This document shows, piece after piece, positions 1 to 64,000 of a DNA stretch of 64,000 nt (position 1 is its first letter; each line of letters begins with the position of its first letter). Position numbers and translations under genes: made by a program. This DNA is from Halorussus salinus (lineage in GTDB: Archaea; Halobacteriota; Halobacteria; Halobacteriales; Haladaptataceae), in contig NZ_SBIS02000013.1 in assembly GCF_004765815.2 (NCBI RefSeq), positions 124,001-188,000 of the forward strand. The letters run 5' to 3'. The notes beneath the pieces were generated by a model, which worked only from the letters and a program-made list of their open reading frames with translations, was not told where the DNA came from and searched no databases.

Positions 1-1275
1 ATTTTCACAGGTAAGTATCCCTCAGAACATGGGACCGGTGGTAACAAAAAGTACTTTGACTCGGAGCGAAATATAGTGTCCGAGTTAAATAAAGCCGGCT
101 ATCAGACTGCTTCATTCTCCAATAATCCGTGGATTAGTCCGGACTTTGGGTTCGACGATTTCGATACTTTTACTCCTTGTTGGCAACTCTTCCGCCGAGG
201 GGCTGATCTTGCAGCTATCTCACAAGAGGAAGGTATTCGACGACAGTTGAAGATGCTGGTAAGCAAATTAGCAAAGATAGATGCTCCCTTTACCTTAGCA
301 AACGCCCTTTATATGAAATTCATAGAAGGAAAATACGATTCTGGCGCTGCTCTCACGAACTTCCGATTAAGACGGTGGTTATTGGACCAAGGGGAAGAGA
401 AACCTTTCTTTGCTTTTGTTAATTATATGGAGCCTCATTTAGAATATAATCCGCCTCATGAACATCGGGAAAAGTTCCTAGACGAGGATGATTTAGACCG
501 ATGGAATAAGGTAAATCAGGATCCTTGGGCATATTTGACAGACTCCGTTGAAATGGACGAAACAGATTTCCAAATATTAAAACAACTCTACCGGGGTGAA
601 CTTCATTATTTAGATTCCCGTCTGGAGCAGGTATTTACCACCCTAAAGAATACTGGATTAATGGATTCAACGGCTGTCTTTGTGACGGCGGATCACGGCG
701 AGAATCTCGGTGAGCACGGACTTATGGATCATCAATATTCCCTGAATGAGGCTCTACTTAGAGTCCCACTTCTAGTCCATTACCCTGATGAGTTTGAAGA
801 CGGGGGAATTGATGACCGGATGGTTGAACTCAGAGATCTGTATCCAACAATACTTTCGCTTGCGGGAATCGAGACTTCGTTCGAAAGTACAGAATATCCT
901 CCTCAGGACTTGACAAATAATGACTGGGGCCGTGAGGCAGTAATTGCTGAGTATCTCTCTCCACAGCCCTCGGTATCCACACTTAGTAAGCGTTACGACG
1001 TACGGAATTCGAAGATGGCTGAGTACGATCGAGCGTTACGATCTATTCGAACAGCTGATCAGAAACTTGTTGAGGGAAGTGATGGGACTCAACAACTGTA
1101 TAGAGTAGGCGAAGACGAAATGGATCAAGATCAGACACATGTGGAAGGTAAAAAGGGACTTGCTGAACAATTGCAGAAGGTTGTCGGAGATTTTGATTCG
1201 GGACTCGCTCAGTCGGGCGGCCGTAAATTACCAGAGTCAAATAGAGAGCGTCTTGAGGATCTCGGCTACCTCTGA
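1..1275 (+). CDS. Sulfatase (alkaline phosphatase superfamily), 5' end outside window
   Basis: The reading frame is open from base 1 and begins I-F-T-G-K-Y-P-S-E-H-G, which in sulfatases lies just after the catalytic Cys/Ser-X-P-X-R motif. The active-site nucleophile is therefore upstream of the window and an internal GTG at 76 is not the true start. Visible family motifs are FFAFVNYMEPH (about codon 137) and the metal-binding FVTADHGENLGEHG (about codon 229). About 424 codons are present. Sulfatases of this type hydrolyse sulfate or phosphate esters on glycans. The following glycosyltransferase on the same strand suggests a role in surface-polysaccharide or N-glycan decoration; the substrate is unknown. 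Confidence 0.85.
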   Translation: MFTGKYPSEHGTGGNKKYFDSERNIVSELNKAGYQTASFSNNPWISPDFGFDDFDTFTPCWQLFRRGADLAAISQEEGIRRQLKMLVSKLAKIDAPFTLANALYMKFIEGKYDSGAALTNFRLRRWLLDQGEEKPFFAFVNYMEPHLEYNPPHEHREKFLDEDDLDRWNKVNQDPWAYLTDSVEMDETDFQILKQLYRGELHYLDSRLEQVFTTLKNTGLMDSTAVFVTADHGENLGEHGLMDHQYSLNEALLRVPLLVHYPDEFEDGGIDDRMVELRDLYPTILSLAGIETSFESTEYPPQDLTNNDWGREAVIAEYLSPQPSVSTLSKRYDVRNSKMAEYDRALRSIRTADQKLVEGSDGTQQLYRVGEDEMDQDQTHVEGKKGLAEQLQKVVGDFDSGLAQSGGRKLPESNRERLEDLGYL

Positions 1276-1319
1276 TGTAGGACGGAATATTAATGTCCCT
1301 CTACTGGCCATAGTGATTT

Positions 1320-2360
1320 ATGACTCGAATCGCGTTTTTCACCGGTTCAAAATCCGCATTCAATATACTATTTGATACCTTGAATTTTGGGTGGATGCTA
1401 CACAATGACTATGAGCTAGATCTAATAACAACAAAGCCGGATGAGTTGGGTCCATTAGCCAACTACTTTGAGATGCATGGTGGGAATTTTCCTTCAACAC
1501 GGGTTGGGGAGACACGGGCCCTACATAACTATCTCAAATATAATCGACCGGAGGTGATCGTTAATGTTGTTGAGCCATCGATTCACGGAAATATTGTTGG
1601 GGCACTTGCAACCCATCACGGAATTCCATTTACTTATCGGTATAGTGGTGACCTCCTTGACCTTTATCGAGTGAGTCATGGATGGCGGAAACCAGCCCAA
1701 TTTATGCTAAATAATATTTTTGGGCGCCTCGCGATATCGACTGCAGATAAGTTCATAGCTCTAGGACCTACGGGGAAAAAGCGACTTACGGATCATGGGG
1801 CCACTCCGTCGGATGTAGAAATTCTCCCGCCACCGATTGACAATGAGCGGTTTAAGGGTGTTGAGCCGTCAGATATCTCTATTCCTGAAGGGCGGAAACT
1901 TGTCCTATATGCTGGGAGGAGAAGCCGAATCAAAGGGATGAATGACATGAATACAGCTATCCCTGAGATTCTCAGTCGGCGAGACGATTTGCAATTCGTG
2001 TTTGTCGGAAGCCACGGTATTGAACCAGATGTTCCATCACGATATGAAGATCATATCACTATGGTTGGACGGGTTCCACTTGGTGGAATGCCTCCGTATT
2101 TCCAGGCTGCCGACCTTTTGGTTCTGCCGACATACAATGAAGGACTTCCGAGAGTGATAACCGAAGCGTTAGCAGCTGACACCCCTGTTGTAGCAAGAGA
2201 CGTTGCTGATATCGCCTACGCGACTCAAAACACGTTCCAGACTATTGATGAGTTTATAGAGATGGTATCCTCATTGGAAGACTTGCCATTAGACGAAATG
2301 ACTCCATTTACTCGGACAGCACTAAAGGAGAACTATATCAACTTCTTCTCTCAGTTCTAA
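1320..2360 (+). CDS. Glycosyltransferase family 4
   Basis: A 346-residue GT-B fold glycosyltransferase of the GT4 type. The C-terminal nucleotide-sugar half carries a Y-A-G-R segment (about residue 198) and the E-X7-E motif EGLPRVITE (about residue 278) followed by A-L-A-A-D-T-P-V-V. It starts 44 bp after the sulfatase and reads the same way, so the two probably share a transcript. Its stop overlaps the stop of the convergent kinase-like gene by 3 bp, leaving no room for a terminator. Donor and acceptor sugars cannot be read from sequence. Confidence 0.85.
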   Translation: MTRIAFFTGSKSAFNILFDTLNFGWMLHNDYELDLITTKPDELGPLANYFEMHGGNFPSTRVGETRALHNYLKYNRPEVIVNVVEPSIHGNIVGALATHHGIPFTYRYSGDLLDLYRVSHGWRKPAQFMLNNIFGRLAISTADKFIALGPTGKKRLTDHGATPSDVEILPPPIDNERFKGVEPSDISIPEGRKLVLYAGRRSRIKGMNDMNTAIPEILSRRDDLQFVFVGSHGIEPDVPSRYEDHITMVGRVPLGGMPPYFQAADLLVLPTYNEGLPRVITEALAADTPVVARDVADIAYATQNTFQTIDEFIEMVSSLEDLPLDEMTPFTRTALKENYINFFSQF

Positions 2361-3010
2361 TCCAATACCTTCCTGATAACGTTTGTACAAAGATTTGATG
2401 GAGAGTTTGTACCGTCTAAGACGGTCATTCCGTATTCTTGTGCGAAGACATCGTAGAATCGTTTTCTATCTCGTAGATACTCAATGTCTGGAATATCGTC
2501 TTTCCGCTCGAGAGAGACCTCAGGTGGTATTTGAATGTAGAATTCAAAATCTGGTGATGGAATTAGTTTTGAATAAGTTTGGTATCGGTCAACTGCCTCC
2601 TGTGGCTCCGTAATTACGTCTCCGCTGAGGTCCGTTAGCAGTGTATCGTAGAAGTATCTGTCACAAATGACGAAATCATGCTGATATAGTGGGAGTATAA
2701 CTTTGGCAAATAATTGTGGTGCGTAGTCTGCCATGACCAACGCTTCATAACCTCGTCGTAACACGGTGGTGTCGAATAAATCCGCCTTGTTCGTTTGATG
2801 TTCTGTATAATCTTCCTCAAGGTCACTATCGGAGAGCACTGTCCGTCGTCCTAGTTCCATAACAGGGTATGAGAGTAATGGTAAGAACCTCCCGTAGGCG
2901 TAAACCGCATCGTGTCCCCGATCTCTCAGTTCGTCTCTTATATTCTTAGCAAGAGTCGATTTACCCGCTCCATCAATCCCGGTTATTGTTATTAGTGTTC
3001 CGCGTTTCAT
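2357..3010 (-). CDS. Thymidylate-kinase-like P-loop kinase
   Basis: A 217-residue protein with a Walker A motif GIDGAGKST at residues 12-20, a DRYFYDTLLTD segment (about residue 136) resembling the DRY/DRF motif of dTMP kinases, and an Arg-rich segment near residue 180 in the LID position. These are features of the thymidylate kinase/NMP kinase family. It is the last gene of a four-gene minus-strand operon otherwise made of sugar-transfer genes, with a 4-bp ATGA overlap to the preceding glycosyltransferase. It may act on a nucleotide-sugar precursor or phosphorylated metabolite instead of dTMP; this is inference. Confidence 0.75.
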   Translation of the reverse strand: MKRGTLITITGIDGAGKSTLAKNIRDELRDRGHDAVYAYGRFLPLLSYPVMELGRRTVLSDSDLEEDYTEHQTNKADLFDTTVLRRGYEALVMADYAPQLFAKVILPLYQHDFVICDRYFYDTLLTDLSGDVITEPQEAVDRYQTYSKLIPSPDFEFYIQIPPEVSLERKDDIPDIEYLRDRKRFYDVFAQEYGMTVLDGTNSPSNLCTNVIRKVLD

Positions 3011-3969
3011 ATTCTTTTGTATGACTCGATTACTTGGTCAACAATCGCGTCCCACGAGTACTGACTAACCTTCTCTCGTGTTTTTACTGTCTCAAATTCT
3101 ATGTCCTGTTCTTTGACGTCCTCAAATGAGGAAATGAAGTTGAGGCCTTCACCTTCGTTAAAGAGGTCAGTTAACCCACCAAAGCGAGTCGAGACGACCG
3201 GTAGGTCACAAGCCATCGCTTCAAGGACTGAGAGTGGTGCTTGAATACTGTTCTTTTCGTTGGTAACAGGAAATACATAGGTGTCTGATGCACGGTAGTA
3301 TTTCTGGATGTCGGGAACATAATCGGTTACCACTGTAACCCCGTTCTGTCGGAGGGAGTTGACGAGGTCAGCTTCTGGCCCCGTTGAGGGGCTTCCTATA
3401 ATGACTAGCTTCCCGTATTTCTGGAGCGAAAGTAGTGTCTTAACACCACGGTCTCGCTTGAAGTGTCCAACATGGAGGAAAATGCGCTCGTCATGAGGAA
3501 GACCGAGCTCTTCTCGTAGCTCCCGTTGTTTACCATTGTCACATGGAGTAAATTTTGAGAGGTCAACTCCACTCGGGAGAAATTCCGTTTCAGAGCCATT
3601 AAATTCGAACCTCTCCCTCTGTCGCTCTGACTGGACATACATGAGATCCGGCGCAAGATGGGGGGTAATCATCCTCGAAATTTTGCTAAACCGCGGTTGA
3701 GTCACTGTAGCGACCGTCTTAGCCTGCTTCATGGCTGAAAGAACTCTAAGAAGAAACATGCCTTTCGCCGTTGGACCTGGAACGAGATGGATTACATCTG
3801 GGTCTTGATGAACCAGTGACTTCCAGAAATCAAAATTACCAATCTCTCGAAGATCGAGAAGGGTCGCCTCAATTCCTTTTTCGTTCAGAAGGTTATGAAG
3901 TTGTACACTAAAGTTCTTCATACCTTCATCCAATTTTTCACTTTGCTCTCCTAATATGCAAACCTTCAT
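3007..3969 (-). CDS. Glycosyltransferase family 4 with altered EX7E motif
   Basis: A 320-residue GT4-type protein. The N-terminus MKVCILGEQSEKLDEGMKNFS reads as a Rossmann start. The C-terminal half has a V-G-H-F-K-R-D-R-G segment and I-Q-A-P-L-S-V-L-E-A-M-A-C-D. In the usual E-X7-E motif the first glutamate is isoleucine here while the second remains. Start and stop overlap the neighbouring genes by 4 bp on both sides, indicating translational coupling in the minus-strand operon. The missing first Glu may change donor phosphate handling, though variants at this site are known in the family. Confidence 0.8.
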   Translation of the reverse strand: MKVCILGEQSEKLDEGMKNFSVQLHNLLNEKGIEATLLDLREIGNFDFWKSLVHQDPDVIHLVPGPTAKGMFLLRVLSAMKQAKTVATVTQPRFSKISRMITPHLAPDLMYVQSERQRERFEFNGSETEFLPSGVDLSKFTPCDNGKQRELREELGLPHDERIFLHVGHFKRDRGVKTLLSLQKYGKLVIIGSPSTGPEADLVNSLRQNGVTVVTDYVPDIQKYYRASDTYVFPVTNEKNSIQAPLSVLEAMACDLPVVSTRFGGLTDLFNEGEGLNFISSFEDVKEQDIEFETVKTREKVSQYSWDAIVDQVIESYKRI

Positions 3970-5162
3970 TCTAGAACCTCCTCATACAACTCAAGATATT
4001 GTTCGGCGATTGTGCTCCACTTTCGGGCTTTAGCCATCGAAAAGGCATTCTCCGCCAATTCTCTCCGTTCACTTTCATTGTTATATAGGTATTGAAGCTT
4101 GCTGGTGATGCTATCCGCACTCCCTGGTTCAACGAAGATTCCGATTTCATGTTCTCCAACAACGCTCTCAATAGTATCGAATTGACTTGCGATAATAGGT
4201 GTCTCTGCAGCAGCTGCTTCCAGTAAAACAAGCGGAAAGACTTCTGACCCCGGAGTTACTGACGGAAGGACGAAAGCATCTGCTGCTGCCATGTAAGTCG
4301 GCTTTTGTGACTCCGGTATGAAACCGGGAATACTGACGATGTCCGACATGGTATTTTCAGCTACTGTTGACTTAAGTTGTTCTTTGAGCCCACCATTACC
4401 TCCAATAATTAGCCTGGTATCCGGATATTCCTCGTGAAATTGGAGGAAGCCTTCTAATAGTACATCTGCACCCTTTCGCTGATGGAGTGATCCTAGATAC
4501 ATAACGAGGAAAGAATCAGGTTCTATCCCGATTTGCTGCTTCGCTTCATCACTTGAAATCCCAGGATCAAATTCATCAACTTCTACACCATTTGGGATGA
4601 CTCTTGCTGTCTCTACACTTGATAGCGCAGATGATTCCTTTATATAGCCCGAGGTGGGAGAGACAGCAGCATCCGCGGATCTAAATAATGGATTGATGAT
4701 AAACCTCGTATAAGCGAATAACCCCACTTGTCGGAAGATGGACCCGTGCTGTTCATAGTTCTCACCACCATGATGAGTAATTATGAGAGGTACGTCATTC
4801 CACTTTGCATACAACCATCCAGCAATTACTCCCGGAGGCGTACTATTATGTGCATGAACTAAATCAAATTCTAGTCCCTTAGATATCGGGTCCAGAACCT
4901 GGGTAGGGGAAATTTGCGTTGTATTCACTTTTGTGAGGCTAGGAGAGCGTTCAACGGTAACTTCTCCTTGATCTTCTACAACATATTCAGAAGTAGCAGA
5001 TGACGAACATACAGTTACCTCACAACCCATCTTCGCAAGTTCGTCGGACAGACGTTTTGCGACACGTTCAGCACCAGAGCAAAAATACTCATTCCCTCCT
5101 GTAAACTGGTCTTTATACGGATATTGGGTAATGAACTGCCCGACATGTAGTTTACCACTCAT
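3966..5162 (-). CDS. Glycosyltransferase family 4
   Basis: A 398-residue GT-B glycosyltransferase. It shows a Gly-rich N-terminal acceptor region with GGNEYFCSGAERVAKRLSDEL (residues 22-42), a central V-I-P-N-G-V-E-V-D-E-F-D linker typical of GT4 enzymes, Y-L-G-S-L-H-Q-R-K-G-A-D and the E-X7-E motif EVFPLVLLE. It lies 3 bp after the nucleotidyltransferase gene and overlaps the next glycosyltransferase by 4 bp. Likely cytosolic or membrane-associated, adding one sugar to a lipid-linked glycan; the sugar is unknown. Confidence 0.87.
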   Translation of the reverse strand: MSGKLHVGQFITQYPYKDQFTGGNEYFCSGAERVAKRLSDELAKMGCEVTVCSSSATSEYVVEDQGEVTVERSPSLTKVNTTQISPTQVLDPISKGLEFDLVHAHNSTPPGVIAGWLYAKWNDVPLIITHHGGENYEQHGSIFRQVGLFAYTRFIINPLFRSADAAVSPTSGYIKESSALSSVETARVIPNGVEVDEFDPGISSDEAKQQIGIEPDSFLVMYLGSLHQRKGADVLLEGFLQFHEEYPDTRLIIGGNGGLKEQLKSTVAENTMSDIVSIPGFIPESQKPTYMAAADAFVLPSVTPGSEVFPLVLLEAAAAETPIIASQFDTIESVVGEHEIGIFVEPGSADSITSKLQYLYNNESERRELAENAFSMAKARKWSTIAEQYLELYEEVLE

Positions 5163-5165
5163 ACT

Positions 5166-6209
5166 CTATTCTCCCGACTGACTCATGTCAGAAGTGTCAT
5201 GGACATAGTGTTCACGCTCTCTCCGAGTGACCACCTGTGAGAGGATATAGAAGGCTGTCGATGGATGCAGCAGTCGAGGAAGCTGAGAAACAAGGCTCCG
5301 GCGAAAGACTGGATTTCGCATCTTTCGAACAACAGTTCTAATCCCTGTTCCACCTCTATATTTATGCGGCGTACTGAATCCCTTTGAGTGGAACGCTTGT
5401 TGTTCTCGGTCACTGGTTCCAACCCGGTCAAGAATCTCCTGTAGGAAGTCAGGAGACCGTTGAAAAACGTGTTCACATAGTTCCTGAGTGATCGTGAAAA
5501 AGGAACTACACGCGGGTTGAATCTCATTCTGCTCTATGATATCAAAGAATCGTTCAAACTGTTCACGTGAGAACGATTCAAGCATGGATACTGCAGTATA
5601 GAATTCTTTTAAAATATACATCTGCTCAGTGACTGAGTGGATGACAATCAATGCGAGGTCATCTGGCTTACGAAGAATTGGTATCGATGTCCCATAAGGT
5701 GACCTCTGTTCGACCCCATCTATAACTGACATCTTATCGAAGTATATCACTCGCTGAAGGGAAAACTGGCTCTGCACATCAAGTTGGATTTCAGTCACTG
5801 GGTCAAGGACGTCAAATGAGGTTGGTGAGCGTCCACAGAACTCGTAACCCTGACTGAGTAACTCGCTCTCCAACTCTTCGAGTGTATCCTCGAATAGGAT
5901 AAGATCAATATCTTTCGAGTCCACCCATGGATATCCAGACTTCACAATAGCGTATTGAGTGTCTGCCGGAATCGCATCTGGAAGTCGGTCTACCGTCTTT
6001 TGAATCCGTGCTTGGAAGTCTTGCCGATTCTCCCATTGCTTTTCCAGCAACTCGATATCCCCAGAACTTTCCAGTGACTTTACATATAGTGAACCAATCT
6101 TATTCCGTCGGGCAAGATTATAGAGTTCATGTGATTCAAACGGATCTAAGGGTGAAGGTGAATTGCTCTCTGGATAGCCAATGGACTTGAGTAGTTTGAC
6201 TGTAGACAT
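5166..6209 (-). CDS. Nucleotidyltransferase-fold protein (NTP_transf_5-like)
   Basis: A 347-residue protein whose residues about 85-125 contain V-K-S-G-Y-P-W-V-D-S-K-D-I-D-L-I-L-F, matching the acidic D-X-D active site of the polymerase-beta-like nucleotidyltransferase family often found in polysaccharide clusters. The canonical G-S motif is replaced by K-S-G. The C-terminal half is helical with no motif I recognise. It is the first gene of the minus-strand glycosylation operon and probably modifies a glycan or lipid carrier with a nucleotidyl group; inference from fold and context. Confidence 0.6.
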   Translation of the reverse strand: MSTVKLLKSIGYPESNSPSPLDPFESHELYNLARRNKIGSLYVKSLESSGDIELLEKQWENRQDFQARIQKTVDRLPDAIPADTQYAIVKSGYPWVDSKDIDLILFEDTLEELESELLSQGYEFCGRSPTSFDVLDPVTEIQLDVQSQFSLQRVIYFDKMSVIDGVEQRSPYGTSIPILRKPDDLALIVIHSVTEQMYILKEFYTAVSMLESFSREQFERFFDIIEQNEIQPACSSFFTITQELCEHVFQRSPDFLQEILDRVGTSDREQQAFHSKGFSTPHKYRGGTGIRTVVRKMRNPVFRRSLVSQLPRLLHPSTAFYILSQVVTRREREHYVHDTSDMSQSGE

Positions 6210-6463
6210 AGAAATCTGTTTATTTAGGGTTCAAAGTTTGGTATTCTTCGAATGGGCTGTATAGCAAGTGGTTCTGGTACATCGGACTACTCAAATTCAA
6301 TTGGAGGGTATTTATAAAGAAATTACCCGTATTTTGGTTAGCAGTCATCATGTTTCTCTCGCCCATCATCATAAATATATCTTTATATTACACGACCAAC
6401 TCCACTATATCCCTCATCCTATTATCGAAAGGTCATTAATACTGTAATAGTGATGGACACTCA
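6210..6463. promoter_or_regulatory. Divergent intergenic promoter region
   Basis: This 254-bp AT-rich gap separates the minus-strand glycan operon from the plus-strand glycosyltransferase. TATA-like runs occur at 6219-6226 (TAAATAAA on the minus strand, rather close to the ATG at 6209) and at 6383-6389 (TTATATT on plus). No gene was seen in it. It probably holds the promoters for both directions. Confidence 0.4.
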
Positions 6464-7618
6464 ATGGATATCGCTTTCGTCTCAAATGTCGTGTATCCCT
6501 ATGTCACCGGTGGTGCCCAGAAACGTATTTACGAAATTGGGACACGCCTCGCCGATGCAGGCCACGAAATTACTATCTATGGCCGCCATTTTTGGGATGG
6601 TCCTCATCAAATAACGGAAGATGGCCTGACGCTTCGAGCGGTCGCTCCGGCCGCGGACCTCTATACTGACGAGGGCCGCCGGTCAATCGGGGAAGCGATT
6701 GACTTTGCAACTCGACTTATGCCGGACCTTCGCCGTCGGATCGATGATCATGACCTCGTTGTCGCAAGTGTTTTCCCTTATTTTCCGGTCCTTGCCTCGA
6801 AGCTCTCTAGCATCGGTTCAAACACTCCACTTGTCACAACGTGGCATGAGGTCTGGCGTGATTACTGGGACGAGTATCTCGGGTCTCTATCTTTTGGAGG
6901 GAAACTTATTGAACACCTTACTGCTCGTGTTCCCCAACATCCAATTGCAGTTTCCGGGGTGACGGCCGACAGGCTCGCTACGATTGGTCCTTCCCGTGAG
7001 GAGATAGATGTCGTCCATAACGGAATTGATGTTGAGCAGATTCAGTCAGCTACACCTCCTGAAGTATCGTCATATACCGATGGTGGGACAGGCTACGATG
7101 TGTTGTTCGCTGGTCGTCTTATTGCGGACAAACGAGTTGACATCCTTCTTGATGCATTCGATCAGGTGGCAAGCCGGCATGATGTTCATCTCGGTATTAT
7201 CGGTGACGGTCCTGAAGCTGACCGTCTGCGCAATCAAGCAGACACGCTTGATCATGCCGATCGTGTGACGTTCCTCGGGTTTCTCGACGAGTACGAGGAT
7301 GTTATCGGACACATGCATGCTGCCGATGTCTTCGCTTCTCCTTCAACTCGAGAAGGCTTTGGTATTACCTACGCCGAAGCCATGGCTGCCGACTGTACAG
7401 TCATCGCGGCGGACCACTCTGAGTCCGCTGCCGCTGAGGTAATTGGTGATGCAGGCTTCCTTGCTCAACCTACTACTGAGAGTGTCGCAGCGACACTCGA
7501 TAAGGCTCTAGCTGGTGAAACACCAGCTGTTTCGCCGACGGTACGGGCACAAAAGTTTGATTGGGATCAGGTTGCCGACCAAGCGGAGAACGCCTATCGA
7601 CGGGCAATCGAAACATAA
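6464..7618 (+). CDS. Glycosyltransferase family 4
   Basis: A 384-residue GT4 enzyme. The N-terminus MDIAFVSNVVYPYVTGGAQKR has the Gly-Gly acceptor loop. Further on come VVHNGIDVEQI, LFAGRLIADKRVDILLDAF and the E-X7-E motif EGFGITYAE followed by A-M-A-A-D. Length and motif order are complete. It is transcribed away from the adjacent operon and ends 10 bp before the convergent GT2 gene. GC content is higher than in the preceding kilobases, which suggests it belongs to the host-like backbone instead of the AT-rich glycan island. Confidence 0.88.
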   Translation: MDIAFVSNVVYPYVTGGAQKRIYEIGTRLADAGHEITIYGRHFWDGPHQITEDGLTLRAVAPAADLYTDEGRRSIGEAIDFATRLMPDLRRRIDDHDLVVASVFPYFPVLASKLSSIGSNTPLVTTWHEVWRDYWDEYLGSLSFGGKLIEHLTARVPQHPIAVSGVTADRLATIGPSREEIDVVHNGIDVEQIQSATPPEVSSYTDGGTGYDVLFAGRLIADKRVDILLDAFDQVASRHDVHLGIIGDGPEADRLRNQADTLDHADRVTFLGFLDEYEDVIGHMHAADVFASPSTREGFGITYAEAMAADCTVIAADHSESAAAEVIGDAGFLAQPTTESVAATLDKALAGETPAVSPTVRAQKFDWDQVADQAENAYRRAIET

Positions 7619-7628
7619 AATAAATGGG

Positions 7629-8885
7629 TTAGGTTCCGTTTTGCAGGTAGCTCAGGAAGAATGCAGAGAAGATGGTTTGGAGGCCAAGTATTAACGCTGA
7701 TAGTGCGATGATGTCTTCTTTGAGGAGAGGGAGTTGTGCTCCGCCGGTTGCGAGCCATGTGCCGACGAGGTACGTGACGTAGGCGATGCCTCCGAGGAAC
7801 AGACCCCCGCCGAGCAGAAGGCCGTGCTCAAGCTGGAGCTTATCAATAACCCATGCAGTAAGCGAGTTATTTGACGACTGTATTGGGTTGGCTGTGAGTG
7901 TCGAGTAAATTCCGAAACTCCCGATTTGATAGCCCGCAATGGTGAGGACACATCCTGCAATCATCGAGTGGATGCCGATTGCCCACCCTCCAAGCGAGAT
8001 ATCGGTGTACGCGAGTCCCATGACGAGAACTCCCAGTGTCGTCAGTAACACGCCTGGTATGGAGAAGAGGTAGCCGGGGGCGTTGAGGAGCATGAAGCGG
8101 ATGTGGCGCCAGCCATCTCGGAAACTTTCGAGTGTTGCCTCGCCTTTCCGCTCGTGATACGTAATCGGAACTTCGTGAATCGTGAGGTCGTTTGCACCGG
8201 CGTCCATCACCATCTCACTCGCGAACTCCATCCCATCCGATTGCAAATCCAACTCCTCAAGCACATCCCGTCTGAACACCCGGAAGCCACTATGTGCGTC
8301 ACTTACTTCGGTCCCGTAGAAAGTATTCAAGAACTTCGTGAGTAACGGATTTCCGATGTATTGGTGGAGTTTCGGCATTGCGCCGGACTTGATCTCACCC
8401 TCAAGACGACTTCCCATGACGATGTCGGCATCATGTTCTCCAATAGCTTCCAGTAGTTTCGGAAGTTCGCCGAAATCATACGTGCAATCGGCATCAGCCA
8501 TGGCGATGTAGGACCCGCGAGCGCGTTCGAACGCATATTGGTAGGCGTAGCCGTAGCCCTCTTGGTCCGGATAGACGACGGTCGCGCCAAGTGACTCGGC
8601 AATCTCGGGTGTCCGATCCGTCGAACTATCGCTTACAATGATTTCAGTAGTGACACCGAGACGGGCGACTGTTTCTTTGATGGTCTGGATACAGTCGGCC
8701 ACACCTTCTTCCTCATTCAGCGTCGGCATAACAACACTCAGAATCGGTTCTGTCTCGCTATCCAGGCCGACAAGCGGAATCCCCTTCTTCACCCCAGCTG
8801 CCTCCTCATAATCAACTTGAGGCTCTGGATGTCTGTCGGGCGGGGCGTTGTCAGGGCTACGGTTTGGCTTACTTGCCACTCTCAT
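7629..8885 (-). CDS. GT2 glycosyltransferase, dolichyl-phosphate sugar synthase-like, with C-terminal membrane domain
   Basis: A 418-residue protein. Residues about 45-250 form a GT-A domain with LSVVMPTLNEEEGV, EIIVSDSSTDRT and the metal-binding MADADCTYD motif, as in DPM1-like enzymes that load sugars onto dolichyl phosphate. The last 160 residues hold about four hydrophobic segments (near residues 268-290, 298-320, 352-375, 390-410), so the product is membrane bound. Haloarchaea use such enzymes for N-glycosylation of S-layer proteins. Its start overlaps the stop of the small zinc-ribbon gene by 17 bp, so the two are co-transcribed. Confidence 0.85.
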   Translation of the reverse strand: MRVASKPNRSPDNAPPDRHPEPQVDYEEAAGVKKGIPLVGLDSETEPILSVVMPTLNEEEGVADCIQTIKETVARLGVTTEIIVSDSSTDRTPEIAESLGATVVYPDQEGYGYAYQYAFERARGSYIAMADADCTYDFGELPKLLEAIGEHDADIVMGSRLEGEIKSGAMPKLHQYIGNPLLTKFLNTFYGTEVSDAHSGFRVFRRDVLEELDLQSDGMEFASEMVMDAGANDLTIHEVPITYHERKGEATLESFRDGWRHIRFMLLNAPGYLFSIPGVLLTTLGVLVMGLAYTDISLGGWAIGIHSMIAGCVLTIAGYQIGSFGIYSTLTANPIQSSNNSLTAWVIDKLQLEHGLLLGGGLFLGGIAYVTYLVGTWLATGGAQLPLLKEDIIALSALILGLQTIFSAFFLSYLQNGT

Positions 8886-9030
8886 CCCCCCTGGTCTGGG
8901 TGGACGTGAGGACTGTCTTGCCGCAGGTCACGCAGACGTAGTCTTTCTCTACCGTTTGGGTGCCTGGGGCGTTACAGGTAACACATTTCACGGCCGCTGC
9001 ACGGGCTTGCGTCGGGAATCGACGACTCAT
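8869..9030 (-). CDS. Small zinc-ribbon protein
   Basis: A 53-residue protein starting MSRRFPTQARAAAVKCVTCNAP. Two C-X2-C pairs (KCVTC and VCVTC) form a predicted zinc ribbon. An upstream ATG at 9072 would add 14 residues, but the internal start at 9030 gives the more protein-like N-terminus. A TATA-like AAAATATAC lies near 9084-9092 on the minus strand. It overlaps the GT2 gene, a conserved kind of pairing in which a tiny zinc protein may regulate or accompany the enzyme; the function is unknown. Confidence 0.6.
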   Translation of the reverse strand: MSRRFPTQARAAAVKCVTCNAPGTQTVEKDYVCVTCGKTVLTSTQTRGDESGK

Positions 9031-9427
9031 CGTTGCACCCTCCAGTTGGCAAGTGGTGCTAGCGGAGTGCAATCTGGCCGTATATTTTGCTCGTCGGTTG
9101 TAACCGAGTTTCTCGGCATCATCTCGGAGAGAACGACATCAAAGACCGTGTTAAAGTCAACTCTCACACAACACTTCGGGGCCTACATTTTCATATAAGA
9201 GCTTTATGGGATGATAGTAGCAATTCTAGTCATAGTTTGGCGTCTGACGTGCTTACGTCCTAGCAGGCTTCTCTGTTAGCCTTCGGTAAGTAGCGTATAC
9301 ATCAGGTACTGTTCATGCTATAGTTCTTATTCCTGAATACTCCGAGGCACAGGGCCTGATTTTGAGTAGATAGCGTCCTCCTAAACTGCCTTAGTGGTCA
9401 CCGTGTTAATTGAAACTGTTGCCACGA

Positions 9428-9440
9428 TTTTTATATATTG
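9428..9440 (+). promoter_or_regulatory. TATA box of the 9458 gene
   Basis: TTTTTATATATTG is centred 24 bp before the ATG at 9458, the spacing expected for a leaderless haloarchaeal transcript. This favours the ATG at 9458 over the in-frame ATG at 9410, which lies upstream of the box. The rest of the gap 9031-9427 shows no gene. Confidence 0.6.
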
Positions 9441-9457
9441 GAGTATTCACCGATAGT

Positions 9458-9982
9458 ATGGATAACGCATCCGACGAAGCAAACACGCTCGTGTTCGAAT
9501 ACCACGGAAATAACGAATCGACAAAAGCGGTATTCAACCGGTCGCTAGCAACACTATCCGAGGCCTCAGCCGAAGTCACGGGATTCCGAATTGAGCTCAC
9601 CACCACGGACTCAATTGATCCGTTCGATGCACTTATTGATCAACAATCAACCCCAGAGGACACCGCAGAAGAAACTAACAACGATCAACAGGAAACCAGC
9701 ACAGAATCCACGAACGGCGACTCAGATAGTGTCCCAACACTCCAAAGCGATGCACTCCCAGCCCAAGTGCTGTCACGCATGCTCGACCGTGATGATGAGT
9801 CAGTCCGAACGAATGAGTTGAAAGACGAATTTGAGAGCGACGATATTGATACAGCGCGACTCTCGCAGACGTTGGCAAGCTTGAAACGTCGAGAATTGGT
9901 CGCAGCCGAACCTGACCCAGAAGACAAGCGCGCGAACATTTATTGGCCAACTGAAAGAGGAGAAAAAGCACTCACCAAATAA
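9458..9982 (+). CDS. Winged-helix (MarR-like) DNA-binding protein
   Basis: A 174-residue protein. Residues 1-75 form a small alpha/beta N-terminal domain of unknown role, then a Glu/Thr/Ser-rich acidic linker, then a winged helix in the last 70 residues: ELKDEFESDDIDTARLSQTLASLKRR (recognition part) followed by A-A-E-P-D-P-E-D-K-R-A-N-I-Y-W-P-T as wing. It is probably a transcription regulator; the sensed signal is unknown. The start at 9458 is chosen from the TATA spacing. It stands alone between the glycan cluster and a TnpB element. Confidence 0.6.
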   Translation: MDNASDEANTLVFEYHGNNESTKAVFNRSLATLSEASAEVTGFRIELTTTDSIDPFDALIDQQSTPEDTAEETNNDQQETSTESTNGDSDSVPTLQSDALPAQVLSRMLDRDDESVRTNELKDEFESDDIDTARLSQTLASLKRRELVAAEPDPEDKRANIYWPTERGEKALTK

Positions 9983-9983
9983 A

Positions 9984-10131
9984 TTAGATTCCCGCGACAC
10001 CCCGCCGAACGGGTACGATGCGATCACCGCACAGGTGCTCTTTTGAGTTGTCTGTGGCAACGGTCCAGTTGCCATCAAGATAAACGTGGCCCGGTAGTCT
10101 ATTTTGATCAGTCGCGGAGCTTAGTGACCGA
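9984..10131 (-). pseudogene. Gene remnant cut by the TnpB element
   Basis: On the minus strand an open frame ends with NRLPGHVYLDGNWTVATDN and stops at 9984, but has no start codon. It meets the right end of the adjacent TnpB element at about 10132 (GTAGTTTAC boundary). It reads like the C-terminal 45 or so residues of a gene whose front was lost when the element inserted or was rearranged. I do not recognise the family. Confidence 0.35.
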
Positions 10132-10210
10132 GTAAACTACCCCACCCTATTCCCTCGGCGCTCCGCGCCTCGGTCGTTGAGGGTGGGGCTTTGATGTGGA
10201 CTCCCGGCAA

Positions 10211-11461
10211 TCAGTCGCCAGCAATCTGCCGGTGACTCTCGCCGTTCAACGTCCCACCATTCACACGCAGGTCTACTTCTGCGTCTCCGCTCCCCGACGT
10301 GGGCGAGGAACGGAGTCTGTGTGTCCGCTTCCGGGCGTACCGTAGCCCGATGTTCTTCGCACCGTTGTAGTCCGCGTTCACCTCGTACCCGCACTTCTGG
10401 CAACAGAAGCGTTCTCCGTGGCGGTTATCCTCGTGCGTGAACCCACAGTCCGTCCGAGAACAGCGTTGAGACGTGTGGTTCGGCGCGACTTGCTCCACGG
10501 AGACGCCCTGCTCGGGCGCTTTGTAGGAGACGTATTCGTACAGGCGTCGGAACGCCCAAACGTAGTGCCACTTCGCGTGCGGCAACCGCTCGCGTATGTC
10601 GGTCAAGTCCTCGAACACGATAACGTCGCAGTCGTGTTCGACGGCTTCCACGACGAGTTCGTTGGCGACCGTGTGGATGTACTGTTTCCGCCATGCTTCT
10701 TCGCGCTTTCCGAGGCGAAGCAGGGCGTTGTGAGCGGCTTGCGTGTCGTGCTGTTGCATCTCCCCACGTCGCTTCTCGAACTCGCGGCACCAATGGTCGT
10801 AGTCATCTCCTTGCCAAAACGTGCCGGTCGATGAGACAGCGAGACTGTTGACGCCGAGGTCGATACCGAGGACCGTTTGGTCGGGGTGCCCAGTATCTGG
10901 CGAAACCTCTGGGTCGTCGCCGTCAATCCGCCGCGTCGAGATATTGAGGTAGAACTCGTCGGCCGCCGCGTCGTACCGGAGCGTACTCTCACGGAACTCG
11001 TAGTCCTCGGAGAGTACGTACCGCTCGTAGGGTGTCGGGCTATCTGCCGGGAAAACGAACGTGGGTTCGACTCGGCCCTCGATGGTTGCCAGCGACACCT
11101 TGTTGCGGTAGAATGTCGCGCTTCGCGTATCGTAGTCCATCGTTTCGGCGGTGAACGTAGGGCAAGAGACGCGCTGTCCTTTCTTCCAGCGTTCGACACA
11201 CGCTTTGACGGCTTCGGCGGCGCGTTTGATGGCGGCTTGGACGAGTTGTGCCTGTAAGTCCGTCTCCTCTCGAAGTTCGGAGTAGAGCGCGTCACGGACC
11301 TGCCGTTTGTTGGTCTTGCACTCGGTGTATGAGGTGTCGGACCAACAGTAGTCGGCGGTTCGGTTCGCGCAGTACAGGTATTGCTCGGCGGTTTGGTGGA
11401 GTGCGACGCGTTGCTCGTCGGAAACGGCGAGTTTCACAACGGCGGTTCGACGCACCTCCAT
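10211..11461 (-). CDS. tnpB: TnpB (IS200/IS605-type, tnpA-less IS1341-like element)
   Basis: A 416-residue RNA-guided nuclease of the transposon-encoded TnpB family. RuvC residues are present: Asp in VLGIDLGVNSLAVS, Glu in IVFEDLTDIRE and Asp in NADYNGAKNIG. The zinc ribbon has Cys pairs CSRTDC and CQKC. It looks intact. The element right end is at about 10132 (minus-strand end GGGGTAGTTTAC), and a left-end-like motif GTCGATTTCCTC sits at about 11539-11550. No tnpA lies next to it. TnpB with its omegaRNA cuts DNA at the empty donor site to keep the element. Confidence 0.9.
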   Translation of the reverse strand: MEVRRTAVVKLAVSDEQRVALHQTAEQYLYCANRTADYCWSDTSYTECKTNKRQVRDALYSELREETDLQAQLVQAAIKRAAEAVKACVERWKKGQRVSCPTFTAETMDYDTRSATFYRNKVSLATIEGRVEPTFVFPADSPTPYERYVLSEDYEFRESTLRYDAAADEFYLNISTRRIDGDDPEVSPDTGHPDQTVLGIDLGVNSLAVSSTGTFWQGDDYDHWCREFEKRRGEMQQHDTQAAHNALLRLGKREEAWRKQYIHTVANELVVEAVEHDCDVIVFEDLTDIRERLPHAKWHYVWAFRRLYEYVSYKAPEQGVSVEQVAPNHTSQRCSRTDCGFTHEDNRHGERFCCQKCGYEVNADYNGAKNIGLRYARKRTHRLRSSPTSGSGDAEVDLRVNGGTLNGESHRQIAGD

Positions 11462-11688
11462 ACTTCAGAGAAGAGGCGACGGTACTTATACGTTCGGGAG
11501 TCGGTCGGTCGCAGTATGCCGGTTGCGTCGTACCGTGTCGATTTCCTCTCCGGCCTACTCGCTCCCTTCGCTACGCTTCGGTCGCTCCTTGAGGCCGGCG
11601 GCTCCACCTCGAAAACGCTGAAACCTGCCATGCCGGGTTCCCACCGTGCGGGAAGCCTCGCCGTTTACGCCGAGGAAGATATTAGAGC

Positions 11689-11793
11689 GTGGATTTGCAA
11701 CCTAGCGGGGCACGAGGATAACTACCTTAGGCCTCGCCTTAACCAACACGGTGTTAGCTAGCCGTCCGAATGTTGGTTAAGGACAAAATCCAC
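11689..11793. repeat. Nested perfect inverted repeats
   Basis: An inner 12-bp perfect inverted repeat CCTTAACCAACA (11737-11748) / TGTTGGTTAAGG (11771-11782) is enclosed by an outer 8-bp pair GTGGATTT (11689-11696) / AAATCCAC (11786-11793). It lies between the TnpB element and the pilin gene and upstream of the latter's promoter. It may be a MITE-like remnant, an operator or a structured RNA; no protein gene is visible here. Confidence 0.5.
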
Positions 11794-11887
11794 CACTTAC
11801 TCGGCTTGAGTCAGTGAACTGAGGTATATCATAACTATTTTAATATAACATAATAGTTAAGTCGAGCTGGTTTCTCCGTTACACTCA

Positions 11888-12520
11888 ATGTCCTCTGATC
11901 GCGCTGTTTCTCCGGTTCTTGGGACGACCCTGATGGTGTCTCTCGTGGTCGTGCTGGCGGCAGTTGTCGGCGTCTCGTTTTTTGATGTTGTTGAGGAAGC
12001 CAAAGACACCAACGAAAAGCCGATTCCGGTTAGTGACAATCTTCTTTCGAACGGTGGCTTCGAGGACGGTGCAACGAACAAATGGCAGGACGGCTACGAC
12101 AAACCGCTAGCTGGTCGCTCAGTTATCACACAAACCGATCCGTACTCTGGTTCATATGGACTCGAGATGGACAATACCCCTCCATTCGTCGGACAAGATA
12201 CGACCAAGAATATGGAGGCAGGGAAGATTTATCGAATGTGTGCCGTATCAAAGGTCTCCAATCCTTCCTCAAGTTTTTGGGTTGGCGTTCAGTATTATGA
12301 TTCCGGAGGAAACATCCTTGAGAAAGCTACATACGAAATCAAGTGGACCACATTTGAAGAGAAATGCGTCCTCACAGACTTCACTGAGAATCAAGCAGCT
12401 GCCTCAGCTGAGGTATGGGTCTACTATGACTCGGGGAGCGCCACAGCATACGTCGACGATATCTCCCTAAAGGAAGTCCAGTACCTCGCCGATCCCGACA
12501 AGGACACCGACGACCAGTGA
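11888..12520 (+). CDS. Type IV pilin-like protein with carbohydrate-binding-like domain
   Basis: A 210-residue protein. The N-terminus MSSDRAVSPVLGTTLMVSLVV is a class III (archaeal pilin) signal with hydrophobic helix, expected to be processed by a prepilin peptidase such as PibD. From about residue 48, LLSNGGFEDGATNKWQ opens a beta-sandwich region of about 145 residues that resembles CBM4/9-type carbohydrate-binding modules and ends V-D-D-I-S-L-K. A pilin fused to a sugar-binding-like domain suggests a surface adhesin that binds glycans. TATA-like AT-rich DNA precedes it (about 11832-11855). Confidence 0.7.
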   Translation: MSSDRAVSPVLGTTLMVSLVVVLAAVVGVSFFDVVEEAKDTNEKPIPVSDNLLSNGGFEDGATNKWQDGYDKPLAGRSVITQTDPYSGSYGLEMDNTPPFVGQDTTKNMEAGKIYRMCAVSKVSNPSSSFWVGVQYYDSGGNILEKATYEIKWTTFEEKCVLTDFTENQAAASAEVWVYYDSGSATAYVDDISLKEVQYLADPDKDTDDQ

Positions 12521-12580
12521 AGACCCCATGAAAACATACTTACGAGGTGTGGAAACATGCAATCTCGAATTTTCCTTCGG

Positions 12581-12615
12581 AAAATCCCCGTGCGTTAGCG
12601 CGGGGAAGATGTCAA
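12581..12615 (+). repeat. Solo right-end hairpin of an IS1341-like element
   Basis: CCCCGTGC-GTTA-GCGCGGGG (12586-12605) followed by AAGATGTCAA matches the RE hairpin plus GATGTCAA signature seen at the TnpB remnant at 34140. No tnpB is attached. It lies directly downstream of the pilin gene, where the hairpin could act as a 3' end. Confidence 0.5.
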
Positions 12616-12739
12616 TCCTGAGAGTGTGCGACGATATCGGCTGCTTTGTCGAAAAATCGTCCGCGCGTTCTGGTTGGCGTGCCTCGGCTGTAATGACGGG
12701 ATGGCCATGGTGTCACAAACCACGTAAGCCCGAGATAGT

Positions 12740-13924
12740 TTACTTCTCAGTCGAATCCTCGCTGGCAACATCACCCGTTGGAACATGTTCTTTCGCTTTG
12801 TCAATCAACGGCCAGGTATCGAGTTCGGTATCGACGTTGTCCGAGTCAGTTACTGGTTCGGGCCGTTCATAGACGTACTGGATGCCGTCGTGGAAGACGA
12901 AGTAGGCCTTCCGGTCGGCGTCTTCGATCACTGCATTGTCGGTGTCAATGGCGTAGTCAACTAAGTCTTGGAGGCTTGTTGCCTCTGCGCGGGGATTATT
13001 GAGCGCCTCGTCGGGGATGCTGATGGAGGTAATCCACTCGTCAAAGTCGGTTCTATCGTCGTCGTACGCGAGCCACTCCCGCTCAGCATCCGAGAGTGAG
13101 AAGTAATTTCGGCGGTGTGAGAAAACTAGTATGACGAGATAGCCGGTTCCGAGTATCAGCGCCAATGGTCCACCACCCTCACGAACTGGTCCGTACTCTC
13201 GGGGGACTGATACAGCTTCTACATTCCGGCGTTCATTGGTTACGGGGCTGTCCCATGGAATCTGGTAGACGCCCGATGCGAGCTTCAATGGGAGCTGATA
13301 CCGTTCGGTTTGTTCGACTCGCTGGCCGTTTACGCGGCCCTGAACGTGGACAGTGACGCTAACGAACTGCTCGATTTGTCCGGCGGACCCGCCCAAATCG
13401 TTTTGAATTTCGGCACTTCGGTTGCCCACCTGCGGAACATCGATGGTGAACGGGACTTCTACAGTTTCGTCGGGGCCGACGTCCGTGGTGTTCTCGCTTG
13501 CGAGCGGTCGCGAGGACCGCCAATGGGTGACATTCCCGTCGTCCTGCTCGCTCACGCTTCTAATGACGAGCGTCGCGTTAGCGGCCACATTCAGTGATCC
13601 GTCCTCGCTTGCCCCGTACGAGAATCGATGCGCGCCACGCAGTACCGGGCTTATCGCCGTGAAATAGGTCTGTCTGTTCTCAAGCACGGTTCCTTTGGAG
13701 TAGACTTGCGTGTCCCGGACGACGGTCGCGTTGTGGGCGAACGTCCCGGTCGATTCCCACGACGAACGGATTCGCTCTTCAGTTGTGGTTCCCGGCGCGA
13801 TATGTGTCGTGTATGTAGCCCATCCACCGACGAGGACGAGAAGTATGAATAGGGCAGCCACGAGTTCGAATCGCCGGTCAAGGAATGCTCGAATCCGCAG
13901 CGATGTGTCGGTCACAGACAACAA
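12740..13924 (-). CDS. DUF5305-like membrane protein
   Basis: A 394-residue protein with an N-terminal membrane segment (AALFILLVLVGGWATY), an extracellular beta-rich part containing T-F-A-H-N-A-T-V and T-V-L-E-N-R-Q-T-Y-F-T-A-I-S-P-V-L, a second membrane segment near residues 258-272 (LALILGTGYLVILVF) and an acidic cytoplasmic tail. This layout matches the haloarchaeal DUF5305 family, commonly encoded next to signal peptidases and DUF1102 proteins. It follows the signal-peptidase gene by 58 bp on the same strand. I infer a role in assembly or anchoring of secreted fibres. Confidence 0.65.
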   Translation of the reverse strand: MLSVTDTSLRIRAFLDRRFELVAALFILLVLVGGWATYTTHIAPGTTTEERIRSSWESTGTFAHNATVVRDTQVYSKGTVLENRQTYFTAISPVLRGAHRFSYGASEDGSLNVAANATLVIRSVSEQDDGNVTHWRSSRPLASENTTDVGPDETVEVPFTIDVPQVGNRSAEIQNDLGGSAGQIEQFVSVTVHVQGRVNGQRVEQTERYQLPLKLASGVYQIPWDSPVTNERRNVEAVSVPREYGPVREGGGPLALILGTGYLVILVFSHRRNYFSLSDAEREWLAYDDDRTDFDEWITSISIPDEALNNPRAEATSLQDLVDYAIDTDNAVIEDADRKAYFVFHDGIQYVYERPEPVTDSDNVDTELDTWPLIDKAKEHVPTGDVASEDSTEK

Positions 13925-13982
13925 CGGGAAGGGAAGATATATGATTCTATCGCCGACCGTATATGTATATTATCTGCCTATA

Positions 13983-15146
13983 TCACCAATACAACCATCG
14001 GACCCACCGCCGGAGGGCCGTTACCAGTGGAAGTCCATTGCGTTGCTGGTCAAACCGTACCCGACCCCGTCCGACCAGCGTAATTCCAAGGATAGCAACC
14101 GTCCCGCCGAGGAGTCCGTTGATGACCACAACCGGGAGGAGCGGGTGAGCCACGTACAGGATTCGGATGACGCTTACAGGAAGAATCGCCAGATACCGAT
14201 GAACCACCATCGTTCGATAGTATCGGCCCGGTTTGTCCGGAGCACTCAGCGTCACGCGAACCCCCCTCTGGCTGTTGGGCCCGATGGAGACATGATGGTC
14301 CTGTACTGTGAGCCCGCCGCTTCTGGATTCGACGAACGCGACAACCGGCACGTACCCGGCGTTCGAGAGGTTTAGCGTAACGGTCTCATTTGCACCTGCT
14401 GGAATGCCTCCCTCACTAGGACTTGATGGGTCAACGCTGTCAAAGGGGACCGACTGGGGACCACTTGTCAGAAGCATGCTCGCGGCGGCGACTGAAACGA
14501 TAATCACCGCAAGTGCAAGGAGTATTAGTAGTGCACTATATCCGGAGTTTCGGGTTGTGTTGCGGTCGCGGCGTCTAGTAGTACCGTCTAGCCACGCGTC
14601 CAGAATGTAGCCAATCGCTGAGAGCGCGAAGAGAAGGTACGCCAGTCCCCGCATGCCAAGCGAGGACTCCAGTCCGAAAAACTCTGTCACCGTCTCTTGA
14701 ACGGACGAGAGTGCGCTCTGAGTACCGTCGGCGATCATACCGAGATTCGGCACGACGACGACCCGACCGTTTACCTGCAGTGCCACGGCGACAATCTGGG
14801 ACCGACGAACTGGCGGTTCGCCCGCCTGCTGGTCGGTGAAAAGATTGTTATCACCCCGAGTAACGAATCCTTCGGCTGTACGACCAACAACGCGGTGGGT
14901 CGTCAGACTGCCGTCGTGGAGTTTCCGCGCGTGAAACGTCACGACGTCACCGGATTCGATGGGACCACTGAGTTGCGCCGGAATCGCGACGAAGCCGTCG
15001 CCGGGCTCCAGCGTTGGCTGCATGCTACCGGTCTCGACATAGCCTAGGACGATTGGTTGTCCAAGTAATGGGCCAGCGAATAGACCGACGATGAGGACCA
15101 CGACGACGATTTCGACGCTGCGGAGTAGTATCCGTTGGACGCCCAT
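13983..15146 (-). CDS. Signal peptidase I of the archaeal S26B/SipW type
   Basis: A roughly 387-residue protein. The catalytic N-terminal part has a membrane helix, the Ser motif ETGSMQPTLEPGDGFVAI (about residue 43), SGDVVTFHA, TTHRVVG (the His that replaces Lys in ER/archaeal-type enzymes) and FVTRGDNN. The C-terminal 230 residues add about three membrane segments and an extracellular beta domain, making it twice the size of a minimal Sec11. Such long SipW-like peptidases usually process dedicated substrates. ATGs at 15161 and 15146 are both possible; the shorter N-terminus looks more usual. Confidence 0.8.
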   Translation of the reverse strand: MGVQRILLRSVEIVVVVLIVGLFAGPLLGQPIVLGYVETGSMQPTLEPGDGFVAIPAQLSGPIESGDVVTFHARKLHDGSLTTHRVVGRTAEGFVTRGDNNLFTDQQAGEPPVRRSQIVAVALQVNGRVVVVPNLGMIADGTQSALSSVQETVTEFFGLESSLGMRGLAYLLFALSAIGYILDAWLDGTTRRRDRNTTRNSGYSALLILLALAVIIVSVAAASMLLTSGPQSVPFDSVDPSSPSEGGIPAGANETVTLNLSNAGYVPVVAFVESRSGGLTVQDHHVSIGPNSQRGVRVTLSAPDKPGRYYRTMVVHRYLAILPVSVIRILYVAHPLLPVVVINGLLGGTVAILGITLVGRGRVRFDQQRNGLPLVTALRRWVRWLYW

Positions 15147-15203
15147 CGCTTGACATCCCAATACTCCAACACTGAGGTGATAAGACTAGGGGTGGTCGGG
15201 TTG

Positions 15204-15900
15204 GGCATTGTTCAGATTAGCTGATTCCACGCGAAGGCGAGGGTTTGCAACCAGTTTTCAGCGGAGCGATGCGTGGCGTGGCGGAAATGATTAGCGAACT
15301 GGTTGGTGCGGCGTTTTAATTCTTTGAAGACACGTTCGACGCTATTCCGATTTCCATGTGTTTCATGCTGAAATCGGAGGTGTAACTCGAAGAGCGCGGC
15401 TTTGAGCCACGGTGCGCCATCGACGAGAAACATCGCGTCGGCGACGCGATGTTTCTCTTGCAACTCGGTTAGAAACTGCTTGGTCACAACGATAGTTCGT
15501 GTCGGATAGAGCTTCACGTGGGGGAATTCGTTGGTTTCAGGGTCGACGGCGGCGTACAGCCAGTAGCGCTGGTCGTTGAGTTGAATCACGGTTTCACCGA
15601 CCGCAACGTGATTCGGGTTTTTACCATCGGTCGGCTGTAGATCGGCTTTCTGCACCCAATTATGGACGGTCGAGCGACACCGTTCGACACCGAACCTCTC
15701 CAAGACAGAAACAGTATCCGAGAGTGATAATCCGGCCGCATGAAGGTGGATACTGAGCTTTATCAGCGGCTCCGGTGTCGCTTCTCGCTCCACAAACTCT
15801 AACTCGATTCAATCGCTACACTCGTTGAGGCGGTCGAATTCTGGCATGGACACCTAGAATTTCAACCGCCTCGTTCTTCAACGCTTATCTGAACAGTGCC
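15204..15900. mobile_element. IS6-family insertion sequence, 697 bp, with 8-bp target duplication
   Basis: Terminal inverted repeats are GGCATTGTTCAGATTAGC at 15204 and, read from the other end, GGCACTGTTCAGATAAGC at 15900. The element is flanked by a perfect direct repeat TCGGGTTG at 15196-15203 and 15901-15908, the target-site duplication typical of IS6 elements. It sits between the signal-peptidase gene and the DUF1102 gene that transcribes toward it, so it can break or re-promote that operon. Intact duplications and near-identical ends imply a recent insertion. Confidence 0.92.
15212..15847 (-). pseudogene. IS6-family transposase with an in-frame stop at codon 13
   Basis: From ATG at 15847 the frame reads MPEFDRLNECSD, then TGA at 15809-15811, then IELEFVEREATPEPLIKLSIH and the full DDE domain to 15212. 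Haloarchaeal IS6 transposases carry Trp at this position, so TGG to TGA is the simplest change. Catalytic residues seem present: D in YAAVDPETN, D in MFLVDGAPW and E in NSVERVFKELKRR. Internal translation from GTG at 15793 would give a 193-residue protein lacking the N-terminal HTH-like start. Activity is doubtful unless reinitiation occurs. Confidence 0.85.
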
Positions 15901-15996
15901 TCGGGTTGATGATTTCGAATCGGACCCCGTAGAAGATGCAAAATTAACTCTCTTAAAAGAGGTTAGCCCGACTGTGTCTCAAAAGAATGATTCTCG

Positions 15997-16620
15997 CTAC
16001 TGGACAGAGGTCAGACGCTTGGCATTGATTTTGACCCACAGGTCGTCTGCGAGGTCGTCCTCGATGACGCGCATTCCGACGAGGAGTTCGGTAATCTGGG
16101 AAGCGCTACTACCCTTTCCGCGACTATTGATCGTGTCGTCTGAACCGCCGTCAACCGGGTCGAGCGGTTCACGCCCGTCGTTGTCGGTCACGTTCCCGTG
16201 GAAGTCTTTATGACCACTCTTGTAGAAGGCGATACCGGGCGCACTCTCGATGGTGATTTCGTACTGGCCGCCCGTGTTCGCGCTATTCTGGTTCGTCGCT
16301 GATCCGAGCCCTCCTTCGACGCCAATCTCAAGAATGTCGTCAAAGTAGTACGTCGAGTCCGGATTGACACCCGCGCCGTTGGTCTCGATGTCGAATTGGA
16401 TCTTGCCGTCGCTGTCGTAGCTCACGAAGCCGCTGTCGCCGCCCCAGCTATCGTCGTCTTGGGCTTCTTTCAGTTGCAGCATAGCGTTCTCGTCGCTGCT
16501 CGTCGTGACCGTGACGTCACGCTTTCCGGAGGCCGCCTGACTGAATGCGCCCGTACCCATCGCCGCTGCACTCCCTGCGCTGACTGCGCCGAGTCCGATT
16601 AGGAATTTACGTCGTTTCAT
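15997..16620 (-). CDS. DUF1102-like secreted fibre-type protein
   Basis: A 207-residue protein starting MKRRKFLIGLGAVSAGSAAA, a signal peptide with RRKF twin-basic start and A-F-S-Q-A cleavage region. The beta-rich body contains G-V-N-P-D-S-T-Y-Y-F-D-D-I-L-E-I, characteristic of haloarchaeal DUF1102 proteins. These resemble the bacterial TasA/camelysin fibre family that is processed by SipW. It lies upstream of the SipW-like peptidase on the same strand, now separated by the IS6 element. I infer that it is the structural subunit of a surface or matrix fibre. Confidence 0.65.
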   Translation of the reverse strand: MKRRKFLIGLGAVSAGSAAAMGTGAFSQAASGKRDVTVTTSSDENAMLQLKEAQDDDSWGGDSGFVSYDSDGKIQFDIETNGAGVNPDSTYYFDDILEIGVEGGLGSATNQNSANTGGQYEITIESAPGIAFYKSGHKDFHGNVTDNDGREPLDPVDGGSDDTINSRGKGSSASQITELLVGMRVIEDDLADDLWVKINAKRLTSVQ

Positions 16621-16857
16621 GATTGTTGTCACCTTGGTCGCACCCCGAGTCGTCCGGAGTGCTCACTTACAGGTCAGTATCGATACATACTTTGTCTTGA
16701 GCCGCGAGAACAGGTTTCTGGGCCTGTATGGACGTTTTCTCGGGGTGCAATCTAGGAGTTCTAACACAGCCAGAAGTTCGGCAAACAGTCCCTGAAGAAC
16801 CGCAATTGAGCCAGTAACTGGGTGTTACGGGGGCGATCTAATTGAACTGTCTTGTCG

Positions 16858-16867
16858 TATTATATAC
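16858..16867 (+). promoter_or_regulatory. TATA box upstream of the DUF7344-like regulator
   Basis: TATTATATAC about 100 bp before the ATG at 16965 predicts a transcript with a leader of roughly 75 nt, unlike the usual leaderless starts. The gap 16621-16964 holds divergent promoters for the DUF1102 gene and this regulator. Confidence 0.45.
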
Positions 16868-16964
16868 ATAGGGATAGTTGATACAGTCCGAGTAGATAGA
16901 GGGGAGAATTTACAATGGAGATAAAAAACCACTTAAAGAATCCGGTGAGCAAGAAAGCCAATCG

Positions 16965-17498
16965 ATGTCGCGTGACGACATCTTCCACCTCCTCCGGAAT
17001 CGACGACGCCGATATGCACTCCACTATCTCAAGCGAGAAGAAGCTCTACCCATCGCCGACATCGCCGAGCAAGTTGCCGCATGGGAAAACGGCGTGTCCA
17101 TAGAAGCCGTATCCTCGACGCAACGAAAGCACGTGTACAACTCACTCCAGCAGACCCACCTCCCGAAACTCGCCGACAGCGGAATCATCAAATATCAGCC
17201 CCGCAACGGCATGGCCAAAGTTACTGAGCGCGCCGAACGACTTGATGTCTACCTCGAAGTTGTTCCCGATCGTGACATTCCATGGAGTAGCTATTATCTT
17301 GGCCTCGGGGCGGTCTCGCTCGCACTCACGTCCGCGGTCTGGGTTGACGCGATAATCATCTCCCAACTTCCGCCCGTCGCATGGATGACGTTCATTTCCG
17401 TAGCGATCGTCTTTTCGGCCGCAGTCAACGTATATTACCAGCGAGACGACCTCCTCGGCGAACACGAACGACCGCCGGAACTCAGAGGTGACAATTGA
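16965..17498 (+). CDS. Winged-helix regulator with two membrane segments (DUF7344-like)
   Basis: A 177-residue protein. Residues 1-85 show the haloarchaeal winged-helix pattern IFHLLRNRRRRYALHYL, then AWENGVS, RKHVYNSLQQTHLPKLADSGI and a short wing. Residues about 108-155 contain two hydrophobic segments (YLGLGAVSLALTSAVWVDAI and VAWMTFISVAIVFSAAV), so the regulator is probably tethered to the membrane. It is divergent from the DUF1102/SipW genes and overlaps the next gene by 4 bp, which suggests control of the fibre cluster. Confidence 0.65.
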   Translation: MSRDDIFHLLRNRRRRYALHYLKREEALPIADIAEQVAAWENGVSIEAVSSTQRKHVYNSLQQTHLPKLADSGIIKYQPRNGMAKVTERAERLDVYLEVVPDRDIPWSSYYLGLGAVSLALTSAVWVDAIIISQLPPVAWMTFISVAIVFSAAVNVYYQRDDLLGEHERPPELRGDN

Positions 17499-17983
17499 TG
17501 ACTCACCGATGGCTATGGACTGCCATTGCACTGGTAGGTACGGTTCTACTCGTCACAGCAACCGGCGGCTTCAGCGCGGGCCAAATCGACCGACCGGTCT
17601 CAATAACAGTCGCTGAAAACCCCGAAAACGCCATCGTCGGGCTCTCGGGATCAGACAATGTCACGGTAACCTACGGAAGTTCGAACGACACAAAGCAGCC
17701 TACCGTAGAGTTGTTCACCGTCACAAACAACTTCGAGAGTTCGTTTGAATTCTCGATTCAAATCGTCGGCGATACAAATACCCCTCCGGACCATCAGAGT
17801 CTCTCGGCAGAGAAATATTCGTTAGCACCCGGAGAAAGCACGAAAGTGACCGCGAACGTGGTTTGTAGTTCACAAGAAACCGAAACGTGGACAATCTATC
17901 TCGAAGTCAGTAGTTCAGGAGTTGAGGCGGAGATTCAGCATGATATTTCTATAGTTTGTGCCGGGCCCACTTCCACAGGCTAA
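17495..17983 (+). CDS. Small secreted DUF1102/TasA-like protein
   Basis: A 162-residue protein with N-terminal signal (WLWTAIALVGTVLLVTATGGFSAG) and a beta-sandwich-like body with V-E-L-F-T-V-T-N-N-F-E, ending in the pair C-S-S-Q and I-V-C-A-G that could form a disulfide. The A-T-G-G-F-S cleavage region followed by V-S-I-T-V-A resembles DUF1102 proteins and camelysin-like fibre subunits. The 4-bp overlap with the membrane-bound regulator ties it to the fibre cluster. It may be a minor subunit or a ligand of the regulator; inference. Confidence 0.5.
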   Translation: MMTHRWLWTAIALVGTVLLVTATGGFSAGQIDRPVSITVAENPENAIVGLSGSDNVTVTYGSSNDTKQPTVELFTVTNNFESSFEFSIQIVGDTNTPPDHQSLSAEKYSLAPGESTKVTANVVCSSQETETWTIYLEVSSSGVEAEIQHDISIVCAGPTSTG

Positions 17984-18043
17984 CCGACTTCTACCGAGCC
18001 CAATCCGACTACAAGAAATCGAGCAAAAATCCCTATTCTTTCT

Positions 18044-20095
18044 TTATGAGGTGATATAGGGATTGTTTGGAGATTCCGTCACGCTCGCTGGGCTATACTC
18101 GAGTTTTCCATCTCTATAATGAGCCTCCGTGACTGTAGTTCCGTCTACAAACAGGGTAGCAGACGTTGTTCGGAGATTAGCAAAAGCCTGATCACCAGCG
18201 AGAATGGCTGCCTGACCTAGATTCATATTACCATTCGATTTGAGAGTAATGCTCTTACCGTTGTAATTCTCGTTGTTGACCTCTGCTGCTTGTGCGATTA
18301 ATGCTCCGCCACGTGCATCAATCGTGACCGTACTCGACGCTAATATCTCTCCATTTGAAATATCAACCCCTTCATTTGCAGTGACCTTGATTTCTTGCCC
18401 ATTTACAGCAGTGCTGTCTAACGTCGCTCCTTGAGCGGTCACTGACCCTCCTTGCGCATCAATCGTGATCGTACTCGAAGATTTGAATACAGAATCCTCA
18501 ATATCTATAGCCTCATTTCCTCGGAGCGTGATTTTCTTCCCGTTTGTGCCAGTACTATCTACGGTGATATCCGTACTAGAGAGAGTGCCCTTTTTAGCGT
18601 CTAAGAGAATGTTCCCATTATCCGTCTCAAGATCCGTCTCAACTATTACACCCTCTCCCGCAAGGTCAATATTCCCATAACCATTAACAGAAATTTCACC
18701 AATGCTGTCTGGAATCACTAATTGATCCGAGCCAGCATTATATTGACCATCGCTGACCTCTGCAGTCGGAATTTGTTGGTCAGTTCCACTATCATAATTC
18801 CCGTCTTTATTCACGTCCCGATAGGCAAAGCCGGGGTCAGCAAGCCCAGAGTTTTGGTTCATGCCAGTTACGGTGATATTGATTGCATCGCTAGTGCCAC
18901 CGCTACCGACGTAAACACCGACTGTCCCATTTTTCTTCGCTTTCAGAGTTATTTCAGCTACTCCATTTGAGTCAGTCGCTTGGTCAGATGAGGTGATAGT
19001 TGCCACTGACGAATTTGTGACTCCAAAGTGGACGTCCATCCCCTCCAATTGTGGCGTCGTAAGTGCGCTGAGAGCGAGTTTGTTATCAGAATCATTGTTA
19101 ACATCCCAGTCGCAATTATCTGCGTCGCAATTAGGTTTCGTTCCTGATTGACTGGATGGATTCTGCCAATTGATTTCAAACGCGGTCGAGGAGTTGTCGC
19201 TGGTTTCGGTGCCAGAATGTGATACATTAACGTTTGGTGTCTGACCTGTACCAACAACTGCACATTGTACGTTCCACGTTGTATTGGCTAACTCCAATTG
19301 CACGCGTTGTGGGGCAGTCTGTTGGGCCGCCACAAAATTGGATTCACTTTCGAGGGCTTCTTCCCATTTGCCAGCTGGAAGTGCCGTCGGTATCGTCAAT
19401 GTGACTGGTCCACTGACTTTCGTGTATCCTGTCTCTGCACCATAGAAATCGACCGATATCGGTCCACTCCGTGTTTGTGAGAACTCATCTGAGAGTGGAT
19501 AGAGGTTAATGGTAGACCCTTGGATGAGTGTAGGTTCGTTTTCAAAAATAATAGTCCCATCTGGCGTCTCTCGATAGAACACTGTATTTTCGTATTTAAA
19601 TAACGGAGCTTCAGATCCAGACAGATAATTGTAATTCATTTTGAATTGAATTGATCGTGTTTGCACTGGCGCCTCACGCCCACAAACTTCGGCAATATCG
19701 AGGCTGGTTGAAGAGATCTCGCCACTAGACAACTTCTCTGCTTTGAGTTCGCCATACGGTGGTGGTGGGTTTAAAAAGAAAGCCCGTGTTGGGTACGTTG
19801 TACTGGCCTTGATTGTCGTTGAGCGAGTTGTTCCGGTTTCGGCTGCATTAACAAAATTCGATCGGAGTTGTGTCATATCTTCTTGGACGTCAATGTAGTG
19901 AGCGAATTCACGCTCGGTATTCTCCGACGGCACTACTTGTGCTTGCCAAAGTGACATCAAGATAACTAGGACCGCAAAAATGAGGACAACTCCGACTTGC
20001 TCACTTACTCCACGATTGTCCTCGCGAAATGACACAGGTCCCTGGTTTCTGTTGAGTTGATAAAATCCTATTGGTGTTCGTGTACTGCCAATCAA
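18044..20095 (-). CDS. Pilin-like/adhesin fusion with beta-helix repeats
   Basis: A 683-residue surface protein. Residues 28-52 give DNRGVSEQVGVVLIFAVLVI, the membrane segment of haloarchaeal pilin-like (DUF7289-type) proteins. Then come a beta-rich region to about residue 300, a short acidic D/N/C-rich stretch, an Ig-like region around 355-415, and from about 465 to 640 repeated short strands (LDSTAVNGQEIKV, VNNENYNGKSITL, TITIDAQGGSVTAQ, TVTIDARGGALIAQ) that look like a right-handed beta-helix as in haemagglutinin-type adhesins. Probably anchored in the membrane by its N-terminus and facing outward. Confidence 0.65.
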   Translation of the reverse strand: MIGSTRTPIGFYQLNRNQGPVSFREDNRGVSEQVGVVLIFAVLVILMSLWQAQVVPSENTEREFAHYIDVQEDMTQLRSNFVNAAETGTTRSTTIKASTTYPTRAFFLNPPPPYGELKAEKLSSGEISSTSLDIAEVCGREAPVQTRSIQFKMNYNYLSGSEAPLFKYENTVFYRETPDGTIIFENEPTLIQGSTINLYPLSDEFSQTRSGPISVDFYGAETGYTKVSGPVTLTIPTALPAGKWEEALESESNFVAAQQTAPQRVQLELANTTWNVQCAVVGTGQTPNVNVSHSGTETSDNSSTAFEINWQNPSSQSGTKPNCDADNCDWDVNNDSDNKLALSALTTPQLEGMDVHFGVTNSSVATITSSDQATDSNGVAEITLKAKKNGTVGVYVGSGGTSDAINITVTGMNQNSGLADPGFAYRDVNKDGNYDSGTDQQIPTAEVSDGQYNAGSDQLVIPDSIGEISVNGYGNIDLAGEGVIVETDLETDNGNILLDAKKGTLSSTDITVDSTGTNGKKITLRGNEAIDIEDSVFKSSSTITIDAQGGSVTAQGATLDSTAVNGQEIKVTANEGVDISNGEILASSTVTIDARGGALIAQAAEVNNENYNGKSITLKSNGNMNLGQAAILAGDQAFANLRTTSATLFVDGTTVTEAHYRDGKLEYSPASVTESPNNPYITS

Positions 20096-20102
20096 CTGTT
20101 TG

Positions 20103-20471
20103 TTATTTCGATAAAGTTAGAAATGTCTGGAGGTCTTCAAGACTGGGGAGAGTGTATAGGAGCCAATAGAGAAGACAGAGAGTTCTGAAATAGTATGGTG
20201 TATTAGACAATACTGTCCAATCATCTATGAGTAAGAAAAAGCTAGCAAAAAGGAATCCAATGACTGTCGGCGCAATTGCCATTAGTCGAATACCTGACTT
20301 CCAGCTCGTTTGGTCGTCAAAGTTTATCGAGACTCGAAGCGGAAGCCATGACTGAACGCCGAATGTTGGCTGTCCTACTAAATACGCAATGGTGAGATGT
20401 GTTGCTTCATGTAGAAAAATCACACTAACCCCAATTAATGTGAAAATTATAGCCGATTTAATTGTATTCAT
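20103..20471 (-). CDS. Small HExxH membrane protein (M50/DUF3267-like)
   Basis: A 122-residue protein with three hydrophobic segments. HEATH at residues 22-26, inside the first helix, matches the H-E-X2-H zinc motif of integral membrane metalloproteases. The usual third ligand (an Asp in a later NPDG-type helix) is not evident and the protein is shorter than site-2 proteases, so catalysis is uncertain. It lies 7 bp upstream of the adhesin gene on the same strand and is likely co-transcribed; it may process or chaperone that protein. Confidence 0.55.
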   Translation of the reverse strand: MNTIKSAIIFTLIGVSVIFLHEATHLTIAYLVGQPTFGVQSWLPLRVSINFDDQTSWKSGIRLMAIAPTVIGFLFASFFLLIDDWTVLSNTPYYFRTLCLLYWLLYTLPSLEDLQTFLTLSK

Positions 20472-20742
20472 ATGAAATATTTGTTTGCGCTAAATTTTTA
20501 TATTCTATTACTTATATGTTTGTCGGTCTTTGTATAAGATATCTGTGAGAGGGAGGTTGCTGATATCAAATCTCAGATAAATTAGACTCGCTCTGCGAGT
20601 GAATATCGATTTCGATGAACGTTTATATAAAAGGTATTACCATGTGAGTGTGGCCGTTGTAAAAGGAACTACTGCAACGAGTCACGCCATATAACATAAA
20701 TAGAGGCACTCGGATGGCAGTAAACGTGTAAGCTACCACGGC

Positions 20743-21969
20743 CTAAAGGCCGTGGCATTCAGCATGGACTCCCACTCTAACCGAAGTCGGCACGGGAACG
20801 ACCCCGTTCGTGGTCAACATCCCGCTGTTCAAGCGCACGCCTACGGGTGCGCCTCCCTCGCCCCCAGTTTGGTTGCGAAGGAGTTTCAGACCGATGTTCT
20901 TCGCCGCGTTGTAGTCCGCGTGGTTTTCGTATCCGCACGAGTGGCACGAAAACGTCTCTCGGTGGCGGTTATCCTCATGGGTAAATCCGCACTCCGAACA
21001 CCGTTGGGACGTGTACTGCGGGGTAATCTGTTCGACCAAGATGCCACGTGCTTGGGCTTTGTACTCGACGTAACCGTATAAACGTCGGAACGCCCACTCG
21101 TGGAATTTTCGTGTCCGAGGCATCCGGTCACGAATGTCGGTCAGATTCTCAAACGCGATGTACGAACAGCCGTTCTCGACCGCTTCGGCGACAAGTTCGT
21201 TCGCTACTCGATGGAGATACTGTTCAAACCGCCCCGTTTCGGTGCGTCCAACCGATTGGACGTTTTCATGCGCCCATCGCGTCCCGCATTCCTGCAACGA
21301 TTTTCGGCGTTCGACGTACTCCGTTCGCCAATGGGTCAGTTCGTCGGTTGTCCAGAACGTCCCCGTCGAAGTGACGGCGATGTTCTCAACCCCGAGGTCA
21401 ACACCGAGAACCGTTCCGTTCTCGGGGCGGTCGGGGGCGTCCACATCCGCCTTTGTTCGGATGTGGAGGTAGAATGATCCATTGCGATAATGGAGTGTTG
21501 CGCCCGTCGTCTCGTAGTTGTCGTTCAATAGATATCTCGATTGGGGCGTATCGCGGTGTTCGTCGGGCAACACGTACTCGGCGGTGATGCGCCCATCGAC
21601 AGTTGCCAGCGTCGCGTGGTCGTCGTTGAACGTCGCGTTTCGCGGGTTGTACTCGCAAGACGGCGTCGTGAACGTCGGCAACGAGGCGTACCTGCCTTGC
21701 TTCCATTTGGCGATGGTCGCTTTGAGTGCGTCTACGGCACGGTCGCGGGCCGATTGGACGTGGTTGCTGTGCAAGTCGGTTCGGTCACGCACGTGGCTGT
21801 ACGTCTTGTCGTGGAGAACCGATTTGCGAGTTTCGACCCATTCGCCCTTGGAGGCCACGTCTACGACGTAGTTCGCGGAATCGAGGAACTGTTGTATCGT
21901 CTCACGAAGAAGGTTCGCGTCACTCTCGGTCACATCGAGTTTGACCGGGACAGTGCGCCGGACCTCCAT
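20743..21969 (-). CDS. tnpB: TnpB (tnpA-less IS1341-like element)
   Basis: A 408-residue TnpB starting [11 protein letters not shown]. RuvC residues occur in [14 protein letters not shown] (Asp), [11 protein letters not shown] (Glu) and [11 protein letters not shown] (Asp); the zinc ribbon has CSEC and CHSC. It appears intact. The right-end hairpin CCACGGCC-TAAA-GGCCGTGG (20736-20755) overlaps the stop codon and ends in GTAGCTTAC on the minus strand, like the GTAGTTTAC end of the 10.2-kb element. A left-end-like GTCGATTTCCTCCC lies near 22057. No tnpA. Confidence 0.9.
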
Positions 21970-22214
21970 ATACATCACAAAACGCACTATGTACTTAAAT
22001 ATTAATATAGGGTTGGGGAATCAGCCAACCATCGCCAGTGGAATAGTCAATAGTTGTCGATTTCCTCCCGCATCTAAAGGTACGGGTATCCACCTTGCGT
22101 CTCTATGACACAGCAGGTATGAGTTATCGGTGGACAAGCTCGGACTGCCGTTCTCGAACCGGAATCCCGGCCCGGTTCTCACACAATGTAGGTATACACA
22201 AACAGCAGAAACCA

Positions 22215-23318
22215 CTACTCCTTGACTACTCGCAAGTCCTCAATCCGAGGATTCGCTGAGACACCCGCTAATAAGACGAGTATCTTGAGTTGTGTTCCAC
22301 CCTGCATCGGAGCATCACCACTTCGTAACTCTGTAGATGAAATCTCTTTGAAGAGCCACGCTCGGCCGTCAGCAATAGCCTCTCCATGAAGCCAAGCCGG
22401 TGGACCAGAAACAATCAATAAACCACTCTCTACAGTCGATAAATTACATTCCATGGTGAGTTTTCCCTTCACCGCTCGGCGTAGCGTGGTCTCAACTGCC
22501 TTAATCGCTTTTACATCATCAACGGCCTCATCCTCTTTCTCTGCACCAAGCAGACGTTCGCGAATATTATCTAAAATCGACCCAGTCTGTTTTTCGGAAT
22601 CAGTTTGGAGGTCTTGCTTGGCATACCCGATTGTCGCCAGACCATTCTGTTCGAGTGTTGTAATAATCTCGCTCGCGTCGATGACGCGCTCACCGACAGC
22701 TGAAGCCGTTTCAGCTTCGCCAGCAGCAAAGAGCGTGCCGAGTCGTTCAGCCAGCACAGTGTTCAACTCAGCACTGTTCTCAGAGATTGTTTCGCCTCTC
22801 CCAATCCAGTTATCGTTATCAAAGACGATTTGGGCATCGGCGACTTCACCGAGCGTTTTGAGTCCACGAGCCGTGTTTTCAGACGGAACCGATTCGCTAC
22901 TAGCAGGAAGGACAGAAATAGCATAGAGTGGGATCTCGAAGATTTCTCGGAGCGCTTGCACCAAATGAGGTGTTGCACCTGAGCCTGTGCCACCTCCGAG
23001 TCCCGCCACAACAAAAATGGCACTAGTCTCAGACGTGATTGCAGTCCCAATTTCACGCCGTACTTCTGAGAGGTCCTCTTTGATGGCGGCAGTACCACTT
23101 TCCCGATCGCCATCTGTCCCAGTCCCATGTGTCTCAAGATGACCAAGTTTGTGGCGTGCCTCGTCGGGGATTGTCGTGAGCTCGGATAGAGCTTCAAAGT
23201 CGGTGTCGAGGACCTGAGCGGCCGTGAGATACGATATTGAGCGACGGTTATTATCTTGGGCGAGGGCATCGACAATCCGGCCACCTGCACCGCCGACACC
23301 AATAGCTGCGACCTTCAT
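22215..23318 (-). CDS. CetZ-family tubulin-like GTPase
   Basis: A 367-residue FtsZ/tubulin superfamily protein. The N-terminal nucleotide loop is GVGGAGGRIVDAL (residues 7-19) and the tubulin signature GLGGGTGSGATPHL lies near residue 108. Length and the T-D-F-E-A-L segment fit the haloarchaeal CetZ family, whose members control cell shape and motility, better than FtsZ. No partner genes are nearby. Downstream (22155-22185) a GAACCGG/CCGGTTC stem could end the transcript. A mild difference from canonical FtsZ at the C-terminus is expected for CetZ. Confidence 0.8.
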   Translation of the reverse strand: MKVAAIGVGGAGGRIVDALAQDNNRRSISYLTAAQVLDTDFEALSELTTIPDEARHKLGHLETHGTGTDGDRESGTAAIKEDLSEVRREIGTAITSETSAIFVVAGLGGGTGSGATPHLVQALREIFEIPLYAISVLPASSESVPSENTARGLKTLGEVADAQIVFDNDNWIGRGETISENSAELNTVLAERLGTLFAAGEAETASAVGERVIDASEIITTLEQNGLATIGYAKQDLQTDSEKQTGSILDNIRERLLGAEKEDEAVDDVKAIKAVETTLRRAVKGKLTMECNLSTVESGLLIVSGPPAWLHGEAIADGRAWLFKEISSTELRSGDAPMQGGTQLKILVLLAGVSANPRIEDLRVVKE

Positions 23319-23414
23319 TATACGTATCTGTTCGAGGAGTAGAACTTAAACTCTCCCCGTGAACCGACATCTCATTTCTGGCCATCAACCACCAGCTCAG
23401 ATATTGTCACAAGA

Positions 23415-23978
23415 TTAGTCCGTGATACGACCCCAAATCGAATTGAGACCGGGCATTCCTGTAGCAATCCACACACAAATGGCTACTCCGAACAGGAGGA
23501 ATTGCGCGATTACATATGGCTCAAAACTGAACGCCATGAAGTGCTCCATGAACGAGGTATCGCTTGGATACGGTGGTGACGGAAGCACTGGCCAGAGGAG
23601 GTACGTCGTCCACTGCAGTTGACTCATATCGCCTTGGAGTAGTCCAAACACGACAGAAGGACCGAGATCAGCTAAACTGTGGGAGATGTAGCCAATTCCG
23701 AATGCGGTAACAATGTCTGTTCGACGGCGGTGTTGGCTGATCCAGTACGCTACGGCGAGGATGACTGCTGCAGTGAGAAGGGAATGTGCAAGGGAACGAC
23801 CGGAGGGGAGAATGTCGAAGGTCCATGCAAGAGGTTTGTCGATGAGGTCGGGAAACTGTGTCCCAAATCCTAGAGCAAGGAGCGTCAGGAATGTCTGCTC
23901 ACGGCGGTCGCTCCATTGAACCCAGAGGATGTAACATAGGTAGCCGACGCCAAGATGTCCCCATGGCCACATGGTCAC
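23415..23978 (-). CDS. Membrane-bound metal-dependent hydrolase-like protein (YdjM/DUF457 type)
   Basis: A 187-residue protein with about four membrane segments. Conserved polar residues sit in HLGVGYL (residue 8), FPDLIDKP, GRSLAHSLL and GYISHSLADLG, the pattern of the YdjM/LexA-binding family of membrane hydrolases. Haloarchaeal members are common and of unknown substrate. It precedes the ABC exporter on the same strand but is separated from it by over 300 bp. Confidence 0.65.
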   Translation of the reverse strand: MTMWPWGHLGVGYLCYILWVQWSDRREQTFLTLLALGFGTQFPDLIDKPLAWTFDILPSGRSLAHSLLTAAVILAVAYWISQHRRRTDIVTAFGIGYISHSLADLGPSVVFGLLQGDMSQLQWTTYLLWPVLPSPPYPSDTSFMEHFMAFSFEPYVIAQFLLFGVAICVWIATGMPGLNSIWGRITD

Positions 23979-24227
23979 GTGTTTCTAAGACACCGTTGTG
24001 GTTCTTTCGTCTTCTTCTCCAGCAGCCTCTCCTAGTTCTCGGAGGCAATGGGTTGAGAACAGCATCCTGGAATACGGTGTAATCTAGTTAACTAAAAAAG
24101 GAAGATTTGAATACTCTAATAGGAAGAGGCCGGTATAGGGTTGATTGCGAAGACCTAATCTCGGTGCATATCGATTTTCCGCATCAGAATCTTTGACATT
24201 GACTAAGTTAGCGTGTGGACTATAGCG

Positions 24228-24299
24228 GTCCGTACAATTCGTACGAGTCGCTCGATTTGTGAGGTTCGTGAGATTCGTACGACTCGTACGATTCGGATA
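24228..24299. repeat. Tandem 9-bp repeat, eight degenerate units
   Basis: Eight consecutive 9-mers with consensus ATTCGTACG run from 24228 to 24299 (for example ATTCGTACG at 24237 and 24273, ACTCGTACG at 24282, GTTCGTGAG at 24264). It lies 9 bp beyond the stop of the ABC permease gene. The rest of the gap 23979-24227 shows no gene. In one minus-strand frame the repeat encodes N-X-T tripeptides, but no convincing gene surrounds it. Confidence 0.6.
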
Positions 24300-24307
24300 G
24301 AATGATG

Positions 24308-25546
24308 TTAGCTTTCGAGATGGGTTAATGGCCGAACCCGGCCGACTCGCCACCCTGCGACAAGCGAACCAATCATCCCAATCACCACAGCGACAACGGC
24401 CCCAACGATGAATACGAGGTCTGGTGTCTGGACAAGTCCCTCAAATCCGACAAGCTGAGCTGCAAGAGCGTTCAAGCCAGCACTCGCAAACGGTGTAATG
24501 GCGAGACCCACGGCACCACCGAGTAGGCCGAGCATGAGTCCTTGACTTGCAGCAGTCCCAATGAGGACTGATGAGGAGATACCAAGTGCTTTGGCCGCAG
24601 CTAATTGCTGGCGTTGCTGGTAGACAAGCAACGCCAGCAGATTCGCAGTTAACGCAACGCCAGCGAGAACAGCTAAAATGACGAGTACGAGACCACTTGC
24701 GAGGACGACCGCTTTGTCGGCGAGAATCGACTGTAACTGCTCTTGATTCGTCCGAACATCATACTGCGGATACTCTTGCTGAAGCTCCTGCTCGACAGCA
24801 GCCGTATCTACTCCCGACTCAAGATCAATTGTAATCATCGTTGCAGGATCTGTCTGCGTCGTGCCCGTAAGCTCTTGCAATTCACTCAGGCGGAGAATAA
24901 CACTTGGGGTGCCGAGGAACCGAGAGAACGTCGGCGAAATCCCAATCACCGTAAACTCATTCTGGCGAGCACTCACAACTGTTCCCCCGAGATGGATTGT
25001 ATCTCCTACAGAGACGTTAAGAAGTCGTGCTGTCCGTGGCCCAATGAGGACTTCACGGGTCATTGGCCCATCGTAATTGCCACTAGCATAGTGGCGGTCA
25101 TTCCCGGTCAATCCCTTTCCCTCTGTAATTTGGGCTGCCCCACTACTGCCAGTACCACGAACGCCAGTCCCTACGATTGTTTGGAGGTTGTCTGGGTTCG
25201 TCCCGACATAAACGGTTTGGAAAGCCATCGGCGTCGCGGTCCGGACGTCCTCACGACTAGTCAAATTCCTTGAGATGCCATGAGCATCCGTGAGTGTGTT
25301 CTCGAACCCACCCACGCTCCCAGGAGCTAACTGCACGGGTCCTCCGGTAATCCAGAGATCGCGGCCGGATGCGTCGAATTTCTGTTGGCCGGTCTCGACG
25401 ACACCGTATCCGACACTCGCCAGCAGTGTCGTTGAGAGGACGGCAAGTGCAATTCCGAAGATGGCTAGTACGGTTCGTGTTCGTTCGTGGGTGAGCTGTG
25501 CGACCGTGATGCCGAGAACGGCGCGAAGTTTGGTGAGTGGACGCAT
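24308..25546 (-). CDS. MacB/FtsX-type ABC transporter permease
   Basis: A 412-residue permease with an N-terminal membrane helix (AIFGIALAVLSTTLLASVGYG), a large extracellular MacB-like domain (residues about 45-265, with DASGRDLWITGGP and VLIGPRTARLLNVSVGDTI) and three C-terminal helices typical of FtsX. It forms the second permease of a three-gene cassette with the upstream permease and ATPase, transcribed in the order ATPase, permease, permease. Such exporters handle lipoproteins, peptides or lipids and do not need a proton gradient. Confidence 0.85.
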   Translation of the reverse strand: MRPLTKLRAVLGITVAQLTHERTRTVLAIFGIALAVLSTTLLASVGYGVVETGQQKFDASGRDLWITGGPVQLAPGSVGGFENTLTDAHGISRNLTSREDVRTATPMAFQTVYVGTNPDNLQTIVGTGVRGTGSSGAAQITEGKGLTGNDRHYASGNYDGPMTREVLIGPRTARLLNVSVGDTIHLGGTVVSARQNEFTVIGISPTFSRFLGTPSVILRLSELQELTGTTQTDPATMITIDLESGVDTAAVEQELQQEYPQYDVRTNQEQLQSILADKAVVLASGLVLVILAVLAGVALTANLLALLVYQQRQQLAAAKALGISSSVLIGTAASQGLMLGLLGGAVGLAITPFASAGLNALAAQLVGFEGLVQTPDLVFIVGAVVAVVIGMIGSLVAGWRVGRVRPLTHLES

Positions 25547-25547
25547 G

Positions 25548-26816
25548 TTAGGTGTTGAGTTGGTCGAGGATCGACGTTCGCTTGGTGAGCCACAGAAGGT
25601 ACGGCGCGGCGAGCAACCCGATCAAAATGGCGACACCAACGCCATACACCCCCAGCATGGGATGAGCAACGGCGATGGCAGTCGGTGCGATGTACTCCTG
25701 GGCGAGGTGGTTCGTTACCTCAATACCGAGATATCCTAATCCGAGTCCGAAGATTCCACCTACAATGGTCACCGTCAGTGCCTGTACCAACACAACGACG
25801 GCACGACTGCGCCATGGAAGCCCGAGTGCACCTAGTAACGCATACTGTTGTTGGTCAGCCGTAATCTCAAGTCCCATCGTCGTGCCGACAAAGAGCGTGC
25901 CAACGATAACGGCCACACACAGGGCTGCCACGCTCATTGCAAGCGGGAGCCCCGAAGACATACTCTTTGCAGTAAGTCCACTCCGAGCCATCACTGTCGA
26001 GCGCGGATAGACATCCGCCAACTCGGATTTCACGTTACGCGAGTTCGTATCAACCAGGATTTGGTCTGCTTGGTCGCCATCTGTCGCGCCCGTCAACTGC
26101 TGAATCTCGCTCAGATGCACGAGGATGACGGGGAGTTGGCCCATCCCAGTACTCACATCCTCACTGCCAATCGAACTCACCGTGAGCGTCTGATTACCCT
26201 GTGCTCCTCGAGTGGGAATCAAGGACGTGCCATTCGTCGCACCGAGGAGTTCTGCGGCAGCAGGCGACACTACGGCTTCTTCAGTCCACGTCCCATTGTA
26301 GGAGCCATTTGCGTAGTAGGGGTCACCAGGCGTTAATGGTCCAGCAGACAACCCAGCGACCTCCACGTCGGACTGTGCGACAACACCGATGACGATGATG
26401 TACTTACTCTCGTCTTCACCACCGGGTGTGTGCATCTCCATTGCGTGCATGAGTACTGGCGTGGCATACGCAACCTCTTCGTTCCGAGTAAGCCGCTCGG
26501 TCGTCGCATGCACGGCACCGAACTGTGGGCCCTCTGTGGAGACAACCATGGTGGAGGTCGAGCCTGCTTCTGGTGTGATCCAATAATCGACGGAGTCACC
26601 ACCCACAGTGGTCTGAGAGGACAGGCCGAGTGCAACACCGGTGACGATGAGCATGAGCGCGATCGCGATAGCAACACCACTGACGCTCAACGCTATCCGA
26701 CGAGACTCGGTGACGAGGGCTTTCTCGCGGACACGGCGGAGTCCAACGCCAACGAGTCCGAGCCATCGCTTCACTCGCGACGGACGTCCGTGTGATGGGC
26801 CTGAGTTAGTCGCCAT
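25548..26816 (-). CDS. MacB/FtsX-type ABC transporter permease
   Basis: A 422-residue permease starting MATNSGPSHGRPSRVKRW at 26816; the frame continues upstream to 27047 but that part is antisense to the ATPase and not protein-like. It has an N-terminal helix (LSVSGVAIAIALMLIVTGVALG), a MacB-like extracellular domain and three FtsX helices at the C-terminus. Its start overlaps the ATPase stop by 11 bp and it ends 1 bp before the next permease start, so the three genes are coupled. Confidence 0.85.
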   Translation of the reverse strand: MATNSGPSHGRPSRVKRWLGLVGVGLRRVREKALVTESRRIALSVSGVAIAIALMLIVTGVALGLSSQTTVGGDSVDYWITPEAGSTSTMVVSTEGPQFGAVHATTERLTRNEEVAYATPVLMHAMEMHTPGGEDESKYIIVIGVVAQSDVEVAGLSAGPLTPGDPYYANGSYNGTWTEEAVVSPAAAELLGATNGTSLIPTRGAQGNQTLTVSSIGSEDVSTGMGQLPVILVHLSEIQQLTGATDGDQADQILVDTNSRNVKSELADVYPRSTVMARSGLTAKSMSSGLPLAMSVAALCVAVIVGTLFVGTTMGLEITADQQQYALLGALGLPWRSRAVVVLVQALTVTIVGGIFGLGLGYLGIEVTNHLAQEYIAPTAIAVAHPMLGVYGVGVAILIGLLAAPYLLWLTKRTSILDQLNT

Positions 26817-27567
26817 TGGGTACCACGCGTCCATCCTGCAGGTCGATTCGCCGATCAGCAATCGCGAGCGTCGGGTCGTCATGCGATGCGACAACGACCG
26901 CGCGGTCGTCCGCAAGATCCTCGAACACCTCGAGAATCGCGCCCGCAGTCGTGGTGTCAAGCTCGCCGGTTGGTTCGTCTGCGATGATGAGATCAGGATC
27001 TGTCGCGAGCGCGCGTGCGATAGCAACCCGCTGTTGTTCTCCACCACTCAATTCACCGGGCTTATGCGACGCTCGATCACCAAGGCCGACCTTCTCTAGG
27101 AGGTCAGTCGCACGGTCGTGGCGCGCCTGTTTACCGAGGCCCTGCTCAACCAGTGGAAGGGCGACATTCGATTTTGCAGAGAGCGCGGGAAGCAGATGGA
27201 AGCGTTGGAAGACAATGCCAATTGTTGAGAGTCGGAGTCGTGTTCGCGCTCGACCAGACAGACTACCTGTATCTTGTCCATCGACGGTGACTGTCCCATC
27301 AGTTGGGGTGTCGAGTGCAGCAAGCAGGTGGAGGAGTGTCGATTTTCCGCTACCGCTCGGTCCTGCGAGCCCAATGATTTCACCACGATGGACGGAGAGA
27401 CTTACGTCTTCAAGGGCGGTCACAGTGGGCCGTTCGCTTGATGATGAACCGAAGAATCGGCGTGAGCCACCGCGTGTGTATGTTCGGGTGACGTTCTCAC
27501 ATTCTGCAATTACAGGGCCAGCGGTGTGAGTGTCCGATGTGGAGTTGGGGGCGTTTTGGTGTTGCAT
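26806..27567 (-). CDS. ABC transporter ATP-binding protein (MacB/LolD type)
   Basis: A 253-residue ATPase starting MQHQNAPNSTS at 27567. Walker A is GPSGSGKST, signature LSGGEQQRVAIARAL, Walker B LIIADEPTGELD, H-loop VVVASHDD. Sequence around Q-loop and signature matches the MacB/LolD subfamily, in agreement with the two FtsX-type permeases that follow. A small extra segment RGGSRRFFGSSSSERPTV after the first strand is an insertion also seen in some haloarchaeal members. Confidence 0.9.
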   Translation of the reverse strand: MQHQNAPNSTSDTHTAGPVIAECENVTRTYTRGGSRRFFGSSSSERPTVTALEDVSLSVHRGEIIGLAGPSGSGKSTLLHLLAALDTPTDGTVTVDGQDTGSLSGRARTRLRLSTIGIVFQRFHLLPALSAKSNVALPLVEQGLGKQARHDRATDLLEKVGLGDRASHKPGELSGGEQQRVAIARALATDPDLIIADEPTGELDTTTAGAILEVFEDLADDRAVVVASHDDPTLAIADRRIDLQDGRVVPNGD

Positions 27568-27982
27568 AGCTTGCTTAACGAATTGAGTGGGGGCTAGCGA
27601 AACCCTACAGTTCGGTTGTTCTGACCGTTTCGAGGAACCACAGTTAAATGTTACCGTACTGCTGGTTCGAGCATTGAGACGTCCTCGATGTATCGGTTCT
27701 CGTTTCGTACTCGGTCTACCAACCACGGATTAACGGCGCCAACAGAGATGAATTCAATGCAGTCCGGTATACCAACCCAGCACTCATCCAATCAAACCGG
27801 CTCAATTTGACGCTAACAGGGGTGAGCCGGGGCTTAGCATATCTCAGGGCCCATACAACAAAACCCGGGTACGGCATGATATGATGCATGCTTTCAGTGG
27901 GCCGTCTTCAACCACTCCTCGAAATAGCGAGCTGAAAACCACTGAATCGCCCCAAAGAATCCCCCGACATTCCAATTTACCA
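27568..27982. other. Intergenic region with one inverted repeat
   Basis: No gene is visible in these 415 bp. An 8-bp inverted repeat CCGGCTCA (27797-27804) / TGAGCCGG (27823-27830) with an 18-nt loop is the only structure noticed. The region should hold the divergent promoters of the ABC cassette and the small membrane-protein gene. Confidence 0.3.
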
Positions 27983-28240
27983 ATGGTCTCGAAATCGACG
28001 CTCAAGGAGGTTATCGAAATCCTCGGTATTTTCTCGATGTTCGCGCTTAGTGTCTTTGTCTACCTTGTGTGGTGGCTTGCCTTCTATCAAGGCGGCCAAG
28101 TTTCACTGCAAATTAACGTCTTTGAGGAGATGTGGTTTGAATACGTTCTCTGGCTCATCGTCACCCCTCTCATCACCCTCTCGATGTACTATTACCTGAA
28201 AGAGGACGGACAATCCCAACCAACTCCTGACCAAGAGTAG
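27983..28240 (+). CDS. Small two-helix membrane protein
   Basis: An 85-residue protein starting MVSKSTLKEVIEILGIFSMF, with two predicted membrane helices (about residues 10-34 and 55-72) and a polar tail. An earlier in-frame ATG at 27881 would add a basic, unstructured 34 residues and is less likely. No family recognised. It is convergent with the large surface-protein gene, with an 80-bp gap. Confidence 0.5.
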   Translation: MVSKSTLKEVIEILGIFSMFALSVFVYLVWWLAFYQGGQVSLQINVFEEMWFEYVLWLIVTPLITLSMYYYLKEDGQSQPTPDQE

Positions 28241-28320
28241 CGCGAGAAGAGACTACCAGCTGACCACCGGAACTCCGAAAGAAGAACGCCGAGTCGAAGG
28301 GGGATTGCTGACTTTCGAGC

Positions 28321-30933
28321 TTAGCTACTGAGGTACATCTGGACCTCGTCGCGGAAGTAGTAGAGTCCACCACCGATGAGGCCGAGGATGAGGAGGACGG
28401 CAATCGAGATGCCGAGAGCACCAATGCCACCGTCGTCATCGTCCTCTTCTTCATCCGGTCCAGCCGAGGTCGTCGTCTCATCGGAATCCGATCCGTCGGA
28501 ATCCGAACCAGCATCGCCTTCCTCGACGACCGTGAGCGTGCCAGCGGAGGCATCGTCAACCGAAACCTCGAACTTGCCCGTCTCACTGGCTTCGTAGTTG
28601 AAGGTCACCGTCTTCGTTTCGCCGCCCTTGACAGTCACGTCTTTCGTCGCAACAACGTCACCATCGACAGTGAGTTCGGCGGTGTAGGTGCCTTCGCCAT
28701 TGCCGTCGTTTGTGAGTTCGGCAGTCACGTCCACCGTCTCACCGACGGTGACTGTCGAGCGACCGAGTTCAGCACTCGAGACGCTAATCGAGGGTTGCTT
28801 CTCGCCGATTGCGAACACCGAGAAGCCAGGTGTCACGGCCTCGAACTTGTACTGGCCGTTTTCTTGCCCGACGAACGTGGTTTCAAGCTCCTGCCACGAG
28901 CCGTCGTGGTAGCGGTACAGCACGACGTTGTTCGGCGTGCTGTACTCGCTCAATTGACTCGACGACAGGCCGAAGCGGAACGTCGCTTCTTCGATGTCAG
29001 CATTCGAGATGAGTTCCTTCTCAACTTGCAAATAGCCCTTCACTGTGACACCGGACGGATCCGACGGCACCGAAGAAGGCCTACTGGAGAAGGAATTGAT
29101 GGCGAACTTGAAGTGCGCGTTTCCGTTCTTCAGCTTCACATTTAGACTCTCGAAGCTGACGCCGCTCACCTGCGTCGCCTGCTTGCTGGGGATGCTAATC
29201 TGAACATTGTCGCCTGCCTGACCGCCTCGGATGTCAGCAACGGCACTACCGTCGGATTGTTGAACTGTCTCAACGGACTGCGGCGGTTCAAGTCCTCCAG
29301 CGCCACCGCCGCCACCGGGGCTACCTGGATTACTGCCACCACCGCCGTCTTTAGCTTTCACAGTAAGGGTGTCGGTTGCGATTTTACCGTTGACTCGGAT
29401 TTCATACGTACCCTTCTTCGGGATTGCACCAGTCAGGTCAACAGTCTTCGTTTCATCGGCATCGAGGTCGACCTTCTCGTCAGTGATTCGGTTCCAGTCG
29501 GTCGAGCCTTCCTTTCGGTACTCTAGCCACACATCTTCGTTAGTGAGCTTCTCGTTTCCGGTATTATGGATTTCGGCGCTGACGGTGAAGGATTTTCCAG
29601 CCTTGGGTTTCTTCGACGGCAACTGGATATTGGAGACACCAATGTACGATTTTTCTAGGTCGAACGTATCCGTCTTGGTCCGGATGTCACCGTCTTCGTT
29701 GACTGCGACGTGAACCCAGCGGTAGGTGTCCGACGACCAGTTCGTCAGCGTCTGAACATTAATCGTGCTGTCTTTTCCAGTGACCGCGGTCACCGATCCG
29801 TCGAGAGTCGGATCGCCCGCTCCCGAGTCATGAATCGCCTCGGTCTCCGGAATTGTTCGGTCCGTATTCTCCTTTACGAAATCCATGAGTGAGGTAACCC
29901 CATATGAGCCCACGTTTCGCCGGGACACGTCCTTGTCAAAGAACGTAGTGCCGTCTTCAACATGGGCGACGCCGTTGACCTCACTAATAGAGTGTTTGAG
30001 CGTCGTGCTTTCAGAGAGTTCGGAAATGGTCGACGGGCTCCCCTCAACGCGTAGTTTAAACATCTGGTCCTCAAAGCCAGTCTCCTCGTCGTAGACAAGG
30101 ACAGCCTGCTGAACGTTGTCCCCATCCATTGAGGATATGTCGTTCATCTTGAACGTTAGAGTGTCACCGCGTGCAGGACTAGACGTTGAGAGTGACGCAC
30201 TCGACGGCTGGTTGTGGACCATAGCACGCTCGACACCCACAATTGTCGGTTCACCGGTCACAGTAAGGTTCTTATCGTCGATTTTCAGCCCTGAGTTGGC
30301 TGGTTCCCCATTTGCGACAAAGAACACGTATTCACCGGACTTCGGCGGCGTGAACGTATAGGTGCCGAGACTATCGGTGTTAATTTCCAGGAGGCTTTTC
30401 TCGTAGAACGTGACATTTCTGTTCAGTTTTTCCTCCGTCGCACGGTCCTGCACATCATCCCGGGAGGTGGTATCGATAACCTCCATAACATCCTCATAGG
30501 AGTTGATGCTCGGATACGTGGTCGTCGGTGAGGGACTGACTCGTGCAGCAACGATGGTCAGTTTTTCGCCTGCAAGGCTACCAGATTTCGAGGTATAATC
30601 CCCGTTGAACTCAACCGTGATTTCTTCCCCGGCTTTGAAGACACCAATCGTATCTTTATTGAGCGAAACACTGTCCGAACTGAAGTCGGAGTTGGGCCGT
30701 TCAATATACCACGCAGCATTGTCGATCTGCGTATCTGCGTTTGACGTATCAGTTCGGAGTGGGAGAATTGATTGCTCCCAAACGGATACATTTCCGGCAG
30801 TCATTGTTTCGTCGTCGGGCACCGTCCAATTGGATGTAGCACCGACCGGCACTGTAAGCGGTGCAAGGACGAGCATCACAACCATTGATAAGGTTATGAA
30901 TTGACTCAATCCTTTGATTGGTTTATTGAACAT
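28321..30933 (-). CDS. Large surface protein with PGF-pre-PGF and CARDB domains
   Basis: An 870-residue secreted protein. Signal peptide residues 1-33 (ITLSMVVMLVLAPLTVPVGA). A large N-terminal beta-rich part with S-layer-like TIVAARVSPS segments spans to about 430. Two CARDB-like Ig domains follow, with a Gly/Pro linker (GGGGSNPGSPGGGGGAGG) and a PGF-pre-PGF domain around 555-715 (VVLYRYHDGSWQELETTF, FEAVTPGFSVFAIGE). An acidic D/E-rich linker leads to a C-terminal membrane helix and a short tail YFRDEVQMYLSS, so it is membrane anchored without a PGF-CTERM. It is probably an S-layer-associated glycoprotein. Confidence 0.75.
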   Translation of the reverse strand: MFNKPIKGLSQFITLSMVVMLVLAPLTVPVGATSNWTVPDDETMTAGNVSVWEQSILPLRTDTSNADTQIDNAAWYIERPNSDFSSDSVSLNKDTIGVFKAGEEITVEFNGDYTSKSGSLAGEKLTIVAARVSPSPTTTYPSINSYEDVMEVIDTTSRDDVQDRATEEKLNRNVTFYEKSLLEINTDSLGTYTFTPPKSGEYVFFVANGEPANSGLKIDDKNLTVTGEPTIVGVERAMVHNQPSSASLSTSSPARGDTLTFKMNDISSMDGDNVQQAVLVYDEETGFEDQMFKLRVEGSPSTISELSESTTLKHSISEVNGVAHVEDGTTFFDKDVSRRNVGSYGVTSLMDFVKENTDRTIPETEAIHDSGAGDPTLDGSVTAVTGKDSTINVQTLTNWSSDTYRWVHVAVNEDGDIRTKTDTFDLEKSYIGVSNIQLPSKKPKAGKSFTVSAEIHNTGNEKLTNEDVWLEYRKEGSTDWNRITDEKVDLDADETKTVDLTGAIPKKGTYEIRVNGKIATDTLTVKAKDGGGGSNPGSPGGGGGAGGLEPPQSVETVQQSDGSAVADIRGGQAGDNVQISIPSKQATQVSGVSFESLNVKLKNGNAHFKFAINSFSSRPSSVPSDPSGVTVKGYLQVEKELISNADIEEATFRFGLSSSQLSEYSTPNNVVLYRYHDGSWQELETTFVGQENGQYKFEAVTPGFSVFAIGEKQPSISVSSAELGRSTVTVGETVDVTAELTNDGNGEGTYTAELTVDGDVVATKDVTVKGGETKTVTFNYEASETGKFEVSVDDASAGTLTVVEEGDAGSDSDGSDSDETTTSAGPDEEEDDDDGGIGALGISIAVLLILGLIGGGLYYFRDEVQMYLSS

Positions 30934-31073
30934 CTATAGTCTTAGTGGATGTCTCAAAACGAACAACAATAAGGTTTTCTCTGTTAGAAAACACCACAAA
31001 ACATCAAACGTTCTTTTCCAGAATTTCCATCACTATTCTTCTTTGCTCTCCAAGAGGCTCATCGCGATAGAAA

Positions 31074-31084
31074 AATATTTATTT
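31074..31084 (+). promoter_or_regulatory. TATA box of the PGF-CTERM gene
   Basis: AATATTTATTT is centred about 34 bp before ATG 31113, giving a short leader. The gap 30934-31112 is a divergent promoter region between two surface-protein genes. Confidence 0.5.
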
Positions 31085-31112
31085 GCGGTTCCTCAGAACG
31101 GATTAACACGCT

Positions 31113-32180
31113 ATGAAACGTCATCTCATTTTTGGAATGCTGATATTAGGACTCTGTCTTAGTAGTGGAAACCCCGCCGCACTCACCGACTCATATACGA
31201 TTTCTGCATCTAGCAGTGTGGACACACCAACGAGGCAGGTGACCGTTGATGGTACCCAACACACAGTGTCAAACATCGCAAAAACAGCCCCCGGGAGAAC
31301 ACTATCCGTCTCGGTCTCTGCCCCAGATGAAACAGACTACACCATTCAACTCCGGAATCGGAAACGCCAGGTCACCACTGATAGAGATGGGACGGGAGAC
31401 AGTCAAGTCACCTTCGACTTCACCGGATACAAACCGGGGTCATACATGCTGCTCCTGTACAAGAATGGTGAGTACAAAGACATACTTCCGGTCGTCGTAA
31501 GTGGCTATGACATCAGTGTCGATGCTCCAAGCACAACCACACCAGAGTCTATAGTCACAGTCGACGTTTCAGCGACAAAGAGTGCAGACGTAGAATCCCC
31601 AAACGCAGTCTATGTCGTCTTCACAACTGGTGAGAAAACAAAAAGAGTCCAAGCAGAAAAAAGAAGCTCAACGTCATATCAGGCATCAATCTCGCTCGAA
31701 AATATTCCAACAGGCGACCACCGACTATATGCCTACGTGCAAGGGAGCAACACGGCATTCAAGGAAGGCAAGAAAGAAATCCTCGGGATTAGTCACAGTA
31801 GTAGCCTGACTGTCCGCAAACAAGGGACAACGACGTCGACCACTAGTGACTCAAACAGTAATACCGGACAAACTGGATCCAGCTCTAAGTCTACAGATAC
31901 GACCACAACCACACGGCCGACAACCACGCAGACAATAGAAAACCTGACCACCACAACGTCTCAGCAGTCACCGACTTCGACCCAAACAACGACCTCCACG
32001 ACCACCACTCAGACATCGACACCAACGAAGAAAACAACTAGTTCCTCACTCATCACGCCAAATAAAACGACGACAAATACGTCCACAACGACGAATTCTC
32101 AAGAAGGAATTCCAGGGTTCGAGATTAGCACGGCAATAATGGCACTGGTGGCGATTGGAATACTTCTTTCCCGCCGATAA
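31113..32180 (+). CDS. Secreted protein with PGF-CTERM sorting signal
   Basis: A 355-residue protein. Residues 1-25 are a signal peptide (LIFGMLILGLCLSSGNPAA). Two or three Ig-like beta domains reach to about residue 235. A Thr/Ser-rich stretch of about 90 residues, a likely O-glycosylated spacer, is followed by GIPGFEISTAIMALVAIGIL and LSRR. The PGF tripeptide, hydrophobic helix and terminal Arg pair form a PGF-CTERM signal, which archaeosortase A exchanges for a lipid anchor. It is divergent from the PGF-pre-PGF protein. Confidence 0.8.
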   Translation: MKRHLIFGMLILGLCLSSGNPAALTDSYTISASSSVDTPTRQVTVDGTQHTVSNIAKTAPGRTLSVSVSAPDETDYTIQLRNRKRQVTTDRDGTGDSQVTFDFTGYKPGSYMLLLYKNGEYKDILPVVVSGYDISVDAPSTTTPESIVTVDVSATKSADVESPNAVYVVFTTGEKTKRVQAEKRSSTSYQASISLENIPTGDHRLYAYVQGSNTAFKEGKKEILGISHSSSLTVRKQGTTTSTTSDSNSNTGQTGSSSKSTDTTTTTRPTTTQTIENLTTTTSQQSPTSTQTTTSTTTTQTSTPTKKTTSSSLITPNKTTTNTSTTTNSQEGIPGFEISTAIMALVAIGILLSRR

Positions 32181-32253
32181 GAATTATCTTTCCTTTATCT
32201 GGAACAAATTCTTGTCTGCAGTCTTGACAGACGCAAATCATCTCTTGAGCCAT
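32125..32253 (-). CDS. Candidate small zinc-binding protein, overlapping antisense
   Basis: A 42-residue frame from ATG 32253 reads MAQEMICVCQDCRQEFVPDKG and stops at 32125, overlapping the 3' end of the PGF-CTERM gene on the opposite strand by 56 bp. The C-V-C-Q-D-C cluster resembles the N-terminus of haloarchaeal zinc proteins, but the C-terminal half has the look of antisense sequence. It may be a remnant or a chance frame. Confidence 0.25.
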   Translation of the reverse strand: MAQEMICVCQDCRQEFVPDKGKIILIGGKEVFQSPPVPLLPC

Positions 32254-32344
32254 ATTTTAGATTTACAGACCTACTACTTGTTGATTATAGCGAGGTGAAT
32301 CAATCGTGAAAGTATGAACTCTTGGGCGTAAGTTCACGACAAGT

Positions 32345-32626
32345 TTATGATTCGATATTGTCTATTTCTTCAACGGTGATTTTGCCGTCTGCGTACACGG
32401 TGACGTGGCAGTCTGCGAGTTCGAATTTAATTAATCCTGAGTCTTGCCGTGAGAAGAGTGTGAGGAGTGCGTCTGGGTCGACTGCCTCGTTCAGTGGTCC
32501 AATTTCTCGCGGAGTTTGGCCAGTTACTGTTGTGAGGGCTGTGACCACCTCCGGGATGAGGTCGTTAGCTCTCTCCACATTTCTTTGATATATTATGTCC
32601 TCCTCGCTTGGGTCGGTTATAGCCAT
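32345..32626 (-). CDS. HalOD1 output-domain protein
   Basis: A 93-residue protein consisting of a single HalOD1-type domain: a helix V-P-E-V-V-T-A-L-like segment (residues 20-33), L-N-E-A-V-D-P-D-A-L-L-T-L-F and the strand pair I-K-F-E-L-A-D-C-H-V-T-V-Y-A-D-G-K-I. This domain is widespread in haloarchaea as a stand-alone or response-regulator output unit with unknown partner. It stands alone with AT-rich flanks. Confidence 0.7.
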   Translation of the reverse strand: MAITDPSEEDIIYQRNVERANDLIPEVVTALTTVTGQTPREIGPLNEAVDPDALLTLFSRQDSGLIKFELADCHVTVYADGKITVEEIDNIES

Positions 32627-32852
32627 CAGTTATCTTCTCCTAGAAATAACCATACAATGATAAATAAAATAGTTTACTATATATCTGATTTCTTCAGCCT
32701 ATATTTTTCTTAGAAGAGAGGCTCCCACCGTTCATCTGAGGAATGTCACAGCGTGCCGTGAACTATCTCGTACAGAGAGTTATCCAGAAATTGATTACCT
32801 TGTCTTACCGCTCTCAAGGCTACTCGCCCCTCGCTCGTTGAGGACGGATAGT

Positions 32853-33935
32853 TCACACTTCATGGATTCGTTCTTTGATTTGAGCAATAGTGATGTCTCT
32901 TTCATCGGCTTTGGCCATTCGCCCGCTCACAAATTCGAGTAAGTTTAGCTCTTGGAGGAGGCGTCGTGCTGTCGATCGATTAATCCGAAGTTCTCGTTGG
33001 ACTTCGAACAATGTGTTCGACTGCTGGATGGCAGTACTGAAGTTCTCAACAGTGACCTGTGAGGGAACGTCAAGTTCGGAAGGGAACTCGACGTCCTTCG
33101 CCGTCGCTGATTCATCGTAATTTGCTTCAGTCGGACTCTCACCCTCGGTTGTGGCCTCTTCTAGGTCAGTTGTTGAATCTGTAGCTGGCTGGTCGACGTT
33201 CACCTCAGCCGGTTTTTCAGCCGAGCTTGACCGTGGATTTCCCCCCTCAGGAGGGCTAGCTTGATCTCGGTCTGCGTTCTGGGAGTCTCGTTCGCTCGAC
33301 TTGCGGGTATCGTCCTCAGTGGTGTTTGGTTCGGTCTTTTTTGCGTTCGGCTGGTGGATGCCGTGATTGATCATGTGGTGGCGGACCGTCTGGGGGGTGA
33401 CATCAACGCCAAGCGCCTCAGTCATCTCGGGAAACGTCTCATGTTCATTGTAGACTTCCCGAAGCCGCTTTGGGTTCCGATGGGGGTCGACTTCTTCATT
33501 GACTTCGGGTGTGCGTTCTTCTTCTCCTTGAGGGTTGGTGGGTTCGGGGGTGTCCTGATTTCGGTTGGCCGTCAGTGCGGGTTCGACGGTGACGTTTTGT
33601 GGGTAGTCTTCAGCAGTAGCTGTAATGCCACCGTCGGTGACCTGTTCTTTTTTTGTGACCTGGGTTTCCGTCTGTGGATTGATTTCGACTGTGAGTGGGA
33701 TTTCGATTTCATTCTCGTCCGCTTCAATCGTTGTGCCGTCTGGGAGCGTAATTGATAGTGAGCCGGTGATGTCTGTCGTTGAGAGTCCGCTGAGTTGGAG
33801 AGGAAGGGTTGCAGTGAGTGTTTTGCCGTCAATGAGGGTTGAGTTGGATTGTTCGACACCGCCGACCGATAGGGAAGTGTTCTCCATGGTCTCGATGAGG
33901 GTTGCGAGATCTCGGAGTGTTTGAGGAGTGGTCAT
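32853..33935 (-). CDS. Protein with beta-rich N-terminus and two helix-turn-helix segments
   Basis: A 360-residue protein of no family known to me. Residues 1-115 form a short helix (LRDLATLIETMENTS) and repeated strands with I-P-L-T-V-E-I. Residues about 152-195 contain a helix-turn-helix (EMTEALGVDVTPQTVRHHMI). A Ser/Glu/Pro-rich linker of about 90 residues follows. Residues 298-360 hold a second HTH (LFEVQRELRINRSTARRLLQEL) and a basic tail. The two HTHs suggest DNA binding at two sites or a bridging role. No operon partner. Confidence 0.5.
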   Translation of the reverse strand: MTTPQTLRDLATLIETMENTSLSVGGVEQSNSTLIDGKTLTATLPLQLSGLSTTDITGSLSITLPDGTTIEADENEIEIPLTVEINPQTETQVTKKEQVTDGGITATAEDYPQNVTVEPALTANRNQDTPEPTNPQGEEERTPEVNEEVDPHRNPKRLREVYNEHETFPEMTEALGVDVTPQTVRHHMINHGIHQPNAKKTEPNTTEDDTRKSSERDSQNADRDQASPPEGGNPRSSSAEKPAEVNVDQPATDSTTDLEEATTEGESPTEANYDESATAKDVEFPSELDVPSQVTVENFSTAIQQSNTLFEVQRELRINRSTARRLLQELNLLEFVSGRMAKADERDITIAQIKERIHEV

Positions 33936-34139
33936 GTTAGTGATCTACGTAGAAACGTTAACTCACGGCCAAAAAACTTATTGTTAAGGTTCAACTAGCT
34001 GTGCTAAGTTATTAAAGAATTGACTGGCTTAGAAATACGTATAGCAACTACATGAAAAATGAAGCTCTCCAGTCTCATTTTCGGTTAACACGTAGAATTC
34101 GGTGAACGCTTCACCTTGTTTGGGAACGGCAACAGCATA

Positions 34140-34593
34140 TTGACATCCTCCGGCTGAAGGCGGAGGAATCCCGAGCGGTGGGATATTAGGGTTTGCAGTC
34201 TCCCTGCTCTCGTGTTGAACGACCCGCTCTCGCGGTCGAATAGGAAGACTCCAGGCTGTGCCAACCAGCCGGTACTCCTATCTCCCGTCGGGGGACTCTG
34301 AGGTATCTTTCGACGGATCACCGTTCGCGTCTGCGTTCATCGTCGTTTCGCACGGTGCACAGAGGTACAGACCGCGCTCCACACGGTTGCCATCACGGAT
34401 CTGTCCGCAATACGAACACGTCTTGCTTGTGTTCTCCTCGTCTACACGGTCAACAAGGAGACCGTGTTTTTCCGCTTTGTATTTAAGTAGGTTCGTAAAC
34501 CGGTCGAACTCCCAGCCGTGGAGTCTCTTATTGCGAACCCAGATCTCAGTGGTTCAAGTGGAAAGCCCACAACTTCAGTCGTGAGAGGTTGAC
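34140..34593 (-). mobile_element. Internally deleted IS1341-like element with TnpB C-terminal fragment
   Basis: The minus-strand right end is the hairpin CCTCCGCC...GGAGG followed by GATGTCAA at 34140-34165. The left-end-like hairpin CCCACAAC-TTCA-GTCGTGAG is at 34566-34585. Between them a minus-strand frame from about 34550 to 34278 reads NKRLHGWEFDRFTNLLKYKAE, C-S-Y-C, C-A-P-C and N-A-D-A-N-G, the TnpB C-terminus with zinc ribbon, and ends in a stop. About 900 bp of tnpB are missing, leaving a MITE-like unit that keeps both ends and the omegaRNA region. Confidence 0.75.
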
Positions 34594-34661
34594 AGTATGG
34601 ACAGCCGGTCGAACCTAAAACTACCCCGTCATTTTATTATTGTGAACAATGTTTACTGATA

Positions 34662-34740
34662 TGCACCGCAAGGTGCAGTACCGAATTTGTCATTCGGTAA
34701 TGGTTCAACTCGTCATCACGCCCACACCGGGCGTGATGAC
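34662..34740. ncRNA. Three tandem perfect hairpins (structured element)
   Basis: Within 79 bp three perfect hairpins follow each other: TGCACC-GCAA-GGTGCA (34662-34677, a GNRA tetraloop), TACCGAAT-TTGTC-ATTCGGTA (34679-34699) and GTCATCACGCCC-ACACC-GGGCGTGATGAC (34712-34740, 12-bp stem). No protein gene covers it. It could be a structured RNA, or the end of an unrecognised insertion element. The flanking gap 34594-34896 holds nothing else recognised. Confidence 0.45.
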
Positions 34741-34896
34741 TCCTTTGCGAAAACAAGGGTTATCATTGCGCGAGAGCGTCTTACTACTAATTGATAAAGT
34801 ACGGTGATCCCGACCTTGACACGTAGAGATTAGTCTTCAGTCAGCCTTAAATCCGAGAAGTCACGGCGCGCCGCCACAATACGTTGAATCTGTTCT

Positions 34897-35761
34897 TCAT
34901 CCCAATTGGGGGTGTTCAGCGCGGAGATAGTCGCCCAGCTCCTCCTCGCTCACTTTGACTCCGTCTGGCGGTGACTGCGTCCCGTTCAACCGCTGTTTAA
35001 GCGCCGTTAGTGCGTTAGTCTGGAGAACGCCAAGAATGGGCAGTGTGCCTAGTAGCCCGCCGACGAACTGCAAGGGATGACGTACTCGTGTGGGATAAAG
35101 AGCGCACGCACGAATGCACGATTATCCGACTGATCAAGCATCGTATCAATTAGGAGGCCTGGATCACCGACGACAATGACGTTCCTGTCCCCAAGTTCCT
35201 CGCTTGTCACAACTGAATACGAGCCAACCGTTTCATTCGAATCAAGTTCCGCATTCTGATTCGTATCGAGATATGCAAACTTGGAGCTGCTAACTAGGAC
35301 TGAGACATTATTGGGGTTGACGGCAGTCCCGTGATTCAGAGTCACCGAAGAAACATTCACGAAGAATGATTGGTTTGTGACATCGTTGGCGACCGGCATC
35401 GCAGGGGAGCGATAGTTGATCTGTTCATCTCGCAGTGGCTGGCCGTCCAAGCGCGCTTCTGTGTCGAGACCAGCGAGGAGACAGTTTGTCTGGTCGGCAT
35501 AATCACCAGCGATGATGAGTGTCCCTCCATTTTGAATGAAAGAGTCGATCCGCTGGCGTTCCTTAGGCGTATATGGTTGGTCCGGTGAGAGAACACCCCA
35601 ATCGTTTCCGTTGGTAGTGTCTGACCGTAAGCGGTCGTCTCCCGTGCAATGGTCGTTGTTGCGCCAGTGGACGTACTTGCCGCAACAAAGAAGGTCACAA
35701 CTGTGAGTACGGTGAATCCGATGAGAAGCCGTTTCGGCGAGAGGAATGACTCAGCCTGCAT
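34897..35761 (-). pseudogene. DUF4350-like protein, broken by two frameshifts
   Basis: From ATG 35761 the frame reads MQAESFLSPKRLLIGFTVLT (membrane segment) to R-E-T-T-A-Y-G-Q near 35618. It continues in another frame with NDWGVLSPDQPYT, GGTLIIAGDYA and LLRD-like DGQPLRDEQINYRSPAMPVA to R-A-L-F-I-P-H-E near 35070, then shifts again to QFVGGLLGTLPILGVLQ and a stop at 34897. Reassembled, it matches the haloarchaeal DUF4350 family. Two frame changes make it a pseudogene unless they are sequencing errors. Confidence 0.75.
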
Positions 35762-36058
35762 CTATATCACCCCTGGTGGAAGGATTGTAAGAATTCGACG
35801 GACGACGATGAGCCCAAAGACAAGCAGCCCAAAGCCAATAATCCACTTGAGACGTCGACGCCACTGTGGGGTAACCGAAAACGGAGCAGTCAACTCCACA
35901 GTAATCAGAAACCCAATCAATGAGAGGACGAAAACGAGTTCAAGGGTAACCGAGCTAAGGAGAGTAAGGACGAAGACCGCGAGGAGCATCCACGCGGTGA
36001 ATCCGTAAACGAATCGGAATCGCCGCTGTGTAGCATATAGGCTACGCAACCGAGCCAT
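35762..36058 (-). CDS. Small three-helix membrane protein
   Basis: A 98-residue protein with three hydrophobic segments (FVYGFTAWMLLAVFVLTLL, LVFVLSLIGFLITVEL, IIGFGLLVFGLIVVRRI). Its stop adjoins the ATG of the DUF4350 pseudogene, a pairing common in haloarchaeal MoxR/DUF58/DUF4350 gene clusters. The other genes of that cluster are absent, so this may be a relic. Confidence 0.5.
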   Translation of the reverse strand: MARLRSLYATQRRFRFVYGFTAWMLLAVFVLTLLSSVTLELVFVLSLIGFLITVELTAPFSVTPQWRRRLKWIIGFGLLVFGLIVVRRILTILPPGVI

Positions 36059-36361
36059 TCATTACAAACATGTCGATCCCCGGTTTGACATATAGACCAT
36101 TATTATTTTATTATATAGTTATTTAATTTTTAATGATATAGATGGAGGCGGTATGGTTGATATCTTTTCATCATTTAAAACTAGTGATTGCCCTATTAGC
36201 CTACCAAGAGTTGCGTTATGAGAGACAGGAATTCGACACACTCAGTCGCAAGCAGACAATGTCGAAAACATACTAACCCCAGTTGTACGTAGCAAAGCAG
36301 CCGAAATAAGAGTCTACTACAGAATCGCTAAGCACAGAGATTCGATAGAGCGGTTAGGGTT
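36059..36361. other. AT-rich intergenic region
   Basis: About 300 bp without a gene. A strongly AT-rich run at 36098-36140 (TTATTATTTTATTATATAG and following) probably contains the promoter of the 36058 gene on the minus strand. Nothing else recognised. Confidence 0.3.
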
Positions 36362-36847
36362 TTAGAGGTTGACTTCTGATTCACCGATGACAGCTGTCTT
36401 GTCGCTCCCCTGAGCGGTCCAGATGATTTTTACGGCTTCACCGTCATCAATCGTGGAAGAGCTTCCATTATAAATTTCAACACGGTCACCTGCACCGAGT
36501 TCACCGGCCCAATTAGTAGTGGTAGTAGCGTAATTGGAAGCACCGTCACTAGTCCAAGCAGTTTCTCCACCAATTTGGACCTTTAGTCGTGCAGAATCAA
36601 TCGCGTCACCACCATCGTGTGTGATGTTTGCGAACTGTTCAGGTCCAGAATCTCCATCTATATCAATGCCGTTCGCGTAATCAAATGACCAAGTCGTAGT
36701 GGGTTGTGCACTTTGCACACGGTCGCCAAGACCTAGAACAAAAGTTCCGATGACAGCTGCTAGAATTACTGTAATTGCAACCATTAAGATAACACCAATA
36801 ACAGGTGAGACCGCGTCGTCATCGGCGAAGAGTTCGTTGAGTTGCAT
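36362..36847 (-). CDS. Type IV adhesion pilin (PilA-like)
   Basis: A 161-residue pilin starting MQLNELFADDDAVSPVIGVIL. The segment VSPVIGVILMVAITVILAAVIG is the hyper-conserved hydrophobic domain of haloarchaeal adhesion pilins. Its body is a beta sandwich with I-T-H-D-G-G-D-A-I-D and ends TAVIGESEVNL. It starts on the stop of the preceding pilin (TAATG overlap), so the two are translated together. A prepilin peptidase and the PilB/PilC machinery must be encoded elsewhere. Confidence 0.85.
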   Translation of the reverse strand: MQLNELFADDDAVSPVIGVILMVAITVILAAVIGTFVLGLGDRVQSAQPTTTWSFDYANGIDIDGDSGPEQFANITHDGGDAIDSARLKVQIGGETAWTSDGASNYATTTTNWAGELGAGDRVEIYNGSSSTIDDGEAVKIIWTAQGSDKTAVIGESEVNL

Positions 36848-37308
36848 TAGAGAGACACCTCAGATTCACCAATGACAGCCGTTTTGTCGCTGCCACTAGC
36901 AGTCCAAATGACCTTAACAGTCTCTCCATCTTCTATGTCACCATCTTCCTCATCGTGAATTTCGACAGTTGCGCCAGCGGTGATTTTCGATCCTGACCAA
37001 GTGTCGGTGCTCACATTCTTCGTCTCACCGTCAGTCCACATTGTATTTCCACCAATTTGGACAGATAGCTGGGACGATTCAACGCCTTCTCCACCGTCGT
37101 GCGTAATGTTTGTGAAGTCTGCGCTTCCATTGTTACCGTACTCAAAGCTAAATTGAGCATTGGGCTGTGCTTGGCTGACTCGGTCACCGAGTCCGAGGAC
37201 GAATGTGCCGATGACGGCGGCCAGAATCACCGTGATCGCCACCATGAGGATGACGCCGATGACGGGGCTGACTGCGCCGTCGTCTTCGAAGAGTGCTTTG
37301 AGGTTCAT
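36847..37308 (-). CDS. Type IV adhesion pilin (PilA-like)
   Basis: A 153-residue pilin starting MNLKALFEDDGAVSPVIGVIL at 37308; the upstream in-frame ATG at 37362 lies inside the structured leader and is unlikely. Same H-domain as its neighbour and an identical C-terminal TAVIGESEV segment, so the two are tandem duplicates that diverged in the middle. First gene of a two-pilin operon. Confidence 0.87.
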   Translation of the reverse strand: MNLKALFEDDGAVSPVIGVILMVAITVILAAVIGTFVLGLGDRVSQAQPNAQFSFEYGNNGSADFTNITHDGGEGVESSQLSVQIGGNTMWTDGETKNVSTDTWSGSKITAGATVEIHDEEDGDIEDGETVKVIWTASGSDKTAVIGESEVSL

Positions 37309-37487
37309 GTGTTGTGTTTCTCCGTTTTCCAGCACGTTCTCACGTGTGAGAAGTGGCCGCACCCTTTAAGCCGGATGACGAGAAACGGGTACTCGTCGGC
37401 AGGGGAGACCTGTCATGCCGCCCCGTCCGGCACTTCTCTATCGTTGTCACGTGCTTAGTTCGACCGTTCTCACCAATAGTATATAAA
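37309..37487 (-). promoter_or_regulatory. Pilin promoter with about 150-nt structured leader
   Basis: A TATA box (TTTATATA on the minus strand, 37480-37487) lies about 175 bp from the pilin ATG, predicting a leader near 150 nt. The leader contains arms GAGAAGTG (37348-37355) and CACTTCTC (37431-37438), bracketed by two CACGTG palindromes at 37341-37346 and 37448-37453, so it can close into one long stem. Leaderless transcripts are the rule in haloarchaea, which makes this unusual. Confidence 0.5.
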
Positions 37488-37639
37488 TACTTCTTTACCT
37501 GAAAACGAGATTATCTATCTGCCACTTTGCCATAGAATAGACTCCCCGAAAGACTAAAATCCTCATCAAAAAACATACTTCGAAATATCAATCATACAAA
37601 AGAGAGATTTAAGCAAGCAGACCATCAAAGAACAACCAA

Positions 37640-38206
37640 ATGAGTCACCCAGCCACGCCCGGATCGGAGGACACCCTAGACCGAGATCGCCTCCGAGCCA
37701 CACTGCAGGCCGTGGCCGCACGCACTGGAAAAACCCCCACCGTCGTCGACTTCCACAACGACGACCAGACAGACATTCACCCAAAACAGTACGTCGAAGA
37801 ATACGACACATGGGAAACAGCCCTGAAAGACGCTGGCCTTGACCCCGAGGAAATGGGCTCGAAGCAAATTCCTGACCGTGAGCTCCTTGCAGAACTCCAA
37901 CGACTCGCCAGTATTCTCGAGCGCTCGCCCACGCGCGCGGATATGAAAGAACATGGTCAATATTCAGATACGGTCTATCAGAATCGCTTTGGCTCTTGGA
38001 ATGAGGCGCTTGAGCAAGCTATGCTTGGCACGCGTCGCCTTTCAGAGGACGAATTGAAACGGGAGCTCCGGCGGCTTGCCCGTGAGTTAGAACGAGTCCC
38101 CCGCGCGAACGATATGCAGGAATATGGTGCACACGCCCCTGTCACGTATCACCGGCGGTTCGGCAGTTGGTTGGACGCACTTGACGAAGCGAACTTACTG
38201 AGATGA
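37640..38206 (+). CDS. Stand-alone homing-endonuclease-associated (HNH) repeat protein
   Basis: A 188-residue acidic protein made of three tandem units of about 50-60 residues. Each has the pattern L-X2-L-X3-A-X4-R-X-P-T/R-X2-D-M and a terminal F-G-S-W-X2-A-L-X2-A (units near residues 12-68, 75-125, 132-188; the first has YDTWETALKDAG). This is the HNH-repeat found beside homing endonuclease domains, where it binds DNA. No nuclease domain is present. It may be a DNA-binding protein or regulator of its own. Confidence 0.65.
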   Translation: MSHPATPGSEDTLDRDRLRATLQAVAARTGKTPTVVDFHNDDQTDIHPKQYVEEYDTWETALKDAGLDPEEMGSKQIPDRELLAELQRLASILERSPTRADMKEHGQYSDTVYQNRFGSWNEALEQAMLGTRRLSEDELKRELRRLARELERVPRANDMQEYGAHAPVTYHRRFGSWLDALDEANLLR

Positions 38207-38413
38207 TATAGATTGCGAGCGCATACTTCCGTCTTCTGGCGGAGGTCACGCGGGAAGCCCGATGGAACTAACATCGTATTCTGCCATAGATGGGGTTTCA
38301 ACTACAAACGTTAGGTATGTGTCCCGATCCGTCTCTTATAAACTGCTATGAACTCGGTGGGATGTCGACCCGAACTACAAGGGGTGGTGAACTGTGTTAG
38401 TTCACCCGGCGAT

Positions 38414-38586
38414 GACACGGAATTCGATGGGGCCTCATTGACCGGGCCACAGCCCTACGAGGGAGAAAGGGAGACCGTCGTCAGTGTGTCACGGGTTCCC
38501 TCCGAGTGCGGGTTGGAACCTCGAAGGTCACACGACCGAAATCCCGTGGCGGGATTCCACGCCGTTTACGGCGTGGAGGAGGTCAA
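38414..38586 (+). ncRNA. Solo omegaRNA/right-end-like element, copy 1
   Basis: This 173-bp segment is homologous to 52766-52936. Both share GGCCTCATTG, CCGGGCCACA, GGTTCCCTCCG, a terminal hairpin (here CACGCCG-TTTA-CGGCGTG) and the end GTGGAGGAGGTCAA. The end matches the GGAGGATGTCAA right end of the TnpB remnant at 34140. In TnpB elements this region encodes the omegaRNA scaffold, with the guide taken from flanking DNA. No tnpB is attached here; an apparent 83-residue reading frame across it is not convincing. Confidence 0.55.
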
Positions 38587-38663
38587 TAAGATGGTATAGC
38601 CTTTTCAAGGCAGCAGATAGATAAACATGCTTTCTGAGGGTTTGCAATGAGACAGATTTGTAG

Positions 38664-38819
38664 CTAATTACGAGGTGTTCGTGTTTGTCGGACCTCTGCT
38701 CCGTCTCTGATGAGGTCTTCACATGACGGACACACTCGTGGTTTCTCGACCTCAGTTGGGGTGAATACTCTTACATATCGCTTGGTGACGAATCCACCAC
38801 AGTTCTGGCACTTAGGCAT
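38664..38819 (-). CDS. Small zinc-ribbon protein (DUF7563-like)
   Basis: A 51-residue protein starting MPKCQNCGGFVTKRYVRVF with C-X2-C pairs CQNC and CPSC (as R-V-C-P-S-C-E-D) and an Arg-rich tail. Sequence and length fit the highly conserved haloarchaeal mini-zinc-ribbon family DUF7563. The function is unknown. It is an isolated gene between the solo RE element and a TnpB pseudogene. Confidence 0.75.
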   Translation of the reverse strand: MPKCQNCGGFVTKRYVRVFTPTEVEKPRVCPSCEDLIRDGAEVRQTRTPRN

Positions 38820-39005
38820 ATGCGCGACCTATCGTTGTACCTAAATATTCTTTGTGGGTAATTTCCATTTAGAGACATTCGAGTTTCCAAGTTAACTATA
38901 GGAAAATCTACAGTTGGTGTCATACCTACGCGTCTAGTCTTGGTCAACTGCCCCGCGCACGGTGGCGCGGGGCTTGTCAGTGAACTCGGCCTCTATCGAC
39001 TGTGG

Positions 39006-40222
39006 TTAGTCGGACGGGACAAATCCCCGGTTCGGCGTCACCGTTCCTGACTTCAGGGCAAGTTGACTGTCGCCCGTCCGCCGCGAGGACTGTAGCCCGC
39101 GACGGACAAACCGCCACCCAACATTCTTCGCACCCACATAATCTGCATTCTGAGTCGCGCCACACGACTCACACTCGAACTCAGCCTGCCGCACTCGGTT
39201 CCTCTCGCTCGTATGCCCACACTCGGGACACCGCCGACTCGTATTCTTCGGGTCTACAAACTCGACGCTAATTCCTTCGGCTTCAGCCTTGTACTCCACG
39301 ACGTCAACAAGTTGTCGGTGCGCCCACTGGTGGAACATTTTCACTGGGGGCGAACGCTCTCGGATGTGATTCAGATCCTCAAACGCGATATACTCGCAGT
39401 CGTGTGTCTGTGCTTCTTCGAGAATTCGGTTGGTGACTTGGTGGAGTTGGTCACGGAGATACCGTGACTCCCTCCCGCTCATCTGCTGAATTGTCCGATG
39501 GGCGGATCGTGTACCGGTCTGCTGGAGGTTGCCGCGAATCCGCTCGAACTCACGATGTCGGTGCCTGAGTTCCCTGCCGGATGCGAAGTACGCTGTACTG
39601 GTGGTGGCGATGTTGACGATGCCAAGGTCAACGCCGAGAACGGTCCTGTCCTCGTCGTCATCCTGTGTTTCGACCTGTTTCTCAGGCTCGTCTTTGCGGA
39701 ACCCGAGGTGGAGGTAATACTCACCATCACGCTTTGACAGCGTGGATTCTGTTACTTCCCACTTGTCATCGGTGAGGTATTCGTGTTGATACCCGTCTTC
39801 TTCACCGGGAAGTTCAGGTCACACCGAATCCAACCATCGACGGTGGAGAGCGAAACAGACCCGTCATCAGACAGCGTCATCGTCCGTGTATCGTATTTCA
39901 TCGTGTTACTGGTGAACTCCGGTCGGGACGTTTTGTAGTGTTCGTCGAGGTCTTTGATTGCTTCGACACCATCGAGCGCGACTGCGGCTTGGTGGCTGGC
40001 GAGAATCGCGTGTTGACTTCCGAGACGTGTTTCATCCAACACCGGGTCGTAGGCGAGGTCTTGGAGGTAGGTTTTCCGCGTTTCACCGTGTTCCCATCCA
40101 ATACGACTGCTGATGTTGCAAGCAGTTTTCCACTCGCTGATGGTAGTATCAAGCAAGTCCTGTTGCTCGGTGGTGAGGATGGGGCGGGTGATTGCGGTAC
40201 GTCTCAGGTAGTCGTCTGCCAC
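39006..40222 (-). pseudogene. tnpB: TnpB with a single frameshift
   Basis: From ATG 40222 the frame reads MADDYLRRTAITRPILTTEQ to C-D-L-N-F-P at about 39812. The +/-1 frame then carries GEEDGYQHEYLTDDKWEVTE and the rest to 39006, with RuvC residues in VLGVDLGIVNIAT, IAFEDLNHIRE and NADYVGAKNVG and zinc pairs CPEC and CESC. All catalytic parts are intact apart from that shift. The right-end hairpin GCCCCGCGC/GCGCGGGGC is at about 38950-38973 and the left-end hairpin at about 40289-40312. Confidence 0.85.
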
Positions 40223-40390
40223 GGGTTTCAGTAGATGGTAGAGGTAGTTAATAGCTCGTGGTTAGTGGCAACGAGTGTCGGCTTCAACCCCGCCCACGGT
40301 GGGACGGGGAATCCGCCTCACTACTTATTTGAATTCGTCAAGGAGGTCTTGGCGGCTAGTGCGGGAGTGTCAGCCTTGGAGGGTGAGACA

Positions 40391-41012
40391 CCCCCCCCGC
40401 GTTTCATGAGAGTTTAGTGCGAGGCAACGAGTTGGTGTTTCGGGGGCCCCCGGTTTTCACGAGAGTTGTGTCAGTGCCAAGTCGGTTGGTGTCTCGTGAA
40501 ATACGGGGTGTGGTATCGAAAGAGAGTACTTATCAACATCGGAAAACTCGCTGGTGTCCGTGAGGACGAGAACGGCGACTCAAAGAACTGGGGCAAGCAC
40601 GGGAAGATAGTGGGTTAGGAGTAACGTGGTTGTTGACGAGGATTTTGGGAATCAGTGAGAGAGATGCCGGTGTTGAGGAGTGGTTGGTTTGCCCCCCACC
40701 CCCCGTTTTTCACGAGAGTTGGTGTCGAAGACAGTGTAGACGAAATCATGTCTAACGCTCCTTCCTCTGGAAGCGACATAGAAATAAACTGGCTGTGTTA
40801 GTTTGCGGATATGGTTTGTCTGGATCCGTCTTAAACTTTTCCTCATGTAAAGTTTGTTCTCGACCACCTCCCCGAGGTTCTGACGGGAACACTCGTGAAA
40901 TGTGGGGGGCGGGGGTCGAGGGTTACGTCCGTGCGCGTGGAAAAATTGTCTCGTTCCTCTCGTGAAGCGGTGGGTGTGTCTCGTGAAACGGATGACTCTC
41001 GTGAAGCGGTGG
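40391..41012. other. Putative replication origin with eight ORB-like repeats
   Basis: Copies of TTTCACGAGAGTT next to G/C-strings precede the orc1 gene. One orientation (C-string then TTTCAYGAGAGTT): 40391-40414, 40447-40467, 40692-40720. Opposite orientation (CTCGTGAAA then G-string): 40493-40513, 40891-40916, and shorter forms at 40957-40975, 40979-40991 and 40996-41012. Origin recognition boxes with a G-string are the Orc1/Cdc6 binding sites of haloarchaeal origins. The AT-richer 40721-40880 between opposed boxes is a candidate unwinding element. Confidence 0.8.
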
Positions 41013-41046
41013 TTTTATGTCACACGCTGTGTCTGTCATCTATACG

Positions 41047-42342
41047 ATGGGCTTGGAACCGTTCTCTCCTGACTCGACGATTTTCCGTGATGAATCTGTC
41101 TTACGGGACGGCTATCAGCCCGACCGCCTCATCGAGCGCGACCAAGAACTCGATCAGTACCAGAGCGCGCTCAAACCCGTCATCAACGGGGCACCGCCGA
41201 AAAACCTGTTTCTGTACGGGCAAACTGGTGTTGGGAAGACACTCTCCTCGCGAATGGTCGTCGAGCGACTCACGGAAGATCAGGAGCGAATCGACGGTGT
41301 CGATATTCACGTCGTCGAACTCAACTGCAAATCGTTAAATAGTAGCTACCAGGTCGCTGCGAACCTTATCAATCAGTTCCGTCCGCCGGATGAACAGATT
41401 AAGCCGACCGGCTACCCGAGTGGCATGATTTATAATATGCTGTTCGAGGAATTGGAAGCGCTCGATGCAACGCACTGCTTGGTGGTGCTCGACGAAATAG
41501 ACGCAATTGGGAACGACGACGATATTCTGTATAAACTCCCGCGAGCGAACGATAACGGAAATGTTGAGGAGACGTACGTTGGTGTTATCGGTATCTCGAA
41601 TGATTTCACGTTCCGCGATAACCTCTCTGCGCGGGTGAAAGATTCGCTAGCTGATGAGGAGATTCACTTCCCGCCGTACGATGCGAATGAGCTCGGGAAC
41701 ATTTTGAAGCAGCGGGCTGGCGAGGCGTTCCACGGCACAACTGCTGAGCAACGTGATGATGGGAGTTACGAGTTACAGTCTGACATTTTGGAGGGGGATG
41801 TGATTCCATTGTGTGCGGCGTTCGCTGCACAAGATTCGGGGAGTGCTCGGCAGGCGCTGAAGCGGTTGTATAAAGCAGGAGATCTGGCTCGGGACCAGGA
41901 GTCGGAGGTGATTACAGAAGCGCACGTTAGACAGGCTGATGAAATTGTGGAGCGCGATAAGGTTCGTGAGGAGCTACGGCGATTGCCGACGCAGAGCAAG
42001 CTGACGTTGTATGCGTTGTTGTTATTGGAACGGGACGGGAAGACCCCATCGAAGCGTAACCGGATTTATAAACGGTATGTGATGGCTGCGAAGCGGATTG
42101 ATGCAGATGTGCGGACAGACAGAACGATTCACGATCGGTTGTCGCAGTTAACGTTGAAAGGGTTCCTCGATGTGGACGAACAGAACAAGGGCCCGAATGG
42201 AGGGTCGTATTACGAATACGAATTCTCAATTCGACCGGATCTTGCGCAGGAGGCGCTTGAGGAGGAAGAGCGGTTAGATGAGTTGTTCGATACTGGTGGG
42301 GCATCGACGACGCTCGACTCGGTGTCAGTTACCCACGACTGA
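41047..42342 (+). CDS. orc1/cdc6: Orc1/Cdc6 replication initiator
   Basis: A 431-residue initiator starting MGLEPFSPDSTIFRDESVLR. Walker A is YGQTGVGKTLSSR, Walker B VVLDEIDAIG, sensor region GISNDFTFRDNL with arginine A-R-V-K-D-S-L. The C-terminal winged helix (RLPTQSKLTLYALLLLERDG, TIHDRLSQLTLKGFLDVDEQ) binds ORBs. The ATG at 41017 is less likely as it falls next to the last ORB. The adjacent upstream ORBs make it the dedicated initiator of this origin. Its last three codons and stop lie in the right-end hairpin of the following TnpB element. Confidence 0.92.
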   Translation: MGLEPFSPDSTIFRDESVLRDGYQPDRLIERDQELDQYQSALKPVINGAPPKNLFLYGQTGVGKTLSSRMVVERLTEDQERIDGVDIHVVELNCKSLNSSYQVAANLINQFRPPDEQIKPTGYPSGMIYNMLFEELEALDATHCLVVLDEIDAIGNDDDILYKLPRANDNGNVEETYVGVIGISNDFTFRDNLSARVKDSLADEEIHFPPYDANELGNILKQRAGEAFHGTTAEQRDDGSYELQSDILEGDVIPLCAAFAAQDSGSARQALKRLYKAGDLARDQESEVITEAHVRQADEIVERDKVREELRRLPTQSKLTLYALLLLERDGKTPSKRNRIYKRYVMAAKRIDADVRTDRTIHDRLSQLTLKGFLDVDEQNKGPNGGSYYEYEFSIRPDLAQEALEEEERLDELFDTGGASTTLDSVSVTHD

Positions 42343-43623
42343 AGTCGTGGGCTTGTCAGTGGACTCCCCTTCTACCGTCGCATGGACGGAGGCGTTGTAA
42401 TCGCCATTCAGGTTCAGCGTCCCTGACGGTAGCGCACACTGACAGGGTGCGCCTCCACCCGAAGACGTCTGCCCCGAGTGGAGCGTCTTGAGAAGTTTGC
42501 GAGCGATGTTCTTGCTCGCGTGGTAATCAGCGTTCAGTTCGTACTCACACTTCTGGCACACGAACTGGTGCTTCGACCGCCGATTGGTTTCGTGGGTAAA
42601 CCCACACGAAGAACACCGCTGACTGGTGTACGCCGGACTCACCTGCTCGATCGAGATGTCGTATATCTCAGCTTTGTACTCGACGTACTGGTAGAGGCGT
42701 CGGAACGCCCACGCGTGGAACCGCTTCGCACCAGCCATCCGATTGCGAATATCCGTCAGATTCTCGAACGCGATATGCGTACAGCCGTGGTCGAGGGCTT
42801 CTTCGAGAATCCGGTTCGAGGCACGGTGGAGTTCGTCCTGCATCCAACGGTGTTCGCGGTCTTTCATTGACTGAATCGACAAGTGTGCCGACCGCGTTCC
42901 AGTCTGTTGCATCGACCCGCGAGTCTTCTCGAACTCTCGGCGTCGATGATTCACCTCGTCTGCGTTCCCGATGAACGCGCCTGTGGAAGTCACGGCGAGC
43001 GAACCGTCCACGTTCAAGTCAACACCAAGGACTGTTCTGTGCTTGGCGGCAGAAGGAGTCGTGGACTGGCCTTGTTCGTCTGTGGTTCGGCGCATCCGAG
43101 CGTGGAGGTAGAACGACTCTGAGGCACGGTCGTACTGTAACGTGGACATTCGGAACTCGTAGTCCTCGTTTAGCAGGTACTCACCAATTGGCGTCCCCTC
43201 TGAGTCGTCGGGAATCACGTAGTCGCACTCGACGCGACCGTTTACGGTTGAGAGGGAAACGTGGTCGCGGTGGAACGTCGCACTTCGCTTATCATAGACG
43301 ACGCTCCACGCATCGAAGTGCGGCTGACTCGTCTTACCGCCTTTTTTGAGCCGGGCAACACCGCTTTTGGTGGCCTCGATAGCACGCCGAACCCCTTTCT
43401 GAACGAGGTTTGCAGTCAATTCCGTCTCGTTTCGGAGTTATTCGTAAAGGGCGTTCTCGGCGTTCTGTTTCGAGGTCACGCAGTAGTCGTTCGGGTGTCT
43501 CCACGCCCACTCTGCGGTGGTGTTCGCACAGTGGAGGAACTGGTCTTTGGTCTGATGGAGGTCGTCGCACCGCTCTGTGGGTACGTCGAGTTTGACTTTG
43601 ACGGTGCGAATCACGTCCTCCAT
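42325..43623 (-). pseudogene. tnpB: TnpB with one in-frame stop codon
   Basis: From ATG 43623 (MEDVIRTVKVKLDVPTERC) the frame runs to A-L-Y-E, then TAA at 43438-43440, then LRNETELTANLVQKGVRR and the rest of TnpB to 42325. In the 10.2-kb paralogue this position reads A-L-Y-S-E-L-R, so GAA to TAA explains it. RuvC and zinc-ribbon residues are otherwise intact ([44 protein letters not shown]). The right-end hairpin CCCACGAC-TGAA-GTCGTGGG is at 42332-42351; a left-end hairpin CCCACGGC-TTCA-GCCGTGGG is near 43726-43745. Confidence 0.85.
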
Positions 43624-43759
43624 CCGTATTTCACATATCGTGTTATCTATTTATAATGTCTGCGGTTGGCGTGGGGAGGCGGACTGCTATCGCTCGTGGT
43701 TTGATTCGAGGTTTGTCGGATTCCTCCCACGGCTTCAGCCGTGGGCTTCCTCCTTGCAG

Positions 43760-44161
43760 CTATGTGAACCGCCTCGGGGTCACGCCCCGAGGCACTCGGC
43801 CTGCTCCGCCTGTAGAGGATATCATCGATATCGTCCTCACCGACGGTTCGTGTTCGTCACCGGTGTGCGCCTCGGCCTCCCAGAACGGGTCGTCTAGGTT
43901 AATCTCGGCTATGGTGTCCTCGGTGTCGGTAAGCCACCAGACGACGGCGTTTGCTCCGACGGTGCGGCGTTCGACTCGGCCCTGTTCGTGGAGGGTGATT
44001 AGCTTCTGGCGGGCGGCTTCCGAGCTACAGTCGAGGAGTTCGCCGAGTTCTTTCGCGGTGGCGACGGGACTGTCGGTTTGGCGGATGGCTTCGACGACGT
44101 CCTCGAGGGAGATTGTCCCGACGTACTGGTCGTGGTCGTTCCGTTCACGGTCTTGACTCAT
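43760..44161 (-). CDS. Winged-helix DNA-binding protein, C-terminus altered by IS end
   Basis: A 133-residue protein. Residues 12-75 form a winged helix: ISLEDVVEAIRQTDSPVATAKELGELLDCSSEAARQKLITLHEQG followed by R-V-E-R-R-T-V-G as wing. The acidic W-E-A-E-A-H-T-G-D-E stretch is followed by a basic, Gly/Arg-rich tail (GGAGRVPRGVTPRRFT) encoded in DNA beside the IS left-end hairpins, including a GCCTCGGGG/CCCCGAGGC stem at about 43771-43795. The native tail was probably lost. A candidate local regulator, 25 bp upstream of nothing obvious on its strand. Confidence 0.6.
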   Translation of the reverse strand: MSQDRERNDHDQYVGTISLEDVVEAIRQTDSPVATAKELGELLDCSSEAARQKLITLHEQGRVERRTVGANAVVWWLTDTEDTIAEINLDDPFWEAEAHTGDEHEPSVRTISMISSTGGAGRVPRGVTPRRFT

Positions 44162-44186
44162 GACTACTCTTTAGGGCGGGGGGATG

Positions 44187-45239
44187 TCACTCCGGTGCAA
44201 AATTGCAGATGAGGCGCTCATTGACGCCAGGTGAACTACGTCGCATCCGATGTCGGCTCTCCCGTTCCACGATAGTATATGACTGTAGCGCGTTGGGAAC
44301 CTCGGAATAGGAGACCATCCAATCATTTTCGACCTCTCGGAGACACTCGGCGAACTTCTGGTGATTGAACTCCTCGCCATAGACGTCTTCTGCACCGAGA
44401 TAGGGCGGATCACAGTAAAAGAGGACATCGACGGCAGAATCGTCGTAGTTCTCCAGAATCGCCTGGTAGTCTTGATTCTCGATGGTGACCTGGCCAAACC
44501 GCTGGGCCAACGTCTGGATGCGTTGTCTAGCATTGTCGAACGTCCGCGCTGGCGAGCGCTTCGCCCGCGCCTTGAAGCCGTTCGGGGAGGAGGACTCGCC
44601 GACATACTGCATGTATCGTAGTGAGAAAAAGCGGCCTGCGCGTTCAATCGGATCGTCTGGTCGAATACCATCATAGAACTCCGTCACCCATTCTTCATAC
44701 TGCGCCCGCGAGTACGGCACGGCCTGCAACCACTCTGCTAACTCACCTGGGCGATCGCGAAGTACGCGAAAGAACTGGGTCACGTCCTCGTTGTGGTCGT
44801 TGTAGATCTCGTACTTCGACCGTGGCTTGTTATAGAGTACCCCCGCTGCCCCACCGAAGACTTCGACATAGGTATCATGTGCAGGCATCGTCTCAATAAC
44901 CCATTCCGCGATGCTTCCTTTACCGCCAGGATACGGAAACGTGCCTGAATGAGAGCTCTGTTGAGGAGAGTATCCGCCGGGACTGTCGGCGACGCCTGGC
45001 TTCCGTGGATGAAATACGCGTGGCGCTCTGCCTGCCCCACCTTTGCTGCTAAGCAAACCTAACTCCTCCATCGCATCCAAAGTGTTCCGAACAGTCCGTT
45101 CTGCGGGCGGCTCGCCATCGATTGCCTCTTGCACATCAGTTGAGCGAAATGTTCGTTCAAATTCTAACAGGCGAAGCGCTGCATCCCAGATTCGATCGCG
45201 CTGAGTCGGCACTTGTTGGAACATATCTTCCAAGAACAA
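44187..45239 (-). CDS. D12-class N6-adenine DNA methyltransferase with N-terminal winged helix
   Basis: A 350-residue protein. Residues 10-75 are a winged-helix region (RIWDAALRLLEFERTFRSTDVQEA). The methyltransferase domain starts at FPYPGGKGSIAEWV (SAM-binding, D12/Dam class motif X), with VEVFGGAAGVLYNKP (motif I) and the catalytic DVLFYCDPPY (motif IV, D-P-P-Y). No restriction enzyme gene is adjacent, so it is an orphan methyltransferase. The N-terminal DNA-binding domain is unusual for Dam-type enzymes but seen in haloarchaeal members. Confidence 0.85.
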   Translation of the reverse strand: MFLEDMFQQVPTQRDRIWDAALRLLEFERTFRSTDVQEAIDGEPPAERTVRNTLDAMEELGLLSSKGGAGRAPRVFHPRKPGVADSPGGYSPQQSSHSGTFPYPGGKGSIAEWVIETMPAHDTYVEVFGGAAGVLYNKPRSKYEIYNDHNEDVTQFFRVLRDRPGELAEWLQAVPYSRAQYEEWVTEFYDGIRPDDPIERAGRFFSLRYMQYVGESSSPNGFKARAKRSPARTFDNARQRIQTLAQRFGQVTIENQDYQAILENYDDSAVDVLFYCDPPYLGAEDVYGEEFNHQKFAECLREVENDWMVSYSEVPNALQSYTIVERESRHRMRRSSPGVNERLICNFAPE

Positions 45240-45561
45240 GTCGGTTACGGACTCTATTTCTGTTGTTCAATTCATAGAGACTCCTCATATTTATCTGACT
45301 GTTATCAAATGAATCTGAAATACAGTTTCCCCTCGCCTTTTCTTTTGATTCGAAGTCCAAAACCACGACCTGGTCGTGAGTGCGACAGGAAGAAGCGAAC
45401 GAGAGATAATCTGAAGCAGTTCCCGCTCACTGGTTCGTCGGAAAAACGCTTTACACCCCCACTAAACCCACAGTAGTCTAACTTCCAACAGTGTTAGATT
45501 TGTTATCGCGATATATGGTTTATGAGTATTTTGGTTATTTCGCGGGTATTTCTGTGTTGTG

Positions 45562-45584
45562 TGGTTGTCCAAACCAGACAACCA
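45562..45584. promoter_or_regulatory. Palindromic operator candidate before the MNT/HEPN genes
   Basis: TGGTTGTC (45562-45569) and GACAACCA (45577-45584) form a perfect 8-bp inverted repeat with a 7-nt spacer. AT-rich TATA-like DNA follows at 45594-45606. The position fits an autoregulatory operator of the toxin-antitoxin pair. The rest of the gap 45240-45561 holds the divergent methyltransferase promoter and no gene. Confidence 0.45.
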
Positions 45585-45738
45585 TGCACCACAAATACTA
45601 ATATTATTGATTGAATTGGCCTACCTGCCAGAAATCATGTCTTCAAAACCACTCTCAAACAAAGCGACTCAGCTTCTATCCAGAAAGCACCTCCCCCAAC
45701 GGGGAAATATAATGGAGGCAGAGTACGTATCTCAGAAT

Positions 45739-46104
45739 ATGAATAGTGAGACCACTGGAGATGCACTCCCTGCTGGCGCGCACCGCGAGGCAGCGGGAGC
45801 TTTTGTTGAGCGCGCACGGTCTCACCACGCCGAGGTCCTTGTCGAATTGTACATCTTCGGGTCAACCGTCCGTGGCGAAGCAAGTGGTCGGTCGAGTGAC
45901 GTTGATGTTCTCATCGTCCTCGAAGATACTCCCGACCAGGACGCTCTCGCTGACTCTCTACGCGATATCGCATACGACGTGATGCTTGAGTATGGGCCGC
46001 TCGTCGAACTCCACATTTTGGCCGAACCAACATTCAAACGTCACCGACGAGAGGGGAACCCATTCGTCCGAAATGTCCTCCGAGAGGGTCGTTCGTATGC
46101 CTGA
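45739..46104 (+). CDS. MNT-type nucleotidyltransferase antitoxin
   Basis: A 121-residue minimal nucleotidyltransferase. The motif Y-I-F-G-S-T-V-R-G-E-A-S-G-R-S-S-D-V-D-V carries the G-S and D-X-D residues of the family. It overlaps the HEPN gene by 8 bp. In MNT/HEPN modules this partner AMPylates the HEPN toxin to silence it. The start at 45739 gives the usual size; in-frame ATGs at 45637 and 45712 would add 34 and 9 residues, and the former would fit the TATA position. Confidence 0.75.
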   Translation: MNSETTGDALPAGAHREAAGAFVERARSHHAEVLVELYIFGSTVRGEASGRSSDVDVLIVLEDTPDQDALADSLRDIAYDVMLEYGPLVELHILAEPTFKRHRREGNPFVRNVLREGRSYA

Positions 46105-46498
46105 TGATGAAGCACCCAGTGATGCTGAAATCGAAGATCAACTCCAGCAGGCGCACCAAGCACTCGCTGACGCGGAAGGGGCACGAGATGCAGGGCTCTC
46201 CGACGCAGTCGTAATCAACCGTCTGTACTACGCCTGCTTTCATGTCTCACAGGCCGCCCTATACGACCGAGGGTACGACCCCAGCACCCACGGCGGAGTT
46301 CTCACCCTATTTAGGTCTGAGATTGTTAGTGAAGGCGATGCATCGCGCAATGACGGCCGCTTCTTGAACGACCGTGAGGAACTCCGTCAGCAGGCCGACT
46401 ACGGCTATGGAACTCTCGACGAGGATATCGATGCACTCCTCGCACGAACTGACAAGTTTGTCTCCAAAATGGAATCTTTGTGTTTAACTGTCGACTGA
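46097..46498 (+). CDS. HEPN-domain toxin
   Basis: A 133-residue all-helical protein starting MPDDEAPSDAEIEDQLQQA. The segment V-V-I-N-R-L-Y-Y-A-C-F-H contains the R-X6-H variant of the HEPN RNase motif, and R-L-Y-Y-A-C-F-H-V-S-Q-A is typical of HEPN proteins paired with MNT. Predicted to be an RNase toxin neutralised by the upstream MNT protein. It ends 1 bp before the recombinase gene, so the pair may help maintain the integrated element. Confidence 0.75.
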   Translation: MPDDEAPSDAEIEDQLQQAHQALADAEGARDAGLSDAVVINRLYYACFHVSQAALYDRGYDPSTHGGVLTLFRSEIVSEGDASRNDGRFLNDREELRQQADYGYGTLDEDIDALLARTDKFVSKMESLCLTVD

Positions 46499-46499
46499 T

Positions 46500-47759
46500 A
46501 TGCCTAACTACGCTCAGTTCAATGACCTTGACGAGTTTGAGCAGTTCTATAGGGAGCAGATTATTCCAAAACTGCGTAACGACCCCGATTTTGACGCCGA
46601 CCCTCTTCAGGAGACACCAACGTACCGGTGGCTCAAGACAAACTTCTCGGGATTCGTTGAACGCCTTCGGCGCGACCACGCCCTCTCACCTGGCGAGTTC
46701 TACGACACCGTCGGCCTTCCCCCGAATCCCACTGAATCAGACAATAACTGGCATATCTCCCACGAACCCACCGTTCGAGGCCTCGAAGACTATCTTGAAG
46801 AACTAGAACGTGACCGAGGACGCGCTGAGACTACAGTTGGACCCCGGCGATCAAGATTGAAAACCTACGTCACCACATACCAGAAAGTCAATGAAACAGG
46901 CGACCTCCTCTCACCGCTACTGGACGAAAACGCGAAACCCGATGAAATTGCACGCGTACGAGACACATTCCGTGTCCTTGATGAAGAGTTGGGGACGCTT
47001 GCCTCGAAGAAGAAGTACGTCTCAGCGGTGAAAAACTGGTATACATTCCTCGAAGAGATGGGTCGTGGACTCTACAATCCGGCCGAGAATCTCTTGAACC
47101 GCTTCGGATGGGATGAAGATCCTCGGTACGACCATCCCGCCCTCAGTCGCGACGAACTTGATCGGCTACTCGCCGCCGGCGACGACGACGAGCGCTTCCT
47201 TCTGCTTGCGCTTGCCGGATGGGGACTCCGTCCCAGAGAGGCATGTGAACTGCACGTAGACCAGCTAGTCCTCGACCCCGCTGATGAGGATGTCCCCTAC
47301 ATTGAGTTTGAGGCAGGCCAGCGAAAGAACGCACGGCGTACTCGGAACACGGTTGAGCTTCTCGTCGGCGTTGACGCCATCGAAGACCGCATCAACGCTC
47401 TCGGTGAACACGACGATTGGACAGGCTATCTCTTTCCTGGACAGTCGATTGAACATCCGATATCGACGGAAACGGCGCGACGGTGGTTCCGTGATCTCGG
47501 CGAGCGCGCCGACGTCACCATCGCTGACAGCTACCCACTCCCGAAGATGGGGCGACGGACGTGGTATCGCCTTTATCGCCAGCAGCGCCCAACCATCGAA
47601 GCGGGAACAGCGGCTGTCGCAGCCTCGCAAGGAAGCCGCGATGCGTCCGTCTCCGAACGCAACTACCTCGACGAACGGACGCGACGGCAGGCTCGCGCCG
47701 ACGCAATGCGTGACCTTGTGCAAGGCGAGTTTGCGGGTATTTTCGACGAGTACCTCTGA
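46500..47759 (+). CDS. Tyrosine recombinase/integrase (XerC/D-like)
   Basis: A 419-residue tyrosine recombinase. An N-terminal SAM-like core-binding region spans about residues 95-205. The catalytic part has ALAGWGLRPREACEL (first Arg), a lysine strand region, K-M-G-R-R-T-W-Y-R (H/R box with His replaced) and S-E-R-N-Y-L-D-E (nucleophilic Tyr). The box II His-X-X-Arg is not clearly present, common in archaeal viral integrases. It begins 1 bp after the HEPN gene and precedes a series of small virus-like genes. Confidence 0.8.
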   Translation: MPNYAQFNDLDEFEQFYREQIIPKLRNDPDFDADPLQETPTYRWLKTNFSGFVERLRRDHALSPGEFYDTVGLPPNPTESDNNWHISHEPTVRGLEDYLEELERDRGRAETTVGPRRSRLKTYVTTYQKVNETGDLLSPLLDENAKPDEIARVRDTFRVLDEELGTLASKKKYVSAVKNWYTFLEEMGRGLYNPAENLLNRFGWDEDPRYDHPALSRDELDRLLAAGDDDERFLLLALAGWGLRPREACELHVDQLVLDPADEDVPYIEFEAGQRKNARRTRNTVELLVGVDAIEDRINALGEHDDWTGYLFPGQSIEHPISTETARRWFRDLGERADVTIADSYPLPKMGRRTWYRLYRQQRPTIEAGTAAVAASQGSRDASVSERNYLDERTRRQARADAMRDLVQGEFAGIFDEYL

Positions 47760-47926
47760 TTTTATACTGAATAAATGGACTCGCTGTTATAAATTCCATA
47801 ATGCTATACTGAACTGCTGAGCTGAAGATGGCAACGTCACTCTCAATCGCTTGGATTTGTCTAGTGAGTTGATTGTGTGCTAATTCTGTCTTGTGGGTAA
47901 ATATGGGTAAAGTATAAGTGGGTAGT

Positions 47927-48082
47927 ATGACAGAGAGCATGACCGTGACGGTGTACCGAAACGATGGCGGGTGTAGGAACTGCGGACACTACGTTGCCCG
48001 AGACGATCTGTTGGACTGCTATGGCGACGGAGAAAAGATGGACGAAGCTTGCCCGAACTGCTTCGTCCCACACTTCCAGTAA
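47927..48082 (+). CDS. Small zinc-finger protein of the integrated element
   Basis: A 51-residue protein starting MTESMTVTVYRNDGGCRNCG with C-X2-C pairs CRNC and CPNC, plus a Cys and a His between. It reads as a small zinc-binding protein like those of haloarchaeal viruses and plasmids. An A-rich, TATA-like stretch (AAAGTATAAG near 47908-47917) precedes it. The gap 47760-47926 after the recombinase has no gene. Confidence 0.6.
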   Translation: MTESMTVTVYRNDGGCRNCGHYVARDDLLDCYGDGEKMDEACPNCFVPHFQ

Positions 48083-48096
48083 CCCGCGTTGGCGTA

Positions 48097-48122
48097 CCGT
48101 GGTTCGATTCCACGGGCGGGCA
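48097..48122 (+). other. tRNA 3'-end-like sequence (possible att site)
   Basis: CCGTGG-TTCGATT-CCACGG followed by GCGGGCA looks exactly like the T-arm and 3' acceptor strand of a tRNA. No D-arm or anticodon arm precedes it; the upstream 15 bp follow the stop of a protein gene. Integrating elements recombine at tRNA 3' ends and carry such copies, so this could be an att remnant. Inference only. Confidence 0.4.
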
Positions 48123-48133
48123 TGAGGTAAACA

Positions 48134-48427
48134 ATGAATACAGATTCGCCTACTGAATCGATGATCGAGACCCTCAACACCCTGAAACAGATGGACGTGG
48201 ACGCCGCTCGCGGTGTCCGTAACCAGACCGACCTTGACCGACGCCGCTTCAAGACGACTCACGAGCAAAATCCGGACTACATCGACGTGCTGCTCGCTGG
48301 CGACGGAATCATCGTCATCACCGACCGATACGAGAAAGAAGACTTTGCATGGTCCGGGCGGCTCGATGACCAAGAACTACTGGATAATCTAGTCGAGGAC
48401 GGCGTTCTTACGGAGGAAAAGCAATGA
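48134..48427 (+). CDS. Small acidic protein of the integrated element
   Basis: A 97-residue acidic protein starting MNTDSPTESMIETLNTLKQM. It has a helical first half and a beta segment I-D-V-L-L-A-G-D-G-I-I-V-I-T-D-R, then acidic tail. No family recognised. It overlaps the next gene by 4 bp (ATGA), a packing typical of viral genomes. Confidence 0.55.
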   Translation: MNTDSPTESMIETLNTLKQMDVDAARGVRNQTDLDRRRFKTTHEQNPDYIDVLLAGDGIIVITDRYEKEDFAWSGRLDDQELLDNLVEDGVLTEEKQ

Positions 48428-48564
48428 AAGTCGAAGTCTCAGCCACCGATATAGACGAGAAGAAAGCAGACGACCGAGGGCGCGTCACGCTCGGAAGCGA
48501 ATACGCGGGGAAGACCGTGACAGTCGCAGTCGTAGAAGTCGAGGAGGAAAGTGAGAGCGAATGA
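48424..48564 (+). CDS. Very small acidic protein
   Basis: A 46-residue product MKVEVSATDIDEKKADDRGR and onward, with V-T-L-G-S-E-Y-A-G-K-T-V-T-V-A-V-V, likely a small beta fold resembling an AbrB/SpoVT-like half or a short OB-like strand set. The ATGA overlap with the preceding stop supports translation. Function unknown. After it (48565-48745) a start-less frame with one hydrophobic stretch ends in E-R-E-N-E and could be another tiny gene using a rare start. Confidence 0.5.
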   Translation: MKVEVSATDIDEKKADDRGRVTLGSEYAGKTVTVAVVEVEEESESE

Positions 48565-48745
48565 CCTTCGGTTACTTTTCCCCCGGATTCAATCCATTCT
48601 AGTGTCCGCCATGCAGCAGCAGTAGTAAGAATCGCTGCAACGCCGTCTGCTTCGATCCGATTGATGGGCCTCTGCTGGTCTTGGGGATAGCCATTGCGGT
48701 ATTGGGTTCAATAAGACTATTGCGGAGAATGGAGCGTGAAAACGA

Positions 48746-49030
48746 ATGAGCGGGGATGACCACGACGAGATACCGAAGCACAACAGGAGTCGGAGCCGTG
48801 TCGAGAATATCCCGGTTGCTGGTTGGCTTGATTCGGAAATAATGAGTAGAGATGGCGTGGGGTTGGCTTTCGCGGTCGGGGGTTGGTTATCTCGGGGCAG
48901 GGATTGGGGCATTTACTGTCGTACATGGCGTAGACCCTGTTATCTACGGGGCGATATGGATAGCTGCTGGAGTGATTCTATCGTACCACTCTATAATCAA
49001 TCACGGTTCCGCCGTAAAAAGACTGAGTGA
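48746..49030 (+). CDS. Hypothetical protein, 3' half doubtful
   Basis: ATG 48746 opens MSGDDHDEIPKHNRSRSRVE and a hydrophobic stretch DGVGLAFAVGGWL. Its first 12 residues match the start of the protein at 49402 (MSGKEHDEMPKH), so the start is real. The last 45 residues are Cys/Trp/Arg-rich and overlap a better gene in another frame (48852-49040), so the true protein may be frameshifted or end early. Confidence 0.4.
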   Translation: MSGDDHDEIPKHNRSRSRVENIPVAGWLDSEIMSRDGVGLAFAVGGWLSRGRDWGIYCRTWRRPCYLRGDMDSCWSDSIVPLYNQSRFRRKKTE

Positions 49031-49040
49031 GAATGAATGA
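48852..49040 (+). CDS. Small two-helix membrane protein
   Basis: A 62-residue protein MAWGWLSRSGVGYLGAGIGA with two hydrophobic segments (about residues 8-27 and 30-48) and an S-E-N-E C-terminus. It ends with an ATGA overlap to the next gene, which is a similar two-helix protein; both may be virion or holin-like membrane proteins. Function unknown. Confidence 0.5.
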   Translation: MAWGWLSRSGVGYLGAGIGAFTVVHGVDPVIYGAIWIAAGVILSYHSIINHGSAVKRLSENE

Positions 49041-49273
49041 GTGATCCCGAACCGCGCACGATGGCAGATGAGAGGCAATTACAATCCCGAGTCCTAAAAA
49101 TAGGCCGTGGGTTTGCCAAAGGGGGCGTATTCAGCCTCTTTATTTTCCCACTGGTCGGGGACCTCGCGGGGTACAGCTCACCGATCTACACAATTGCAGT
49201 CATCACCACTGCACTTGCCGGGACATGGTTCGCGTACCGCTGGGAAACCTTGGAGGTGAACAATGCCCTGTAA
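49037..49273 (+). CDS. Small two-helix membrane protein
   Basis: A 78-residue protein starting MSDPEPRTMADERQLQSRVL with two membrane segments (FAKGGVFSLFIFPLVGDLAGY and IYTIAVITTALAGTWFAY). It overlaps neighbours by 4 and 11 bp. No family recognised; similar in plan to the preceding gene product. Confidence 0.55.
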   Translation: MSDPEPRTMADERQLQSRVLKIGRGFAKGGVFSLFIFPLVGDLAGYSSPIYTIAVITTALAGTWFAYRWETLEVNNAL

Positions 49274-49460
49274 GCGATGTGGGAGCGACGACACCGATCT
49301 CGGCATATTCGATGAAAACGGCGTGATGCAAGATTATTGCGTCAAATGCGGCAAAGAGATGCTGTTCGGAAGCTCATCAGAAGATGAACTCCGGGGAGAG
49401 AATGAGCGGCAAAGAACACGACGAGATGCCGAAGCACGTTACTGCCGAAGTCAATGTTGA
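49263..49460 (+). CDS. Small zinc-ribbon protein
   Basis: A 65-residue protein starting MPCKRCGSDDTDLGIFDENG with C-X2-C pairs CKRC and CVKC about 21 residues apart. The Arg-rich C-terminal 20 residues overlap the next gene by 59 bp in another frame and may be dispensable. Typical of haloarchaeal virus accessory proteins. Confidence 0.55.
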   Translation: MPCKRCGSDDTDLGIFDENGVMQDYCVKCGKEMLFGSSSEDELRGENERQRTRRDAEARYCRSQC

Positions 49461-49665
49461 GGCCCTGAAGAAAAACCTCGAAGGTAACGGAATGCACCAC
49501 GTCTTCGGGGAGGACGGCACCCAGTTTGTCATCCGCGAACGCGAGGGAGACACAAGCGACGTCACAGTCCAGCCGAAGTTCCAGATCGTAGCTGAAGACG
49601 GGAAACCGCGCCGTGTTCTTGACAGACTTCTAAAATATTCTGCTGAAGATACCAACACAATATGA
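49402..49665 (+). CDS. Hypothetical protein of the integrated element
   Basis: An 87-residue protein starting MSGKEHDEMPKHVTAEVNVE; the N-terminal MSGxxHDExPKH tag is shared with the 48746 gene. The rest is an alpha/beta fold with F-V-I-R-E-R-E-G-D-T-S. An upstream ATG at 49384 adds six residues. It overlaps the next gene by 4 bp. Function unknown. Confidence 0.5.
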   Translation: MSGKEHDEMPKHVTAEVNVEALKKNLEGNGMHHVFGEDGTQFVIREREGDTSDVTVQPKFQIVAEDGKPRRVLDRLLKYSAEDTNTI

Positions 49666-49949
49666 CCAAGTACATTTGCCCCGATTGCGACGAGACGTTC
49701 GAGTTGATTGGTGAGGTGATGAAGCACCGAGAAGCGACCAACCACTCGCCCCACATCGTGAAACACAAGTCTCGACCGGAATCCGGGGAGAACGAGCGGT
49801 CGTGGTGTTCCCGGTGTGGCGAACGAATGGAGTACCACGCGACCGCCGAGTACGACGGTGAGAAGCACTGGATTTGTCCGGTCGAGGCGCGGGCGGTAGA
49901 CGACGAGGAACCGCAGGAGCAGTTGGGCGCTTTTGCCAACGCTGAATAG
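49662..49949 (+). CDS. C2H2/zinc-ribbon protein
   Basis: A 95-residue protein. Residues 1-28 form a C2H2-like finger (CPDC, then H-R-E-A-T-N-H), and residues 48-72 a second Cys set (CSRC, W-I-C-P). The tail is acidic. Zinc fingers of this kind are common in haloarchaeal viruses and plasmids. Last gene of the overlapping string that starts at 47927. Confidence 0.6.
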   Translation: MTKYICPDCDETFELIGEVMKHREATNHSPHIVKHKSRPESGENERSWCSRCGERMEYHATAEYDGEKHWICPVEARAVDDEEPQEQLGAFANAE

Positions 49950-50052
49950 ACCTGTTGCTACAAATCAAGCCGTAGGGGGCTTCTCCCTTGTATTTTTCCA
50001 CTCTGCCATAGCTAAGGCTTAAATACAAGCGCCATATTAGCTAGGCGCGTAC

Positions 50053-51929
50053 GTGTCCGCAACCAGATTCGCCCCGGCAGGTTCGCACCCTATCTCGTTC
50101 GCCACCCACTGGCGAATCCCTGCCGAACACCAGTACGGCGACTGGGCGGACACACTCGCCGTCTACTACCTCCAACACGACAACCCGAACGCGACACTCG
50201 GCGAGCTGGCCGCAGACATCGAGATCGGCCTGAACCCCGACGACGGCGACCCACACGAGTTCATCAACCTGCCCGACGACCGAGCGACATGGCACCGCAA
50301 CTACACCCCACTTGAACCGTGGATTCGAGCGCACGTTCTCCGGCTCGCCAACGGCTGGAAGTCGAAGCGACTCGCATCCTACCTCGAAAACCACGCCAGC
50401 GTCACTCGAACCATGGGGTTCCGAGAAGCCTCGTGAAAGTCGCCCACGACAACAACATCCCGGCACCAGACGACGTGTTCCAACCCGAGAAACAGGACGG
50501 TGAGTCTGAGCGGTCGGAGCGCCGGTTGACCGAGCGGAAGATGCGGGAGGTCTGGCACGAGGCGAAGCCGTTGGTGATGGATACCTTCCATCTCGATAGA
50601 GGCCAGAACGCCCAGATTCCCGAAGGGAGCTTCTGGGAAGTCCAAGCACTCGCGGGCACCCAGCAAGACACTTTCACCGAAGGCGGTGTCGAAGCCTTCC
50701 GAACCGCCACAACCCGCCCGGAAGACCAGAAACACACGGGGAGAACCCACCGCCACCACCTCCAGAAGCACTCCGTCGAGGAGGTTCGACGGATGCTTCG
50801 GGATACAACCACCCGGCTGGTGCAACGCGCTCGGCATAACGGTGAGTTGCAGGGGAAGGTGTGGGCGGCTATCGACGTGACGAAGGGGAATCCGTGGGCT
50901 GGTGAGATAGAGTGGACTGACGACAACCATCCCGAGGACCCCTACATTCTCGGGTATAAGGACGACGAGGACCGGAGCGCCGACTACTACTTCCAGTGGG
51001 CAACCATCCAAGTCGTCGGCCTCGACGTCCCACTCGTCCTCGACGCCTTCCCCCTCTCGCGTGGAACATCGAAGGCGGAGATCGTGGACGAACTCCTCTC
51101 CGGCGGTCTCGACATTCTGCCGGACATCGAGTTGGTGATGATGGACCGAGAGTTCGACTCGGAGGGCGTGAAAAACGTCTGTGACGACCACGGTGTCTAC
51201 TACTTGAATCCGGCGCGGAAGAACACCCACGAACAGGTGATGTGTACGAAGCTCCGGAAGGCTGGGAAGAAAGTGCGGGTGGTGAAACAGAGCGCGTTCG
51301 AAGGCCCATCGCGCAAGCGGCTGTACCTCCCCGCCCGCAACACCGACATTTTCGAACCCAGCGACACCGACGACCGCGACACTAGTGACGGTGACAGTGG
51401 TGAGAAGAGTGAGGAGGAGCGTCGGGAGGGGTACCGGCAGAAGCACGCCCAAGCGTTCGTCGAGACGTTCGACGTGGACGTAGACGACGAAGACGGCCAC
51501 ATGTTCAGCGGGGTTGTTGACGAGGTGCGCGAGCAGGAAGCCGCCGAGGACGACCGTGTTGATGACGAGGCTGTGGAGGCGTATGCGTTGTTCGAGACGA
51601 ACCATCCGGCGCTGGACCCCGAGGACTCAGCGACCGAAGAGCAGTTGCTCGGACGAGTGCGTGGGTTTGTTGAACGGTACAGCCATCGCTGGGGAATCGA
51701 GAACGGCTACAAGCAAATCAAACAGTTCCGTGTCCGGACGACCTCGAAGGACCACCGGTATCGGTATTTCTGCTTCGCGTTCGCGTGCGTCCTGTATAAC
51801 GTCTGGCGGCTCGTGGATTTGCTGGTGAAGCTGGCGTTCGAGGACGACCCGGACTACAGTCCGCGAGTGAGCGCGGGCGTGTTCTTGACGCTCGCCAGCC
51901 AGAATCTCGGCCTCGACCCACCCGACTAG
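50053..51929 (+). pseudogene. DDE transposase with frameshift near 50430
   Basis: Frame 1 from 50053 reads MSATRFAPAGSHPISFATHW to T-M-G-F-R-E-A (about 50430). The next frame continues SLVKVAHDNNIPAPDDVFQP to 51929. Reassembled length is about 625 residues. Catalytic candidates are D in KVWAAIDVTKGNPW, D in LVMMDREFDSEG and E in HRWGIENGYKQIKQFR, an IS4-like DDE pattern common in haloarchaea. A very acidic D/E insertion lies before the last motif. The shift may be a mutation or programmed; terminal repeats were not found. Confidence 0.7.
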
Positions 51930-52008
51930 ACACCGCGTTTCTTCTGTAGTATTCCCACTCCGTAGAGGCGTCACTGTGCTGTACCCCTGTTTTTCGCGTC
52001 GAGTATCT

Positions 52009-52077
52009 GTCTAGACCGCCGGAGTCGTCTAGACGAGTCTCTACCGAGTTGGTTGCGACCGCAAGAAGCGTCTAGAC
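52009..52077. repeat. Three copies of palindrome GTCTAGAC
   Basis: The 8-bp palindrome GTCTAGAC occurs at 52009-52016, 52027-52034 and 52070-52077, all within 69 bp downstream of the transposase. Short palindromes clustered like this often bind a regulator or mark element ends. No gene overlaps them. Confidence 0.45.
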
Positions 52078-52162
52078 AAGTCGAATCCAAGCGATTATCT
52101 GGCTACCTTGCTATCTCGTCGCTGAACACTGACGTTGAGACTACAGCGGGTTTAGCAGGGCC

Positions 52163-52200
52163 GTAAACTACCCCGCCCTACTCGCCGCCTTCGGCGGCCC
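52163..52200 (-). repeat. Solo TnpB-element right end
   Basis: On the minus strand the segment ends GGGCGGGGTAGTTTAC at 52163, nearly the same as the GGGTGGGGTAGTTTAC end of the TnpB element at 10132, and contains a GCCGCC/GGCGGC stem. No tnpB is attached. It abuts a truncated antitoxin gene. Confidence 0.55.
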
Positions 52201-52331
52201 CTCCACCGGGTCCGTTTTGGCCCCCGTGGAGTGTATCAACACTACACACGGAGGCTGTTACGTGTGTGCGAACGCGCTTCCTCCCCGCCCTGCTCGCGTC
52301 TCTGACGCTCGCTGAGGACGGGGCCTCCGCG

Positions 52332-52510
52332 CTACCGCAAGGTGATTCGCTCGCGTTCGTAGAGTGCGACTGCAGCAGCAATACGCTCGTTTTCGTGATC
52401 TTCGAAGTATTCACGCACGAACTCTCGCAACGCATCGCTCTTCCCCCCGAACACACCAGCCTCGACAGCACCCTCGATGAGGAGGTCGAGGTCATTATGA
52501 ACTGCGCCAG
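52332..52510 (-). pseudogene. Truncated VapB/UPF0175-like antitoxin remnant
   Basis: A minus-strand frame without a start reads SGAVHNDLDLLIEGAVEAGV, then F-G-G-K-S-D-A-L-R-E-F-V-R-E-Y-F and A-A-A-V-A-L-Y-E-R-E-R-I-T-L-R before a stop at 52332. The helix-strand pattern with A-L-Y-E-R matches haloarchaeal UPF0175-like antitoxins, whose C-terminus normally continues A-A-X-L-A. Both ends are missing, the 3' one at an IS right end. Confidence 0.5.
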
Positions 52511-52765
52511 AATACCATATGCAGTGAGACGACCGGCCTCAACTTCTGCTTAGGCTTGTGTGTATGGAGCCCAACGGCTGTACGACCTACGACAAGCCAT
52601 CGGAGACCTTCGCGACCTACCACAATGCCTGGTCGGAGATCGAGTTTGCCCTCACGGGCTCGGAACCGGCTGGCCACCTCTGGCTAAGCTACAGAAGTTC
52701 AAGGAGAAAGCCCACGGCTTTAGCCGTAGGAAGGTGTCAGTTGCCCACATACCTGCTAGGGTATA

Positions 52766-52936
52766 ACACGGAATCCGGTGGGCCTCATTGGCCGGGCCAC
52801 AACTCCTCGAAGGAGAGAAACGAGAGTCCCCCGGTGTGTCGCCGGTTCCCTCCGTATGCGTACTGAAAACTTGCAGATCGAACGATTGAAACCCTGAGGC
52901 GGGATTCCGCGCCGTTTTCGACGTGGAGGAGGTCAA
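52766..52936 (+). ncRNA. Solo omegaRNA/right-end-like element, copy 2, upstream of TFB
   Basis: Homologous to 38414-38586 over its whole length, with the same end ACGTGGAGGAGGTCAA and a slightly damaged terminal hairpin (CGCGCCG-TTTT-CGACGTG). Another hairpin CCCACGGC-TTTA-GCCGTAGG and AAGGTGTCAG, a different IS right-end type, lies at 52708-52737. The element ends 48 bp before the TFB start codon, so it replaces most of the natural promoter of that gene. Confidence 0.55.
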
Positions 52937-52984
52937 TGGAACCATAGCTATTAGTCAGACCAACGATAATGTGAGATTCAATTA

Positions 52985-53950
52985 ATGGCCCGGCCAACCC
53001 GCCAGCAAACCAATAATAGTGACCACACGATAGAAACCGAGGAAGACGAAACTGAGAGTCAGAGCTGTCCGGAGTGTGACTCCGAGAATCTCACTACAAA
53101 TGGCGAAAGTAGCGAAGTTGTCTGTGAGGATTGTGGACTCGTCATCGAAGAGCAGATGATTGACCGCGGACCAGAATGGCGTGCGTTCAATCATAGCGAA
53201 CGACGAGACAAGAGCCGTGTCGGCGCGCCGACCACGCAGACGATGCACGACAAAGGATTAACTACCCAAATCGACTGGAAAGACAAAGACGCCTATGGGC
53301 GGTCCCTTTCCTCCGAGAAGCGCAGTCAGATGCATCGCCTCCGCAAGTGGCAAGAACGCATCCGCACGAAGGACGCGGGTGAACGCAACCTCCAGTTCGC
53401 ACTTTCAGAAATCGACCGCATGGCTTCTGCACTCGGCGTCCCGCGCTCAGTTCGTGAGGTTGCGTCGGTCACGTACCGACGTGCCCTCAAAGAGGATTTG
53501 ATTCGTGGTCGGTCCATTGAAGGCGTCGCCACTGGCTGTCTCTATGCAGCATGTCGGCAGGAAGGGATTCCCCGAAGTCTCGAAGAGGTCTCCGAGGTCT
53601 CTCGTGTTGACCAGAAGGAAATCGGCCGGACGTACCGGTATGTCGCAAAGGAACTCGGTCTGAAAATGAAGCCAGTAGACCCCAAAGAGTACGTGCCACG
53701 GTTCACGTCCGAACTGGATGTCAGTGAAGAGGTGAAATTGAAGGCGAACGAGATTATTGATGAGTCGACAGAGCAGGGCCTTCTTTCCGGAAAATCCCCG
53801 ACAGGCTTCGCAGCTGCCGCCATATATGCGGCGTCACTCCTCTGTAATGAGAAGCAAACTCAGCGTGAGGTTGCCGAGGTTGCACAAGTGACCGAAGTCA
53901 CAATCCGAAATCGATATCAAGAGCAGATCGAAGCATTCGGCATCTATTGA
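52985..53950 (+). CDS. tfb: Transcription initiation factor B (TFB)
   Basis: A 321-residue archaeal TFIIB homologue. The N-terminal zinc ribbon is CPECDSENL...CEDCG (residues 25-55), followed by the B-reader/linker [21 protein letters not shown]. Two cyclin repeats span about 120-215 and 220-315 with the signature [11 protein letters not shown] and [12 protein letters not shown]. Haloarchaea carry many TFB copies with different promoter preferences. An AT-rich stretch (AATAATGTGAGATTCAATTA) precedes the start. Confidence 0.95.
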
Positions 53951-54009
53951 GCACTGAAAACAGAACTCAGTCACGCTCAGGGCCTTTGATTTAGCAACTA
54001 TCAATTTAT

Positions 54010-54168
54010 TCACCTGAATACCAGAGTATAGTAGCAGTAGTACGTAGTGTGAGTACCGCTTTCGTCACGGCGGAGAATGCCGTCATCGACGAAGTGTTTG
54101 AGGGCGCGCTTGGTCGGCTCGTGTAACCAGCCCGCTTCCGAGGATATCGGGAACGTGTGTCCTGTAAT
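54010..54168 (-). pseudogene. Winged-helix gene remnant
   Basis: A 52-codon minus-strand frame that starts after a TAA without an ATG reads FPISSEAGWLHEPTKRALKH, then F-V-D-D-G-I-L-R-R-D-E-S-G and an aromatic tail, stopping at 54010. This looks like the C-terminal half of a small haloarchaeal winged-helix protein. It is convergent with TFB. I found no intact start, so it is called a remnant. Confidence 0.4.
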
Positions 54169-54281
54169 TTATATATGGGTGATATTTCACCGTCCAATTA
54201 GGACCCGCTTGAAGCGTCGTAGGCGGCCCCTACGAACTGTTCTAATTCTCCCAGAAATACCACAGATTGCTCATAACAAAC

Positions 54282-54294
54282 TAAGTATATATTG
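54282..54294 (+). promoter_or_regulatory. TATA box of the large secreted-protein operon
   Basis: TAAGTATATATTG predicts transcription from about 54314, giving a leader near 170 nt before the ATG at 54487. An in-frame upstream ATG (54307) exists but would place a basic, non-signal sequence before the signal peptide. A Shine-Dalgarno-like AGGAAGGGG precedes the chosen start. Confidence 0.5.
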
Positions 54295-54486
54295 TTTCGG
54301 AGAACGATGGCGCTGTATCGACCGCTTAGGCGCGACAAGAGGACGTTAAGTCCGCTCCAACCAAGGTTAGCAGTCATTTGTCGAGCTGTTGGTCAATCCT
54401 TACAGAGCAAAAAGTGCGCGAATAGTCGGTCGTCAGCGCCAGACCAGACGCATGACCAGAGACAGATCACCGCAGGAAGGGGTAGG

Positions 54487-57400
54487 ATGAATAGTACACG
54501 AAACACGACACGACTCTTAGCAGTCATATTTTCGATGCTGCTAGTGACATCGGCAGTAGGAGCCGGCGCGCTGTCGAGTGTCGGGGTAACGCAAGCACAG
54601 CAAGCCAGCGACGTGCTGTACCGAGTGAACGCCGGCGGCAACACCGTGACACCATCGAATGGCCCGGACTGGTCCGGAAGCTACAACCAGTACGTGACCG
54701 GCGGATCATCGTACGGCTCGTACAGTGGCACAGTGTCTCTCGACAGTTCCGTGCCGTCAGGAACGCCGACGGACATTTTCGGCAATGAAGTGTACGGCGA
54801 CCAAAACTGGACCTTCTCTGACAGCATCCAAAGCGGCCAACAGTACGAGGTCCGTCTCTACTTCGCCGAAATATACCACGGCGTGACCAACAACAATGGC
54901 GCGGACGCACGAGTCTTCGACGTCGCCATCGAGGGCCAGACGGTACTGAACGACTATGACATCGCCGCCGACGTCGGAACAGAGACCGGCGTGATGAAGT
55001 CGTTCACCGTCACGCCCTCCGACGGCACTCTTGATATTGACCTCACGACTGAGGTCGACAACGCCAAGATTTCGGCAATCGAAATCGTCGAAGCACAGCC
55101 CGAACCAAATACACTCGGCGGTCCGTCGAGCGTCAACTTCGGGCAAGTCATCACTGAGAGCTCAGCGACAGAAACGGTCACCGTGACGAATCTCGGTGAC
55201 GACGGTGACCCGAGCATCGACATCTCGGATATCTCCCTCTCGGGCTCGGACACAGACGCGTTCTCGGCAGGGTCGGTGTCTCAGACGTCGCTCGCACCTG
55301 GCGAGTCCGCCAACATCCCGGTGACATTCTCACCGTCCGCGGTCGCCGTCGAAAGCGCAACGCTCGAAGTCAGCCATAGTGGGTCGAACACGCCGCTGAC
55401 AGTCGATCTCTCCGGCGAGGGCGCAAGCGCGGTGGAGCCCGACTTCCAGAAGAGCAAACTTCAGGGCTTCAGCGCGGGCAACCCGACGGCCATCGACTTC
55501 GGGCCTGATGGGCGAGCCTACGTCTCGACGCAGGGTGGCACGGTGTACGCACTCAACATCACTCGGACCGGCGACAACAGCTACACGGTCGAAAACGAGG
55601 TCCAGATCGACGCCATCAAACAGATCCCGAATCACGACGACACCGGTGATTACAACCCCGGCGAAAACAATCGCCAGATTACTGGTCTAACCGTTGGCGG
55701 AACCGTCGAGAATCCAGTAGTGTACGTCTCCTCATCTGACCCGTCTATCGACGTCGGGCAAGATGACGATGACACGGACACCAACTCTGGAGCGATTTCG
55801 CGACTCGAAATCTCGCCTGGAAGCGATGGCGTGCTCGAAAGTAGCGAAATCAACCACGACGTATTGGTCATGGGGCTGCCTCGTTCCGAGGAGAACCACG
55901 CGACCAATGGGATCGATCTCTCGGCCGACGGCGATACGCTGTACGTCGCACAGGGCGGTCACACCAACAAGGGCGCGCCCGGCGACAACTTCGGTCATAC
56001 GCCCGAATACGCGCTCTCGGCGGCCATCCTCGAAATCAACATCGCACAAATCGAGAACAACTACCAAGCGAAGGACCTCGCGACCTACGACCCGCAGGGT
56101 AGCGATCAGTCGTACCCGGCTCTCGACTTCTACTACGCCATTCCCACCATCCAGAACGACGATGCCACGGACGGCGACGACCTGCCGTTCGGCGGCAACG
56201 ACGGGATCAACCAAGCGAAGCTAATCGAGGGCGGGCCGGTGCAGATTTACTCGGCCGGGTATCGCAACCCCTACGACCTGGTCGTGACCGAAAGCGGCCA
56301 GATTTACGCCGCGGATCATGGTCCGAACGGCGGCTGGGGCGGCCAGCCAGCTGACGCGAACGGGAACATCGTGGCCGACGCCGCGTCGGTGACAAACCAC
56401 CCCAACGAGGATGGCAGCTTCTCGACCAACGACCAGCTCGTCAAGGTCGATGAGGGCGACTACGGCGGCCACGCGGCGCCGATCCGTGCCAACCCGACCG
56501 AGGCGGATATCTACGACGCGAACGGGAACATGATCTTCGACATTACAGCGTCGAACTCCCCCGTTCCGGAGAGCATGGTGAACCCGGTCGAGGCCGACTA
56601 CATCCCGCCGACGAGCGGGTCACCCGACCCGGGCGCCCCGGCGGGCAGTGCGAACACGATGGAGACCGAGAGCGGTGACAAAGTCTTGTTCGGCCCGACC
56701 GGCGGAACGGCCGAGTACACCGCCTCGAACTTCGGCGGCGCGATGGAGGGCGACCTCCTGCAAGTCGAACTCGGCGGTGATATCGAGCGCATCGAACTGA
56801 GCGCCGACGGCTCAACGGTCACGAACGTCGAGACGCTCGCTAACACCGGCGGCCCGCTTGGCATCACCGCACAGGACGACGACGAAACGTTCGCCGGGAC
56901 GGTGTGGACCGCGAACCATGGTGGTAACGACGTTACCATCCTTGAGCCGGTCGACTACGGCGATGACAGCGACGGCGGTGACGGCCAGCAATGCAGCGGC
57001 GCCGACGACGCCTCGCTTGACGAGGACGGCGACGGCTACGACAACGCTGATGAACTCGACGCGGGTACCGACCCATGCTCGGCGGCCTCCACGCCCGCCG
57101 ACTTCGACGGTGACAGCACCTCGAACGTCAACGACCCCGACGACGACAACGACGGGCTTGCTGACACCGACGACCCGTTCGCGGTTGACGCGAACAACGG
57201 CATCGACACCACGCTCCCCGTCCAGCACGACCTGTCGGAGCTCAGCCTGTTCGGCGAGAACGGCCAGGGCTGGACCGGGCTAATGACCAATGGAACCGAC
57301 TACCAGGACCTCTACGACACATCCCAGATGACGATTGGCGGCGCGGCGGAGGTCCTGACGGTTGAGCAGGTCCCGCCGGGTGACGCGTACTCGGACACGA

Positions 57401-60400
57401 ATACCCAACAGTACGCGTTCCAGTACGGCGTCAATCCGCCGGACGAACCGTTCGTCGTCGAGACGACGGTGAGTAGCTTCCCGGACGACCCGGCGAACTA
57501 CCAGTCCGCTGGTCTGTACATTGGCACTGGTGATCAGGCGAACTACACCAAGCTGGTCGTCGCGGCCGACGGTGGCAACGGCGGTATCCAGTTCGCGAAG
57601 GAGGTTGAAGATACCTTCAGCAGTCAGCCAACCGTCAGTGACAGCGCGGTCACGACGTCGAAGACAACGCTCCGCCTGACGGTTGACCCGACGACCGATC
57701 CCGCACCAGACAACGATGTCGACGAAGTCGCGGTGACTGCCGAGTATGAGGTCAACGGGAACGCAACTGAGGTCGGAACCACGGCCGTCCCGGCGACGTG
57801 GCTCGACACGTCCGACGGCGTCGCGCCCGCGGTGGGCGTCATCGCGACGTCTAACGGCGCGAGTCCGTTCCCGGCGACGTGGACCGACATCTCGGCCGAG
57901 TACGTGACTCCGCCTGTGAACCAGCCGCCGACGGCTTCGTTCACTTACTCGCCGAGTCAGCCGAACGCCACCGAACAGGTGACGCTCGATGCGTCCGGAG
58001 CGAGTGATTCGGACGGCTCTATTGCGAGCTACAAGTGGGACTTTGACGGCGACGGTCAGACCGACGCGACCGGCCAGCAGGTCACTCACGCGTTCGAAGC
58101 GGCAGGCGACTACCCGGTCACGCTAAACGTCACTGACGACGACGGCGCGAACGACTCGACGACCCAGACGGTCTCGGTCGTCGAGGTACCAAGCAAACCC
58201 CAGTCGGTCGCCGCGATTGTCGCAAGCCAGAGCGACGGTCCCGACGCGAACGACAGCAAAATCGACCTCCAGGAGATTCAGACCGCAATCGATTGGTGGG
58301 CTGAGGACGACCCCGTCCCAGGCACCGACGGCCAGACGCTGGGCCTCCAGGAGATTCAACAGCTCATCGATATGTGGGCTGAGGACGAATCGGTCGACGG
58401 TGGCGAGGGCGACCAGCCTGCCGCCACTGGCTCCGCGCTGGTCGAGATCACGCCCGACACGGGCCTCGAAACCAGCACCTACGGCAGCGGCTCCTACCAG
58501 GTCACGAACACCGGCGAGAAAAACATCACGTCGGTCTCCTTCGACCTGAGTAGTACTACACTCCCGGACATGGTGTTCGACCCGCAGGGCACCGCTGGTG
58601 ACCCGACCGGTGAAGGCCTCAACATCGCGAGCGAGGGCGACACCAATATCCTCACCGAGCCCGGCACCGGCGAGGCGTTCAGCCAACCCCACAACGGTCA
58701 GAACGCCGACGACGGCTACGACGTGATGACCGTCGAGTTCGGCGACTTCCAGCCCGGTGAACAGGCCACCTTCTGGGCCGACAATGACCCAACCTCCATC
58801 AAGGGCGCGACCATCGGCTCCCAGGAGGCTGGCCCGGTCTCCGGACTGGAACTGGCCCGCGCGACGGTGACGGTTACCTACGAGGACGGCACCACCCAGA
58901 CCACCCAGCTAATGGGCGACGGGAGCGACGGCGGCGCGACCGCCGTCGTCAACGGCAACGAGGCACCGGCGCCGACCATCGGTGCCCAGGACGTCTCGCT
59001 CGATTCGAGTGCGCTCGACGACTACCACAGCGCGGCGACGGTCTCGTCAGCCAGCCAGACCATCACGGTCACCGGACAGCCTGGCGAGACGGTCACGCTG
59101 GTGCGCGTCGAGGGCGAACTCACGCTGAAGAACGTCCCGGAGTACGATGGAACGACCGGCTACAACGTTGAGGCCTACGAGGCCAACGACGCCGAGGCGG
59201 TCGAGTACTACACGGCCACGCTCGACTCGAACGGCGAGGCGACGATTCCGGTCACGCTGACCAACACGACCGGCGATGAGGATGCGGGCAACGCGGGTTA
59301 CAACTACTTCGTGGCCGCGCACGGTGAGGCCTCCGGCAACATGGGCCTCGCGTCGAACGTCGCAGTCCTGAAGTACGAGGAGGGTGCTGACTCCGGCGGT
59401 GACACCGGTTCCGCCGACTTCGCGGTCACTGCCAACAGCGGCGTTGACGCGAGCACCTACGGCGCCAACTCATTCGAGGTCACGAACACTGGCGATAAGC
59501 AGATTACGTCGGTCACCTACGACCTGAGTTCAGCGGCGTTCCCTGACGTCGTCTTTGACCCGCAGGGGACCGCCGGCGACTCGGGCTCGAAGGGCTTCAC
59601 GCCCGACAGCGGCTCAAGCACAACCGGTCTTCAGGGCGGTTCGTTTGCCGCGCCACACAACGGCCAGAACGCTGACGACGGCTACGACGAGCTAACTGCG
59701 ACGTTCAACGACTTCCAGAACGGCGAGACATTCGCCTTCTCGGTTGACATCGACCCGACCAGCATCAAGAACGCCCAGGGAACCGGCGCTGCGGGCTCGG
59801 TCTCCGGGCTCGAGATGTCGGGCGCGACGGTGACTGTTGCGTACGCTGACGGCACCACCCAGACGACCCAGTTGTTTGGTGACAGCAGCGACGGCGGCTC
59901 GCAGGCGACCGCGAAAGCGGACGTTGCGAGTGCGCCCAGCCTAGCCGTCGACGGCGTCTCACTCGACGCGAGCGCCCTCGACGGCCAGCACAGCGCCGCA
60001 ACCGTCTCATCGGCCAGCCAGACTGTCACGGTCTCCGGTCCTGCGGACGCGACCGTGGAACTGCTCCACATCGAGGGGCAGCTCGAACTCGCCAACCAGG
60101 CCGACGGCTACGACCTCGAGGCATACGAAGCCAACACCGCCGAACAGGCCAGCTACCAGACCGTTCAGCTCGGCAGCGACGGCCAGGCCACGGTCGACGT
60201 GACCCTGACCAACACCTCGAGCAGCGGCGCCGAGGGCGGGTTCAACTACTTCGTCGCGGCCGTCCAGGACGCCAGCGGCGACACCGGCCAGACCTCGAAC
60301 GTGGTCGCGCTGAAGTACGACCAGAACGCCGACTCCGGTTCGGACGACGGCGGTTCGTCGAGCCAGCAAGTGCTCCACCGCGTGAACGCCGGTGAGGGGA

Positions 60401-60894
60401 CGACGCTCTCCGCTACGGACGACGGTCCCGACTGGACCGGCGTTGCGGACACGAGTTCGCAGTACCTCGCCTCGGTCGCCGAATCAAGCGCCGGGAACTA
60501 CTGTGGCGGCGCAAACATCACACCCACCGAGTCGGTTCCGTCGAATACCCCTGACGCGGTGTACGATTGCGAGCGGTACGGCAACTCCACGTGGCAGTTC
60601 TCAGTGGATCCTGGTCAGGAGGTTGAGGTTCGACTCTACCACGGTAATCAGTTCTCCGGTGCCAGCAACCCTAGCGACCGCCAGTTCAACGTCTCTATCG
60701 AAGGCCAGCAGGTCCTAAGTCAGTACGACCCCGTAGCCGACGTCGGCCATGCGAACGGGACGATGAAGAGCTTCGTCGTCACCGACGATGGAGACGGCAT
60801 CATCAGTGTCACCTTCGAGCAGGGAGCGGCCGAAAATCCGCAGGTGAACGCCATCGAAATCGTAACAAACGACGATTCTAACGGAGGGAGCTGA
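54487..60894 (+). CDS. Giant secreted protein: malectin, beta-propeller, PKD and dockerin-like domains
   Basis: A 2135-residue secreted protein. Signal peptide 1-38. Domains read in order: malectin-like 42-203 (LYRVNAGG, RVFDVAIEGQTVL); choice-of-anchor/ASPM-type Ig 208-315; sugar-dehydrogenase-like beta-propeller about 317-820 (AIDFGPDGRAYVST, YAADHGPNGGWGG); thrombospondin-3-like acidic Ca repeats 841-901 (DEDGDGYDNADELDAGTDP); lectin-like 911-1141; PKD 1143-1233; dockerin-like pair 1235-1304 (LQEIQTAIDWWAEDDPVPGT, LQEIQQLIDMWAED); two copies of a 315-residue beta module 1315-1953; second malectin 1960-2131 (LHRVNAGEG). No C-terminal anchor. Probably binds and possibly oxidises sugars outside the cell. 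Confidence 0.8.
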   Translation: MNSTRNTTRLLAVIFSMLLVTSAVGAGALSSVGVTQAQQASDVLYRVNAGGNTVTPSNGPDWSGSYNQYVTGGSSYGSYSGTVSLDSSVPSGTPTDIFGNEVYGDQNWTFSDSIQSGQQYEVRLYFAEIYHGVTNNNGADARVFDVAIEGQTVLNDYDIAADVGTETGVMKSFTVTPSDGTLDIDLTTEVDNAKISAIEIVEAQPEPNTLGGPSSVNFGQVITESSATETVTVTNLGDDGDPSIDISDISLSGSDTDAFSAGSVSQTSLAPGESANIPVTFSPSAVAVESATLEVSHSGSNTPLTVDLSGEGASAVEPDFQKSKLQGFSAGNPTAIDFGPDGRAYVSTQGGTVYALNITRTGDNSYTVENEVQIDAIKQIPNHDDTGDYNPGENNRQITGLTVGGTVENPVVYVSSSDPSIDVGQDDDDTDTNSGAISRLEISPGSDGVLESSEINHDVLVMGLPRSEENHATNGIDLSADGDTLYVAQGGHTNKGAPGDNFGHTPEYALSAAILEINIAQIENNYQAKDLATYDPQGSDQSYPALDFYYAIPTIQNDDATDGDDLPFGGNDGINQAKLIEGGPVQIYSAGYRNPYDLVVTESGQIYAADHGPNGGWGGQPADANGNIVADAASVTNHPNEDGSFSTNDQLVKVDEGDYGGHAAPIRANPTEADIYDANGNMIFDITASNSPVPESMVNPVEADYIPPTSGSPDPGAPAGSANTMETESGDKVLFGPTGGTAEYTASNFGGAMEGDLLQVELGGDIERIELSADGSTVTNVETLANTGGPLGITAQDDDETFAGTVWTANHGGNDVTILEPVDYGDDSDGGDGQQCSGADDASLDEDGDGYDNADELDAGTDPCSAASTPADFDGDSTSNVNDPDDDNDGLADTDDPFAVDANNGIDTTLPVQHDLSELSLFGENGQGWTGLMTNGTDYQDLYDTSQMTIGGAAEVLTVEQVPPGDAYSDTNTQQYAFQYGVNPPDEPFVVETTVSSFPDDPANYQSAGLYIGTGDQANYTKLVVAADGGNGGIQFAKEVEDTFSSQPTVSDSAVTTSKTTLRLTVDPTTDPAPDNDVDEVAVTAEYEVNGNATEVGTTAVPATWLDTSDGVAPAVGVIATSNGASPFPATWTDISAEYVTPPVNQPPTASFTYSPSQPNATEQVTLDASGASDSDGSIASYKWDFDGDGQTDATGQQVTHAFEAAGDYPVTLNVTDDDGANDSTTQTVSVVEVPSKPQSVAAIVASQSDGPDANDSKIDLQEIQTAIDWWAEDDPVPGTDGQTLGLQEIQQLIDMWAEDESVDGGEGDQPAATGSALVEITPDTGLETSTYGSGSYQVTNTGEKNITSVSFDLSSTTLPDMVFDPQGTAGDPTGEGLNIASEGDTNILTEPGTGEAFSQPHNGQNADDGYDVMTVEFGDFQPGEQATFWADNDPTSIKGATIGSQEAGPVSGLELARATVTVTYEDGTTQTTQLMGDGSDGGATAVVNGNEAPAPTIGAQDVSLDSSALDDYHSAATVSSASQTITVTGQPGETVTLVRVEGELTLKNVPEYDGTTGYNVEAYEANDAEAVEYYTATLDSNGEATIPVTLTNTTGDEDAGNAGYNYFVAAHGEASGNMGLASNVAVLKYEEGADSGGDTGSADFAVTANSGVDASTYGANSFEVTNTGDKQITSVTYDLSSAAFPDVVFDPQGTAGDSGSKGFTPDSGSSTTGLQGGSFAAPHNGQNADDGYDELTATFNDFQNGETFAFSVDIDPTSIKNAQGTGAAGSVSGLEMSGATVTVAYADGTTQTTQLFGDSSDGGSQATAKADVASAPSLAVDGVSLDASALDGQHSAATVSSASQTVTVSGPADATVELLHIEGQLELANQADGYDLEAYEANTAEQASYQTVQLGSDGQATVDVTLTNTSSSGAEGGFNYFVAAVQDASGDTGQTSNVVALKYDQNADSGSDDGGSSSQQVLHRVNAGEGTTLSATDDGPDWTGVADTSSQYLASVAESSAGNYCGGANITPTESVPSNTPDAVYDCERYGNSTWQFSVDPGQEVEVRLYHGNQFSGASNPSDRQFNVSIEGQQVLSQYDPVADVGHANGTMKSFVVTDDGDGIISVTFEQGAAENPQVNAIEIVTNDDSNGGS

Positions 60895-60896
60895 CG

Positions 60897-61229
60897 ATGC
60901 AGGCTCCTGATGATTGGGTTTGGACGCACAGTACGGGCGTCTCAATCACGCCCGTTACTTCGGCCGGACAGCGTACTGCAACGGCTCCTGTCCGGACCGA
61001 ACGCTGCAGCTCAAACCCATTCCCACTCGGCGATACTGACGGTGAGCATCCACTAGCTCACGTCAGCATCGGGCAGTCTGCTGGATCGAAGGCACGCTTG
61101 ACAGCCGTCGACGGTACCATCTCGAAATCGCGGGGTACGTCGACCGTCCGTACGATTGAGAGAGAATCGACTGCGGCGTTCGGTGTCGCAATCACAACCA
61201 ACACGATCTGTACAGGTGGTAGACAATGA
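60897..61229 (+). CDS. Hypothetical linker gene of the secreted operon
   Basis: A 110-residue product starting MQAPDDWVWTHSTGVSITPV. It starts 3 bp after the giant gene and overlaps the next one by 4 bp (ATGA), which argues for a real gene. Composition is rich in Thr, Ser and Arg without a signal peptide or a recognised fold, so it may also be a non-coding spacer that stays open by chance. Confidence 0.4.
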   Translation: MQAPDDWVWTHSTGVSITPVTSAGQRTATAPVRTERCSSNPFPLGDTDGEHPLAHVSIGQSAGSKARLTAVDGTISKSRGTSTVRTIERESTAAFGVAITTNTICTGGRQ

Positions 61230-63517
61230 AAACGGACAACACGCAGCGGTTCACACAGTTCACAGCTGTGAGTCTCGCGCTGTTGGTCCTGTTCTCGGCG
61301 TTCACGCCGGTCGGGACCGTCGGCGCGCAGTCAGCAGTATCGATTTCTCAGACAGCGACGACCGCCACGACTGTCGCGCCCGGCGACACCGTTATCCTCG
61401 AAACGACGGTGTCCGCCCCCGACGCGAACGGACCGGCGATCGACGTCGACCTACCTAACGGCTGGACGATTACCAATCCGTCATCCGATGGCGGTACGTA
61501 CAAGTCCGCTGTGAATCAGTGGGTCTGGCTCTCGGGCAGCCATACAGTAACCTACACTGTACAGGTACCCGAGGACGCCGCTGAGGGCGACTACATCGTC
61601 TCCGCCGAGGGGTCGGGTATTGATCCGGCAACGGACGAGCGGCTGACCGACACAATACAGACTACGATAACGGTCGATGAAAACCAGGCTCCGACCGCTG
61701 ACGCAGGGAGTGACCAGACAGTCGACGAGGGCGCGACGGTCACGCTTGATGGCGCAGCGTCAAGCGACCCTGACGGGGACGACCTGTCGTATTCCTGGAC
61801 TCAGACTGGCGGGCCCGACGTGACGCTAGGCGGCTCGAACACGGCGACGCCCTCATTCGACGCTCCAGCCGAACCACCACAGACCCAGACGTACACCTTC
61901 GAGCTTACCGTCTCTGACGGGCAGGCTAGTAGCACCGACACAGTAGACGTAACGGTCGAACCGGTCAACGATCCGCCGACCGCCGACGCGGGCGACGACC
62001 AGACGGTCACCGAAGGCAACTCGGTCCAGCTGTCGGGCGCAGGGAATGACGTGGACGATTCGTCCCTGTCGTACTCCTGGACTCAAACCGGCGGCCCTGT
62101 CGTGAGCCTCTCGGACGCGTCGGCTACCCAGCCGTCGTTCACTGCCCCGTCGATCGATAGCACGAGCACGCTGACCTTCGAGCTCACCGTTTCCGACGGG
62201 CAAGCCAGTAGTACTGATACGGTGACAGTCACCGTCCAGCCAACTGCCCCTGTGAATGACCCGCCGACCGCTGATGCGGGCGACGATCAAACGGTTCAAG
62301 AGGACGACCCGGTTAGTCTGGATGCTACAGGGTCTAACGACCCGAACGGCGACGACCTATCGTACTCGTGGACCCAAACTGGCGGTCAGTCGGTGACCCT
62401 GAATGACGCCGACACGGCGACCCCGACGCTCACTGCACCGAACGTCGACGCTGACGAGACGCTGACCTTCGAGGTTGCGGTTTCCGACGGCCAGACGACT
62501 GACACCGACACGGTGACCGTGACGGTAACCGCCGTTAACCAGCCACCGACCGCCGACTTCGACGCCGAACCGAGTTCACCCATACCGGGTGAGCCGGTTA
62601 CCTTCGACGCTAGCGCGTCGAGCGACGACGGCGCCATCACGAGCTACGAGTGGACTATCGAGACGACGGGCGGCCAGAGCCAGCAGACGCTCCTTGCGTC
62701 GGACTTCGAAAGCGGGTCGCTTGTGACCGACGGCTGGACCCATGATGCGATGGGTACCGAAGCAAGTGCGGGCGTCGACGCCAGCACCTCGAACTCCGGC
62801 AGTCAGTCGGCCTACCATCACGGTGGGCAAGGAGCTATTGTTTCGCCCGCGCTTGATGCGGGTGATGCTGGCTCGCTGACGGTCTCGTACTGGATTCAGA
62901 AGGGCGACGAGGCGTTCAGTGAGAATCCTGACGCGAATAGTGGCGAGGATCTGATCGTCGAGTACCTTGACGCGAATGGAAACTGGGTTGAGGTCGACCG
63001 CATTGAAGATAGCGTCGAACCTGGCGCTGAGACCACCGAGAGCGTGACTATCGACGCGGACGACGCACTCCATGATGGTTTCCAGCTCCGGTTCCATCAG
63101 GAAGGCGCGTCGGTCGCATCGGGCGATTACTGGCATGTCGACGATGTGTCCGTAGTTGCGACCACCGATGCAGGGTCCGGCATAGTCCAGACGTCGGGCC
63201 AGACCGTCTCGCACACGTTCGACCAACCCGGCAACTACGAGGTGACCCTGACGGTCACCGGTGACGACGGTGCGACGGACACGGTGATCAAGACGGTTGA
63301 GGTGTCCAACCAGCAACAGTCGCTGACGATTCCGGAAGCAGTCGCCGGTCAAGACGGCCAGCTTAGCACGTCCGACATTCAGCAGGCGATTAGCTGGTGG
63401 ACTAACGACGAGGCTGTGCCTGGCACTGACGGCGGAACCATCGACACGCAAACAATGCAGGAACTCATCGACATGTGGGTTGAAAACGAACCAGTCGGGA
63501 ACGGAGGTGGCGCATAA
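61226..63517 (+). CDS. Secreted multidomain protein with REJ/PKD repeats and dockerin-like end
   Basis: A 763-residue secreted protein. Signal peptide 1-34. An N-terminal Ig-like domain (38-150, TVAPGDTVILETTV, IDVDLPNGWTI) is repeated in the next gene. Three REJ/PKD-like units follow, each N/P-X-P-P-T-A-D-A-G-X-D-Q-T-V...LSYSWTQTGG. Then a PKD domain (about 437-698) is split by an inserted lectin/MAM-like jelly-roll of about 165 residues (ASDFESGSLVTDGWTHDA to GDYWHVDDVSV). A dockerin-like pair ends it (700-758: DIQQAISWWTNDEAVPGTDG, QELIDMWVENEPV). Confidence 0.8.
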   Translation: MKTDNTQRFTQFTAVSLALLVLFSAFTPVGTVGAQSAVSISQTATTATTVAPGDTVILETTVSAPDANGPAIDVDLPNGWTITNPSSDGGTYKSAVNQWVWLSGSHTVTYTVQVPEDAAEGDYIVSAEGSGIDPATDERLTDTIQTTITVDENQAPTADAGSDQTVDEGATVTLDGAASSDPDGDDLSYSWTQTGGPDVTLGGSNTATPSFDAPAEPPQTQTYTFELTVSDGQASSTDTVDVTVEPVNDPPTADAGDDQTVTEGNSVQLSGAGNDVDDSSLSYSWTQTGGPVVSLSDASATQPSFTAPSIDSTSTLTFELTVSDGQASSTDTVTVTVQPTAPVNDPPTADAGDDQTVQEDDPVSLDATGSNDPNGDDLSYSWTQTGGQSVTLNDADTATPTLTAPNVDADETLTFEVAVSDGQTTDTDTVTVTVTAVNQPPTADFDAEPSSPIPGEPVTFDASASSDDGAITSYEWTIETTGGQSQQTLLASDFESGSLVTDGWTHDAMGTEASAGVDASTSNSGSQSAYHHGGQGAIVSPALDAGDAGSLTVSYWIQKGDEAFSENPDANSGEDLIVEYLDANGNWVEVDRIEDSVEPGAETTESVTIDADDALHDGFQLRFHQEGASVASGDYWHVDDVSVVATTDAGSGIVQTSGQTVSHTFDQPGNYEVTLTVTGDDGATDTVIKTVEVSNQQQSLTIPEAVAGQDGQLSTSDIQQAISWWTNDEAVPGTDGGTIDTQTMQELIDMWVENEPVGNGGGA

Positions 63518-64000
63518 TGACGCAGGCTGACGGCATCATGGTTACGGGGGTAACTGCACTCACCGTCGCCCTGCTCGTCGCTGTCGCCGCTTTCGCACCC
63601 GTCGCCGCGGTACCACAACCTGACGACAGTATCGGCCTCCAACAGTCTGTCGCTGGTGACGCGACAGTCATACCTGGTGACACCGTCACGCTCGAAACCA
63701 CGGTCAACGCGACGGGGTACAATGCGCCCGGCGTTGATGTGGCGCTCCCTGATGGCTGGACTATCCAGAGTCAGTCGACCAACGGGCCGTTCACCTACAA
63801 GGCGAGCACCACTGAGTGGGTTGGGCTCTCCGGCGGCGAGTACACCATCACCTACACTGTCGCTGTTCCCAATGATGTCACCGCTGGCGACTACACCATT
63901 AGCGTCGACGGGTCGGCCATCGACCCTGACACTGACGAGTTCGTCACCCAGAGCGACGGTTCCACGATAACTGTCCAAGACGACTCTACCACAACCGTCG
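63517..64000 (+). CDS. Secreted protein paralogous to the upstream gene, 3' end outside window
   Basis: It starts on the stop of the upstream gene (TAATG) and runs off the window after 161 codons. A signal peptide (VTGVTALTVALLVAVAAFAP) is followed by an Ig-like domain clearly homologous to the N-terminal domain of the preceding protein (TVIPGDTVTLETTV, VDVALPDGWTI, YTITYTVAVPNDVTAGDYTI, IDPDTDE). The shared module suggests tandem duplication and a common binding role. Confidence 0.75.
   Translation, partial: MTQADGIMVTGVTALTVALLVAVAAFAPVAAVPQPDDSIGLQQSVAGDATVIPGDTVTLETTVNATGYNAPGVDVALPDGWTIQSQSTNGPFTYKASTTEWVGLSGGEYTITYTVAVPNDVTAGDYTISVDGSAIDPDTDEFVTQSDGSTITVQDDSTTTV

Follow-up and report, generated by a model that had tools for sequence, protein, structure and literature searches.

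A five-gene cluster in the window (the whole stretch of Halorussus salinus DNA that we analysed, 64,000 nucleotides long) probably encodes a surface fibre of the Tat-fimbria type, an assessment that we extend to the full mechanism set out below. What we observed is the gene content and its conservation, the match of the subunit family to a solved homologous pilin and operator enrichment; the fibre reading itself is well supported by the conserved gene neighbourhood, the solved homologous pilin and a bundling pilus as the best, weak fold match of the subunit. Judged by its sequences, the cluster is a divergent variant of the Tat-fimbria locus (tafi) and not tafi in the strict sense. We also report a new 17-bp palindrome, TTCARG-N5-CYTGAA, that recurs across haloarchaea upstream of their fibre and regulator genes and is a candidate operator.

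Gene content and conservation of the cluster

The cluster spans positions 12740-17983 and comprises the following features, in which a DUF7344–TafC-like pair on the plus strand is divergent from a subunit–sipW–DUF5305 operon on the minus strand.

12740–13924, minus strand: DUF5305 membrane protein (PF17231, E = 2.2e-54, full length)
13983–15161, minus strand: long SipW-type S26B signal peptidase (TIGR02228 and S26 matches, catalytic residues, TM profile)
15204–15900, minus strand: IS6-family element (NF033587, E = 8.5e-53; inverted ends, exact 8-bp repeats)
15997–16620, minus strand: TafE-like fibre subunit with a Tat signal (NF052522 TafE, E = 6e-13, below cut-off)
16759–16775, no strand: operator-like palindrome TTCTAACACAGCCAGAA (13.2 bits, matrix scan)
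16780–16796, no strand: second, weaker operator-like site GGCAAACAGTCCCTGAA (9.6 bits, matrix scan)
16965–17498, plus strand: DUF7344 winged-helix regulator with two C-terminal TM segments (PF24035, E = 5.6e-30, over cut-off)
17495–17983, plus strand: TafC-like secreted protein (NF052521, E = 6e-11, below cut-off)

An initial annotation of this DNA had claimed the five genes together, and all are present. Its descriptions of a DUF5305-like membrane protein, a membrane-tethered winged-helix regulator and a long S26B peptidase with an additional extracellular domain are borne out by the Pfam matches, the two TM segments, and the S26 motifs, TIGR02228 match and long form in 13 relatives, respectively; the second small secreted beta protein that it placed at 17495–17983 is TafC-like and an Ig-like sandwich in the structural model. 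Its label 'DUF1102-like' for the subunit had to be dropped: the window protein has no Pfam match, so that we rejected DUF1102 membership. Among 39 relatives of the subunit, five have weak matches to DUF1102 (PF06510) at E ≤ 0.01, the best at 2e-5.

The peptidase carries Ser-His-Asp-type motifs (GSMQPT, THRVV and GDNN), matches TIGR02228 at 51–54 bits and is extended by further TM segments and by a C-terminal domain that is extracellular. Its catalytic residues S46, H89 and D104 are invariant across the 13 aligned relatives, all of which keep the long form. Homology of the extracellular domain to TafC was considered and rejected, as the comparison was not significant. The DUF5305 protein has an N-terminal TM segment, an extracellular domain, a second TM segment at about residues 250–268 and a cytoplasmic C-terminus, and is probably an anchor or assembly partner of the fibre.

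The genes for the subunit, DUF5305 and the TafC-like protein occur once each in the 4.75-Mb genome that contains the window. Across 99 related genomes, DUF5305 is present in 44 of the 46 with a subunit compared to 6 of the 53 without (Fisher p = 5e-19, ignoring kinship among the genomes), and long DUF5305 loci include both SipW and a subunit in 52 of 56 cases, with DUF7344 as well in 44. The initial annotation had proposed to survey whether the five families co-occur, and they do form a conserved haloarchaeal neighbourhood, which we found in 40 plus 80 loci; in most of them DUF5305 is followed by SipW and then by one to three subunit genes, with DUF7344–TafC diverging from this group. Within the genus, subunit and DUF5305 are found together in 3 of 18 genomes, and in none of 10 other family members. 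This patchy presence, together with a DUF5305 protein that is closer to that of Halomicroarcula rubra (47%) than to those of congeners (42% and 40%), suggests that the cluster was acquired horizontally.

Secreted proteins and their relation to known fibres

The subunit likely starts at the ATG at 16620, with a GTG at 16632 as a possible alternative (ORF 15997–16632). Its Tat signal, RRKFLIG, is followed by GTGA/FSQ, and in 39 subunits neither R of the RR motif varies, nor does the A of GxGA, while the F is nearly invariant. A profile of these 39 sequences matches the solved 'Pilin' of PDB 9P0A (9p0a_C) with E = 6.3e-35 over profile positions 10–185 of 200, almost its full length, whereas the window subunit alone matches it only partially, over residues 5–108 (E = 4e-5, single-sequence search). 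Neither the 15997–16632 nor the 17495–17983 protein matches the type IV pilin N-terminal domain (Pilin_N) in Pfam.

The AlphaFold (AF2) model of the subunit is weak (pLDDT 58). Foldseek searches with it reached a best E of 0.37, and 9P0A was absent among the matches listed, probably because of the weak model. The initial annotation had named TasA and the archaeal bundling pili as folds for comparison, and a bundling pilin, AbpA of Pyrobaculum calidifontis, came out best: after VIA realignment of the Foldseek candidates, 7ueg_A was the top row (Z 4.9, rmsd 5.2, 121 residues). This Z is below a safe level and the model is of low confidence; the VIA values are suggestive only. The Sulfolobus thread 7pnb_A ranked eighth (Z 3.7). 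The resemblance to AbpA is one of predicted fold.

The TafC-like ORF overlaps the DUF7344 stop codon as TGATG, with a probable ATG start at 17498. It matches NCBIfam TafC with 42.1 bits over profile positions 1–147 of 373, and its AF2 model (pLDDT 78) has a complete Ig-like sandwich at residues 41–159 behind a low-confidence N-terminal segment that is predicted to be flexible. The Ig domain resembles complement Ig domains (Z 11), and PapD-like chaperones match too. The N-terminal half of the TafC-like protein shares homology with the subunits' own (hhalign against the TafE family, 99%, E = 2.6e-18). The TapA protein of Bacillus, itself a complete Ig fold, gives its N-terminal strand to start TasA fibres (PMC10151520; PMC9674648). 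The combination of a complete Ig fold and a subunit-homologous N-terminal strand points to a starter or cap role, and the TafC-like protein is probably a fibre starter like TapA.

The parallel with the TasA/TapA/SipW system of Bacillus subtilis extends to a subunit and a dedicated SipW-like peptidase, adjacent in the window, to a small Ig-fold accessory whose N-terminal strand is homologous to that of the subunit and to an aromatic residue directly after the cleavage site. The window cluster differs in using Tat instead of Sec export and in the addition of DUF5305 and DUF7344. In other Halobacteriota (loci L178–L185), DUF5305 adjoins SipW-type peptidases, and most such loci that we read encode fibre-type subunits that are camelysin (PF12389) proteins with SipW-type signal peptides (TIGR04088), over cut-off; on a Methanofastidiosia contig, too, SipW lies beside DUF5305. 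By gene neighbourhood, then, haloarchaeal clusters are tied to TasA-type fibres. Those camelysin subunits, however, have SipW-type Sec signal peptides and no Tat motif, and the window subunit matches neither PF12389 nor TIGR04088. Homology between window-type subunits and camelysins found no support in profile comparison, in which the alignment was not significant. The link to TasA drawn by the initial annotation thus stands on neighbourhood in other archaea but not on sequence profiles.

The nearest described system is the haloarchaeal Tat-fimbriae (TafA/C/E/F; Galeva et al. 2025, iScience 28:111793), which a paper citing that work (PMC12687288) presents as thin filamentous appendages. With the NCBIfam cut-offs of 190 bits for TafA, 155 for TafE and 410 for TafC, the TafA cut-off is passed by 18 of 293 genomes, most of whose loci that we read also carry SipW, DUF5305 and DUF7344; in the one tafi locus checked in full, TafA, TafC, TafE and TafF are all over cut-off. 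Haloarcula-type bona fide tafi loci have the SipW, DUF5305 and DUF7344 genes as in the window cluster, which shares with tafi the TafE-like and TafC-like proteins, these three partners and the Tat signal on the subunit. Its TafE and TafC scores (48.9 and 42.1 bits) nevertheless fall far below the equivalog cut-offs, its TafC-like protein has half the length and lacks an RR motif, its gene order differs and it contains an IS6 insertion. No protein of the window genome exceeds the TafA cut-off (best 25 bits, at the signal peptide), and the TafF search returned no match in that genome, nor in any control genome. With TafA and TafF not found and the cut-offs unmet, we class the cluster as a variant. 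The dedicated fibre system with its own peptidase and divergent membrane-bound regulator that the initial annotation had proposed is upheld by the neighbourhood, the solved pilin and the bundling pilus as best, weak fold match. It is not a new kind of system, since Tat-fimbriae are already described, with loci carrying the same partner genes.

The secreted proteins could instead form a surface coat or matrix and no discrete fibres, with SipW merely processing them and DUF5305 acting as a sensor or sheath protein. Ig-like sandwiches are indeed common in non-fibre surface proteins, and sequence by itself shows no fibre. We nonetheless regard such a coat as improbable: the subunit family profile matches the solved pilin 9P0A, the subunit model finds its best fold match in bundling pili and the Tat-fimbriae of these same families are, according to PMC12687288, thin filaments.

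A palindromic candidate operator and the membrane-bound regulator

We derived the palindrome consensus and its matrix from 55 dereplicated divergent intergenic regions, the window's own included. These contain 94 copies of the half-site CYTGAA where 16 would be expected (200 shuffles gave at most 26), and 10 exact TTCARG-N5-CYTGAA palindromes where the 200 shuffles gave none. Close pairs are spaced at multiples of 11 bp, exactly so in 32 of 56, and several Halorubrum loci contain three or four copies spaced 32–33 bp apart. Outside the training regions, 37 of the 47 sites of at least 15 bits are in the 350 bp upstream of a fibre-subunit or DUF7344 gene, a space that makes up 4% of the sequence; some of them belong to further stretches of the same promoters that had been left out of the training regions. 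The window's own copy is degenerate: TTCTAACACAGCCAGAA at 16759 has three mismatches to the consensus, and GGCAAACAGTCCCTGAA lies 21 bp away; both sites are weak, their region is part of the training set and neither is among the matches of a consensus search allowing two mismatches.

The divergent DUF7344 protein is a likely but unproven binder of the palindrome. It is nearest to DUF7344 proteins of taf loci and not to its 20 best paralogs in its own genome, with modest support, and the taf-associated DUF7344 proteins were not recovered as a single clade. The association between operator sites and a nearby DUF7344 gene is not significant (p = 0.14). A general haloarchaeal regulator unrelated to DUF7344 might read the operator, DUF7344 having its target elsewhere, as the 40 DUF7344 matches in the window genome and the presence of sites in four long loci without an adjoining DUF7344 gene would allow. 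We think this rather unlikely: outside the training regions, sites cluster before fibre and DUF7344 genes, and of those with at least 12 bits one lies before SipW and none before DUF5305; the relatedness of the window DUF7344 to those of taf loci, if not strongly supported, points the same way. DUF7344 remains our candidate.

The IS6 insertion, proposed mechanism and significance

An IS6 element, absent from the initial annotation, sits between the subunit gene and sipW, in the same orientation as the operon. Its transposase occupies 15212–15793, its inverted ends are 18 nt long and its target duplication, TCGGGTTG, is an exact 8-bp direct repeat at 15196–15203 and 15901–15908. The IS-mediated loss of a second subunit gene is unsupported, as the target duplication is exact and some 130 bp are left without the IS.

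The insertion may prevent sipW and DUF5305 from being expressed, which raises the prospect that the cluster is functional as a class while the copy in this strain is decaying or silenced, with IS6 parting sipW–DUF5305 from the subunit promoter and a single subunit gene left. That the operon contains a complete element whose target duplication is intact speaks for this, as do the degenerate window operator and the two subunit genes of the congeners Halorussus aquaticus and H. salinisoli compared to one in the window. On the other hand, none of the five reading frames is broken, a lone subunit gene is also found at many other loci, and read-through or an IS promoter could keep expression going, given that IS6 is intergenic and co-directional. 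On balance we find decay or silencing doubtful, and the cluster may be active in this strain despite the insertion.

In the fibre mechanism that we propose, the TafE-like subunit would leave through the Tat pathway once its globular part has folded, and the SipW-like peptidase of the cluster would cut it after the conserved GxGA, releasing an N-terminal strand. This strand would complete the beta-sandwich of the next subunit by donor-strand complementation, with the TafC-like protein starting or capping the fibre, as TapA does for TasA, and DUF5305 keeping the base of the fibre attached to the membrane. Both transcription units would be under the control of the divergent, membrane-bound DUF7344, acting at the palindromic operator. 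More broadly, and only tentatively, haloarchaeal fibre clusters might constitute a single regulon in which a membrane-bound DUF7344 acts as the switch and recognises an array of palindromes in helical phase, and their products might be donor-strand fibres of the TasA type whose subunits changed from Sec to Tat export, are exported folded and assemble outside the cell when cleavage by SipW and a TafC starter resembling TapA trigger it; we consider this a possibility somewhat short of an even chance.

A poorly described cluster is now placed beside a very recently described fibre system, one that gene neighbourhood links to TasA-type fibres in archaea and bacteria alike, and a role is proposed for its third secreted protein. 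If Tat exports the subunits in folded form, the cluster would make a donor-strand fibre in which assembly is separated from folding, and the shared candidate DNA control site makes the regulation of haloarchaeal fibres directly testable.

Mobile elements in and around the fibre cluster

The fibre operon is interrupted by a complete IS6-family element with an 8-bp target duplication, which may silence or drive sipW and the DUF5305 gene. Several TnpB-like transposon reading frames lie on the cluster's flanks, and the region is therefore rich in mobile elements.

15204-15900: IS6-family element
10211-11461, 20743-21987, 39006-39482 and 42325-43419: TnpB-like reading frames

Secreted and pilin-like proteins

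In two related loci, a large secreted protein with a PGF-pre-PGF domain is encoded between the subunit genes and sipW (L048, 9324-10763; L038, 10028-11563). These are possible fibre-associated adhesins; no such protein was seen in the window. Type IV pilin-like genes are found there as follows.

11888-12520 (+): adjoins the fibre cluster; fusion of a type IV pilin N-terminal domain with the carbohydrate-binding domain CBM_4_9
18044-20095 (-): convergent with the TafC-like gene; 683 aa, Big_1 domain, N-terminus weakly type IV pilin-like
36362-37362 (-): two small proteins in tandem with type IV pilin-like N-termini (VSPVIGVILMVAITVILA)

Outside Haloarchaea, DUF5305 adjoins SipW in loci L178-L185 and L145, several of which also encode camelysin-type proteins; L178, L182, L183 and L185 each carry two SipW-like peptidases.

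Operator arrays and the DUF7344 family

In Halorubrum-type loci (L079, L084, L086, L042 and L113, among others), the 17-bp palindrome occurs three or four times between the divergent subunit and DUF7344 genes, at intervals of 32-33 bp and some 130-225 bp upstream of where the subunit begins. These copies constitute a helically phased array, a candidate operator. In the window genome itself the DUF7344 family is matched 40 times, which is an unusually large expansion for a single family of regulators.

Follow-up and report, generated by a model that had tools for sequence, protein, structure and literature searches.

A predicted cell-surface docking scaffold in Halorussus salinus that joins a divergent cohesin-dockerin pair to a candidate DMW-NEW3 pair

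Results

Analysis of a 64,000-nucleotide stretch of the Halorussus salinus genome (hereafter the window; bases 124001-188000 of contig C8, in a genome of 4.75 Mb on 11 contigs) and of the genes that adjoin it suggests that this locus quite probably encodes a docking scaffold at the cell surface, in which a divergent cohesin-dockerin pair occurs together with a second module pair, DMW-NEW3. On balance, we favor the reading that DMW-NEW3 is a docking pair of its own, with a receptor unrelated to the cohesin-dockerin system, that it attaches secreted enzymes and glycan binders to anchored or scaffold proteins across haloarchaea, and that it is combined on one scaffold with the divergent cohesin-dockerin pair. 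A preliminary description of the window had proposed an archaeal extracellular scaffold, and the set of putative surface-attached docking modules found here supports this proposal, with dockerin and anchored cohesin-fold genes next door.

Gene order and domain content of the operon

The locus had been read as an operon of giant secreted proteins. Its domains and DMW modules were recovered, but its boundary has to be moved, as the operon runs beyond position 64000: the window cuts ORF 3, and a fourth gene lies downstream. The start codon of ORF 3 overlaps the stop of the adaptor gene (ORF 2), and ORF 4 begins a few bases after ORF 3. The signal peptides and membrane helices given here were assigned by eye. 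The features in the window are as follows.

54487-60894, + strand: gene 1 (ORF 1), giant secreted protein of 2135 aa with a signal peptide
54613-55080 (aa 43-198), + strand: first malectin domain (PF11721, E 3e-30)
55387-56976 (aa 301-830), + strand: conserved propeller region, with relatives in haloarchaea and bacteria
57919-58176 (aa 1145-1230), + strand: PKD domain (PF18911, E 9e-20)
58201-58395, + strand: DMW module 1, internal in the giant protein, an EF-hand-like putative docking module
58435-60354 (aa 1317-1642 and 1643-1956), + strand: tandem duplicated beta module (55% identity, E 3e-109)
60364-60870 (approximate limits, read from the sequence), + strand: second malectin domain (second PF11721 stretch)
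61226-63517, + strand: gene 2 (ORF 2), adaptor protein of 763 aa with a signal peptide, 331 bp downstream of ORF 1
61334-61675, + strand: NEW3-like Ig module of the adaptor, putative DMW receptor
63323-63496, + strand: DMW module 2, C-terminal in the adaptor (three helices modelled, mean pLDDT 88.5)
63517-64000 (part in the window), + strand: start of gene 3 (ORF 3), the scaffold gene, whose full protein has 523 aa (L003:11518-13089)
63628-63975, + strand: first NEW3-like module of the scaffold

The giant protein consists of a malectin domain, an Ig domain of the ASH/choice-of-anchor-D kind, the propeller, PKD, the internal DMW, two beta modules of ~315 aa, and the second malectin domain. Several elements of the preliminary description hold: both malectin domains are PF11721 stretches of ORF 1, the PKD/REJ units correspond to PKD in ORF 1 (PF18911) and K319L-like/PKD units in ORF 2, the dockerin-like motif pairs reported from two different proteins are the DMW modules of ORF 1 and ORF 2, and the ~315-residue beta module does occur as a tandem duplicate. 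Others hold in part. The presumed sugar-dehydrogenase-like propeller is a conserved propeller region (82% mean column identity across 8 haloarchaea), but no Pfam or NCBIfam model used names it, and the proposed calcium-binding repeats correspond to a weak, sub-threshold TSP3 match in ORF 1. Pfam names no catalytic domain in the giant protein.

The adaptor carries a signal peptide, an N-terminal NEW3-like module, PKD/K319L units and the C-terminal DMW, while the signal peptide of the scaffold protein precedes two NEW3-like modules, one cohesin-fold module and, at the C-terminus, the dockerin. In the product of gene 4, the anchor, a signal peptide and a cohesin-fold module are followed by a low-complexity linker and a membrane helix at the C-terminus. 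The combination of giant protein, NEW3-cohesin-dockerin scaffold and anchored cohesin-fold protein is kept in about 20 genomes. Upstream of the operon, an IS4-type transposase-like ORF (50053-51929) and a TFB-like transcription factor gene (52985-53950) were recognized by eye.

A divergent cohesin-fold module and a true dockerin

A whole-genome search for the Pfam dockerin, followed by reading of the sequence past the window end, led to the cohesin-fold modules of genes 3 and 4. Their structure was represented by an AlphaFold2 model of a Halobellus member (A8), built from 21 relatives (mean pLDDT 92.9), to which the copies of the window genome itself were aligned by profile. Foldseek returned 63 matches to this model at E <= 0.001; among the best 50 of them, 49 were cohesins, including Archaeoglobus 2xdh, and the single exception was an adhesin CLIPPER domain at rank 47. 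Comparison by VIA superimposed the model on 6kge_A with Z 15.3 and rmsd 2.2 over 128 of 133 residues, i.e., the cohesin beta-sandwich fold, and placed the Archaeoglobus fulgidus cohesin 2xdh among the top structural matches (Z 14.6). In addition, hhalign aligned the family with 24 archaeal PF00963 cohesins over 114 columns (E 7.4e-7, probability 91.8%). PF00963 itself had no match in this genome at E <= 0.001 and was absent among the 25 families listed for 31 cohesin-fold members scanned singly, and no cohesin turned up when PDB sequences were searched with the cohesin-like profile by hmmsearch. The relation surfaced only by fold comparison and profile-profile comparison. Judged by the predicted structure, the module shared by genes 3 and 4 represents a diverged branch of the cohesin fold and not a PF00963 member, and it is labelled divergent because the Pfam model misses it.

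The C-terminus of gene 3 is a dockerin of type I (PF00404, 34.6 bits against a cut-off of 22.9; 2.5e-9 in the genome search). Two complete calcium-binding F-hand loops, DINGDGSVTMND and DFNGDGQFTILD, can be read from its sequence, and the calcium-ligand positions are conserved in the alignment. The Pfam dockerin search of the whole genome gave two matches, one of them 0.9 kb beyond the window end; the other protein is a subtilase with a terminal dockerin on contig C9 (L005), whose neighbour is a cohesin-like protein anchored by a PGF-type C-terminus. With a cohesin-fold module and a true dockerin immediately beyond the window end, the comparison with cohesin-dockerin systems made in the preliminary description goes beyond analogy, although DMW itself, on which the comparison had been based, is not recognized as a dockerin.

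Chains of such modules also occur elsewhere in haloarchaea. In L130 and L131, a dockerin protein is followed by two proteins of the order cohesin-cohesin-dockerin and by one with three cohesin-fold modules; chain-like cohesin-fold/dockerin operons of this kind (also L129 and L132-L143) resemble multi-tier scaffoldins.

DMW, a putative docking module on unrelated proteins

The DMW module has ~60 residues in two similar helix-ending halves (..IQxAIxWW.. VPxTxG ..IQxLIxxW). The two copies in the window are 46-50% identical (E 1e-12), and a third copy in the genome, on contig C9, adjoins an anchored NEW3 gene. Members occur in 49 of 391 haloarchaeal genomes, from 26 of 84 genera, a spread far from chance.

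DMW was compared with dockerins at several levels. PF00404 does not match the two window proteins and is not in the family list for 45 DMW members, in which EF-hand models score weakly. A complete canonical EF-hand loop is present in the first half of 7 of 60 members and in neither window copy, and the second half has a degenerate loop only; two complete calcium loops, as in a dockerin, were not found in DMW. Structure prediction gave a confident three-helix model. Dockerins top its list of solved structures in VIA, with weak scores (best 4dh2_D at Z 3.4, next 3.1), whereas Foldseek found nothing significant (best E 3.8), and hhalign aligned only 19 columns of DMW with the haloarchaeal dockerin. 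The identification of DMW as a plain dockerin was rejected on the PF00404 result, the weak fold match and these 19 columns; we regard it as a module that is probably used like a dockerin without being one.

The proteins that carry DMW include a subtilase (L021), a trypsin-like protease (L047), a polysaccharide deacetylase (L068), CBM-bearing proteins (L049 and L052), LVIVD propellers (L022 and L024) and G8/PKD/plastocyanin proteins (L058 and L059). As far as sequences can tell, this is the distribution that would be expected of an attachment module. Such a range also bears on a different explanation, in which only the cohesin-fold/dockerin pair docks, DMW being a stabilizing EF-hand-like domain or a surface-sorting signal and NEW3 the Ig stalk spacer of a co-transcribed anchor. 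DMW is C-terminal in many proteins, like a sorting signal, for some DMW proteins no NEW3 lies closer than 10 kb, and NEW3/DUF11 modules belong to a broad Ig-like superfamily of archaeal surface proteins. However, DMW lies inside the giant proteins and so is no sorting tail to be cleaved off, its secreted carriers are unrelated to one another, as would suit a docking module, and NEW3 is not always a stalk, since some adaptors combine two or three NEW3 modules with a DMW of their own (L032 and L045). We regard this explanation as rather unlikely, yet worth keeping in mind.

Two recurrent arrangements were observed along the way. DMW proteins of ~335 aa in which no signal peptide is obvious form a family (L025, L044, L050, L051, L053, L056, L064 and L065) whose genes are mostly followed by an anchored NEW3 gene, and L022 and L024 share a pair formed by an LVIVD-propeller DMW protein and a protein with two NEW3 modules and a DUF192 domain.

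The NEW3-like module is the genomic partner of DMW

The duplicated beta module had been put forward as the receptor of DMW. It is indeed duplicated and shares the giant protein with DMW, but it is restricted to the giant protein, its halves and relatives, is missing from loci in which DMW sits on other proteins, including the simple DMW-NEW3 loci, and is retained in Halogeometricum pallidum and two bacterial relatives, where no DMW was found. Its best score with the NEW3 and cohesin-like models is an unconvincing 9.0 bits. The beta module was rejected as docking receptor, and docking of DMW into it is highly improbable.

The genomic partner of DMW is instead the NEW3-like Ig module. Over 391 haloarchaeal genomes, in figures that ignore shared ancestry, NEW3 is found in 42 of the 49 genomes with DMW against 9 expected (odds ratio 56), dockerin and cohesin fold occur together in 133 genomes (43 genera) against 74 expected (odds ratio 18), and the cross-pairs are weaker (odds ratios of 4.5 for DMW-cohesin and 2.9 for DMW-dockerin). 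The cohesin-fold module as such was found in 166 of these genomes.

At the level of loci, 66 stretches, almost all of them surrounding a DMW gene, were scanned with the four module models (DMW, NEW3, cohesin-fold and dockerin). A NEW3 model trained on 7 loci located NEW3 within 6 kb (>=40 bits) in 41 of 57 further DMW loci, on the same strand in 37 of the 41. Chance neighbours should be rare, given that ~135 NEW3 matches at E <= 1e-8 were listed over 391 whole genomes of a few Mb each. The reverse relation, in which 42 of 44 strong NEW3 matches (>=100 bits) lie near DMW, is partly circular because the model was trained mostly on DMW neighbours; most NEW3-like matches below 80 bits have no DMW. 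NEW3 was not nearby in several DMW loci, such as L047, L049, L052, L065, L069 and the weak matches L077-L083.

The two pairs appear to be separable, because simple loci keep them apart: L021-L025, L044, L050, L051, L053, L056, L058 and L059 contain DMW and NEW3 without a cohesin-fold module, and most of L129-L143 contain dockerin and cohesin fold without DMW or NEW3. This separation is relevant to the idea that DMW docks into cohesin-fold modules like a true dockerin, with NEW3 as a mere linker. DMW is EF-hand-like, the weak VIA matches mentioned above are led by dockerins, and the large operons do contain cohesin-fold modules. Nevertheless, among 20 strong DMW loci without a cohesin-like match in the stretch, 13 have NEW3 within 6 kb (cut-offs for "strong" picked after the data were seen), the association of DMW with cohesin is far below that with NEW3, and nearly every scaffold has a PF00404-type dockerin as the natural partner of its cohesin. 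We hold this idea to be improbable, and prefer NEW3 as the candidate receptor of DMW.

The scaffold protein scores with PF10633 (NPCBM_assoc; 29.1 bits, cut-off 24.4), and the NEW3 proteins of L021-L025 have DUF11 or PF10633 above cut-off. The putative receptor thus scores, in several members, with the NEW3/DUF11 Ig-like repeats of archaeal surface proteins (PF10633 and PF01345); unlike these general repeats, the subfamily described here (LPDGW ... YK.STNEW.W) is concentrated beside DMW genes, by the partly circular count given above. A hidden-cohesin identity of NEW3 was dropped, because hhalign gave a probability of 44% over 48 columns, mainly in the N-terminal strands.

We also opened 12 loci that were positive for NEW3 and negative for DMW. 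EF-type or similar modules were nearby in 4 of them, and nothing convincing was seen in the other 8. In L149, L150 and L155, ORFs near NEW3 contain diverged EF-type modules in a similar layout (YDTNDNGQI..., YDTNNNGQL...), perhaps pointing to a wider docking-module family. In L154 (3337-9500), a NEW3 protein with a PGF-type C-terminus lies beside a 1208-aa protein with a degenerate two-repeat module (GYDDVMDIIQQFNNGNASYEDVMDAIAQFN) at its C-terminus, possibly a further docking variant.

Relatives of the giant protein

Relatives of the giant protein's locus were gathered with its propeller as query. Two genomes have the giant protein divided between two genes.

L035:6631-15211: split giant genes, the first ending in a dockerin and the second starting with a cohesin-fold module
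L063:6759-15233: split giant genes of the same arrangement

To judge from the sequences, it looks as if docking had replaced a covalent link in these two cases. The giant protein of Halogeometricum pallidum (L089) is intact (2526 aa) and without DMW, and neither scaffold nor anchor was found within 10 kb of it. None of seven bacterial loci with related propellers carries any of the four modules.

Discussion

Domains can share an operon without touching, and we infer physical binding within each pair, and which partner takes which, from sequence. In the arrangement that we propose, the anchor encoded by gene 4 would hold the scaffold of gene 3, whose dockerin would plug into the cohesin-fold module of the anchor. 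The two NEW3 modules of the scaffold would then be the docking sites for DMW of the giant protein and of the adaptor, the NEW3 of the adaptor itself may let chains lengthen, and the scaffold's own cohesin-fold module could accept a further dockerin-bearing protein. On contig C9, the subtilase, the other PF00404 dockerin protein of this genome, has an anchored cohesin-fold protein of its own next to it. A role in glycan capture or degradation at the cell surface is suggested, capture being proposed because of the malectin domains.

The closest known parallels are bacterial cellulosomes (CipA/OlpA of C. thermocellum and the multi-tier scaffoldins of Ruminococcus flavefaciens), which share C-terminal dockerins, non-catalytic scaffolds with cohesins and dockerins, and terminal cohesin-bearing proteins; the likeness to scaffoldin tiers is seen in the chains of L130 and L131. 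The scaffold architecture is present here, and a dockerin subtilase (L005) as well as DMW-bearing proteases and a deacetylase exist. In contrast to the bacterial systems, the host is a haloarchaeon, its cohesins are too divergent for PF00963 in this genome, the gene 4 protein is anchored by a membrane helix at its C-terminus, the scaffold bears modules of a second pair (DMW-NEW3) as well, and the giant protein lacks a Pfam-named catalytic domain.

Cohesin-dockerin docking is already known in archaea (2xdh; PMC9012536). Archaeoglobus fulgidus, an archaeon with surface dockerins, has the same cohesin fold (2xdh), and in ANME archaea scaffoldin-like proteins combine one dockerin with as many as five cohesins (PMC9012536). 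According to the latter report, which refers to Peer et al. 2009, large multi-cohesin scaffoldins were lacking in archaea that have these domains, the ANME cases excepted. Unlike these earlier archaeal examples, the haloarchaeal modules form conserved multi-gene chains. Type I dockerins on secreted haloarchaeal proteins have been reported from Natronoglomus mannanivorans (PMC10963439) and from glycosaminoglycan users (PMC13260240), where they were proposed to aid substrate binding and no cohesin was named; the dockerin described here is of the same type, and its cohesin-fold partner offers docking as an explanation instead. In the literature searched, to which Peer et al. 2009 did not belong, we found neither haloarchaeal cohesins nor the DMW-NEW3 pair described. 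The cohesin-dockerin part is possibly a variant of known docking, and the DMW-NEW3 pair possibly new.

Haloarchaeal dockerins have so far been annotated without a known partner, and the cohesin-fold module, given its broad occurrence in haloarchaeal genomes, is a candidate. If the proposed arrangement is true, haloarchaea would build surface complexes akin to cellulosomes that escape standard domain searches, docking through a second pair with an Ig-type receptor would be a novelty, and salt-tolerant modules may become available for designer enzyme scaffolds.
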